From contig JAFTMI010000024.1 of NCBI GenBank assembly GCA_017452505.1, positions 1 through 36,601 on the forward strand: a stretch of 36,601 bases of DNA. Reading direction: 5' to 3'. Under the pieces are notes generated by a model, which had not been told where the DNA came from, ran no database searches, and saw nothing but the letters and a program-made list of their open reading frames with translations. Within the stretch, counting starts at the first letter, position 1, and each line of letters begins with the position of its first letter. Positions 1-36,601 of the stretch are shown here, in pieces. Source of the stretch: Oscillospiraceae bacterium. GTDB taxonomy: Bacteria > Bacillota > Clostridia > Oscillospirales > Oscillospiraceae. A program made the translations under genes and the position numbers.

Positions 1-569
1 AAAGCGGTCTGCCGGGTCACCCGGACGGTGCCCGTGCCACGGCACTGGTCGCAGGTCTCGGGAGAGGTGCCGGGCTTACAGCCGTTACCGCCGCAGGTGG
101 CGCAGTGCTCAATATGGCTTACCTGAATTTCTTTTTCACAGCCGAAAGCGGCCTCCTCGAAGGTGATCTCCAGATCGTAGCCAATATTCTGACCCTTTGT
201 GGGGACGTTCTGCCGCCGGCTTCCGCCTCCAAAGCCACCGCCGAAGAAATCGCCGAACAGGTCGCCCAAGTCCCCAAAGCCGCCGAAGCCGCCGCCAAAG
301 CCGCCGCCTCCGAAGCCTCCGGGGTGAAAGTTGGGATCCACGCCGGCAAAGCCGTACTGGTCGTACCGGGCACGCTTATCCGCATCGGACAGGACTTCAT
401 TGGCCTCATTCACTTCTTTGAACTTGGCTTCGGCCTCCTTATCCCCGGGATTCATGTCCGGGTGGTACTTCTGGGCCATTTTCCGGTATGCTTTTTTGAT
501 TTCAGAGTCCGAGGCATTTTTTTCCACGCCCAGGACTTCGTAATAATCTCTCTTATTCTGCTCTGCCAT
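1..569 (-). CDS. dnaJ: Chaperone protein DnaJ (N-terminal part, cut by window edge)
   Basis: Hsp40 co-chaperone that delivers unfolded clients to DnaK and stimulates its ATPase. The visible 189 codons begin [15 protein letters not shown] and hold a complete J domain with the HPD motif (KYHPDMNP, about residues 32-39). A Gly/Phe-rich linker follows, then the first zinc-finger repeats (CATCGGNG and CDQCRGTG). The rest of the cysteine-rich domain and the C-terminal substrate-binding domain lie outside the window. An AGGTGAG ribosome-binding site precedes the ATG. It is the last visible gene of the hrcA-grpE-dnaK-dnaJ operon, 69 bases after dnaK, and a perfect palindrome sits in that gap. Confidence 0.97.
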
Positions 570-593
570 AGGTCTCACCTACCTGAAACAGGC

Positions 594-625
594 GATATGA
601 GATATGGCACGCCATATCTCATATC
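594..625 (-). other. Perfect palindrome between dnaK and dnaJ
   Basis: Two perfectly complementary 15-base arms (GATATGAGATATGGC and GCCATATCTCATATC) are separated by two bases. No U-run follows on the transcribed strand, so it is not a classical terminator. In the mRNA it would form a strong intercistronic stem-loop between dnaK and dnaJ. Such structures can stabilise upstream mRNA or mark a processing site; that role is inferred here. Confidence 0.7.
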
Positions 626-638
626 CTTCCTATTAGAA

Positions 639-2459
639 TTACTTGTTGTCGTCCACCACTTCGTAGTCGGCGTCCACCACGCCGTCGTCGGCGGGCTGAG
701 CACCCTGCTGGGCCTGAGCCTGGCTCTGGGCCTGGGCGTACAGCTTCTCGGCAATGGGGTAGAAGGACTTCTGCACGGCCTCCGTGTCAGCCTTGATGGC
801 TTCCACATCGCTGCCCTTCAGAGTCTCCTTCAGCTTGTCGATAGCGGCCTTGACGGCGTTTTTCTCGTCTTCCGTAGCCTTGTCGCCCAGCTCGTTCAGG
901 GACTTTTCCGTCTGATAGATGGTCTGGTCGGCCATGTTCCGGGCGTCCACTTCGTCTTTGCGAGCCTTGTCTTCGGTGGCATACTGCTCGGCTTCCTTCA
1001 CGGCCTTGTCGATATCGTCCTTGCTCAGGTTGGAGGAGGCGGTGATGGTGATCTTCTGCTCGGCGCCGGTGCCCATGTCCTTGGCGGTGACGTTTACGAT
1101 ACCGTTGGCGTCGATGTCAAAGGTGACTTCGATCTGGGGGATACCCCGGGGAGCGGCGGCGATGCCGGTCAGCTGGAACTTACCCAGAGTCTTATTGTAA
1201 GCGGCAATTTCCCGTTCGCCCTGAAGCACGTGGAATTCCACGGAAGTCTGGTTGTCAGCGGCGGTGGAGAAGATCTGGCTCTTCTTGGTGGGGATGGTGG
1301 TGTTGCGCTCGATCAGCTTGGTGAACACGCCGCCCATAGTCTCAATACCCAGGGACAGGGGAGTCACGTCCAGGAGCAGCAGACCCTTCACGTCGCCGCC
1401 CAGAACACCGCCCTGAATGGCGGCGCCCATGGCCACGCACTCATCGGGGTTGATGCCCTTGAAGCCTTCCTTGCCGGTGATGCCCTTCACAGCATCCTGC
1501 ACAGCGGGAATACGGGTAGAGCCACCAACCAGCAGGACCTTATCCAGGTCAGCGGGCTTGAGACCTGCATCACTCATAGCCTGCCGGACGGGCTTCATGG
1601 TACGCTCCACCAGGTCAGCGGTCATTTCGTTGAACTTAGCGCGGCTCAAGGTCACATCCAGGTGCTTGGGGCCGGTAGCATCAGCGGTGATATAGGGCAG
1701 GTTGATGGCGGTGGTGGTCATGCCGGACAGCTCGATCTTAGCCTTCTCGGCAGCCTCACGCAGACGCTGCATAGCAACCTTGTCGTTCTTCAGATCAATG
1801 CCCTCAGCCTTCTTGAACTCGTCAACCAGGTAGGTCATGATGCGCTCGTCGAAGTCGTCGCCGCCCAGACGGGTGTCACCGGCAGTAGCCAGAACTTCCA
1901 CGATGCCGTCGCCGATCTCCAGAATGGAAACGTCGAAGGTACCGCCGCCCAGGTCATAAACCATGATCTTCTGATCATTGTCCTTGTCCAGGCCGTAAGC
2001 CAAAGCAGCAGCGGTGGGCTCGTTGATGATACGCTTTACATCCAGGCCTGCGATCTTGCCGGCGTCCTTGGTAGCCTGGCGCTGAGCATCGCTGAAATAA
2101 GCGGGCACAGTGATAACAGCCTCGGTAACGGTCTGACCCAGGTAGCTTTCTGCGTCAGCCTTCAGCTTCTGCAGCACCATTGCGCTGATCTCCTGGGGGG
2201 TGTAGCTCTTGCCGTCAACAGTAACCTTGTAGTCCTCACCCATGTGACGCTTGATGGAAGCGATGGTGCGGTCAGCGTTGGTAACAGCCTGGCGCTTTGC
2301 CACCTGGCCCACCATACGCTCGCCGGTCTTGGAGAATGCCACCACAGAGGGGGTGGTTCTGCCGCCCTCGGCATTGGCGATGACAACTGCCTCGCCGCCT
2401 TCCAGCACAGCAACACAAGAGTTGGTAGTACCCAAGTCAATTCCGATAATCTTTCCCAT
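639..2459 (-). CDS. dnaK: Molecular chaperone DnaK (Hsp70)
   Basis: ATP-driven cytoplasmic chaperone that binds exposed hydrophobic peptides and cycles with DnaJ and GrpE. The 606-residue length is normal for Gram-positive DnaK, which lacks a short N-terminal insert of the proteobacterial protein. Visible motifs are the phosphate-1 loop GIDLGTTNS near the N-terminus, [12 protein letters not shown] (phosphate 2), [11 protein letters not shown] (adenosine site) and the linker [11 protein letters not shown] before the substrate-binding domain. The acidic tail ends [11 protein letters not shown]. The ATG has an AGGAGGAAATTATT ribosome-binding region. It is the third gene of the heat-shock operon; the 153-base gap from grpE is mostly a dispersed repeat. 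Confidence 0.99.
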
Positions 2460-2506
2460 AATAATTTCCTCCTATATAAAAGTTAATAGTTTACATATTT
2501 TACACA

Positions 2507-2602
2507 GTCATTCCGAGGGCCGTAGGCCCGTGGAAATCTCCTGGTAAGCAGTTGATAGATTGTACCGGGAGATTGCCACGTCGCTGCGCTCCTCGCAATG
2601 AC
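2507..2602. repeat. GTCATT/AATGAC dispersed element, copy C1
   Basis: An imperfect palindrome of about 95 bases whose ends are GTCATTCCGAGG and CCTCGCAATGAC. It contains GTGGAAATCTCC on one side and GGAGATTGCCAC on the other, and an inner GGGCCGTAGGCCC hairpin. It shares both ends and the GGAGATTGCCAC block with the copy at 4354-4445. It lies inside the grpE-dnaK gap of the operon and is therefore transcribed. This layout resembles small non-autonomous palindromic repeats common in Firmicutes. Confidence 0.75.
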
Positions 2603-2612
2603 GTGGGTTTTC

Positions 2613-3140
2613 TTAGTTGGCAACTTGCACCATTGCAAATCTTACGATCTTATCGCCCATCTTAAAGCCCTTTTGGAATACCAGGCTGATGGTGCTTTCG
2701 CCTAAGTTTTCGTCCTCGGTATGCATCACTGCATTGTGCAGGTTGGGGTCGAAGGTGTCGCCCACATTGCCGAAGATCTCTACGCCCAGGCCCTCCAAAA
2801 TGCTCACCAGCTGGGTCATGGTCATCTCCACGCCCTTTTTGTAAGCTTCGTCGGCGGTTTCCTGGCTCAGCGCCCGCTCCAAATTGTCATAGACAGGCAG
2901 GAGCTTTTCAATGGCATCGGCTTTGCCGTTGCCGTAGGCAGCGTCCTTTTCCTTGGCGGTGCGCTTGCGGTAGTTATCATAGTCAGCGGCCAGACGCAGG
3001 TAACTGTCGTACTGGGCGTTGTACTTTTCTTCCCATTCATTTACTTCCGGGGTGGTTTCTTCTACGGTTTCTTCCACAGTTTCTTCTGCCACGGTTTCCT
3101 CCGGAGTGGGATTTTCAACCTTTTCTTTCTTCTTAGCCAA
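2613..3140 (-). CDS. grpE: Nucleotide exchange factor GrpE
   Basis: Releases ADP from DnaK to reset the chaperone cycle; acts as a homodimer. The 175-residue product has an acidic, low-complexity head rich in Glu, Thr and Val, a coiled-coil segment (YDSYLRLAADYDNYRKRTAKEK) and the C-terminal beta domain with the family pattern TFDPNLHNAVMHTED...LGESTISLVFQKGF. The start is a TTG, chosen because GGAGG stands eight bases upstream and no better-placed ATG is present. The hrcA stop codon is only 14 bases upstream, so the two are cotranscribed from the CIRCE-regulated promoter. Confidence 0.97.
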   Translation of the reverse strand: MAKKKEKVENPTPEETVAEETVEETVEETTPEVNEWEEKYNAQYDSYLRLAADYDNYRKRTAKEKDAAYGNGKADAIEKLLPVYDNLERALSQETADEAYKKGVEMTMTQLVSILEGLGVEIFGNVGDTFDPNLHNAVMHTEDENLGESTISLVFQKGFKMGDKIVRFAMVQVAN

Positions 3141-3154
3141 TTGCTATGCCTCCT

Positions 3155-4213
3155 TTAGTCTTCCTTGCTTTCCGGCAGCTGGGGCTGTTCCGGCTTGGCG
3201 AACATTTTGGACAGGCTTTCGGCAAAGTAGGAAAGCCGGGCGGTGATCTTGGCGTAATCCATACGGGTGGGGCCAACCACACCAATCATACCCTGCATAC
3301 CGTCGCCAATGTCAAACTTCGTCATAACCACGGAAGTGTCTTTCAGTTCACTTGCCACATTTTCCGGACCAACCAGCACCTTGGTGCCGTTCTGATTCTG
3401 CATAATGGCAGGCAGATTGGAGAGGGCTTCCTCGTCAAGGGAAGACATCACCTTTTGGGCTTTGCCCACATCCTGGTACTCGGGAAGTCCCAAAAGCCGC
3501 ATCTGTCCGGCCACAGCCATATTGGTGTTTCCATGACCTCTTAGGGTCTCGGCGGTGAATTCCATAATTACCGGAACCAACACACCGGCATCGCCGGCAG
3601 CTTCCATCACTTTCTGCAGAAGTTCGGGGGTGAACTCCTCGGGGGAAAGACCGGTCATTGTGGCATTGAGCACAGCGGAGAGCACTTGCAGATCGCTTTG
3701 CTGAACCTGTACCGGCAGCTTGATGAGCTTGTTGAGCACCTGCTCGTCGGAGAGCATCACAACCAAAATCACACTGCCCTGGCCGGCGAAGATCAGCTCG
3801 AACCGCCGCACAGTAGCGCCGCCGTAGCGGGAGGCTGCGGAGATAGCCGGCAGGTCCGTGGCCTGGGAGACAAGCTTTGCGACCTTCTCCAGCATCTTAT
3901 CCACACGCTGCATCTTTTCTTCGATGGCGTTGTTGATGGATTGGGTCTCGTCCATGCTCAAGCGGTAGTCCGCCATCAGCTCATCCACATACAGCCGATA
4001 GCCGGCAGCAGCAGGTACACGGCCTGCGCTGGTGTGGGGCTGTTCCAAATAGCCCATCACCGTCAGATCAGACATTTCGTTGCGGATGGTGGCGGAGGAG
4101 TAGTTCATATCCGGAAGCTCTGCAATGGCCTTGGAGCCGACAGGCTCAGCGGTGCGAATGTACAGATCGACCACGCTGCGAAGCACTTTTTTCTTCCGTT
4201 CGGTCAGTTCCAT
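3155..4213 (-). CDS. hrcA: Heat-inducible transcription repressor HrcA
   Basis: Represses class I heat-shock genes by binding CIRCE; its activity depends on GroE chaperonin in other Firmicutes. The 352-residue product opens with the winged-helix domain (ERKKKVLRSVVDLYI, then TAEPVGSKAI and SSATIRNEMSDLTVMGYLEQPHTSAGRVP), followed by the GAF-like dimerisation domain. A GGAGG site precedes the ATG. It is first in hrcA-grpE-dnaK-dnaJ and is preceded by a perfect CIRCE element and a consensus promoter, so it is expected to be autoregulated. Confidence 0.98.
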   Translation of the reverse strand: MELTERKKKVLRSVVDLYIRTAEPVGSKAIAELPDMNYSSATIRNEMSDLTVMGYLEQPHTSAGRVPAAAGYRLYVDELMADYRLSMDETQSINNAIEEKMQRVDKMLEKVAKLVSQATDLPAISAASRYGGATVRRFELIFAGQGSVILVVMLSDEQVLNKLIKLPVQVQQSDLQVLSAVLNATMTGLSPEEFTPELLQKVMEAAGDAGVLVPVIMEFTAETLRGHGNTNMAVAGQMRLLGLPEYQDVGKAQKVMSSLDEEALSNLPAIMQNQNGTKVLVGPENVASELKDTSVVMTKFDIGDGMQGMIGVVGPTRMDYAKITARLSYFAESLSKMFAKPEQPQLPESKED

Positions 4214-4234
4214 AGGGAGCCTCCTTTTGTGAAT

Positions 4235-4261
4235 TTAGCACTCAGCAACTTTGAGTGCTAA
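4235..4261 (-). promoter_or_regulatory. CIRCE operator (HrcA binding site)
   Basis: A perfect 9-9-9 inverted repeat, TTAGCACTC followed by nine bases and GAGTGCTAA. This matches the established CIRCE consensus exactly. It ends 21 bases before the hrcA ATG and overlaps the expected transcription start, so bound HrcA would block initiation. Confidence 0.98.
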
Positions 4262-4265
4262 GCAG

Positions 4266-4294
4266 AGTATAGCAGAGAGTGCTAAAAAAGTCAA
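4266..4294 (-). promoter_or_regulatory. Sigma-A promoter of the hrcA operon, with extra CIRCE half-site
   Basis: On the minus strand the -35 is TTGACT (4289-4294) and the -10 is TATACT (4266-4271), with a 17-base spacer. The spacer contains a further complete CIRCE half-site, TTAGCACTC on the minus strand (4277-4285). It is a direct repeat of the CIRCE half-site at 4253-4261, 24 bases away. Confidence 0.92.
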
Positions 4295-4353
4295 TAGGAA
4301 CATTATGAAATTATTTTGAACATTCTAAAAAATGCTATACGCTTAAAAAAATA

Positions 4354-4445
4354 CGGTCATTCCGAGGGCAATTTATTGCCCGTGGGAATCCCCATCTTAA
4401 GAAGGAGATTGCCACACCAGTGTGCGCACTGGTTCGCAATGACCG
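4354..4445. repeat. GTCATT/AATGAC dispersed element, copy C2
   Basis: Second copy of the palindromic element seen at 2507-2602. The ends are CGGTCATTCCGAGG and CGCAATGACCG, with the shared GGAGATTGCCAC block. It also has an inner GGGCAATTTATTGCCC hairpin and a CCAGTGTGCGCACTGG palindrome that are specific to this copy. It lies between the divergently oriented end of the glucokinase gene and the hrcA promoter, so it may also act as a stem-loop at the 3' end of the glucokinase message. Confidence 0.75.
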
Positions 4446-4454
4446 TTTATGTTT

Positions 4455-5339
4455 TTATCCCAACAAAAGTTTGAATGCGCCGTAAGCGCCGGCATCGTTG
4501 CCCAAGGTCGCCAAAGCAAATTCTACATTTTTGCTGCTGTGGTAGATGTATTTTGCAAAATGCCGGGCAATGCCATCAAGCAGTGGCTGTCCTGCCTTGC
4601 TCACACCGCCGCCAATAACCACTTTCTCCGGGTTTAAGACGATGCACACATTGGCGACCAGCTCGGAAAGCAAGGCATAGTACTGCTCCAAAACAGCTTG
4701 GGCCTTTTCGTCGCCGGCGTTGGCGGCATCGAATACATCCTTGGCGGTTTTATAATCCTTTGCCATACGGACAAGACCGGTGGCGGAGCAGTACTGCTCG
4801 GCGCAGCCTTTTTTGCCGCAGCCGCAGACCAGGGTCTCATCCCGGTTCATCACCAAATGCCCAATCTCACCGGCGGCGCCGTTTCTTCCCACCAGGGGCT
4901 TACCATTTATAATAATACCGCCGCCCACACCTGTGCCCAGGGTGACCAGCACCATATTGTCGCAGCCGCTGCCCTTCCAGCATTCGCCCAGGGCTGCCAT
5001 ATTGGCATCGTTGCCTGCCTTCACGGGAAGGCCGGTCAAAGATGAAAGCTGTCCGACGACATCTACATTCTGCCAACCCAAATTGTCACAGGCCGGCACA
5101 AAGCCATTTGCGTCCACCGGGCCGGGTACACCGATGCCGATACCCAAAACTTCGGATTTTGCAATGTTTTCCTTCTCCAAATATCCCAAAACCGCGGTGG
5201 CAATATCCGGCAAAATTCGCTGACCGCCATTTTCTGTTACCGTGGGGATCTCCCACTTGGTGAGCATCTCACCGCTTTGCGTAAAAAAGGCAAGCTTCAC
5301 AGTCGTGCCGCCCAAATCCACACCAAATCCGTAACGCAT
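4455..5339 (-). CDS. ROK-family glucokinase
   Basis: Probable ATP-dependent glucose kinase of the ROK family, feeding glucose 6-phosphate to the isomerase next door. The 294-residue protein has the N-terminal phosphate loop GVDLGGTTVK, GNDANMAALGE with the catalytic Asp, LGTGVGGGIIINGK, and the ROK zinc site EIGH...CGCGKKGCAEQY. The start is the internal ATG (MRYGFGVDL) because GGGAGG stands seven bases upstream; an upstream in-frame ATG lies before that site. A TATAAT-like -10 is present at 5368-5373 but no good -35. Glucose specificity is inferred from the family and from the divergent pgi gene; some ROK kinases act on other sugars. Confidence 0.88.
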   Translation of the reverse strand: MRYGFGVDLGGTTVKLAFFTQSGEMLTKWEIPTVTENGGQRILPDIATAVLGYLEKENIAKSEVLGIGIGVPGPVDANGFVPACDNLGWQNVDVVGQLSSLTGLPVKAGNDANMAALGECWKGSGCDNMVLVTLGTGVGGGIIINGKPLVGRNGAAGEIGHLVMNRDETLVCGCGKKGCAEQYCSATGLVRMAKDYKTAKDVFDAANAGDEKAQAVLEQYYALLSELVANVCIVLNPEKVVIGGGVSKAGQPLLDGIARHFAKYIYHSSKNVEFALATLGNDAGAYGAFKLLLG

Positions 5340-5436
5340 ACACAGACCTCCCAAAAATCTTTTTTTCATTATACAGGTTTCCCTTGAAAAAAGCTATACG
5401 AAAATTTATAAAATAGAAAAGAAAGCTTTATTCTGC

Positions 5437-5465
5437 TTGCGAAAACAGAAAATATGTTGTACAAT
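5437..5465 (+). promoter_or_regulatory. Promoter of pgi
   Basis: -35 TTGCGA (5437-5442) and -10 TACAAT (5460-5465) with a 17-base spacer, 34 bases before the pgi ATG. Confidence 0.75.
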
Positions 5466-5499
5466 TAAAGTAATAATAAGGAAAGGGTGGAAAAACGCA

Positions 5500-6798
5500 A
5501 TGATTAAAGTTGATATTTCCAATATTTGGGGGGAGCTTTCCCTGCCGGATCTGCTTGCGGCGGAGAAGGAAGTCTTCGATGCCCATATGCTGCTGACTGA
5601 GCGTAACGGCGCAGGCAATGATTTCTTAGGCTGGCTGGATCTGCCGGTAGAGCAGGAAACCGACGAAATTCGTCGGATCCGGGCTGCCGCCAAGAATATC
5701 CGGGAGAATTCCGATGTGTTCGTGGTCATCGGTATCGGCGGCTCTTACTTGGGCCCCCGGGCAGCCATCGAGCTGATGCAGGGCGCAAACCATAATATCG
5801 GTAAGGGTAAGGGCAATCCCCAGATCTTCTATGCGGGCAACACCCTGTCCACCCGCGCCTGGAATGAACTGACAAAGCTTTTGGAGGGCAAGGACTTCTC
5901 CATTGCCATTATTTCCAAATCCGGCACTACCACTGAGCCTGCCATCGCCACCCGGGCGCTGCGCTGGCTTTTGGAGCGGAAATACGGCACCGAGGGTGCA
6001 AAGAAGCGTACATACGCCATCACCGACCCGGAGAAGGGCGCGCTGCGGCAGATGGCTACCGAGGAGGGTTGGGAGACTTTTGTGATCCCACCCAATGTAG
6101 GTGGCCGGTACAGTGTTCTCACCGCTGTGGGTCTGCTTCCCATGGCTGTGGCGGGCATTGATCCCATGGAAGTGATGAAGGGCGCTTGCGCAGCCAAGAA
6201 AGAATACGATATCCGCTCCTTTGAGAATCCCGTTTGGCTCTATGCAGCCAGCCGAAACCTGCTGTACCGCAAGGGCAAGGCTGTTGAAATTCTGGAGTCC
6301 TTTGAGCCGGGCTTTAAGATGATGGGCGGCTGGTGGCAGCAGCTCTTCGGTGAGTCCGAGGGCAAGGACGGCAAGGGCATCTTCCCGGCAACCGCTGAGT
6401 TTACCCCCGACCTGCACTCTTTGGGTCAGATGATCCAGCAGGGCGAGCGGAATATCTTTGAAACCATGGTTCGCTTTGATGCCCCTGAGAAGAAACTGGT
6501 TATTGGCGGCGATGTGAAGAACCTGGACGGCCTCAACTACTTGGAGGGCAAGACCCTGGACTTCGTGGACGAGCAGGCATTCCAGGGAACGCTGGCAGCC
6601 CATGTGGACGGCGATGTGCCGGTGATCACCATGGATATGGGTCAGCTGACAGCTGAGAAAATGGGTGAGATGTTCTACTTCTTCGAGCTTGCCTGCGGCA
6701 TTTCCGCTTATATGCTGGGGGTCAATCCCTTTGACCAGCCCGGTGTGGAATTCTACAAGCGGAATATGTTCCATCTGTTGGGCAAACCCGGTTATTAA
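5500..6798 (+). CDS. pgi: Glucose-6-phosphate isomerase
   Basis: Interconverts glucose 6-phosphate and fructose 6-phosphate in glycolysis and gluconeogenesis. The 432-residue protein carries VVIGIGGSYLGPRA (sugar-phosphate site), ISKSGTTTEPA, and the active-site stretch DLHSLGQMIQQGERNIFETM. The ATG of MIKVDISNIW is chosen because AAAGGGTGG lies just upstream; the in-frame ATG at 5437 lies within the promoter. Length fits the shorter Firmicute PGI type. A bidirectional terminator follows directly. The divergent neighbour is a glucokinase, so the two enzymes cover the first two steps of glucose use. Confidence 0.98.
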   Translation: MIKVDISNIWGELSLPDLLAAEKEVFDAHMLLTERNGAGNDFLGWLDLPVEQETDEIRRIRAAAKNIRENSDVFVVIGIGGSYLGPRAAIELMQGANHNIGKGKGNPQIFYAGNTLSTRAWNELTKLLEGKDFSIAIISKSGTTTEPAIATRALRWLLERKYGTEGAKKRTYAITDPEKGALRQMATEEGWETFVIPPNVGGRYSVLTAVGLLPMAVAGIDPMEVMKGACAAKKEYDIRSFENPVWLYAASRNLLYRKGKAVEILESFEPGFKMMGGWWQQLFGESEGKDGKGIFPATAEFTPDLHSLGQMIQQGERNIFETMVRFDAPEKKLVIGGDVKNLDGLNYLEGKTLDFVDEQAFQGTLAAHVDGDVPVITMDMGQLTAEKMGEMFYFFELACGISAYMLGVNPFDQPGVEFYKRNMFHLLGKPGY

Positions 6799-6806
6799 GC
6801 ATAATA

Positions 6807-6836
6807 AAATCCCGGTGTGTGAACACCGGGATTTTT
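6807..6836. terminator. Bidirectional terminator between pgi and the BspA-like gene
   Basis: 11-bp stem AAATCCCGGTG / CACCGGGATTT with a six-base loop and T-rich flanks on both sides. It serves pgi on the plus strand and the convergent leucine-rich-repeat gene on the minus strand. Confidence 0.92.
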
Positions 6837-6837
6837 G

Positions 6838-9051
6838 TTATTTCATTTTCTTTTTGAAGATAAGGTACATAGCAGTGCAGCTACCTACGCCCACAACAAG
6901 CGCCACAGCAACAATTATGATGATAGAGGTTGTCTGACTAACACCGTCTTTATCCTTATTGGCAGGAACTTCGGTAGGTGCTAAAGTTTCTGCATCAGCA
7001 GTTGCTATCGTTGCCACATCTGTGGGTACTACGGTTGGTACATCTGTAGGAGCTGTAGTAGATATAGTTACAATGTTTTCTGCTGGCATATGGGTTGTCG
7101 CTACGGTTGCTACCTTGGTGGGGGCCGTAGTCTCTTGGCTATATGCTGTGGTTTCCTTGGCGGGCGCTTGGGTTACTTTGGCAGGTGCCGTGGTAGCCGT
7201 AGTAGGCATATTAGTTACCTTAGTGGGTGCCTGGGTTGTCTTGGTGGTAGCTTCAGTGGCCTTGCTGGGAGCTGTAGGCACCGGGGGCGCCACGATGGTG
7301 GGGATGCTGTGGTTAAAAATAACGTTATCCCCGTTGAGGCCATCGTTTCCGGAGAAAACGCGTATCTGCCCGAATTGGGTCTGATCCCCGCTATAGTACA
7401 CGGTTTTTACCTCAAAACAGTTGCCAAACGCATTTGCGTCAATGCGGGTAAGACTATCCGGGAGGGTCACCGTGGCCAGGGTTCTGCAATCATAGAACGC
7501 TCTTTCACCGATCTTGGTGACACCATTGGGCAGAATCACAGAGGATAGGCTTTTGCAGCCGGAGAATGCGTTTTTGCCGATGACGGCAACACCGTCGGCT
7601 ATGAGCAGATCGGTCAGGCCGGTGCATCCTTGAAACACACTTTCGTCAATGGTCGCAAGGCTGTTTGGGATTGCGACAGAAGTTAGACTTGTACACTCGG
7701 CAAACGCACATACGCCAATATCGGTGACACTGTTTGGGATGGGTGCAGAGGTTAGGTTTTGGCAACCATAGAACGCACATTCGCCAATGCTGGTGACACT
7801 GTAAGGAATAATCACAGAGTTTAGATTCTTCCACTCGAGGAATGCCCATTTGCCGATATGGGTGACACCTTCCGGAATCACCAAGTCTGTGACCAAAGAG
7901 CCATTCAAGTATAAATCAGCCCCGTTGTATAAGGGGTTTGCATCTCCTTCACTATATTGAATCCCGCACCAAGCTGCAAGATCTGTGATATGTACTTTCT
8001 TCAGAGCCCTACAGCCGGAAAATGCGCTTGTATCCATACTGGTGACACTGTTCGGAATGGTCAGGTCGGTCAGATTTTCGCACCGGAAGAATGCCTCTCT
8101 TCCAATGCTGGTAACGCTGCTGGGAATGGTCACAGAGGTCAGACTGTTGCACATATAAAATGCCTGCGAGCCAATGGCGGTCACTCCCTCCGGAATTACC
8201 AGGTCCGTCACCAAAGCGCCGTTTACATACAGCTCCGCTCCGGAGAATCGCGGGTTGGCGGCGTTGTTGCCGAATTGGATGCGACACCAGGCACCTACAT
8301 CCGCAATATATACCTTGGATATTTTTTTGCAATCGCTGAACGCGCTTTCTCCAATGCTGGTAACGCTGCTGGGGATGGTGACGGAGAGCAACTTGCCACA
8401 CCCGGAGAACGCTTTCTTACCAATACTGGTAACACCTTCCGGAATGGTTACAGTGGACAGAAAATCGCACCCAATGAATGCATTTTCTGGGATGGCGGTA
8501 ATGCTATTGGGGATGGTTACCTGGGAGAGAATATCGCAATTGGTAAATGCACCAAATGGAAGCGTGGCAAGACGATTGGGCAGGGTCACGGAGGATAGAA
8601 GCTTGCACTCAGCGAAAGCCATTCTGCCAATGGTTGTGACGCTTTCCGGAATGGTGATGGAAGGCAAGCGGGTACATTTTTGGAAGGCATAACTGCCAAT
8701 GCTTGTGACACTATCCGGAATGGAGATAGAGAGCAGACCGGTACAGTTGTGAAATGCATAATTGCCAATACTGGTAATACTGTTCGGAATGGTTACAGAG
8801 GTGAGCTTGTCGCAATTTGTAAAGGCTTTTTCACCGATATGGGTAACCGGTTTTCCGTAACGATGCGAAGGGATGACCAATTCGCCTTCGGCAAAGTCAA
8901 CGCATTCGTCCACATAATAGCTGTCACCGTCTGCATTCAATTCGAAGAGCAGGTTGCTCGCATTGGCAGCTTTGGCTTCGATGGGCAGGATAAGCAGGCA
9001 AGTCAGTGCCAGCGCTGCAAATAAAAGGATGCCGAATATCTTTCTTTTCAT
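6838..9051 (-). CDS. BspA-like leucine-rich-repeat surface protein
   Basis: Predicted cell-surface protein of 737 residues. It starts with a signal peptide (MKRKIFGILLFAALALTCLLILP, ending near AKA). Many tandem BspA/Treponema-type leucine-rich repeats follow, with the pattern TIPxSVTSIGxxAFxxCxxLTS. Two related inserts interrupt the solenoid, each running from VYIADVGAWCRIQF- or VHITDLAAWCGIQY-type sequence to LVTDLVIPEGVT. After the repeats come a Thr/Ala/Pro-rich stalk of about 130 residues and a single C-terminal transmembrane helix (IIIIVAVALVVGVGSC) with a KKKMK tail, so it is anchored by its tail rather than by an LPxTG motif. BspA-like proteins are linked to adhesion in other gut and oral bacteria; the ligand here is unknown. 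The start is set by AGGAGGGGGA upstream. Confidence 0.9.
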   Translation of the reverse strand: MKRKIFGILLFAALALTCLLILPIEAKAANASNLLFELNADGDSYYVDECVDFAEGELVIPSHRYGKPVTHIGEKAFTNCDKLTSVTIPNSITSIGNYAFHNCTGLLSISIPDSVTSIGSYAFQKCTRLPSITIPESVTTIGRMAFAECKLLSSVTLPNRLATLPFGAFTNCDILSQVTIPNSITAIPENAFIGCDFLSTVTIPEGVTSIGKKAFSGCGKLLSVTIPSSVTSIGESAFSDCKKISKVYIADVGAWCRIQFGNNAANPRFSGAELYVNGALVTDLVIPEGVTAIGSQAFYMCNSLTSVTIPSSVTSIGREAFFRCENLTDLTIPNSVTSMDTSAFSGCRALKKVHITDLAAWCGIQYSEGDANPLYNGADLYLNGSLVTDLVIPEGVTHIGKWAFLEWKNLNSVIIPYSVTSIGECAFYGCQNLTSAPIPNSVTDIGVCAFAECTSLTSVAIPNSLATIDESVFQGCTGLTDLLIADGVAVIGKNAFSGCKSLSSVILPNGVTKIGERAFYDCRTLATVTLPDSLTRIDANAFGNCFEVKTVYYSGDQTQFGQIRVFSGNDGLNGDNVIFNHSIPTIVAPPVPTAPSKATEATTKTTQAPTKVTNMPTTATTAPAKVTQAPAKETTAYSQETTAPTKVATVATTHMPAENIVTISTTAPTDVPTVVPTDVATIATADAETLAPTEVPANKDKDGVSQTTSIIIIVAVALVVGVGSCTAMYLIFKKKMK

Positions 9052-9079
9052 AAGATGTCCCCCTCCTTTTGTTTTCTTT

Positions 9080-9108
9080 ATTATACCGCCGTATCTTTTT
9101 AAAGTCAA
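9080..9108 (-). promoter_or_regulatory. Promoter of the BspA-like gene
   Basis: -35 TTGACT (9103-9108) and perfect -10 TATAAT (9080-9085) with a 17-base spacer, on the minus strand. A strong promoter dedicated to the surface-protein gene. Confidence 0.9.
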
Positions 9109-9114
9109 TTATAA

Positions 9115-9144
9115 TACCCCTTAGCGCAGTTGCGCTAAGGGGTA
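9115..9144 (-). terminator. Terminator after typA
   Basis: Perfect 14-bp stem TACCCCTTAGCGCA / TGCGCTAAGGGGTA with a two-base centre, eight bases past the typA stop codon. The following tract on the minus strand (TTATAATTG) is T-rich but broken, so termination may be partial or aided. Confidence 0.8.
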
Positions 9145-9152
9145 AAGATTCA

Positions 9153-10985
9153 TTATTCCTGGCCGGCGCGCTTTTTCATCAACTCGCGCATTCTCTGGCT
9201 GTGATCCAGTACCCGCTTGCGGATACGCAGGGACTTGGGGGTGCATTCCAGCAGCTCGTCGTCTGCCAGGAACTCTAAGCACTGCTCCAAAGAGTAGTTC
9301 TTGGGGGTCACCAGGCGCAGCGCCTCGTCAGAGCCGGAGGCACGCATATTGGTCAGCTGCTTTTTCTTGCAGACGTTGACGGTCATATCCTCGTTGCGGC
9401 TGCAGATACCCACCACCATACCGGCATACACCGGTGTGCCGGGGCCGATGAACAGTGCGCCCCGCTCCTGGGCGGCGTGCAGACCGTAGGTAACAGCCTC
9501 GCCGGATTCAAAGGAGATAAGAGAGCCTGTCAGTCTTCTTTCGATCTCACCCTTCATAGGCGCATAGCTTTCCAGCACTGAGGACATAATGCCCTCACCC
9601 CGGGTGTCGGTCAAAAACTCGCTGCGGTAGCCGAACAGGCCTCTGGAGGGCACTAAAAACTCTAAGCGGAAGCGGCTGCCCATGGGGGTCATAGACAGCA
9701 GGTCACCCTTCCGGCGGCCCATTTTTTCAATGACAGTGCCCATGCATTCCTCGGGTACGTCGGCAACCATTCTTTCGATAGGCTCGCAGGTCTTGCCGTC
9801 GATTTCCTTGGTCAGCACACGGGGGGTGGACACGGAGAACTCATAGCCCTCCCGGCGCATAGTTTCCATCAGAATAGAAAGGTGCATTTCGCCACGGCCG
9901 GCAACGTTGAATGCATCGGTGCCCTGCTCGGTCACGTGCAAAGATACATCCTTGAGAAGCTCCTTTTCCAGACGGTCACGGAGATTCCGGGAGGTGACGA
10001 ATTTGCCCTCACGGCCTGCAAAGGGAGAATCATTCACCGCAAAGGTCATTTCGATGGTGGGATCGGAAATTTTTACAAAGGGCAGGGGCTCAATGGCTTC
10101 GGGGGCGCAGAGGGTGCGGCCGATGGTAATATCCGCCATACCGGAAAGGGCCACGATCTCACCGGCGGAAGCCTCCTGGACGGTGGCCTTGCCCAGACCT
10201 TCGTAAGTGTACAGAGCAACCACCTTGCCCTTTTGCTGATAGTTGGGATTGTGATAATCGCAGATCATCACTTCCTGGTTTACCTTGATAGTGCCCCGCT
10301 CCACACGGCCCACAGCGATACGGCCCACATATTCATTGTAATCGATGGCGGAAACCAACAGCTGCAGGGGGGCATCCTTGTCACCCTCGGGGGCAGGAAC
10401 ATAATTGACGATGGTCTCAAACAGGGGGATCAAATCACTGCCCATCTCGTCGGGGCTGTAAGAGGCAGTACCCTGGCGGCCGGAGCAGAAGATGGTGGGG
10501 GAGTTAAACTGCTCGTCGGTGGCATCCAGCTCCAGCAGAAGCTCCAAAACCTCGTCCATAACCTCGTGGATACGGGCATCGGGCTTGTCCACCTTGTTCA
10601 CAGCCACGATGACCTTGTGGCCCAGCTCCAAAGCCTTACCCAGCACGAACCGGGTCTGGGGCATGGGGCCTTCGGCGGCATCCACCAGCAGGATAACGCC
10701 GTTGACCATCTTGAGGATACGCTCCACCTCACCGCCGAAATCCGCGTGGCCGGGAGTGTCTACGATGTTGATCTTATAGTCTTTGTACTGAACGGAGGTG
10801 TTCTTGGCCAAAATGGTGATGCCACGCTCCCGTTCCAAATCACCGGAGTCCATCACCCGGTCCTGGGTGGCCTGGTTTTCCCGGTAAATACCGCCCTGCT
10901 TCAGCAGCTCGTCCACCAGGGTGGTCTTGCCGTGGTCAACGTGGGCGATGATAGCAATATTGCGAATGTTTTCCTGATTTGCCAT
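9153..10985 (-). CDS. typA: Translational GTPase TypA/BipA
   Basis: Ribosome-binding GTPase of the EF-G/LepA superfamily, involved in 50S assembly and growth under stress or cold. The 610-residue length is typical. G motifs are visible: AHVDHGKTT (G1), RERGITI (G2), DTPGHADFGGE (G3) and NKVDKPDA (G4). Domain II, the EF-G-like domains III and V and the TypA-specific C-terminal domain follow (SRGLFGYRSEFLTDTRGEG is a family hallmark). It is a single-gene unit with its own promoter at 11040-11068 and a terminator downstream. Confidence 0.98.
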   Translation of the reverse strand: MANQENIRNIAIIAHVDHGKTTLVDELLKQGGIYRENQATQDRVMDSGDLERERGITILAKNTSVQYKDYKINIVDTPGHADFGGEVERILKMVNGVILLVDAAEGPMPQTRFVLGKALELGHKVIVAVNKVDKPDARIHEVMDEVLELLLELDATDEQFNSPTIFCSGRQGTASYSPDEMGSDLIPLFETIVNYVPAPEGDKDAPLQLLVSAIDYNEYVGRIAVGRVERGTIKVNQEVMICDYHNPNYQQKGKVVALYTYEGLGKATVQEASAGEIVALSGMADITIGRTLCAPEAIEPLPFVKISDPTIEMTFAVNDSPFAGREGKFVTSRNLRDRLEKELLKDVSLHVTEQGTDAFNVAGRGEMHLSILMETMRREGYEFSVSTPRVLTKEIDGKTCEPIERMVADVPEECMGTVIEKMGRRKGDLLSMTPMGSRFRLEFLVPSRGLFGYRSEFLTDTRGEGIMSSVLESYAPMKGEIERRLTGSLISFESGEAVTYGLHAAQERGALFIGPGTPVYAGMVVGICSRNEDMTVNVCKKKQLTNMRASGSDEALRLVTPKNYSLEQCLEFLADDELLECTPKSLRIRKRVLDHSQRMRELMKKRAGQE

Positions 10986-11039
10986 AAATGAGGCCTTCTT
11001 TCTGAAAAGTTTATCAAATCACATTGTTTTCCATTATAG

Positions 11040-11068
11040 ACTATACCACTTGTCCAAAAAAATTGCAA
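11040..11068 (-). promoter_or_regulatory. Promoter of typA
   Basis: On the minus strand -35 TTGCAA (11063-11068) and -10 TATAGT (11040-11045), 17-base spacer, about 55 bases before the typA ATG. Confidence 0.7.
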
Positions 11069-11109
11069 CGGATTTGGCGATTTTTTACGAAAAAACCCGG
11101 AGTTTCTCC

Positions 11110-11138
11110 TTGACCCTTTTTATTTGGTGTGGTATGAT
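11110..11138 (+). promoter_or_regulatory. Promoter of guaB
   Basis: -35 TTGACC (11110-11115) and -10 TATGAT (11133-11138), 17-base spacer. The leader to the ATG is only about 30 bases, too short for a purine riboswitch. Confidence 0.82.
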
Positions 11139-11176
11139 AAGCTAAATATCTATATACTACAGGGAGGAACATAAAA

Positions 11177-12682
11177 ATGGCTTACTATTATCCCGAACCC
11201 AGCCACACCTTCAGCGAGTACCTGTTGGTCCCCGGCTACACTTCCGAGCAGTGTATCCCCGCCAATGTCAGCCTGCGCACCCCGCTGACCAAGTACCGCA
11301 AGGGCGTGGAAGAACCTGCAATTTCTCTGAACATTCCTATGACCTCTGCCATTATGCAGTCGGTTTCCAATGATTCTTTGGCTATTGCTTTGGCCAAGGA
11401 GGGTGGCTTGAGCTTTATCTTCGGCTCTCAGTCCATCGAATCCCAGGCTGCAATGGTGGCCAAGGTCAAATCTCACAAGGCAGGTTTCGTGGTCTCCGCC
11501 TCCAACCTAACCCCCGATGCCACCCTTAACGATGTGCTGGCTCTGAAGGAGCGCAACGGCTTCTCCACCGTGGCCATCACCGATGACGGCACTGCCACCG
11601 GCAAGCTGATGGGCATTGTCACCGGCCGTGACTACCGTGTCAGCCGTATGGACGGCACCGAGAAGGTGTCTACCTTTATGACCCCCCGGGAGAAGATGGT
11701 GGTCGCTCCCGCTGACACCACCTTGAAGGTGGCCAACGACATCATTTGGGAGCACAAGCTGAACAGCCTCCCCATCGTGGACGAGAACGATCACCTGATG
11801 TACTTCGTGTTCCGCAAGGACTACGCTTCCCATAAGGCCAACCCCCTGGAGCTGCTGGACGACAAGAAGCGCTATTTGGTGGGTGCGGGTATCAACACCC
11901 GTGACTTCGCTGAGCGTATTCCCGCATTGCTGGCAGCCGGCGCGGATGTGCTGTGTATCGACTCCTCCGAGGGTTATTCCTGCTGGCAGTCCAATACCAT
12001 CAAGTGGGTTCGTGACCACTACGGCGACTCCGTGAAGATCGGTGCCGGTAATGTTGTGGACCGTGACGGATTTATGTTCCTGGCCAAGGCCGGCGCTGAC
12101 TTTGTGAAGGTCGGTATCGGCGGCGGTTCTATCTGCATCACCCGTGAGACCAAGGGCATTGGCCGCGGACAGGCCACCGCTCTGATCGAGGTGGCTGCAG
12201 CCCGTGATGAGTATTTTAAGGAGACCGGCATCTATGTGCCCATCTGCTCCGACGGCGGTATCGTCCACGATTACCATATGACCCTGGCGCTGGCTATGGG
12301 CGCTGACTTTATGATGTTGGGCCGTTACTTTGCCCGCTTCGACGAGTCCCCCACACCCAAGGTGCTGGTCAACGGCATTTATATGAAGGAGTATTGGGGA
12401 GAAGGCTCCAACCGTGCCCGGAACTGGCAGCGCTATGACTTGGGCGGCGCAAGCAAGCTGACCTTCGAGGAAGGTGTTGACTCCTACGTTACCTATGCCG
12501 GTACCCTCCACGACAATGTGGAGGCAAGCCTCTATAAGGTCAAGTCCACCATGTGCAACTGCGGTGAGCTGACCATCGCCGACCTGCAGAAGAACGCCAA
12601 GATCACCCTGGTGTCCTCCGTTTCCATTGTAGAGGGCGGCTACCACGATGTGCAATTGCGCTCCGGCCCTGCAAGCAAATAA
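11177..12682 (+). CDS. guaB: IMP dehydrogenase (Tritrichomonas-like subtype)
   Basis: Oxidises IMP to XMP with NAD+, the committed step to GMP. The 501-residue protein has an (alpha/beta)8 barrel interrupted by a CBS-domain pair at about residues 105-215. The catalytic loop is [12 protein letters not shown] with Cys320, not the GPGS-SIC-TT form usual in bacteria. The flap carries the Arg419-Tyr420 pair in NWQRYDLGG. The opening [19 protein letters not shown], the flap [20 protein letters not shown] and the end [11 protein letters not shown]...[13 protein letters not shown] closely match my recollection of the Tritrichomonas foetus enzyme. The ATG follows AGGGAGGAAC. It has its own promoter and terminator. 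The next gene downstream is an APRT-like enzyme, also of purine metabolism. Confidence 0.96.
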
Positions 12683-12691
12683 ATATGAACG

Positions 12692-12723
12692 AAAAAGCGG
12701 ACACTGACCGGTGTCCGCTTTTT
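12692..12723 (+). terminator. Terminator of guaB
   Basis: Stem AAAAAGCGGACAC / GTGTCCGCTTTTT with a six-base loop and a T-run, ten bases after the guaB stop. Confidence 0.95.
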
Positions 12724-12732
12724 GCTACGCCT

Positions 12733-12814
12733 TCGTAGGGGAGGCATATTATGCCTCCCGCAAGAATTGCGATAACCAACCATTTTCGGGAGGGATAATA
12801 TCCCTCCCCTACAA
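12733..12814. repeat. Nested-palindrome repeat, copy 1 (inverted orientation)
   Basis: Begins TCGTAGGGGAGG and ends CCTCCCCTACAAG. The left arm is the self-palindrome GGGAGGCATA, T, TATGCCTCCC and the right arm is GGGAGGGATA, A, TATCCCTCCC. These are in the opposite order to the other six copies. The arms are separated by about 30 unrelated bases. Confidence 0.9.
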
Positions 12815-12849
12815 GTAAAACCTTGCAATGGAGCAAAATAATTTTGTGC

Positions 12850-12878
12850 TTTTCATTTTGCGTTACAGGTGCTATAAT
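12850..12878 (+). promoter_or_regulatory. Candidate promoter of the APRT-like gene
   Basis: Perfect -10 TATAAT (12873-12878) with a weak -35 TTTTCA (12850-12855) at a 17-base spacing, 31 bases before the start codon. It probably drives both the APRT-like gene and alr. Confidence 0.6.
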
Positions 12879-12909
12879 GAGGTTAGAAATTAGAAACGGA
12901 GGGATCTTT

Positions 12910-13464
12910 ATGTTCCATAGAATGAATATTGCCGGCCTTGACCGGGATCTGCCCATCTGCAAGGTAACAGATGACCTGTACATTGCCGGTTTTGTCATTT
13001 TCGGCGACCAGGAGTTGACCGTGGCCTGTGCCAAGGCATTGCTGGAAAAAGCTCCGGAGTATGACTACATCATCACCGCCGAGGCCAAGGGCATTCCCCT
13101 GGCCCACGAAATGGCCCGCCAGACCGGCGCGAAGAAGTACTTCCTGGCCCGGAAAGCCCCCAAGCTGTATATGCAGGGCGTGTTCTCTGTGTCTGTGAAG
13201 TCCATTACCACTGCCAAGGAGCAGACTTTGTACTTAGACACCGCTGATGCGGAGCTGATGAAGGGCAAGAAGATTTTGCTTGTGGACGATGTGATCTCCA
13301 CCGGTGAGAGCCTGCACGCGTTGGAAGCCCTGGTCGAAAAGGCCGGCGGCATCATTGCTGGCCGTATGGCGATCCTTGCTGAGGGTGATGCCCAGGAGCG
13401 GCCTGACCTGATCTACTTGGAGAAGCTGCCCCTGTTCAATCCCGACGGCACGGTAAAGGCTTGA
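12910..13464 (+). CDS. APRT-like purine phosphoribosyltransferase
   Basis: Type I phosphoribosyltransferase of 184 residues, most like adenine phosphoribosyltransferase and so probably a purine-salvage enzyme. The PRPP-binding loop is ILLVDDVISTGESL (near residues 120-133). The region IITAEAKGIPLAHEMA...YFLARKAPKLY aligns with the APRT pattern GIEARGFIFG...VRKPGKLP. An N-terminal extension (MFHRMNIAGLDRDLPICKV) differs from classical APRT, so adenine, xanthine or another base is possible. The start is the ATG after GGAGGGATCTTT; an upstream in-frame ATG lies before the promoter -10. alr begins 15 bases after its stop. Confidence 0.75.
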   Translation: MFHRMNIAGLDRDLPICKVTDDLYIAGFVIFGDQELTVACAKALLEKAPEYDYIITAEAKGIPLAHEMARQTGAKKYFLARKAPKLYMQGVFSVSVKSITTAKEQTLYLDTADAELMKGKKILLVDDVISTGESLHALEALVEKAGGIIAGRMAILAEGDAQERPDLIYLEKLPLFNPDGTVKA

Positions 13465-13479
13465 TTTGGAGTGAGTGTT

Positions 13480-14571
13480 TTGCATTTAGATAATACCTAT
13501 GTGACCGTGGATTTAGAGCGTATTGCCACCAACTACCGCAAGATTCGGGAAAAGGCCGGTGTGCGCGTGATGGCGGTCATTAAGGCTGATGGCTACGGTC
13601 ACGGTGCAGTACCCATCGCGAATAAACTGGAAAAAGAGTGCGATTTTTTTGGGGTTGCTACCCTTTCCGAGGGACAGGAGCTACGAAATGCGGGCATTGC
13701 AGCCCCTATTTTGGTTCTTAGCCCCATGCACCCCGAGACCTTTGAGACGGCAGTGCAGTTAGATTTGCGCCCGGCTATTTTTCGCTATGAAGATGCGGTG
13801 GCACTGTCCGAAGCTGCCCAAAAGCTGGGTAAAACCGCGCCTTTCCACATTGCGGTGGACACGGGTATGAGCCGCATCGGCTTCCAGGTGACAGAAGCTG
13901 ATGCCGATATCTGCAAAAAAATCTGCCAGCTGCCCGGATTGCAGACCGAGGGCCTGTTCAGCCACTTTGCCACTGCGGATTCCGATGACTTGACAAAAAC
14001 CCATACACAGGCAGAAAAATTCCGGACATTCGATAAAATGCTGAAAGCCCGGGGCATCGAAATTCCCATTCGCCATTTGGACAATTCTGCCGGTATTCAA
14101 AATTTCGGCGCGCATTATGAAATGGTCCGGGCGGGCATCATTCTCTATGGCTTAGAGCCAAGCTGCCATGTGGATATCACCGGTCTGAAACCGGCCCTTT
14201 CCTGGTACAGCCGGGTGGCCTTTGTGAAGACCTTGGAGCCGGGCCGGGAGATCGGCTACGGCGGCACATTTGTCACGGAGAAACCCACCCGGGTGGCAAC
14301 GGTCCCTGTGGGCTATGCCGACGGCTACCGCCGGGCCCTAAGCAACAAATTCTATGTGCTGGTCAGAGGGCAAAAAGCCCCCATCTTAGGCCGGGTCTGT
14401 ATGGACCAGCTGATGGTGGATGTAACGGATATCCCCGGCGTGGAAATTGGCGATCAGGTGACCCTGTTGGGAGATACCATCACCGCCGAAGAAATGGGCG
14501 AAGCCGCAGGTTCTTTCAATTACGAAACCGTCTGCGCCATCGGCAAGCGAGTACCCAGATATTATTTATAA
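13480..14571 (+). CDS. alr: Alanine racemase
   Basis: PLP-dependent interconversion of L- and D-alanine for peptidoglycan. The 363-residue protein has the PLP lysine in AVIKADGYGHG, the barrel motifs DTGMSRIGF and MVRAGIILYGLEPS, and the second catalytic tyrosine region VPVGYADGYRR. The C-terminal domain contains GRVCMDQLMVDVT. The start is a TTG eight bases after GGAG; an in-frame GTG at 13471 is possible but overlaps that ribosome-binding site. It is probably cotranscribed with the upstream phosphoribosyltransferase and ends at a strong terminator. Confidence 0.96.
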   Translation: MHLDNTYVTVDLERIATNYRKIREKAGVRVMAVIKADGYGHGAVPIANKLEKECDFFGVATLSEGQELRNAGIAAPILVLSPMHPETFETAVQLDLRPAIFRYEDAVALSEAAQKLGKTAPFHIAVDTGMSRIGFQVTEADADICKKICQLPGLQTEGLFSHFATADSDDLTKTHTQAEKFRTFDKMLKARGIEIPIRHLDNSAGIQNFGAHYEMVRAGIILYGLEPSCHVDITGLKPALSWYSRVAFVKTLEPGREIGYGGTFVTEKPTRVATVPVGYADGYRRALSNKFYVLVRGQKAPILGRVCMDQLMVDVTDIPGVEIGDQVTLLGDTITAEEMGEAAGSFNYETVCAIGKRVPRYYL

Positions 14572-14572
14572 T

Positions 14573-14600
14573 AAAAAGGACCTCACAGGAGGTCCTTTTT
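14573..14600. terminator. Bidirectional terminator between alr and mscS
   Basis: Stem AAAAAGGACCTC / GAGGTCCTTTTT with loop ACAG, immediately after the alr stop. It is A/T-flanked on both sides and also ends the convergent mscS transcript. Confidence 0.93.
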
Positions 14601-14601
14601 A

Positions 14602-15387
14602 TTATTGCTTTACATTCACATTCAGGTGCTTGCTGGACATTGCGATGCCCTTTTCGGCAAACACAGCCTTAATGTTTTCGTTGACGGCATAATTTACTGT
14701 CCAGTAGTCCTCACTGCCGGTCCATACAAACAGTGTATAAAGGGCAGTGCCTTCCCCGTAGCCGGACAGAGCGGCGGAGGGTGCGGGATCTGCCAGGGTC
14801 TGCGGGGTCTTTCCGGCCTGCACCAGCGCAGCGATCACATCCGCAGGTTGGGCATTGTAGTCCACGCTGATCTCAAAGCTCAGCCGGCGGGTGCCGATGG
14901 TGCTGTAGTTGACGATCTGCGCCGCTACCACTGCGGAATTGGGGATAAAAGTCAGCTTGTTGTCGGGGGTGGCCAAACGGGTATAGGCCAGGCCCACTTC
15001 CTTGACCGTGCCGGATTGGCCGGCGATCTCTACAAAGTCGCCGGTGACAAAGGGCTTGGTGTACAGCAGGGTAAAGCCGCCAAAGATATTGGACAGGGCA
15101 TTTTGCAGGGACAGGGAAATAGCCAGGGTCAGCACACTGGCCAAAGCCACGATGCTGGTCACATCAATGCCAAGGCTGGCTACCACGATCAGACACAGCA
15201 GCAAATACAGAACCGGCCGTATCACACCCAGCAGCAGCTTGGTGAAGGCAGGATCCAGCTTGGAAAGGGCGGTCTGCAGCACCCGCATCACAAGCTTGAC
15301 GATCAGAATGCCGACCACAGTAGTGATGATGGCGGGCAGAGCCTTGCCCAATGCAAAGGTTTGCAGCAGATTCAAAAATCTATCCAT
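14602..15387 (-). CDS. Small-conductance mechanosensitive channel (MscS family)
   Basis: Membrane tension-gated channel that releases solutes on hypo-osmotic shock. The 261-residue protein has three predicted transmembrane helices. The pore helix is glycine/alanine/serine-patterned (VASVLTLAISLSLQNALSNIFGGFTLL), followed by the family stretch PFVTGDFVEIAGQSGTVKEVGLAYTRLATPDNKLTFIPNS and a cytoplasmic beta/alpha domain. A CGGAGG site precedes the ATG. It is the last gene of a minus-strand cluster, 24 bases after the M20 peptidase gene. Confidence 0.92.
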   Translation of the reverse strand: MDRFLNLLQTFALGKALPAIITTVVGILIVKLVMRVLQTALSKLDPAFTKLLLGVIRPVLYLLLCLIVVASLGIDVTSIVALASVLTLAISLSLQNALSNIFGGFTLLYTKPFVTGDFVEIAGQSGTVKEVGLAYTRLATPDNKLTFIPNSAVVAAQIVNYSTIGTRRLSFEISVDYNAQPADVIAALVQAGKTPQTLADPAPSAALSGYGEGTALYTLFVWTGSEDYWTVNYAVNENIKAVFAEKGIAMSSKHLNVNVKQ

Positions 15388-15411
15388 ATTTTATCCTCCG
15401 ATATGGTATTT

Positions 15412-16839
15412 TTAGCATTTTTTGATCAGACGAATGTAGAATTCTACGGCCTTGCCGATGGTTTCCAAACGAATACGCTCGTTGTTGCCGTGAATGGTTC
15501 TCCGCTCCTCGGCGGTTAAATCCATGGCGGAGAAGCGGTATACATTTTTGGAAAGATCCCGGTAATGCCGGGAGTCGGAGCATTGGACCATCAGATAGGG
15601 GGTCACAACGCAGCCCCGCCAGGTTTCTGCCACCGCATCGGCTACCCGGTAGTAGGCATCGCAGTTGACCTCCGACACAGGACTGGGCTCAAAGCTTTCC
15701 AGAACCTCAATTTCCACGTCCGGGTCGTTTACTACCTTCTTAAGATAGCTTTCGGCGCTTGCCACGGAATCCATAGGGCTCAGCCGCATATTGGAAACCA
15801 AAGATGCCTGCGCGGGAATCACATTCCGGGCAGTGCTGCCCTCGGCCTGGGTGAAGGCGGTGGTGGTGCGGACCAGGGCGTTCATCTCACCGCCGCTGCT
15901 TTTGCAGATCATATCCAGAACCGGCTTAAAGATCCACAGATTGGCAAAAATCAGCTTGTAAACAAAGCTTGAATGCCGGGCCAGGGTGTCAAACATCAGC
16001 GCGGCAGGCTTGTTTAGGTGCATTTTGAAGGGATTGTCCACAACCTTCCGGCAAGCGGTTGCCAGTGTGGTGATGGGGGTCTTGGGCAGGGGGGCGGAGG
16101 CGTGACCGCCGCCACTGTGCACTGTGTAGCGCACATTCATCATACCCTTTTCCGCAATGCCCACCATACCGCTGGGCACTTTTACACCGGGGAACACATT
16201 TTCAACAACTGCGCCACCCTCGTCTACTACAATGGCGGGGGTGATTTTGTTTTCCCCGAACCAGTCCACGATGTTTTTTGCACCGGGGCCGTTGACTTCC
16301 TCACCGCCGGAGAAAGCGAAGTAGATGTCATTTTCCGGGGTAAAGCCCTGCTCTAACAGCGTATTGGCGGCAAAGAGTGCGCCGTTCATGGTCACCTTGG
16401 TGTCCAAAGTGCCGCGCCCCCACAGTACGCCGTCTTCAATAATGCCGGCAAAGGGGGGCTTTTCCCATAATTCTTCCCGGACGGGGACTACATCGTAGTG
16501 CGCCATCAGCACAGCGGGCTTTTGGGCGGACTTGCCCGGCCAGCGGAACAATAAGGCACGACCCGGCAGCTTCTGCAGTGTGCAGGCTTCAAAAACCTTG
16601 GGGTACAGACCGGGGAGCAGGTCAATGAGCTTCCCAAACTCCTCATCGTCTTCCAATGCGGGGTCGTTGTAGGAAACGGTCTTGCACTGTACCAATTTTT
16701 GCAGAGCGGTTACAGCGGCATCCTGTTCAAAGGAAACCGGGCTTTCGTCAACGGGCCTTTGCGCCTTGGGCTTGAAACACAGGGCGCGAATCACCAGTAC
16801 CAGCAAAAAGCCCACAATAAAACCCAATACATATTCCAT
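15412..16839 (-). CDS. M20-family metallopeptidase with N-terminal membrane anchor
   Basis: Di-zinc aminoacylase/carboxypeptidase of 475 residues, close in layout to carboxypeptidase S and PM20D1-type enzymes. An N-terminal hydrophobic helix (about residues 4-20) should tether it to the membrane. Metal and catalytic residues are visible: MAHYDVVPV (His114, Asp116), GRGTLDTK (Asp146) and SGGEEVNG (Glu180 and Glu181). A late His lies in CSDSRHYR. The start ATG follows directly on the stop codon of the upstream membrane-protein gene, so the two are tightly coupled. The substrate is unknown; N-acyl amino acids or small peptides are plausible from the family. Confidence 0.9.
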   Translation of the reverse strand: MEYVLGFIVGFLLVLVIRALCFKPKAQRPVDESPVSFEQDAAVTALQKLVQCKTVSYNDPALEDDEEFGKLIDLLPGLYPKVFEACTLQKLPGRALLFRWPGKSAQKPAVLMAHYDVVPVREELWEKPPFAGIIEDGVLWGRGTLDTKVTMNGALFAANTLLEQGFTPENDIYFAFSGGEEVNGPGAKNIVDWFGENKITPAIVVDEGGAVVENVFPGVKVPSGMVGIAEKGMMNVRYTVHSGGGHASAPLPKTPITTLATACRKVVDNPFKMHLNKPAALMFDTLARHSSFVYKLIFANLWIFKPVLDMICKSSGGEMNALVRTTTAFTQAEGSTARNVIPAQASLVSNMRLSPMDSVASAESYLKKVVNDPDVEIEVLESFEPSPVSEVNCDAYYRVADAVAETWRGCVVTPYLMVQCSDSRHYRDLSKNVYRFSAMDLTAEERRTIHGNNERIRLETIGKAVEFYIRLIKKC

Positions 16840-17505
16840 TTACAGCACACCTTTCTTATAAAGGATCCTTGCCACAGCGATGGTAAACAGCGCGCTCACC
16901 GGCACCATAATGCCCACAGTGCCTTCGTTCAGCGCAGGCACGCAAACAAACAGCGCCAGCATCAGAATTATGGGGGCAACGGCGATCTTCCAGTTCTTGG
17001 ACACGAAAGCCACACCCAAGCCGCCGAACAGAGCGGGCAGCATCTGCTCGAAAGCAGGCTGCAGCACGGGGGCGCTGAGCACCGGGGTCAGAGGCACAAT
17101 GAGGATCACGCCCAAAAGGATGATGAGGGTGGTGACGATGCTGGAAACGGCAATGGCGATAGTGGAGATGACCTCGCCCTCCTCGCTGCTGGCGCTGACT
17201 TCGTTCTGCTCTAAGGCATTGAGAGCACAGGGCATCTTCAAATTGGAGATGTTACCGGTGACAAAGCTTAAGTAAGAGCCGCCTGCGCCCAGCATAGGCA
17301 CATACGTAACGGTCTCGATGATACCCACGGTCCAGTACATAGGAGCGGTGGCAACGAGGCCTACCAAAAGGGCGTTCCAGTCGGGGGTCACGCCGAAGAG
17401 CATGGCAATCGCCACAGGGAAGGCAAAGAGCAGAACCATCACGGAAAGATTCCAGATGGTGCCGTCGCGGTGGACGGAATCGATGTAAGTCATAGGTTTT
17501 TTCAT
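16840..17505 (-). CDS. Integral membrane protein, partner of the DUF5058 protein
   Basis: A 221-residue protein with about six hydrophobic helices and no motif I can name. It contains a polar loop (ALEQNEVSASSEEGEV) in mid-sequence and a conserved-looking YVPMLGAGGSYLSFVTGNISNLKMPCA segment. Its GGAGG ribosome-binding site lies inside the last codons of the upstream DUF5058 gene, one base separates stop and start, and its own stop abuts the M20 peptidase ATG. This packing suggests that it works with both neighbours, perhaps as half of a transporter; that is inference. Confidence 0.85.
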   Translation of the reverse strand: MKKPMTYIDSVHRDGTIWNLSVMVLLFAFPVAIAMLFGVTPDWNALLVGLVATAPMYWTVGIIETVTYVPMLGAGGSYLSFVTGNISNLKMPCALNALEQNEVSASSEEGEVISTIAIAVSSIVTTLIILLGVILIVPLTPVLSAPVLQPAFEQMLPALFGGLGVAFVSKNWKIAVAPIILMLALFVCVPALNEGTVGIMVPVSALFTIAVARILYKKGVL

Positions 17506-17506
17506 A

Positions 17507-18334
17507 TTACTTTACCTCCATTCCGAAAAGAGCAGTCAGAGGAATGGCAGCAGCCATACCGGCAATGAGGCTGATGGGCAAAGCATACTCGCTGAGCCAT
17601 TTCAGCTTGGGCTTGCGCATTAAAAGACCGCACACCACCATCACCAAAGCGGAAACCACCATAGTGCAGACAGGCACTAAACCGGAGGTGGCGGTGTAGT
17701 TCACAGGGATCTCAATTTTGTCGCCGTTTTCGGCAAAGCCGGTGGTCATTTCTGTCACGATGCCGTTTTTGGCAGTCCAAAGCCGGGAAACATTGCAGAA
17801 GACAAAGCCCAAAAACGCAGAGATCATACCGATGAACAGGGCATTTTGGAAGGTATTTGCCCATTTTTCGTCCCGGTTTTCCATGGACTTCATGCCGTTT
17901 TGCAGCTTTTTGCCAATGGCAGGCACCAGCCAAATGCCCATCATAATGCTGATGGTCATAACCAGCAGGACATTTACATACTGCTGGGCAGTCAAGGGCG
18001 TGGCAGAGCCCAGGCTCTGACCCATGGCGGACAGGGCATTGTTGGCAGCGATGGTCTCATAGCTCATAGAGCCGATGACGCTTAAGCGCAGCCAGGGCAT
18101 GGGCAGACCCAGCTTTTTGCTTAAGGTGATCACGCTGATGACGATGGCCACCGCCGGGGCAATGGTAAAGATCGCGGCGGTTTTCATGGTCTTTTTGATC
18201 TTCTTCTGATCCATGCCCAGTTCCTTGCTCCGCTTCAAGGCTTTTACAAGGAAGTAGACGGATTGGCCTAACACCACCGCGATCAAAAGACCCACGATGA
18301 TGAACAGCACAGGATGGTTAATGCTAAATTTCAA
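17507..18334 (-). CDS. DUF5058-family membrane protein
   Basis: A 275-residue integral membrane protein with about six to seven helices, which I recognise as DUF5058 from the pattern VYFLVKALKRSKELGM...APAVAIVISVITLSKKLGLPMPWLRLSVIGSMSYE. The biochemical function of the family is unknown. The start is a TTG eight bases after GGAGG; a TTG further upstream lies inside that site. It is the first gene of the membrane pair-peptidase-mscS run. A nested-palindrome repeat lies just upstream and no clear promoter is visible, so transcription may come through from tcdA. Confidence 0.85.
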   Translation of the reverse strand: MKFSINHPVLFIIVGLLIAVVLGQSVYFLVKALKRSKELGMDQKKIKKTMKTAAIFTIAPAVAIVISVITLSKKLGLPMPWLRLSVIGSMSYETIAANNALSAMGQSLGSATPLTAQQYVNVLLVMTISIMMGIWLVPAIGKKLQNGMKSMENRDEKWANTFQNALFIGMISAFLGFVFCNVSRLWTAKNGIVTEMTTGFAENGDKIEIPVNYTATSGLVPVCTMVVSALVMVVCGLLMRKPKLKWLSEYALPISLIAGMAAAIPLTALFGMEVK

Positions 18335-18379
18335 GGCAAACACCTCCAAAATTATTTACTTTTTTATGCCAAATCCATT

Positions 18380-18435
18380 TCGTAGGGGAGGGATATCATC
18401 CCTCCCGCGGGAGGCATACAGAGCCTGCCCTACGA
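18380..18435. repeat. Nested-palindrome repeat, copy 2 (short, degenerate)
   Basis: Left arm intact (TCGTAGGGGAGGGATATC then ATCCCTCCC). The right arm follows with no spacer and is eroded (GGGAGGCATACAGAGCCTGCCCTACGA). It lies between tcdA and the DUF5058 gene, both on the minus strand. Confidence 0.8.
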
Positions 18436-18438
18436 TTT

Positions 18439-19149
18439 TTATTTTATAATATCTTCGATCACTTCTCCGGCGATGACCATTCCGGCGGCAGCCGGTACAA
18501 AGCAAACAGAGCCGGGCAGAGCGTTTCGTCCCTCGGGCAGCTCGGAAAGATCCTCGGGGACTACCTTAATGGGATCTTCCGTGGAATAGACAACTTTCAA
18601 TTTCCCAATGCCCCGCTTTTTGCATTCCTTGCGAATGATCCGGGCCAAAGGACACACGGAAGTCTGGGAAATATCTGCTACCCGGAAAGCGGTGGGGTCA
18701 AGCTTGTTGCCCGTACCCATGGAGCTGATGATGGGCACACCGGCAGCGTTCGCGGCTTCAATAAGCATCATTTTGCCGGTGACGGTGTCAATAGCATCTA
18801 CCACATAGGTAAACTCCGAAAAGTCAAATTCTCCTGCAGTTTCCGGAAGATAAAAGCATTTTTTGGGGGTCACTTCGATATTAGGATCAATGGCGGCTAC
18901 ACGCTTTGCGGCGGCTTCCACCTTGTCCATACCCACAGTATCCTGGGTGGCTAAGATTTGGCGGTTGATGTTAGTTTGGCTTACAGTGTCGTGGTCCACA
19001 AGTACCAGTTTGCCAACTCCGCTGCGGGCCAAAGCCTCTACCACATAGCCGCCCACGCCGCCAAGACCGAACACGGCAACCTTAGCGTTTTTCAGCTTTT
19101 CCATAGCGTCATCACCCAGCAGCAGCCGGGTGCGGGAATAGGGGTCCAT
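18439..19149 (-). CDS. tcdA: tRNA threonylcarbamoyladenosine dehydratase
   Basis: ThiF/E1-like ATP-dependent enzyme that cyclises t6A37 to ct6A in ANN-decoding tRNAs. The 236-residue protein shows the nucleotide-binding motif VAVFGLGGVGGYVVEALARSGVG, the Asp-rich strand VLVDHDTVSQTNINRQ, and the TcdA/CsdL-type stretch DISQTSVCPLARIIRKECKKRGI. It lacks the zinc cysteines of MoeB/ThiF, which favours TcdA. The ATG (MDPYSRTRLL) follows GGAGTTGAGG; a longer in-frame reading would run through its promoter. Confidence 0.92.
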   Translation of the reverse strand: MDPYSRTRLLLGDDAMEKLKNAKVAVFGLGGVGGYVVEALARSGVGKLVLVDHDTVSQTNINRQILATQDTVGMDKVEAAAKRVAAIDPNIEVTPKKCFYLPETAGEFDFSEFTYVVDAIDTVTGKMMLIEAANAAGVPIISSMGTGNKLDPTAFRVADISQTSVCPLARIIRKECKKRGIGKLKVVYSTEDPIKVVPEDLSELPEGRNALPGSVCFVPAAAGMVIAGEVIEDIIK

Positions 19150-19171
19150 TTTCCTCAACTCCTTTGCGATT

Positions 19172-19200
19172 ATGATACCACGATTTATATAAAGTGTCAA
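19172..19200 (-). promoter_or_regulatory. Promoter of tcdA
   Basis: Consensus -35 TTGACA (19195-19200) and -10 TATCAT (19172-19177) on the minus strand, 17-base spacer. Confidence 0.88.
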
Positions 19201-19213
19201 TTTTATGGCATAG

Positions 19214-19245
19214 AAAAACGCTCTTGCAAAACTGCAAGAGCGTTT
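19214..19245 (-). terminator. Terminator of the small HTH gene
   Basis: 13-bp stem AAACGCTCTTGCA / TGCAAGAGCGTTT with a four-base loop and T-run on the minus strand. The last bases of the stem overlap the HTH gene's stop codon. Confidence 0.9.
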
Positions 19246-19444
19246 AATCTTCAACAAACTCAATGATATCGTTAGGTGTGCAGTTCAGAACAGCACAAAG
19301 CTTTTCAAGGGTATTCATCGTAATGGACTTGTTTCTTTTCAAATTGGTAATGGTATATGCGCTAAAACCTTTTTTGTATATTAAGGTGTAGGTTGTCACA
19401 CCCCGGTCTTTCATAGTTTTCCACAGCGGTTTATAGCTAATCAT
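19244..19444 (-). CDS. Small XRE/Cro-type HTH regulator
   Basis: A 66-residue single-domain DNA-binding protein: LWKTMKDRGVTTYTLIYKKGFSAYTITNLKRNKSITMNTLEKLCAVLNCTPNDIIEFV. The helix-turn-helix falls at YTLIYKKGFSAYTITNLK, and LNCTPNDIIEF is the usual end of this phage/ICE-like regulator subfamily. The ATG of MISYKPLWK follows AAAGGTTGGTG. It is divergent from a small cysteine-rich gene, with 115 bases between. The target is unknown; autoregulation of the divergent region is plausible. Confidence 0.82.
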   Translation of the reverse strand: MISYKPLWKTMKDRGVTTYTLIYKKGFSAYTITNLKRNKSITMNTLEKLCAVLNCTPNDIIEFVED

Positions 19445-19499
19445 ATATGCACCAACCTTTCCCTTGCAGATACATATATTATCTACTGAAAAATGCCTC

Positions 19500-19528
19500 T
19501 TGAATATTAGCAAAAATTTGCCTATACT
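19500..19528 (+). promoter_or_regulatory. Promoter of the small cysteine-rich gene
   Basis: -35 TTGAAT (19500-19505) and -10 TATACT (19523-19528), 17-base spacer, followed by AAAGGAG and the ATG. Confidence 0.78.
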
Positions 19529-19559
19529 GTATTTACAGAATATCAAAGGAGACGATGTG

Positions 19560-19769
19560 ATGAAATGGTTGGAGCGCGACCCTCTGCCGACGGAATGCCA
19601 AAGCTGTCGAGAGGAAGAATGTTACAACTGTGATATAGCGGGAGAAAGATGGACGCTTTCGCAGGAGGACGACTTGCGAACACGGCGTGCGCTGAAACTC
19701 CGTGCAATCGAGCGGTTGCAGCGGGAGGTAGCAGAAATTGATGCAAAATTGCGGGCATTGACAAAATAG
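19560..19769 (+). CDS. Small cysteine-rich (zinc-binding-like) protein
   Basis: A 69-residue protein of unknown function. An N-terminal CQSCREEECYNC cluster (Cys-x2-Cys-x4-Cys-x2-Cys, about residues 13-24) should bind a metal. The C-terminal half is a charged, Arg/Glu-rich helix likely to form a coiled coil (RRALKLRAIERLQREVAEIDAKLRAL). The ATG has AGGAG eight bases upstream and a good promoter. No family name is claimed. It is divergent from the HTH gene, which may control it. Confidence 0.75.
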   Translation: MKWLERDPLPTECQSCREEECYNCDIAGERWTLSQEDDLRTRRALKLRAIERLQREVAEIDAKLRALTK

Positions 19770-19781
19770 TGTGTTTTTTAG

Positions 19782-19810
19782 TTGAAAGTTTTTCTTCTTT
19801 GCGGTATTAT
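19782..19810 (+). promoter_or_regulatory. Promoter of the chromate-transporter pair
   Basis: -35 TTGAAA (19782-19787) and -10 TATTAT (19805-19810), 17-base spacer, 23 bases before the GTG start. Confidence 0.75.
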
Positions 19811-19833
19811 CTTAGGGAAAGGAATGTGATACT

Positions 19834-20394
19834 GTGAAGAATAAATGGAAAACTGCGTGGCAGGTTTTTGCCACCTTTTTTAAGATCGGCGCTTTTACTT
19901 TCGGTGGCGGCTATGCCATGATCCCGCTGATCCAGCGGGAGACCGTGGACAATCACAAGTGGGTCACCGAGGATGATATTTTGGAGATCATCGCCATTGC
20001 CGAATCCACCCCCGGCCCTATTGCCATCAACTCCGCTACCTTCGTGGGCTACCGAACCTGCGGTGTGCTGGGATCTGCGGCGGCCACATTGGGTGTGGTG
20101 CTGTCCAGCTTTGTGATTATTTTTGCCATCTCCTTTGTGCTGCGGCAGTTCCAGGAGCTGAAGGCTGTGCAGTATGCCTTCCAGGGCATCCGGGCCGGTG
20201 TGATGGCTCTGCTGTGCAAGGCCCTGTGGGGTATGTATAAGAAAAACAAGGGCAGCTGGGTCTCCTATGTTGTGATGGCCGGCTCTTTCCTTCTTACCGC
20301 TATTTTGGATGTGAGTGTGCTGCCGGTGCTGGCCGGCTGCGCGGTCTTCGGTCTGGTGACCGCTAAGATCATGGAAAGGAAGGTGCAGAAATAA
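19834..20394 (+). CDS. Chromate transporter, first half-subunit (CHR family)
   Basis: Half-size CHR-family membrane protein of 186 residues. It has the family pattern FKIGAFTFGGGYAMIPLIQRE near the N-terminus and AIAESTPGPIAINSATFVGYR at about residues 50-70. About five helices follow. The start is a GTG after GGGAAAGGAATG. Its stop overlaps the ATG of the second half-subunit by one base (TAATG). Paired short CHR proteins are known to act together in chromate efflux in Bacillus; in an anaerobe the natural anion may differ. Confidence 0.93.
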   Translation: MKNKWKTAWQVFATFFKIGAFTFGGGYAMIPLIQRETVDNHKWVTEDDILEIIAIAESTPGPIAINSATFVGYRTCGVLGSAAATLGVVLSSFVIIFAISFVLRQFQELKAVQYAFQGIRAGVMALLCKALWGMYKKNKGSWVSYVVMAGSFLLTAILDVSVLPVLAGCAVFGLVTAKIMERKVQK

Positions 20395-20987
20395 TGGCAT
20401 TTTTGGAACTGTTTTTGACCTTCTTTATGATCGGCGCCTGCACCTTTGGCGGCGGCTATGCTATGATGCCGCTGATGCAGGAGCAGGTGGGCATTCGTTG
20501 GGGTGATATTATCTCCCAGCAGGCCATCACCGATTTTATCGCCGTCAGCGAATCCACTCCCGGCCCCTTTGCGGTGAATATGGCCACCTATATCGGCTCC
20601 GAGGTGGGCGGCTTTGCCGGTGTGTGGGGAAGCCTGTTTGGCTCGTTCTGCGCGACCTTGGGTGTGGTGCTGCCCAGCTTTATCGTGATTTTGATCGTAG
20701 CCAAGTGCTACGAGAAATTCCGCAATTCCTCCATCGTCAAGGGCGCGATGACAGGCCTGAAGCCTGCTGTGGTGGGTCTGATCGGCGGCGCCATCGTGTC
20801 TGTGGCTTCCGGTGTGTTCTTCCCGGTTGGCATTTCCTTAGAGGTGTTTAAGACTGTCAGCTTCTACCTGTCTGCGGTGATTTTCGCTGTGATGCTGGTG
20901 CTGGCAATGAAAAAAGTCCATCCCATTATCATCATTCTGATCTCCGCTGCTGCCGGTATTGCCATCGGCTATTTGGGCCTTTGGTAA
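20394..20987 (+). CDS. Chromate transporter, second half-subunit (CHR family)
   Basis: Partner of the preceding gene, 197 residues. It repeats the family motifs: FMIGACTFGGGYAMMPLMQEQ and AVSESTPGPFAVNMATYIGSEVGG, then about five further helices. The two genes share a one-base stop/start overlap, so synthesis should be coupled and roughly equimolar. They probably form a heterodimer with oppositely oriented halves, as shown for the paired type. A nested-palindrome repeat begins 13 bases after its stop, and a terminator follows. Confidence 0.93.
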   Translation: MAFLELFLTFFMIGACTFGGGYAMMPLMQEQVGIRWGDIISQQAITDFIAVSESTPGPFAVNMATYIGSEVGGFAGVWGSLFGSFCATLGVVLPSFIVILIVAKCYEKFRNSSIVKGAMTGLKPAVVGLIGGAIVSVASGVFFPVGISLEVFKTVSFYLSAVIFAVMLVLAMKKVHPIIIILISAAAGIAIGYLGLW

Positions 20988-21000
20988 TTGAGAACATCTG

Positions 21001-21082
21001 TGTAGGGGAGGGATAGCATCCCTCCCGCAAGCTTTATGAAAACTGAAATAGGAATGGGAGGCATACTATGCCTCCCCTACGA
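21001..21082. repeat. Nested-palindrome repeat, copy 3
   Basis: TGTAGGGGAGGGATAG left arm with ATCCCTCCC, about 30 unrelated bases, then GGGAGGCATA, C, TATGCCTCCC and CTACGA. It lies between the second chromate-transporter gene and its terminator, so it is inside that transcript's 3' end. Confidence 0.9.
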
Positions 21083-21098
21083 AAGTCACATACAAGGG

Positions 21099-21133
21099 AA
21101 AAACCGCCGCTGCGTTATGCAGCGGCGGTTTTC
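21099..21133. terminator. Terminator after the chromate pair (bidirectional)
   Basis: Stem AAAACCGCCGCTGC / GCAGCGGCGGTTTT with loop GTTAT, T-run on the plus strand and A-run upstream. It can also end the convergent PepSY transcript. Confidence 0.93.
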
Positions 21134-21279
21134 GCCAAAGGGGTAAAAAAAGAAAGAGAGGTAGAAAAGAGGGTGTTTGCATCGAAAGGCAACGCCTTTC
21201 TTGCCTTTAGAATACAAGTCGCTTTTGAACACCCAGTGTCGAAAATGAGAACAATTTGCGAATTTTTTGTGAATTCACA
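21134..21279. other. Unassigned intergenic stretch with secondary structure
   Basis: No gene is seen. A purine-rich tract (to 21170) is followed by GGGTGTT (21171-21177) and its complement AACACCC (21228-21234). Between them is a perfect GAAAGGC / GCCTTTC hairpin (21184-21200). A GTGAATTCAC palindrome lies just before the PepSY stop codon. It could be a folded RNA or the remnant of a mobile repeat. Confidence 0.4.
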
Positions 21280-21552
21280 TTATTTCTCGGTGTGCAGGAC
21301 TTTGCCGGTCTGGTCGATGTAAACATAGAATACATCGTCGCCGGCGGTGATGTGCATCTGATAGCAGGGAGCGCCCTCATACTGGGTGGCATGCACATGG
21401 ATATCGTCCACTTGTTCAGCGGTCATACCGATTTCCTTCAGAGCGATCTTTTGTGCTTCCGCAGTGGTGATGGTGGTGTTTTTCTTGCCGCAGGCAAACA
21501 GGCTTAAGCACAGGACTACCAGCAAGACGGTTGCGATGATGCGTTTTTTCAT
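21280..21552 (-). CDS. PepSY-domain lipoprotein
   Basis: A 90-residue secreted protein. The signal sequence MKKRIIATVLLVVLCLSLFACG ends in a lipobox (LFAC), so the mature protein should be lipid-anchored at the Cys. The remainder is one PepSY domain: TTAEAQKIALKEIGM...YEGAPCYQMHITAGDDVFYVYIDQTGKVL. PepSY domains are often linked to inhibition or sensing of peptidases at the cell surface; the role here is unknown. GGAGG precedes the ATG. Its promoter lies inside the 5' end of the divergent PHP-like gene. Confidence 0.9.
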   Translation of the reverse strand: MKKRIIATVLLVVLCLSLFACGKKNTTITTAEAQKIALKEIGMTAEQVDDIHVHATQYEGAPCYQMHITAGDDVFYVYIDQTGKVLHTEK

Positions 21553-21579
21553 AGGGGATACCTCCTTGGTTTTTCTTTT

Positions 21580-21608
21580 ATTTTATCAATTCTTATGCAG
21601 TTTTGCAA
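21580..21608 (-). promoter_or_regulatory. Promoter of the PepSY lipoprotein gene
   Basis: On the minus strand -35 TTGCAA (21603-21608), -10 TAAAAT (21580-21585), 17-base spacer. It overlaps the apparent first codons of the divergent 561-residue reading frame. Confidence 0.72.
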
Positions 21609-23280
21609 CTGGTATTGCAATTTTTTGCAAAAGGGTTACTTAGAGCCTTTCGATGTGGCCATCGTGGAGCAGAATGGCTTTAACGACTACATTGAAAACG
21701 ACGACGAATATATTCAGGATTGGGTACACCGCGGCGGTATTCTGCTGTTTATGCACCAGAGCTATGAGCGTTGGGCGCCCTGTTTCTTGCCGAAAGAAGT
21801 GGGCTATACCCAGCTGATCCACCGCTATGTGCCCACCATCGGCGCTTGTATGGCGGACATTACCTTTACCGGCGACAACAGCCGCTATATGGCTTATATG
21901 ATGCCTTGGGTGGAGGAACCGGGCAAGCGACTCTTCTCCGAGCCCAATGCCATTGCGCCGGAGGAAATGCTCTACTGGAAGCTGACCACCGACACTTTCA
22001 CCATCACCCACCGCACGCCCGGAAACGCCGGCACACAGGTCCGTACTGCTGCCCAGGGATGTTTCTTAGCTCCGGAAAATTGGGAGGTTTTGGGCTCTTT
22101 TATGGATCCTGCCGTGAAGGACAGTGCGCTGATTCTGAAGGCGGGCTACGGCAAGGGTATGTTTTTCCTGAACCAGATCCTGTTCCCGGAAATCAAGGAT
22201 GAGCAATCCCAGAGCTGTTTTGCCTTCTGGAGAAAGTATATCCATAATCTGGTAGCCTATTTTGACCGATTCCGAAAGGGCGAATCCGAGGCAATTCCCC
22301 CCAAGGAAAAGAAGACTCTCCCCATCAAGAAAAACTACAAAATGCCCATCCATATGCACTCTTTGGACTGGTACGGCTGCGACTCCTCTCCCGGAACGAT
22401 CTATGCCATTATGCGGCATATGGGCTGGGATATCTGCTCTTTGGCGGTGAAAGACAATGCCCTCTACGACGGCAAGCTGGACACGGAAAAATACTCCGAT
22501 GATAAGGTGCTGTTCCTGGACGGACAGGAGTACCACCCCTTCAACTGGAACGACAAATATGCCGATAAGAGCCACAATACCTACCACCTGCTGGCCATCG
22601 GTATCGACCCGGACGCTTACACAGCCCGGTACACCCGCAGCCTGTTTAGTGATGAAGAAATTGCCGCATATCTGAAAGAAGCTGTGGACTACGTCCACGC
22701 CCACGGCGGCGCGGTCACTGCTGCCCATCCTCATGTGGATTACTGGGCAGACTATGATGTAGATGGCGTGGATATCGAACCTTTGCGGCCCTTGGCAGGC
22801 ACGCTGATTGAAAAGCAGTGGCTTGCAGGCAAGCGCTTTGCCACCACCAATTCCGTGGACCTGTTTGGCACCCGGCGGGCGCTGGACAATCCGGCGGTGA
22901 ATTTTGTCTATCTAAAGGGAGAAACGCCCTGCCGTGACAGCGTGGTGAAGGCGGTCCGGAATTTCCACATCATCAGCGCCTGCGGCTTTGACGAGGCGGA
23001 CATCACCCTCAGCGGCCATATCCCCGGCGAGGAGATCTCTCTTGCCGAGGCGAAAAACGGTATTCTATCCATCTATGCAAAGGTTTCCCGGGAGAATATC
23101 GAAAAGATTCGCGTCTTCTCCGGCGCTGACGAGATTTACGCAACCGCCGGCAACGGCACTGACACGGTGAAGCTGGAAATCCCCTTGAAAGAGTATGACC
23201 TCCACGACTATATCCGCGTGGAGATCGAGGGAATGAACGAGCATTGGATCTGCAACTCCACCCCTATTTGGCTCAAATAA
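21595..23280 (+). CDS. PHP-like metal-dependent hydrolase with amidotransferase-like N-terminus, probably 5'-truncated
   Basis: Open frame of 561 codons. The N-terminal third resembles a ThuA/amidotransferase-like Rossmann fold (EPFDVAIVEQNGF...IQDWVHRGGILLFMH), but it enters at what should be the second strand. The middle (about 245-425) is PHP-like: HMH (253-255), DGQEYHPF (Glu312, His314), AHPH (378-380), and a late TTNSVD (near 422). A small beta domain ends the protein. The first ATG has no ribosome-binding site, no plus-strand promoter is visible, and the PepSY promoter overlaps it. The gene therefore looks cut at its 5' end by rearrangement, though the rest is intact. The function is unknown. 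Confidence 0.65.
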   Translation: MQFCNWYCNFLQKGYLEPFDVAIVEQNGFNDYIENDDEYIQDWVHRGGILLFMHQSYERWAPCFLPKEVGYTQLIHRYVPTIGACMADITFTGDNSRYMAYMMPWVEEPGKRLFSEPNAIAPEEMLYWKLTTDTFTITHRTPGNAGTQVRTAAQGCFLAPENWEVLGSFMDPAVKDSALILKAGYGKGMFFLNQILFPEIKDEQSQSCFAFWRKYIHNLVAYFDRFRKGESEAIPPKEKKTLPIKKNYKMPIHMHSLDWYGCDSSPGTIYAIMRHMGWDICSLAVKDNALYDGKLDTEKYSDDKVLFLDGQEYHPFNWNDKYADKSHNTYHLLAIGIDPDAYTARYTRSLFSDEEIAAYLKEAVDYVHAHGGAVTAAHPHVDYWADYDVDGVDIEPLRPLAGTLIEKQWLAGKRFATTNSVDLFGTRRALDNPAVNFVYLKGETPCRDSVVKAVRNFHIISACGFDEADITLSGHIPGEEISLAEAKNGILSIYAKVSRENIEKIRVFSGADEIYATAGNGTDTVKLEIPLKEYDLHDYIRVEIEGMNEHWICNSTPIWLK

Positions 23281-23312
23281 AAATAACCGGGAGCGTTTGC
23301 TCCCGGTTATTT
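23281..23312. terminator. Bidirectional terminator after the PHP-like gene
   Basis: 14-bp stem AAATAACCGGGAGC / GCTCCCGGTTATTT with loop GTTT. T-rich flanks are better on the minus strand (TTATTTTTATTTG). It overlaps the stop codon of the 48-residue zinc-ribbon gene. Confidence 0.9.
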
Positions 23313-23453
23313 CATTACTTCCATCACTTTTCCGCAGCAGCGGGGGATGACTTCTCCGGCTTTTACATCCAGTATCTTGTGGCAGATGGGGCAGTATACG
23401 GTGCAGTCCTTTTCTGCCCGGGCTACCAGTTGGGAAAATCCTTTTGTTTCCAT
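23307..23453 (-). CDS. 48-residue zinc-ribbon/desulforedoxin-like protein
   Basis: Small protein reading METKGFSQLVARAEKDCTVY, then CPICHKILDVKAGEVIPRCC, then GKVMEVMK. The Cys-x2-Cys and later Cys-Cys pair, with the spacing and the CCGKVMEV ending, resemble the iron or zinc site of desulforedoxin and the N-terminal domain of desulfoferrodoxin. It starts three bases after the stop of the BFD-type ferredoxin gene and ends in the shared terminator. Context (rubredoxin, rubrerythrin, ferredoxin) suggests redox or metal handling. It is short, so the assignment rests on the cysteine pattern and gene packing. Confidence 0.75.
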   Translation of the reverse strand: METKGFSQLVARAEKDCTVYCPICHKILDVKAGEVIPRCCGKVMEVMK

Positions 23454-23456
23454 TGC

Positions 23457-23651
23457 TTACCGACCCATGATCTCAGAGATGGTATCTAAGATCTTATCGT
23501 GGCAGCCGCCGCAGCCGGTGGAACAATGGGTGATGGCCTGAACCTCCTTGAAGGTTTCCTCCACATCCTCGAACTTGTGGCACTGCTCCAGCGCCTCTTC
23601 CACGTCAAAGCGACTGACCTGTTTGCAGTTGCAGATCATATAGTTTACCAT
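23457..23651 (-). CDS. BFD-like [2Fe-2S] protein
   Basis: A 64-residue protein with the bacterioferritin-associated-ferredoxin fold: MICNCKQVS (Cys-x-Cys) near the N-terminus and HCSTGCGGCH (Cys-x4-Cys-x2-Cys) in the second half. The four conserved ligands of the family are Cys-x-Cys and the Cys-x2-Cys. BFD domains pass electrons, for example in iron release or in FAD-linked dehydrogenases. The ATG follows GAGGTG. The zinc-ribbon gene directly downstream is probably cotranscribed. Confidence 0.9.
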   Translation of the reverse strand: MVNYMICNCKQVSRFDVEEALEQCHKFEDVEETFKEVQAITHCSTGCGGCHDKILDTISEIMGR

Positions 23652-23679
23652 AAAAACACCTCACAATGTTAATTTTTTC

Positions 23680-24111
23680 TTAAGGATTTTTGTTTATTGT
23701 TTCGCTTGCACTATTATCATCTTGTTTGGAATTTAATCGTATAAGATAGAAAACATATGTGCAAAGTGCTGTCCAACCGAAAAGGGCAAGGGTAATCTGA
23801 ATAATGATGTCAGCATCACCATTCGGTATGGCAGATATTAAAAAAGGTCCTGTGTAACAAAGCGCAATAACAAACGAATTATAAATGATAAATAAGAATT
23901 TCCGCTTTTCTTGATAAATAAGTTTGCTATATTTAAAACAATAAATAGGTATTACTAATAATAGCCATAGTATTATAATCAATAAAGCAAAACCAAGTCC
24001 GCCATAACCTTCAAAATCTGCAGAGTTTACGAAGAACACTAAAATAAAATAAAAAACGAAAAATCCTATTGAAAAAACAAACGGGTAAATATACTTTTTT
24101 GCTTTCTTCAT
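23680..24111 (-). CDS. AT-rich four-helix membrane protein of unknown function
   Basis: A 143-residue protein with about four transmembrane helices (for example YPFVFSIGFFVFYFILVFFV, then FALLIIILWLLLVIPIYCF). It has a basic N-terminus (MKKAKKY) and a polar tail (SKQDDNSASETINKNP). I do not recognise a family. The coding sequence is visibly richer in A and T than its neighbours, which suggests recent acquisition. The ATG has GGGTGG upstream but lies only about 12 bases after the rubrerythrin terminator, with no room for a promoter, so expression would depend on readthrough. Confidence 0.72.
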   Translation of the reverse strand: MKKAKKYIYPFVFSIGFFVFYFILVFFVNSADFEGYGGLGFALLIIILWLLLVIPIYCFKYSKLIYQEKRKFLFIIYNSFVIALCYTGPFLISAIPNGDADIIIQITLALFGWTALCTYVFYLIRLNSKQDDNSASETINKNP

Positions 24112-24123
24112 TCTACCACCCTT

Positions 24124-24159
24124 AACAAAAGATGTGCTACCGTTATGGTAGCACATCTT
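24124..24159 (-). terminator. Terminator of the rubrerythrin transcript
   Basis: 13-bp stem AAGATGTGCTACC / GGTAGCACATCTT, five-base loop, followed on the minus strand by TTTTGTT. Confidence 0.9.
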
Positions 24160-24180
24160 GGGTGATTGGTCAATCAAATA

Positions 24181-24774
24181 TTACTTGAAATATCTTTCAA
24201 GCAAGCCCTTCAGTGCCACACCGTGGCGGGCCTCATCGCGGGCCATTTCATGGACGGTGTCGTGGATAGCATCCAGGCCGTTCTTCTTAGCGCAGGAGGC
24301 CAGATCGAACTTGCCCTGGGTTGCGCCGAACTCGCAGTCAACGCGCCATGCCAGATTATCCTTGGTGGTAGCCTTCATGTTGGGCTCCAGGTCCTCGCCC
24401 AGCAGCTCTGCAAACTTTGCAGCGTGCTCTGCCTCTTCCCAAGCTGCCTTCTCCCAGTACAGGCCGATCTCGGGATAGCCCTCACGGTGGGCGATACGGG
24501 CCATGCACAGGTACATACCCACTTCGCTGCACTCGCCGTTGAAGTTAGCCATCAGCTGATCGAAGATATACTTCTTGTCCTCAGCGGAGATGTCGGGGTT
24601 GTTCTTCACGGTCTGTGCGTAAACGCCGTACTCGTGAACAGCAGCCAGCTTCTGCTCGCCCTTCTGCTCCACAAACTTGGAAGCGGGAACCTTACATACG
24701 GGGCACTTGAAATCAGCTGCCAGTTCCTCGGCAGTGTGAACGTAACCACAAACAGAGCATACAAACTTTTTCAT
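24181..24774 (-). CDS. Rubrerythrin with N-terminal rubredoxin domain (reverse type)
   Basis: Di-iron peroxidase that reduces hydrogen peroxide in anaerobes. The 197-residue protein has the rubredoxin-like iron site first ([10 protein letters not shown]...[10 protein letters not shown]), then the four-helix ferritin-like domain with Glu/His ligands ([38 protein letters not shown] and [17 protein letters not shown]). This order is the reverse of classical rubrerythrin and is common in clostridia. The ATG is set by GGAGG eight bases upstream. It lies downstream of the PerR-like and rubredoxin genes in one operon. Confidence 0.94.
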
Positions 24775-24831
24775 AATGTTTTCCTCCAAAATTTTTAATT
24801 TGATTTGTTTTCTATTTATTGATTTTTAAAT

Positions 24832-24957
24832 TTATTCTTCTTCGGTGACTTCTTCGAACTGGTCGGGACCGACGCCGCAGAGGGGGCATTCGTAATCCTC
24901 GGGCAGCTCATCGCCTTCGTAAACGTAGTCGCATACGGTGCAGACAAACTTTTTCAT
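24832..24957 (-). CDS. Short rubredoxin-like protein
   Basis: A 41-residue iron-sulfur protein: [20 protein letters not shown], then [21 protein letters not shown]. Two Cys-x2-Cys knuckles form a rubredoxin site, but the loop between them is about ten residues shorter than in classical 52-residue rubredoxins and matches the domain found at the head of the rubrerythrin next door. The start ATG overlaps the perR-like stop by four bases (ATGA) and has GGAGGAG upstream, so it is translationally coupled. It is a likely electron donor to the rubrerythrin. Confidence 0.92.
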
Positions 24958-25355
24958 CCGTTTTCTCCTCCTATACATTGATTACATTGACCTACAAAGG
25001 TCAGTTGGCACATATCGATCTTGCCGCCGGTTTGGGATGTGACCTTCCGGTTCAGCTCCTCCGGCACCGCAATCTGGGGCAGGTCTGAAACTGCCTCGCA
25101 CCCGGTACATACAAAATGCACATGGGGCATCGTGTTGCCGTCGAACCGCTCAACGCCGTTAACCGTTCCTACGCTGATGATCTCGCCCTTTTCCTTAAAC
25201 ATTGCCAGGTTCCTGTATACAGTACCCAGGGAAATGTCCGGATATTCCTGCTTCAAGTGGCTGTAGACCATTTCAGCGGAAGGGTGGGTGTCGGTACACC
25301 GCAGGTAGTTCAGAATCGCGTTGCGTTTGCGGAACTGCTTGGTGGTAGTTTCCAT
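24954..25355 (-). CDS. Fur-family peroxide-responsive repressor (PerR-like)
   Basis: Metal-dependent repressor of 133 residues. The winged helix contains [25 protein letters not shown] and [19 protein letters not shown]. The dimerisation domain has the regulatory metal pattern [13 protein letters not shown] (Asp, then His-x-His) and two zinc knuckles, CTGC and CNQC. The Asp in RFDG, the leading His of THPSAE and its operon partners favour PerR over Fur; this is inference. The ATG follows AAGGAG. It is first in perR-rubredoxin-rubrerythrin behind a consensus promoter and a 21-bp imperfect palindrome, so it is probably autoregulated. Confidence 0.88.
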
Positions 25356-25396
25356 CGGCTTGCTCCTTTCTCTAAATGCTGAATAAGCTCCAATCT

Positions 25397-25417
25397 AAAT
25401 GAGAACGTTTCTTATTT
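25397..25417 (-). promoter_or_regulatory. Candidate PerR/Fur operator
   Basis: A 21-base imperfect inverted repeat, AAATGAGAAC, G, TTTCTTATTT, in which eight of ten positions pair. It starts nine bases downstream of the -10 in the leader of the perR-like gene. It has the size and symmetry of Fur-family operators but is not a close match to the Bacillus PerR box. Confidence 0.5.
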
Positions 25418-25425
25418 ACGAGTTG

Positions 25426-25454
25426 AGTATAGCATATGGATTTCTATTTGTCAA
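25426..25454 (-). promoter_or_regulatory. Promoter of the perR-rubredoxin-rubrerythrin operon
   Basis: Consensus -35 TTGACA (25449-25454) and -10 TATACT (25426-25431) on the minus strand, 17-base spacer. The adjoining gap (25356-25661) is otherwise AT-rich and holds the operator candidate, the divergent promoter at 25513 and repeat copy 4. Confidence 0.92.
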
Positions 25455-25512
25455 TAGGAATTATTCTTATTTTGAAAAATTTTTTAGAAAAATTTATTTT
25501 TCGGCTTTTTCG

Positions 25513-25540
25513 TTGCAATTGCGACAAAATATATTATAAT
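25513..25540 (+). promoter_or_regulatory. Promoter of the ADP-ribosylglycohydrolase-like gene
   Basis: -35 TTGCAA (25513-25518), -10 TATAAT (25535-25540), 16-base spacer. Repeat copy 4 would then lie in the 5' untranslated leader. Confidence 0.65.
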
Positions 25541-25554
25541 GTATATAACATATT

Positions 25555-25632
25555 TGTAGGGGAGGGATATTATCCCTCCCGCAAAGAAACCGCAAACTGT
25601 AATAGCGGGAGGCATAGTATGCCTCCCCTACA
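25555..25632. repeat. Nested-palindrome repeat, copy 4
   Basis: TGTAGGG then GGGAGGGATA, T, TATCCCTCCC, about 30 bases, then GGGAGGCATA, G, TATGCCTCCC and CTACA. It lies between the promoter and start codon of the downstream gene. Confidence 0.92.
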
Positions 25633-25661
25633 GAAGATCCTTTAGCACGGGAGGTGGCAGG

Positions 25662-26747
25662 ATGGAAGCGCAATATTACTGCGGCTGTTTGCTTGGCTTG
25701 GCGGTGGGCGATGCCATGGGCTATACGGTGGAAGATAAATCCTGGGATGAGATCCAAACCGAGTACGGCCCGGGTGGCCTTTTAGGCTATGACCTGAAAG
25801 AAGACGAATATGCCCCGGTGACTTCCCATACCCAAATTGCCGCCTTTCTGTGCAATGGCCTGCTGCTGGCGCTGACCCGTGGCAGAAAGGAATATATGCG
25901 CTGGAGCAAGCTGGCGCTGAAGGAATGGACACGAAGCCAGCAGTTCTACCGGGACCCGGAGAAAAGCTATTGCTTCCTGTGTAAGCTGCCCCAGTTCCAC
26001 CGCCGCCATTGCCGGGACGCCCGCATGATGGACAACCATCGCCTGGAGTTCTACGGCTCTATGACCCAGCGGAAAAATATGAACAATACCCCCGGCGCTA
26101 TTACCGCAGGCATTGCCGCCGGTATGCTCTACAAACCCGGCAGGATCACTCCGGAGGGGGTGGGTGAATTGGCAGGTGAGCTGATTGCCTTGACCCACGG
26201 CCACCCGGAAACCTTCCTGTCCGGTGTGGTGCTGTCCTATATCATTGCCGGCGTGCTCCATGACCCCGACCACAGCCTTTCTCAGCATTTTACCCAGGCA
26301 ATCCAGGTAGTAGAGGCCCAGTACGGAAATCAGTTCCCCCAAACGGAAAGACTTTCCATGAAGCTGCGCCGGGCTCTTGACTTGGCGCGCAATGACGCTA
26401 TATCCCCCTTGCAGGCCATGGAGCTGATCGGCTGCGAGGACACAGCAGAGTGCCTTGCCGGTGCTATGTACGCCTGTTTGGTAAATCCGAAAGATTTTGA
26501 CGGTGCGATCATCACCGCCGTGAACCATTCCGGCACCAGCGCCGCTGTGGGCGCTATCGCCGGCGCGATTATGGGCGCCCGGCTGGGCGAGGATGCGCTT
26601 CCGGAGTTCTATTTGGAATCTTTGGAATGCACCGATGTACTGCGGACCTTGGCCCAGGATATGGCCGCCGGAACGCCGGCTTTGGGCATTTTCGACGACA
26701 GTTGGGATCACAAATATGAGCAAGGCTTACCCCCAGAGATCGTATGA
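25662..26747 (+). CDS. ADP-ribosylglycohydrolase-fold protein lacking the metal-binding residues
   Basis: All-helical ARH/DraG-family protein of 361 residues. It keeps the fold markers GCLLGLAVGDAMGY (about 8-21), a TQ-AAFLCNGLLLA helix and NHSG followed by GAIAGAIMGARLG (287-306). Active relatives carry S-D-D-T-Q at the first site and NHSGDSDST at the second. Here the first reads T-S-H-T-Q (54-58) and the second NHSGTSAAV (287-295), so the four aspartates that bind the two magnesium ions are replaced. The frame is otherwise intact and the ATG has GGGAGG. It is therefore probably a non-catalytic ADP-ribose-binding or structural relative. No functional partner is visible nearby. Confidence 0.85.
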   Translation: MEAQYYCGCLLGLAVGDAMGYTVEDKSWDEIQTEYGPGGLLGYDLKEDEYAPVTSHTQIAAFLCNGLLLALTRGRKEYMRWSKLALKEWTRSQQFYRDPEKSYCFLCKLPQFHRRHCRDARMMDNHRLEFYGSMTQRKNMNNTPGAITAGIAAGMLYKPGRITPEGVGELAGELIALTHGHPETFLSGVVLSYIIAGVLHDPDHSLSQHFTQAIQVVEAQYGNQFPQTERLSMKLRRALDLARNDAISPLQAMELIGCEDTAECLAGAMYACLVNPKDFDGAIITAVNHSGTSAAVGAIAGAIMGARLGEDALPEFYLESLECTDVLRTLAQDMAAGTPALGIFDDSWDHKYEQGLPPEIV

Positions 26748-26749
26748 TT

Positions 26750-26825
26750 TCGTAGGGGAGGGATATTATCCCTCCCACAAGCGCTGAAATTACAACAGCG
26801 GGAGGCATGATATGCCTCCCCTACA
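26750..26825. repeat. Nested-palindrome repeat, copy 5
   Basis: TCGTAGGG then GGGAGGGATA, T, TATCCCTCCC, about 24 bases, GGGAGGCATG, A, TATGCCTCCC and CTACA. It begins three bases after the preceding gene's stop codon. Confidence 0.92.
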
Positions 26826-26899
26826 ACTGCTATTAGCCTGTTTTCCTTACAAAACCGAGAAAAATGTTAAAATTTTATTGGATTTTCTTGAAATAACCC

Positions 26900-26928
26900 T
26901 TGCAAAACGGAAATACTGATGGTATAAT
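26900..26928 (+). promoter_or_regulatory. Promoter of the rimP-nusA-infB operon
   Basis: -35 TTGCAA (26900-26905) and perfect -10 TATAAT (26923-26928), 17-base spacer. Transcription should start near 26935, some 20 bases ahead of a strong intrinsic terminator. Confidence 0.85.
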
Positions 26929-26956
26929 GCTTTTGTAAGGTAAGATTTGACTATGG

Positions 26957-26985
26957 AAAGAGAGGGGTTCGCCCCTCTCTTTTTT
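26957..26985 (+). terminator. Promoter-proximal terminator (attenuator) in the rimP-nusA leader
   Basis: 9-bp stem AGAGAGGGG / CCCCTCTCT closed by a TTCG tetraloop and followed by a T-run. It lies between the operon promoter and the rimP start codon, so full-length mRNA requires readthrough. NusA itself stimulates termination, and attenuation of the nusA operon by NusA has been described in Bacillus subtilis (recalled, not checked). Confidence 0.9.
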
Positions 26986-27011
26986 GAGTGCTTTTGAAAG
27001 GAGTAACGCAT

Positions 27012-27464
27012 TTGAAAGTTACGGATTTGGTTGCGGAATTTTCAAAGCCCATCATCGAAGAGCATGGCTGCAGCCTTTGGGACGTGGAATATGTCCGGGA
27101 GGGCTCTGAACGGTATCTGCGGATCTACCTGGATAAGGAAGGCGGCATCGATATTGATGACTGCGAGAAGATCCACCGGGCTATCGATCCTATCTTAGAT
27201 GAAAAAGACCCCATTGCGGAAAGCTACCATTTTGAGGTGTGCTCTGCGGGTCTGGAGAGGACCTTGAAGCGTCCGGAGGATTTTGCGAAATTTATGGGAA
27301 GCGCCGTTTTGGTAAAGCTTTACCGCCCCCGGAACGGTCTGAAGGAGCTGCCCGGCACGCTCCGCGGCTACGAAGATGGCCGTATTACACTTGAAGCCGG
27401 CAAAGAAACCATTACATTTGAAAAATCTGAAGTCGCACTGGTGCGGCTGCGTGTGGAATTTTAA
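27012..27464 (+). CDS. rimP: Ribosome maturation factor RimP
   Basis: Needed for 30S subunit maturation. The 150-residue protein has the N-terminal alpha/beta domain (HGCSLWDVEYVREGSERYLRIYLDKEGGIDIDDCEKIHRAIDPILDE) and the C-terminal SH3-like domain after the conserved VCSAGLERTLKRPEDF. The start is a TTG eight bases after AAAGGAG; an earlier in-frame GTG lies in the terminator tail. It is first in rimP-nusA-ylxR-ylxQ-infB, a gene order standard in Firmicutes, and lies behind an attenuator. Confidence 0.96.
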   Translation: MKVTDLVAEFSKPIIEEHGCSLWDVEYVREGSERYLRIYLDKEGGIDIDDCEKIHRAIDPILDEKDPIAESYHFEVCSAGLERTLKRPEDFAKFMGSAVLVKLYRPRNGLKELPGTLRGYEDGRITLEAGKETITFEKSEVALVRLRVEF

Positions 27465-27550
27465 AAATATTAAATAAAATAATGAGCCTCGAAACAACAT
27501 TTTTCGCCGTTTGGCCGGAAAAAGGTTTTGAGAGGCGAAGGAGGATAAAA

Positions 27551-28651
27551 ATGGCAAGAGGCAAGAAAAAGACAGAAGCTCCCAAGGTAGATATCGGCGC
27601 AGAGATTTTCGCCAGCCTGCGGGATCTGGAAAAGCTCAAGGGTATCCCTGTGGAGTATATGGTGGAGCGTCTGAAGCAGGCGCTGACCAATGCTTACCGG
27701 AAGGACCGGGAAGACAACCGTGACATCCCCGCCGAAAATGTGGTGGTGGATCTGAGCGAAAAGGGTCTTTCCATGCATTTGGTGAAGACCGCTGTGGAGG
27801 AAGTGGAAGATCCCACTACCACCATTCATATTGATGCTGCCCGGAATATTGAGCCCAATGCTCAGGTGGGTGACAATATCATTATCCCCGTGGACATTCA
27901 GAAGTTTGGCCGTATCGCTGCCCAGACTGCCAAGCAGGTGGTCATCCAGGGTATCCGTGAGGCTGAGCGTGGCGCTATTTACGAGAGCTACTCCTCCAAG
28001 TCCCAGGAGCTGCTCACTGGCACTGTGCAGCGGGTTGATCCCAGCGGCGATGTGTTCGTGCAGATCGGCCAGGGTAGTGACCAGAACGATGCTGTGCTGC
28101 CCGCCGGCGAACAGATCCCCGGCGAAAGCTACGAACCCGGCGATCTGATCCGTGTGTATGTGCTGGAGGTTCATAAGGCAAACCGTGGTCCTTTGGTCCA
28201 TGTTTCCCGTACCCACCCCAATGTGGTGCGTCGCCTGTTTGAACTGGAGACCCCCGAGATCGCTGACGGCCAGGTGGAGATCCGCAATATCGCCCGTGAG
28301 GCAGGCTCCCGCAGCAAAATCGCTGTCCGGGCAGCTGCAGAGAATGTGGATCCCGTTGGCGCTTGTGTTGGTCCTCGCGGCGGCCGTGTGGGCGCTGTTG
28401 TGGATGAGCTGTGCGGCGAGAAGATCGACATTGTTGTTTGGAGCGAAGATCCCTGCGAGTATGTGAAGGCTGCTCTGAGCCCCGCTGATGTGATCAGTGT
28501 GGAGATGGATCCCAGCAACCCCAAGGCCTGCCGTGTGGTAGTGCCCGATGACCAGCTGAGCCTTGCCATCGGCAAGGAGGGTCAGAACGCCCGTCTGGCT
28601 GCCCGCCTGACCGGCCTCAAGATCGATATCAAGCCTGCTTCCCAGGCTTAA
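27551..28651 (+). CDS. nusA: Transcription termination/antitermination factor NusA
   Basis: RNA-polymerase-associated factor that promotes pausing and intrinsic termination and supports rRNA antitermination. The 366-residue Firmicute-type protein has an N-terminal polymerase-binding domain, an S1 domain (LLTGTVQRVDPSGDVFVQIG...VYVLEV) and two KH domains (GACVGPRGGRVGAVV and LAIGKEGQNARLAARLTG). It lacks the acidic C-terminal repeats of E. coli NusA. The ATG (MARGKKK) has AAGGAGG upstream. The 86-base gap after rimP can fold into an imperfect hairpin (27486-27536) just before that site. Confidence 0.98.
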   Translation: MARGKKKTEAPKVDIGAEIFASLRDLEKLKGIPVEYMVERLKQALTNAYRKDREDNRDIPAENVVVDLSEKGLSMHLVKTAVEEVEDPTTTIHIDAARNIEPNAQVGDNIIIPVDIQKFGRIAAQTAKQVVIQGIREAERGAIYESYSSKSQELLTGTVQRVDPSGDVFVQIGQGSDQNDAVLPAGEQIPGESYEPGDLIRVYVLEVHKANRGPLVHVSRTHPNVVRRLFELETPEIADGQVEIRNIAREAGSRSKIAVRAAAENVDPVGACVGPRGGRVGAVVDELCGEKIDIVVWSEDPCEYVKAALSPADVISVEMDPSNPKACRVVVPDDQLSLAIGKEGQNARLAARLTGLKIDIKPASQA

Positions 28652-28660
28652 ACCACCCCT

Positions 28661-28732
28661 TCGTAGGGGAGGGATATCATCCCTCCCGCAAAGAAGGATG
28701 GTTTCGGGAGGCATACTATGCCTCCCCTACGA
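28661..28732. repeat. Nested-palindrome repeat, copy 6 (inside the nusA operon)
   Basis: TCGTAGGG then GGGAGGGATA, T, CATCCCTCCC, about 20 bases, GGGAGGCATA, C, TATGCCTCCC and CTACGA. It lies between nusA and ylxR in an operon whose order is otherwise tight, so it is certainly transcribed. Confidence 0.92.
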
Positions 28733-28759
28733 GGAGTTTTTAAAAAGGAGGTTGCCTGT

Positions 28760-29032
28760 ATGCAAAAGAAAATTCCCCAGCGGCAGTGTATGGGCTGCCA
28801 TGAAAGAAAAGCCAAGCGCGAACTGATCCGTGTTGTCCGTGGTACGGACGGCACCGTGGGTCTGGATTTTGGCGGTAAGCTCAACGGCCGGGGCGCATAT
28901 CTGTGTCCTGACCCGGAGTGCTTGAAAAAAGCCCAAAAGGCCAAATCCCTGGAGCGGAGCTTAGAAGTCCCCATTCCCCAGGAGGTCTATGACCGCCTGG
29001 CAAAGGAAATGGAGGCAGGCCGCAATGGATAG
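28760..29032 (+). CDS. ylxR: YlxR-family RNA-binding/nucleoid protein
   Basis: A 90-residue DUF448 protein. The family signature is visible: RQCMGCHERKAKRELIRVVR, then LDFGGKLNGRGAYLCPDPECLKKAQK. YlxR (RnpM) binds nucleic acid and has been linked to RNase P modulation and metabolic regulation in Bacillus and Clostridioides. The ATG is eight bases after AAAAGGAGG; an earlier in-frame ATG lies inside repeat copy 6. Its end overlaps ylxQ by eight bases. Confidence 0.95.
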   Translation: MQKKIPQRQCMGCHERKAKRELIRVVRGTDGTVGLDFGGKLNGRGAYLCPDPECLKKAQKAKSLERSLEVPIPQEVYDRLAKEMEAGRNG

Positions 29033-29435
29033 AGCGCTGAACTATATGGGTCTTGCCCGGAAGGCCGGCCTGATCGAGTTGGGTGAGGAGCCTGTGGGCG
29101 CTGTCGCCCGTGCAAGAAAGGCCCGGCTGGTGGTCGTGGCCCAGGATGCCACAGACCACACCTGGCGCAGAGCCAAAAGCTTTGTTGCCGGCAGCGAGCA
29201 GATTTGTTTGAAGATTCCCTATTCCAAGGATCAGTTGGGGCAGGCCGTTGGCCGCTCAGAGCTGGCTTTGGCCGCTTTTACCGACCCGGCGCTGGCGTTG
29301 GCCTTTTTGCAGGCGCTGAACCAGCCGGATCGCTACAAGACGGAGCTGGAAAGCCTGGAAAAGCTTTCTGCCCGGATTCGTCAGCGGAAAAAGGAAGCGG
29401 ATGCCCATAAGCGGAACAAAAAGATGGGCAAGTGA
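29025..29435 (+). CDS. ylxQ: L7Ae-family ribosomal-like protein YlxQ
   Basis: RNA-binding protein of the L7Ae/L30e/S12e family, probably recognising kink-turns. The 136-residue product has the fold pattern [20 protein letters not shown]...[17 protein letters not shown]...[23 protein letters not shown]. It carries a basic C-terminal tail ([18 protein letters not shown]) longer than usual. The ATG lies inside the end of ylxR with GGAGG eight bases upstream, so it is coupled. Position between ylxR and infB is conserved in Firmicutes. Confidence 0.93.
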
Positions 29436-29454
29436 TTATGGAGGTGTATGCGAT

Positions 29455-31788
29455 ATGAGTTTAGTGAAGTATAGATTGAAAGAGGTTGCCACCGACTTTG
29501 GTGTCACCCCTAAGGATATTGCTGAGGTGATGGGCAAGTTTTTTGAAAAACCCAAGTCCAACACCCAGGTGCTGACCGAAGAAGAACTGAATGTGATCTT
29601 CGACTACTACACCCAGGTAAACCAGATTTCTTCTTTGGAGGCAGTGTTTGCGGTGCAGCCCAAGCCCAAGGCGGGAGAGCCCAAGAAGGAAGAGCCTAAG
29701 GCTGAGGAGAAGAAGCCTGCTGAGAAGAAGTCCGAGCCCAAGGCCGAAGCACCTAAAAAGGAAGAGCCCAAGAAGCCTGCCGAGCCCGAGCGTAAGCGGG
29801 AGCGCCGCGTGGTGGATACCTCTGCGGTGCAGGTGAACTCTGCCCGTTTTGATGACCGGGTGGACGATTTGGTTTCCGAGCGGGTGCAGAATTACCAGGG
29901 CGGTAAGCAGCGCATCGGCGGCAAGAAGGGTCAGCAGCAGCAAAAGAGAGAAAAAGACAACAAGTTCAAGGGCAACAAGGCCCGCAACGAGGAGCAGGAG
30001 AAGCTGCGCCGGCTGCAGATGGAAGTGGCCCGGAAAGCCCCTGTTACCGTTAAGATCCCCGATGAGATCACTGTTGGCGAGCTGGCTTCCCGTATGAAGA
30101 AGACCGCCGGTGAGGTCATCAAGCTTCTGATGAAGAACGGCGTTATGGCCGGTATCAACCAGACCATCGATTTTGACACCGCCGAATATGTAGCAGTGGA
30201 AATGGGCTGCAAGGTGGAAAAGGAGATCACCGTCACCATCGAGGAACGGCTGATCGAAGAACATGAGGACACCGCGGAAGAGCTGAAGGGCCGCGCCCCT
30301 GTTGTGGTGGTTATGGGTCACGTTGACCACGGTAAGACCTCCACTTTGGACGCCATCCGGAACACCTCCGTTACCACCGGTGAGGCCGGCGGCATTACCC
30401 AGCACATCGGTGCATACACCGTTGAGTGCAACGGCCAGCCCATCACCTTCTTGGATACCCCCGGCCACGCAGCCTTTACCTCTATGCGTGCCCGTGGTGC
30501 TATGTGTACGGATATTGCGATCCTGGTCGTGGCTGCCGACGACGGCATTATGCCCCAGACCATTGAATCCATCAACCACGCAAAGGCAGCCAATGTGCCT
30601 ATCATCGTGGCCATCAACAAGATGGATAAGCCCGAGGCAAATCCCGACCGGATCAAGCAGCAGCTGACCGAGTACGATCTGATCCCTGAAGAGTGGGGCG
30701 GCGAGACCATCATCTGTCCCATCTCCGCAAAGACCGGTATGGGTCTTGATAACCTGCTGGAAATGGTCCTGCTCACCGCAGAGGTCCAGGAGCTGAAGGC
30801 CAACCCCGACCGCCGCGCCAAGGGTACTGTTATCGAAGCCCGTCTGGATAAGACCCGTGGTCCTATCGCAACCTTGCTGGTGCAGAACGGTACACTGAAC
30901 CAGGGCGATATTATCATTGCCGGCACTGCCGTGGGCCGTGTCCGTGTGATGACCAACGATAAGGGCCGTACCGTCAAGACCGCAGGTCCTTCCATTCCTG
31001 TGGAGATCACCGGCCTTGCCGAAGTGCCCGCACCCGGCGACGAGTTCAATGCCGTTACCGACGAGCGTATGGCAAGAGAGTTAGTGGAGCAGCGTAAGCA
31101 GGCTGCCAAGGATGCCGCTGCCAACGCTATGCAGAAGGTCACTTTGGATAACCTGTTTGCCAAGATGCAGGAAGGCGAAATGAAGGAACTGCCCCTGATC
31201 GTCAAGGCTGACGTGCAGGGCTCTGCCGAAGCCATCAAGGCCTCCCTGGAGAAGCTCTCCAACGAGGAAGTCCGTGTCCGCGTGATCCACACCGGCGTGG
31301 GCGCGATCAACGAGTCTGACGTGCTGCTGGCTACCACCGCCGGCGCGATCATCGTTGGCTTTAATGTCCGGCCCGATGCCGGCGCCCAGGCCAGCGCCCA
31401 GCGTACTGCTGTGGATATGCGGTTCTACCGTGTTATCTATGATGCTATCGACGAGATCGAGGCTGCTATGAAGGGTATGCTGGCACCTCAGTATGAGGAA
31501 GTTGTCATCGGCCATGCGGAAGTGCGCCTGACCTATAAGGTTTCTGCCGTGGGTACGGTTGCCGGCTGTATGGTGAAAGACGGCAAGGTCACCCGGGATG
31601 CCCAGGTTCGCGTATTGCGCGACAATGTGGTCATCCACGAGGGCGAGGTTGGCTCTCTGCAGCGGTTCAAGGACCAGGCGAAGGAAGTCACTGCCGGCTT
31701 TGAGTGCGGCATGAGCATCCTCAAGTTCAACGACATTAAGGAAGGCGACATTTTCGAATGCTTCGCCATGGAAGAAATCAAACGGTAA
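29455..31788 (+). CDS. infB: Translation initiation factor IF-2
   Basis: GTPase that places initiator fMet-tRNA on the 30S subunit and promotes subunit joining. The 777-residue protein has an N-terminal IF2N domain ([25 protein letters not shown]) and a low-complexity Lys/Glu/Pro/Ala linker. A second IF2N domain ([20 protein letters not shown]) precedes the G domain from about residue 285 ([35 protein letters not shown]). Domains II, III and the tRNA-binding C2 follow. The ATG (MSLVKYRL) has GGAGG ten bases upstream. The terminator stem begins within its stop codon. Confidence 0.98.
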
Positions 31789-31828
31789 AAAGAGTGCCGC
31801 ACCGCAGATGCGGTGCGGCACTCTTTTT
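31787..31828 (+). terminator. Terminator between infB and rbfA
   Basis: A 19-bp perfect stem, AAAAAGAGTGCCGCACCGC paired with GCGGTGCGGCACTCTTTTT, with a four-base loop and T-run, starting in the infB stop codon. It separates rbfA from infB although these are usually cotranscribed. No consensus promoter is obvious between it and rbfA. Confidence 0.93.
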
Positions 31829-31830
31829 CC

Positions 31831-31862
31831 AATGCAAAATGCAAAATGCATAATGCATAATG
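31831..31862 (+). repeat. Short AT-rich tandem motif before rbfA
   Basis: Near-tandem AATGCAAAATGCAAAATGC followed by ATAATGCATAATGAAGG, leading directly into the rbfA ribosome-binding site GAAGGAG. Probably a degenerate relative of the AT-rich spacers before truB and ribF. Confidence 0.55.
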
Positions 31863-31877
31863 AAGGAGTTTTTTACT

Positions 31878-32246
31878 ATGGCATCTAACAGAATAGGACG
31901 CATTAACGAGGAAATTCAGAAGGAACTGTCTAACCTCATTCGCAATTTGAAAGACCCCCGGGTCCAGGATACCATGATCTCCATCACCCATGTGGAGACT
32001 ACCCCCGACCTGCGCTGGGCCAAGGTGTATGTGAGCTTTTTGCAGGAAGATCGGGCGAAGGATGCCCTCAAGGGTCTGAAATCCGCCGGCGGCTACCTGC
32101 GCCGGGAGCTGGGCCGTGCGCTGAATCTGCGCTACACCCCGGAACTGAACTGGGCGCTGGACGACTCCATCACCTACGGCGCAAAAATGATGAAGCTAAT
32201 CAACTCTTTAGAGGTAAAGAAAGATGAAGAAGCTGACGAGAACTGA
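31878..32246 (+). CDS. rbfA: 30S ribosome-binding factor RbfA
   Basis: Late 30S assembly factor with a KH-like fold. The 122-residue protein shows RIGRINEEIQKELSNLIRNLKDPRV...ISITHVETTPDLRWAKVYVSFL and LRRELGRALNLRYTPELNWALDDS. The ATG of MASNRIGR has AAGGAG upstream; an earlier in-frame ATG at 31860 lies before that site. Its end overlaps nrnA by 23 bases, indicating coupling. Confidence 0.97.
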   Translation: MASNRIGRINEEIQKELSNLIRNLKDPRVQDTMISITHVETTPDLRWAKVYVSFLQEDRAKDALKGLKSAGGYLRRELGRALNLRYTPELNWALDDSITYGAKMMKLINSLEVKKDEEADEN

Positions 32247-33174
32247 GACAGCGGCATTTTTGGCGGCCAATGACGGCTTTGCCATTTTGACCCACCGCCG
32301 TCCCGACGGGGATACCTTAGGCAGCGCCGCTCTGCTGTGCAGAGGTCTGCGGCAGCTGGGCAAGGTAGCCTATATCCTGGAAAATCCGGAGATCACCCCC
32401 AAGTATGCTCCCCTGCATAAGGGGCTGACGATGCAGTCTGTCCAGGAGGGAGATGTGCTGATCGCTGTGGACACCGCGTCCAAGGGAATGCTCCCCGAGG
32501 CCTTTGCCCATTTGGAAGATTCTATTGCTCTGCGGATCGACCATCACGGCACTGCCGAATCCTTTACGGATTGGGAGCTGGTGGAGCCGGAGGCTGCTGC
32601 CTGCGGTGAGATCGTGTACGCTGTCTTGCAGGAGCTGAGCGCGCAGTTGGACGAGCCTATGGCGGATGTGCTGTACACCGCTGTTTCCACGGATACCGGC
32701 TGCTTCCGCTATGCTAACACCACCCCCAACACCTTCCGGGTGGCGGCAGACTGCGCGGCCGTGAGCAAGAATCTGTTTGCTATGAATCAGATGTACTTTG
32801 ATACCAATTCTTTAGGCCGTCTGCGCCTGCAAGGCTATATGGTAGAAAATGCCATTTTCCTGCAGGGGGGCAAGGCTGTGATCTGCGCCCTGCCGAAAGT
32901 TGTTGAGGAAGAGCTGGGCCTTAGTGAGGACGATATGGAGAATATCTCCGGCTTCCCCCGTTCTATTGAAGGGGTGAAGGTGGCGGCTACCATCCGGGAG
33001 GACGCACCCGGCAGGGTGAAGATCTCCGTCCGGGCAGTGCCCGGCTGCGATGCAGCGGCGATCTGTGCCAAGTTTGGCGGCGGCGGCCATAAAGGCGCTG
33101 CCGGCGCAAGTATGACCTGCACTTTGGATGAAGCGGTAGCGGCCTTGAAGAAAGCTATCCCGGAATTGAATTAA
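32224..33174 (+). CDS. nrnA: DHH-family nanoRNase/phosphatase NrnA
   Basis: Degrades short RNA oligomers and in some species dephosphorylates pAp or cleaves linear c-di-NMP products. The 316-residue protein has the DHH domain motifs THRRPDGDTLGSA, VDTAS and IDHHGT, and a DHHA1 domain with FGGGGHKGAAGA. The start lies within rbfA, with AGAGG nine bases upstream. Placement between rbfA and truB is the usual Firmicute order. Confidence 0.95.
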   Translation: MKKLTRTETAAFLAANDGFAILTHRRPDGDTLGSAALLCRGLRQLGKVAYILENPEITPKYAPLHKGLTMQSVQEGDVLIAVDTASKGMLPEAFAHLEDSIALRIDHHGTAESFTDWELVEPEAAACGEIVYAVLQELSAQLDEPMADVLYTAVSTDTGCFRYANTTPNTFRVAADCAAVSKNLFAMNQMYFDTNSLGRLRLQGYMVENAIFLQGGKAVICALPKVVEEELGLSEDDMENISGFPRSIEGVKVAATIREDAPGRVKISVRAVPGCDAAAICAKFGGGGHKGAAGASMTCTLDEAVAALKKAIPELN

Positions 33175-33268
33175 AAATTAAAAATTGAAAGTTGAAAATT
33201 GTGGTATTTCCTTGCGGAAATGATTGAAATGGTCGCGTAGGCGACACCTTAATTTTCAATTTTCAATT
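33175..33268. repeat. AT-rich inverted-repeat element before truB
   Basis: Left end AATTGAAAGTTGAAAATT (33183-33200) and right end AATTTTCAATTTTCAATT (33251-33268) are complementary at 17 of 18 positions. The centre has a TTTCCTTGCGGAAA hairpin and TAGGCGACACC. The same layout is found at 34141-34258. The truB ribosome-binding site AAGGAA starts three bases after the element. Confidence 0.85.
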
Positions 33269-33281
33269 ACAAGGAATTACT

Positions 33282-34142
33282 ATGGACGGAATTATCATTA
33301 TCGATAAACCCCAGGACTGGACCAGCCAGGACGTGACCGCCAAGCTGCGAGGGGTGTTTCAGACCCGGCGCATCGGTCACGGCGGTACGCTGGATCCTAT
33401 GGCCACAGGTGTTCTGCCTGTGTTCGTGGGCAGAGCCACCCGGGGCGTGGAGTTCTTTGAACATGCGGACAAGACCTATGAGGCGGTGCTGCGTTTGGGA
33501 ATCATCACCGACACGGAGGATATCTCCGGCGAAGTGCTGGAAGAAAAGGCGGTTTGTGTCACGGAAGAAGATGTTTTGGCGGTTTTGCCCCAATTTCGGG
33601 GTGAAATTCAGCAAATTCCCCCCATGTACTCCGCTATCAAAATAAACGGCCAAAAGCTCTGCAACTTAGCCCGCAAGGGGAAAGAAGTGGAGCGGCCAGC
33701 CCGGACCATTACCATTCATACTTTGGAATTCTTAGGTATGGAGGATAAAAAAGTCCGCCTGCGCATCCATTGCTCCAAGGGTACGTATATTCGTACTTTG
33801 TGCAAGGATATTGGCGCGGCGCTGGGCTGCGGCGGCTGTATGGAAAGCCTGCGACGGGTGAGTGCCGGCAGCTATACCATCGAGGAGGCCATTCCACTTT
33901 CCCAGGTGGTGGCAAGCGAAAATCCCGGTGCGCTTTTGCGGGGTGTGGACACCCTGTTCACCCAGTACCCGGCTGTGACTTTAACGGAAAAGCAATCGCT
34001 CCGTTGCCGTAACGGCAATTCCTTCTCCGTTACCCACCCAGACGGTACTTACCGGGCCTATGATGGCGCTGGCGCGTTTTTGATGCTTGCCAAGGTGGAA
34101 AACGGTACAATGTCTACAATTAAGAGCTTCTTCGAAGTTTAA
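33282..34142 (+). CDS. truB: tRNA pseudouridine(55) synthase TruB
   Basis: Converts U55 of the T-loop of tRNA to pseudouridine. The 286-residue protein opens MDGIIIIDKPQDWTSQDV and carries the catalytic Asp in GHGGTLDPMATGVLPV. Further family motifs are KTYEAVLRLGIITDTED, IQQIPPMYSAIKINGQKLCNLARKG and CSKGTYIRTLCKDIGAALG. A short C-terminal PUA-like region ends it. The ATG follows AAGGAATTACT, which abuts an AT-rich repeat. Confidence 0.97.
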   Translation: MDGIIIIDKPQDWTSQDVTAKLRGVFQTRRIGHGGTLDPMATGVLPVFVGRATRGVEFFEHADKTYEAVLRLGIITDTEDISGEVLEEKAVCVTEEDVLAVLPQFRGEIQQIPPMYSAIKINGQKLCNLARKGKEVERPARTITIHTLEFLGMEDKKVRLRIHCSKGTYIRTLCKDIGAALGCGGCMESLRRVSAGSYTIEEAIPLSQVVASENPGALLRGVDTLFTQYPAVTLTEKQSLRCRNGNSFSVTHPDGTYRAYDGAGAFLMLAKVENGTMSTIKSFFEV

Positions 34143-34258
34143 TTGAAAATTGAAAATGGAAAGTTGAAAATTATTGTATTTGCTTTGCAAATGATTTTAT
34201 TTTTTCCACCGTTAGGCGACACATTCATTTTTAATTCTCAATTTTTAATTCTCAATTC
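34141..34258. repeat. AT-rich inverted-repeat element before ribF
   Basis: Begins AATTGAAAATTGAAAATGG inside the truB stop codon and ends TTAATTCTCAATT. The centre has TTTGCTTTGCAAA and TTAGGCGACAC, matching the copy before truB. It is followed by ACAAGGAATTCACAA and the ribF ATG. No open frame of interest is inside it. Confidence 0.83.
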
Positions 34259-34274
34259 TACAAGGAATTCACAA

Positions 34275-35153
34275 ATGAATCAGAAGATTATATTTGCCCT
34301 GGGATTTTTTGACGGGGTGCATTTGGGTCATCAGGCGCTACTAAAAGCCTGCCGGGAGTTGGCAGAACAAAACCGTTGCCGCACCGGTGCTGTGACCTTC
34401 ACCGCCCACCCGGACGCGTTGGTTTTGGGAAAAGCCCCGGTGCTGATCAACACGATTGGAAATCGTGTATGCCTGCTGAAGAAATTCGGCATGGACAGGG
34501 TGGTTGAGCTGCCCTTTGACAAGGAAATTATGACGACCCACTGGTCGGATTTTCTCACCCAGCTGGTACAGGCGGGGGCAGTGGGTTTTGTCTGCGGAGA
34601 TGATTTCCGTTTCGGCGCAGGCGGCCTGGGCACAGCCAAAAAGCTTGCAGCTTTCTGCAAAAGCCGAAATATGCCCTGTACCATCGTTCCGGAACAGATC
34701 ATGGACGGTGACAGAATTTCTTCTACCCGTATCCGTGGCCTTTTGGAAGCAGGAGATGTGGCAGCTGCCAACCGGCTTTTGGGCCACCCCCATTTTTTGT
34801 CCGGTATCGTGACCGAGGGCAAGCAGCTGGGCAGGAAGTTGGGGTTTTCCACTGCCAATCTGCCGCTGCCGGATGGGGTGCTGATCCCCAAATTCGGTGT
34901 GTACGCAACCAAGGTCGCAGTGGAGGGAAAAACCTATCCCGCTGTCACCAATATCGGCACCCGGCCCACGGTAAACGGACAGGGCGTGAACGCAGAATGT
35001 CACCTGCTGGATTTTACCGGAGACCTTTATGGCAAGGAAATTACTGTGGCTTTTTATGACTTCCTGCGCCCGGAGCAGAAGTTTGATTCATTGGATGAAT
35101 TGAAAGCGCAGATCGCTGAAGATATCGCCAAAACTCACACCTTACTGAAATGA
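34275..35153 (+). CDS. ribF: Bifunctional riboflavin kinase/FAD synthetase
   Basis: Makes FMN from riboflavin and FAD from FMN. The 292-residue protein has the N-terminal nucleotidyltransferase motif ALGFFDGVHLGHQAL and ISSTRIRGLLEAGDV, then the C-terminal riboflavin-kinase domain (GRKLGFSTANLPLPDGVLIPKFGVYAT, then NIGTRPTVNG and HLLDFTGDLYGKEITVAF). The ATG of MNQKIIFAL is chosen because AAGGAA is seven bases upstream; the frame is open further upstream only through the AT-rich repeat. ribF after truB is the usual Firmicute order. Confidence 0.97.
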   Translation: MNQKIIFALGFFDGVHLGHQALLKACRELAEQNRCRTGAVTFTAHPDALVLGKAPVLINTIGNRVCLLKKFGMDRVVELPFDKEIMTTHWSDFLTQLVQAGAVGFVCGDDFRFGAGGLGTAKKLAAFCKSRNMPCTIVPEQIMDGDRISSTRIRGLLEAGDVAAANRLLGHPHFLSGIVTEGKQLGRKLGFSTANLPLPDGVLIPKFGVYATKVAVEGKTYPAVTNIGTRPTVNGQGVNAECHLLDFTGDLYGKEITVAFYDFLRPEQKFDSLDELKAQIAEDIAKTHTLLK

Positions 35154-35157
35154 TCCA

Positions 35158-35245
35158 TGTAGGGGAGGGATATTATCCCTCCCGGATGTGGTGACAAAGA
35201 ATCACCTTCGGTGATTGCGGGCGGGATGCTATCCCGCCCCTACGA
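35158..35245. repeat. Nested-palindrome repeat, copy 7 (diverged right arm)
   Basis: TGTAGGG then GGGAGGGATA, T, TATCCCTCCC on the left. The spacer holds an AATCACC-TTC-GGTGATT hairpin. The right arm is GGGCGGGATG, C, TATCCCGCCC and CTACGA, with compensating G-to-C changes that keep its own pairing. Confidence 0.9.
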
Positions 35246-35290
35246 CAATATAAAATTTGCAAAAAGTTCAGAAATTATGAAAATTTTCCT

Positions 35291-35319
35291 TTACATTTGG
35301 AAAAACTTGTGATAAGATA
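35291..35319 (+). promoter_or_regulatory. Promoter of rpsO
   Basis: -35 TTTACA (35291-35296), -10 TAAGAT (35314-35319), 17-base spacer, giving a leader of about 100 bases. Confidence 0.75.
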
Positions 35320-35325
35320 TTCGGG

Positions 35326-35428
35326 CTGACTATGTGCAGCACAATATTTCTATGCCCGCAGCTCAGTTTTGGGATCACACCGACCCTTTACTTGGCGCGA
35401 GGTAAATTCAAAAAAGGTGGAAAAAACA
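35326..35428 (+). promoter_or_regulatory. Candidate S15 autoregulatory leader
   Basis: The roughly 100-base untranslated leader of rpsO contains short pairing blocks such as GCTGACTATGTGCAGC and GGGATCACACCGACCC. S15 represses its own mRNA through leader structures in several bacteria. No specific structure was confirmed here; length and position are the main support. Confidence 0.4.
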
Positions 35429-35695
35429 ATGATTCTGAAGGAAAAGAAGACCCAGGTCATCCTGGAGAACGCAACCCACGAAGGCGATACCGGTAGCCCC
35501 GAAGTACAGGTCGCTATCCTGACTGCCCGTATCAACGAGCTGACCGATCACCTGCGTACCCACAAGCACGACAACCACTCCCGTCGTGGTCTGCTGATGA
35601 TGGTTGGTAAGCGCCGCAAGATGCTGGACTATCTGGCAAAGAAGGATATCAACCGTTACCGTGCTCTGATTGCCAAGCTGGGTATCCGTAAGTAA
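35429..35695 (+). CDS. rpsO: 30S ribosomal protein S15
   Basis: Binds the 16S rRNA central-domain three-way junction early in 30S assembly. The 88-residue length is typical. Family motifs [40 protein letters not shown] and [28 protein letters not shown] are visible. The ATG (MILKEKK) has AAAGGTGG upstream; an earlier in-frame ATG lies in the leader. It has its own promoter and a strong terminator, and pnp follows, as in many bacteria. Confidence 0.98.
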
Positions 35696-35698
35696 GAC

Positions 35699-35733
35699 AA
35701 AAGAAGGGCGACGGATACCGTCGCCCTTCTTTT
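35699..35733 (+). terminator. Terminator after rpsO
   Basis: 16-bp stem AAAAGAAGGGCGACGG / CCGTCGCCCTTCTTTT with a three-base loop, four bases after the rpsO stop. Confidence 0.95.
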
Positions 35734-35734
35734 A

Positions 35735-35834
35735 CAGCGGATCTTTTTCGCCGGATTCGCCCGATAACCGCTTCGAAATACACAAAGTATGTCTTCAGCG
35801 GCTATCGAACGACCCGACGAAAAATCTTTCGCTG
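35735..35834 (+). promoter_or_regulatory. Long imperfect hairpin upstream of pnp
   Basis: About 100 bases fold on themselves. The outer arms are CAGCGGATCTTTTTCG and CGAAAAATCTTTCGCTG. The inner arms are GATAACCGCT and AGCGGCTATC, around a short AT-rich loop. It could be a mobile palindromic element or a cis-acting leader of pnp. Confidence 0.6.
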
Positions 35835-35870
35835 TAAGCAAATCCACAAACAATAAGCAATAGGGAGAAT

Positions 35871-35949
35871 TTTAGCAGTTGAAAGAGCTGTTGAAGCATC
35901 GACAGTTGTTTCAAGTGCTAAACCTCCCGAACACACAATACTAAGGAGG
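35871..35949 (+). promoter_or_regulatory. pnp leader stem-loop and masked ribosome-binding site
   Basis: TTTAGCAGTTGAAA (35871-35884) pairs with TTTCAAGTGCTAAA (35909-35922) at 13 of 14 positions. An inner CTGTTGA / TCGACAG extension lies inside. Directly after, CCTCC (35923-35927) is complementary to the pnp ribosome-binding site GGAGG (35945-35949) and could hide it. Confidence 0.6.
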
Positions 35950-35956
35950 TTATACT

Positions 35957-36601
35957 ATGATTACCAAAAAGCAGTTTCCCAATCACAAGGTTTTCGAAAT
36001 GGAAATCGGCGGCCGTCCCTTTACCGTTGAGACCGGTAAGGTGGCAGAGCTGGCCAACGCAGAGTGCATCTGCCGCTACGGTGATACCGTGGTGCTGACT
36101 ACCTGCACCTGCAACCCCATCCCCAAGTCCGGCATTGACTACTTCCCTCTGACCATCGAGTTTGAAGAGAGAATGTACTCCGTAGGCCGCATCCCCGGCT
36201 CTTTCAACCGTCGTGAGGGCAAGCCCTCCGATCGCGGCATTCTGAACAGCCGTATCATCGACCGTCCTATGCGTCCTCTCTTTGACGAGGAGCTGCGTAA
36301 CGATACCGTCGTTACCTGCACCGTGTTCGCTAACGACCACGACAACCCCGTTGAGATCGTAGCATCCCTGGGCGCATCCATCGCCATCGCTTCTTCCGAT
36401 GTACCCTGGAACGGACCTGTTGCCACCACCAACGTTGCCCACGTAGGCGACAAGTATATAGTAAACCCCTCTGCTGACGAGCGTGAGGCTTGCGACTGCT
36501 TCGTGTGCATCGCATCCACCTTCGAGAAGGTGGTCATTATCGAGACCGAGGCCAACGAGGCTCCGGAGCCCATCGTGCTGGAGTGTATCCGCATTGCCCA
36601 C
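35957..36601 (+). CDS. pnp: Polyribonucleotide nucleotidyltransferase (N-terminal part, cut by window edge)
   Basis: Phosphorolytic 3'-to-5' exoribonuclease of RNA decay. The visible 215 codons (MITKKQFPNHKVFEMEIGGR onward) cover most of the first RNase PH domain: TGKVAELANAECICRYGDTVVL, DYFPLTIEFEERMYSVGRIPGSFNRREGKPSDRGIL and RIIDRPMRPLF. The all-helical linker, second RNase PH domain, KH and S1 domains lie outside. GGAGG is seven bases before the ATG. It follows rpsO after a terminator and a highly structured leader, and no clear promoter was found in the gap. Confidence 0.97.
   Translation, partial: MITKKQFPNHKVFEMEIGGRPFTVETGKVAELANAECICRYGDTVVLTTCTCNPIPKSGIDYFPLTIEFEERMYSVGRIPGSFNRREGKPSDRGILNSRIIDRPMRPLFDEELRNDTVVTCTVFANDHDNPVEIVASLGASIAIASSDVPWNGPVATTNVAHVGDKYIVNPSADEREACDCFVCIASTFEKVVIIETEANEAPEPIVLECIRIAH

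Follow-up and report, generated by a model that had tools for sequence, protein, structure and literature searches.

The window, by which we mean the whole 36,601-nucleotide stretch of DNA that was analysed, carries in order a rubrerythrin gene, a divergent Fur-family gene, a gene for a protein of the ADP-ribosylhydrolase (ARH) fold, the run rimP-nusA-ylxR and, further along, infB (named by eye) and rbfA. A first-pass annotation had described the frame of the ARH-fold gene as intact and well started, and so it proved, with 361 codons running without interruption from an ATG that lies seven bases after a GGAGG (Table 1). Its product has the all-helical ARH fold and matches PF03747 (ADP_ribosyl_GH) over residues 8-315 at 138.5 bits (E 4.6e-40) against a curated cut-off of 26.2. 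The same family is matched by 50/50 members of set A2 (E up to 0.001), which consists of the window protein and 49 of the best 80 of 155 relatives from a scan for the clade pattern. Against the DraG equivalog TIGR02662 (NCBIfam), the protein scores 42.9 bits, below the cut-off of 337.05. Within its genome the gene is the sole match to the protein and the sole match to PF03747.

Table 1. Features at the locus, with positions counted from the first base of the window.
Feature	Position	Strand	Basis
Promoter-like TTGCAA-16-TATAAT 5' of the pseudoenzyme gene	25513..25540	+	consensus match only
REPIN-like pairs flanking the gene, one each side	25556-25631 and 26752-26824
GGAGG, ribosome-binding-site-like, ATG 7 bases downstream	25650..25654	+	sequence reading
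Predicted ARH-fold pseudoenzyme CDS, 361 aa	25662..26747	+	open frame, PF03747 match, fold comparison
Former metal site 1, residues 54-58, TSHTQ where intact relatives have SDDTQ	25821..25835	+
Cys104, 103/108 in clade, not in intact relatives	25971..25973	+	alignment
Cys117 (102/108) to Asp119 (107/108), replacing Ala and Gly of RAPGxTC	26010..26018	+
Residues 139-152, where intact relatives have the SKGCGGVMR loop; window reads NMNNTPGAITAGIA	26076..26117	+
Cys258, 104/108 in clade, not in intact relatives	26433..26435	+	alignment
Former metal site 2, residues 288-296, NHSGTSAAV where intact relatives have NHxGDSDST	26523..26549	+
Promoter-like TTGCAA-17-TATAAT, then terminator-like hairpin, 5' of rimP	26900..26985	+	consensus matches only
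Further REPIN-like pairs in the window	12735-12812, 21002-21080, 28663-28730

Because a promoter-like site and a hairpin precede rimP, they suggest that rimP may form its own transcription unit; the promoter-like site stands immediately before the hairpin and together they look like a putative attenuator, although shuffled sequences average 1.8 terminator-like sites where a single one was found. Searched at gathering thresholds, no Rfam family matched across the window, and so no RNA leader was found. Each REPIN-like element is an inverted pair of 25-base palindromic half-sites, one of a GGGATA type and the other of a GGCATA type. We counted 12 half-sites in the window (shuffle mean 0.00) and 109 in the genome of 2 Mb, the latter figure including a few that overlap and were counted on both strands. 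As the same half-site occurs 109 times genome-wide, we rejected the idea that the flanking repeats mobilise the gene.

Comparing the protein with 27 relatives that keep all four metal-binding aspartates, and whose intactness is by choice because they were picked by motifs, we found both metal sites erased. These relatives read SDDTQ at site 1 and GD[ST]DST at site 2 where the window protein has TSHTQ and GTSAAV, leaving T54-S55-H56 and T292-S293-A294-A295 in place of the binuclear metal site (DD; DxD[S/T]), so that the initial claim that all four aspartates are gone is borne out. The intact relatives also have in common SKGCG[GT][VI]MR (141-149), RAPGxTC (116-122), VAEE/VGEE (260-263) and THGH (178-181). 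The first two, on the substrate side, define only this subfamily's 27 intact relatives and not all ARHs, and are absent from the window protein, which reads NNTPGAITA and HCRDARM there; we take the SKGCGGVMR loop to be phosphate-contacting. Across the clade, these four places hold other residues, partly variable and partly new constants (Cys117, Asp119, Met122). The further claim that the surrounding residues are conserved thus stands close to both sites but fails more widely, where the SKGCGGVMR loop, RAPGxTC, the site-2 Ser/Thr and Asn302 have been replaced in addition to the four aspartates. G16-D17, T57-Q58 and N288-H289 are kept, and Glu24, His181 and Glu263 are retained in the window protein and lost from most of its clade; since they are still present there, they give no evidence of loss in the window copy. 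Because the two-metal ligands and the substrate-side motifs are absent, we conclude that the protein is very probably not a metal-dependent ADP-ribosylhydrolase and very probably lacks ADP-ribosylhydrolase activity.

The erasure extends to the whole clade. Our alignment of 148 distinct homologues comprised 108 well-aligned clade members, 37 sequences outside the clade and three clade members set aside as degenerate or fragmentary (L030, L238, L239), with site 1 readable in 107 because the fragment L027, counted among the 108, lacks it. Set A1 comprises 26 of 30 loci, leaving out the near-duplicates L008 and L015, the fragment L027 and the degenerate L030. Taken without selection, the 37 outside sequences comprise the 27 with all four aspartates, eight eroded ones and two that are fragmentary (L036) or distant (L038), which were kept out of the outgroup. 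None of the 107 readable members keeps D55 or D56, the first having become Ser (101) or Ala (6) and the second Tyr (87), His (19) or Asn (1). D294 is kept in 0/108, with Ala in 92, Ser in 12, Cys in 3 and Gly in 1. At position 292, Arg stands in 84 members beside twelve other residue types (13 types over 107 sequences), a spread unlike what a single specific new contact would give, while Asp persists in three members (L023, L029, L222) and Glu in one (L232). L029, L222 and L232 sit on the basal branch and L023 elsewhere in the tree; as the three with an acidic residue at site 2 are basal, the pattern suggests that site 1 and the final Asp were lost before the first site-2 Asp. Chance does not account for these replacements, since clade members have them in common. 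As an observation apart, L030 and L239 have a quite different site-2 segment (NHSG...AVG) in an open frame with rimP downstream.

The gene is widespread in its genus, which is probably Faecousia. A full-profile search (E 1e-20) matched 112/136 genus genomes and 37/40 of those of good quality (>=90 percent complete, <=5 percent contaminated); because G372 has only the intact-type L241, the clade carriers number 111/136, a count that rests on reading the locus from each and includes the degenerate L030 and L239 and the fragments L027 and L238. By profile search, the clade gene is absent from 25/136, among them the good-quality G021, G392 and G402. Sources, where stated, are mostly ruminants among the best 80 of 155 relatives from the clade-pattern scan, which is biased to the clade. 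Further afield, matches occur in seven further genomes of the rest of the family (150 searched), in 26/295 of the order (two of them of the window genus) and in 12/291 of the class (the window's own included), and in none of the homologues read from outside the genus did we see the window's replacement set. Two observations on gene organisation belong here. Other genus members have neighbouring ARH gene pairs and a frame of 1492 aa in which ARH is matched twice (G001:C20, G367:C22, G024:C21), and L035 (G043) has an intact ARH domain inside an 844-aa frame, between N-terminal and C-terminal parts that presumably resemble microbial PARG and NADAR domains, respectively.

In a tree of 82 chosen rows, a branch with SH-aLRT 100 sets the clade and its two degenerate members apart from all other rows, and the nearest rows in that tree are L177, which belongs to the clade's own family, and an intact group of four (fork support 92). 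A 20-row clade sample in a tree of 60 chosen rows reached SH-aLRT 99. Nei-Gojobori dN/dS within the clade has a median of 0.18 and a maximum of 0.39 over 401 non-independent pairs, with the window gene at dN 0.002, dS 0.173 and dN/dS 0.014 against L207 and at dN 0.027 and dS 0.496 against L040, and intact relatives have a median of 0.20 (five pairs). It is our view that the gene is vertically inherited and near-core in one gut-bacterial genus. The first-pass annotation had proposed a pseudoenzyme rather than a decaying gene, reasoning that aligned homologues would then share the changes at both metal motifs under purifying selection elsewhere and that clade members with intact aspartates would speak against it; the substitutions are common to the clade, no such member occurs among the 107 readable sequences, and the low dN/dS and the single internal stop in 111 genomes, a TGA in G379, likewise support its proposal. 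That stop and the divergent site-2 segments of L030 and L239 are what random pseudogene decay or an assembly artefact could claim, and we consider either explanation negligible, given that no other clade row of the full-profile search has an internal stop, that dN/dS is low and that the same replacements stand in 108 distinct proteins. We therefore rejected decay, the frames being open and neither frequent frameshifts nor dN/dS near 1 being seen across the clade.

New constants appear to have entered the old cleft. Cys104, Cys117 and Cys258 are all present in 99/107 members, and none of them is the consensus in the 27 intact relatives. These cysteines, with Asp119, Tyr/His56, His179 and His289, might form another catalytic or metal site for a different reaction, an idea to which the joint absence of C104 and C258 from all four basal members (L028, L029, L222, L232) also lends something; we nevertheless think it unlikely, because L059, L221, L229 and L237 each lack exactly one of the three cysteines and because the co-variation of C104 and C258 amounts to about one event, the joint difference running mainly through one tree branch. 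Conservation of the cleft was measured in diverse subsets, 32 members for the clade and 22 for the intact relatives. Without the 139-152 loop, the former cleft has a mean entropy of 1.17 bits vs 1.70 elsewhere (permutation p 0.001, 35 positions), whereas residues 139-152, at 1.92 bits vs 1.70 for the rest of the protein, are no better conserved. The whole cleft, at 1.38 bits in the clade vs 0.37 in the intact set, is far less conserved, and as its positions were selected after inspecting which are invariant in the intact relatives, its conservation may be partly structural. We read this as a cleft that has apparently been reshaped yet would still be constrained, with its 139-152 loop released.

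These changes also bear on whether the protein might read ADP-ribose or a NAD-derived nucleotide, keeping binding after losing hydrolysis, as the first-pass annotation had suggested. The shared fold, the kept G16-D17, T57-Q58 and N288-H289 and the Glu24 and His181 still present in the window protein are consistent with such a reader. Against it, the SKGCG[GT][VI]MR stretch has been replaced and RAPGxTC is gone clade-wide, residues 139-152 are unconserved, and known ARHs need both metal ions for correct substrate placement according to the ARH review PMC7050489. The sequences thus do not appear to support an ADP-ribose binder, and we hold that role to be improbable.

The gene neighbourhood raises a different possibility. 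Counting, for 111 distinct members, the nearest of ten searched families within <=700 bases, with representatives named by Pfam, we found rimP downstream in 53, a polysaccharide deacetylase in 21 and bioY in 10, and upstream a same-strand MocR-type GntR-aminotransferase regulator in 42 and a divergent perR in 10; the contig end was reached on 9 upstream and 2 downstream sides, and no searched family was found on 40 and 25, respectively. Measured from match edges, the MocR-type regulator of those 42/111 members mostly lies within about 250 bases upstream. Window-type neighbours were absent from the flanks (about 1.5-2 kb) of the 27 intact relatives and of the four basal members. The linkage of the pseudoenzyme gene to rimP is at most suggestive. 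One could imagine that the ARH fold has become near-core and non-catalytic at least twice in Oscillospirales and that the Faecousia version, encoded beside rimP-nusA-infB-rbfA, is a small-subunit assembly factor or translation-linked scaffold, a bacterial counterpart in kind of the trypanosome mt-SAF23. We regard this as rather improbable, however, since 58/111 members are not beside rimP, with a contig end explaining only two, and in none of the four basal members does rimP lie within about 1.5 kb of the gene. In the window, moreover, a separate promoter-like site and hairpin precede rimP, the second eroded group described below has no such neighbour, the arrangement may be inherited synteny, and ARH3 and DraG are matched far more strongly than mt-SAF23.

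Nor do we find much to recommend a regulator, decoy or immunity protein that acts on an active ARH or ADP-ribosyltransferase, which we judge very unlikely. The pseudoenzyme is the only PF03747 match in 18 of 34 matching genomes (41 searched), the window's own included, a count that rests on MAGs, which are incomplete; because these 18 have only the pseudoenzyme, regulating an active paralogue is unlikely to be what the protein generally does. There was no PADLOC match, and accessory immunity genes are unlike a single-copy, vertically inherited gene. A defence system was accordingly rejected as a candidate.

We thus favour, with a probability of roughly 60%, a vertically inherited, near-core ARH-fold pseudoenzyme that acts by binding through its reshaped old cleft. 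The fold, the loss of residues, the clade and the selection on it come directly from computation. Mechanistically, an ARH3- or DraG-like fold has lost the ligands for both metal ions and its old catalytic cleft would have been remade, with Ser, Tyr/His and Ala for Asp and with Cys104, Cys117, Asp119, Met122 and Cys258 as newcomers; the remade cleft may bind a partner protein or a small ligand other than the original one, with the pseudoenzyme serving perhaps as a sensor, adaptor or scaffold.

A second eroded group occurs in genus g63, of another Oscillospirales family, where 57/60 genomes have an ARH homologue. All 30 g63 loci read (L242-L271) have an incomplete set of aspartates, 10 keeping one, 18 two and 2 three, and none of the ten window-type neighbour families was found in them. 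Sub-groups of this partly eroded group (L138-L145, L242-L271) retain different metal residues. Forcing g63 and the window clade together was rejected by the AU test (p 2.9e-5; 29 vs 31 rows, chosen after the first tree was seen), and the two erosions therefore look separate.

An ARH pseudoenzyme as a kind is already known, from vertebrates, and bacterial pseudokinase families are described in PMC12599244. The literature matches listed, all open-licence papers, dealt with vertebrate ADPRHL1, ADP-ribosylation in general and pseudoenzymes; among them there was no bacterial ARH pseudoenzyme, which is weak evidence of absence. As far as the literature searched shows, what is new here is a genus-wide bacterial case with near-complete erasure, possible intermediates and, in another genus, an independent counterpart. 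Of the four basal members, three still have an acidic site-2 residue and may represent an intermediate stage; together with the intact relatives and the second genus they would allow the transition from enzyme fold to binder to be studied. A genus of animal-gut bacteria keeps, under clear selection, a protein that resembles an ADP-ribose-removing enzyme but lacks the metal-binding residues required for that reaction, and that most likely binds and does not cut. There is an annotation trap as well: because 34/34 genus genomes with a match lie above the PF03747 cut-off despite the lost catalytic set, these proteins would be named ADP-ribosylglycohydrolase.

Set beside known systems, the window protein lacks the metal ligands and the substrate-side motifs of ARH3 (2qty, 2foz) and ARH1 (6g28), as well as the catalytic aspartates of DraG, the dinitrogenase reductase activating glycohydrolase (2woc, 2woe, 3g9d). 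The trypanosome mitoribosome assembly factor mt-SAF23 and ARHL of the Ycf2-FtsHi motor are likewise ARH-fold subunits, in their case of large assemblies, but are eukaryotic and distant from the window protein (15-16 percent identity). The nearest precedent is ADPRHL1 (ARH2), the vertebrate cardiac pseudoenzyme, for which PMC7390403 describes three of four aspartates as lost in mammals and small deletions in the di-arginine loop of the old cleft as abolishing function. Both belong to the ARH family, have lost most metal aspartates and have a conserved, altered cleft. They differ in that ADPRHL1 is a vertebrate protein with a di-arginine loop, whereas the window clade has its own Cys/Asp/Met constants and has lost all four aspartates in 104/108 members (105 if Glu counts as lost). 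The two are probably of separate origin, and the likeness speaks for a similar way of working, not for membership.
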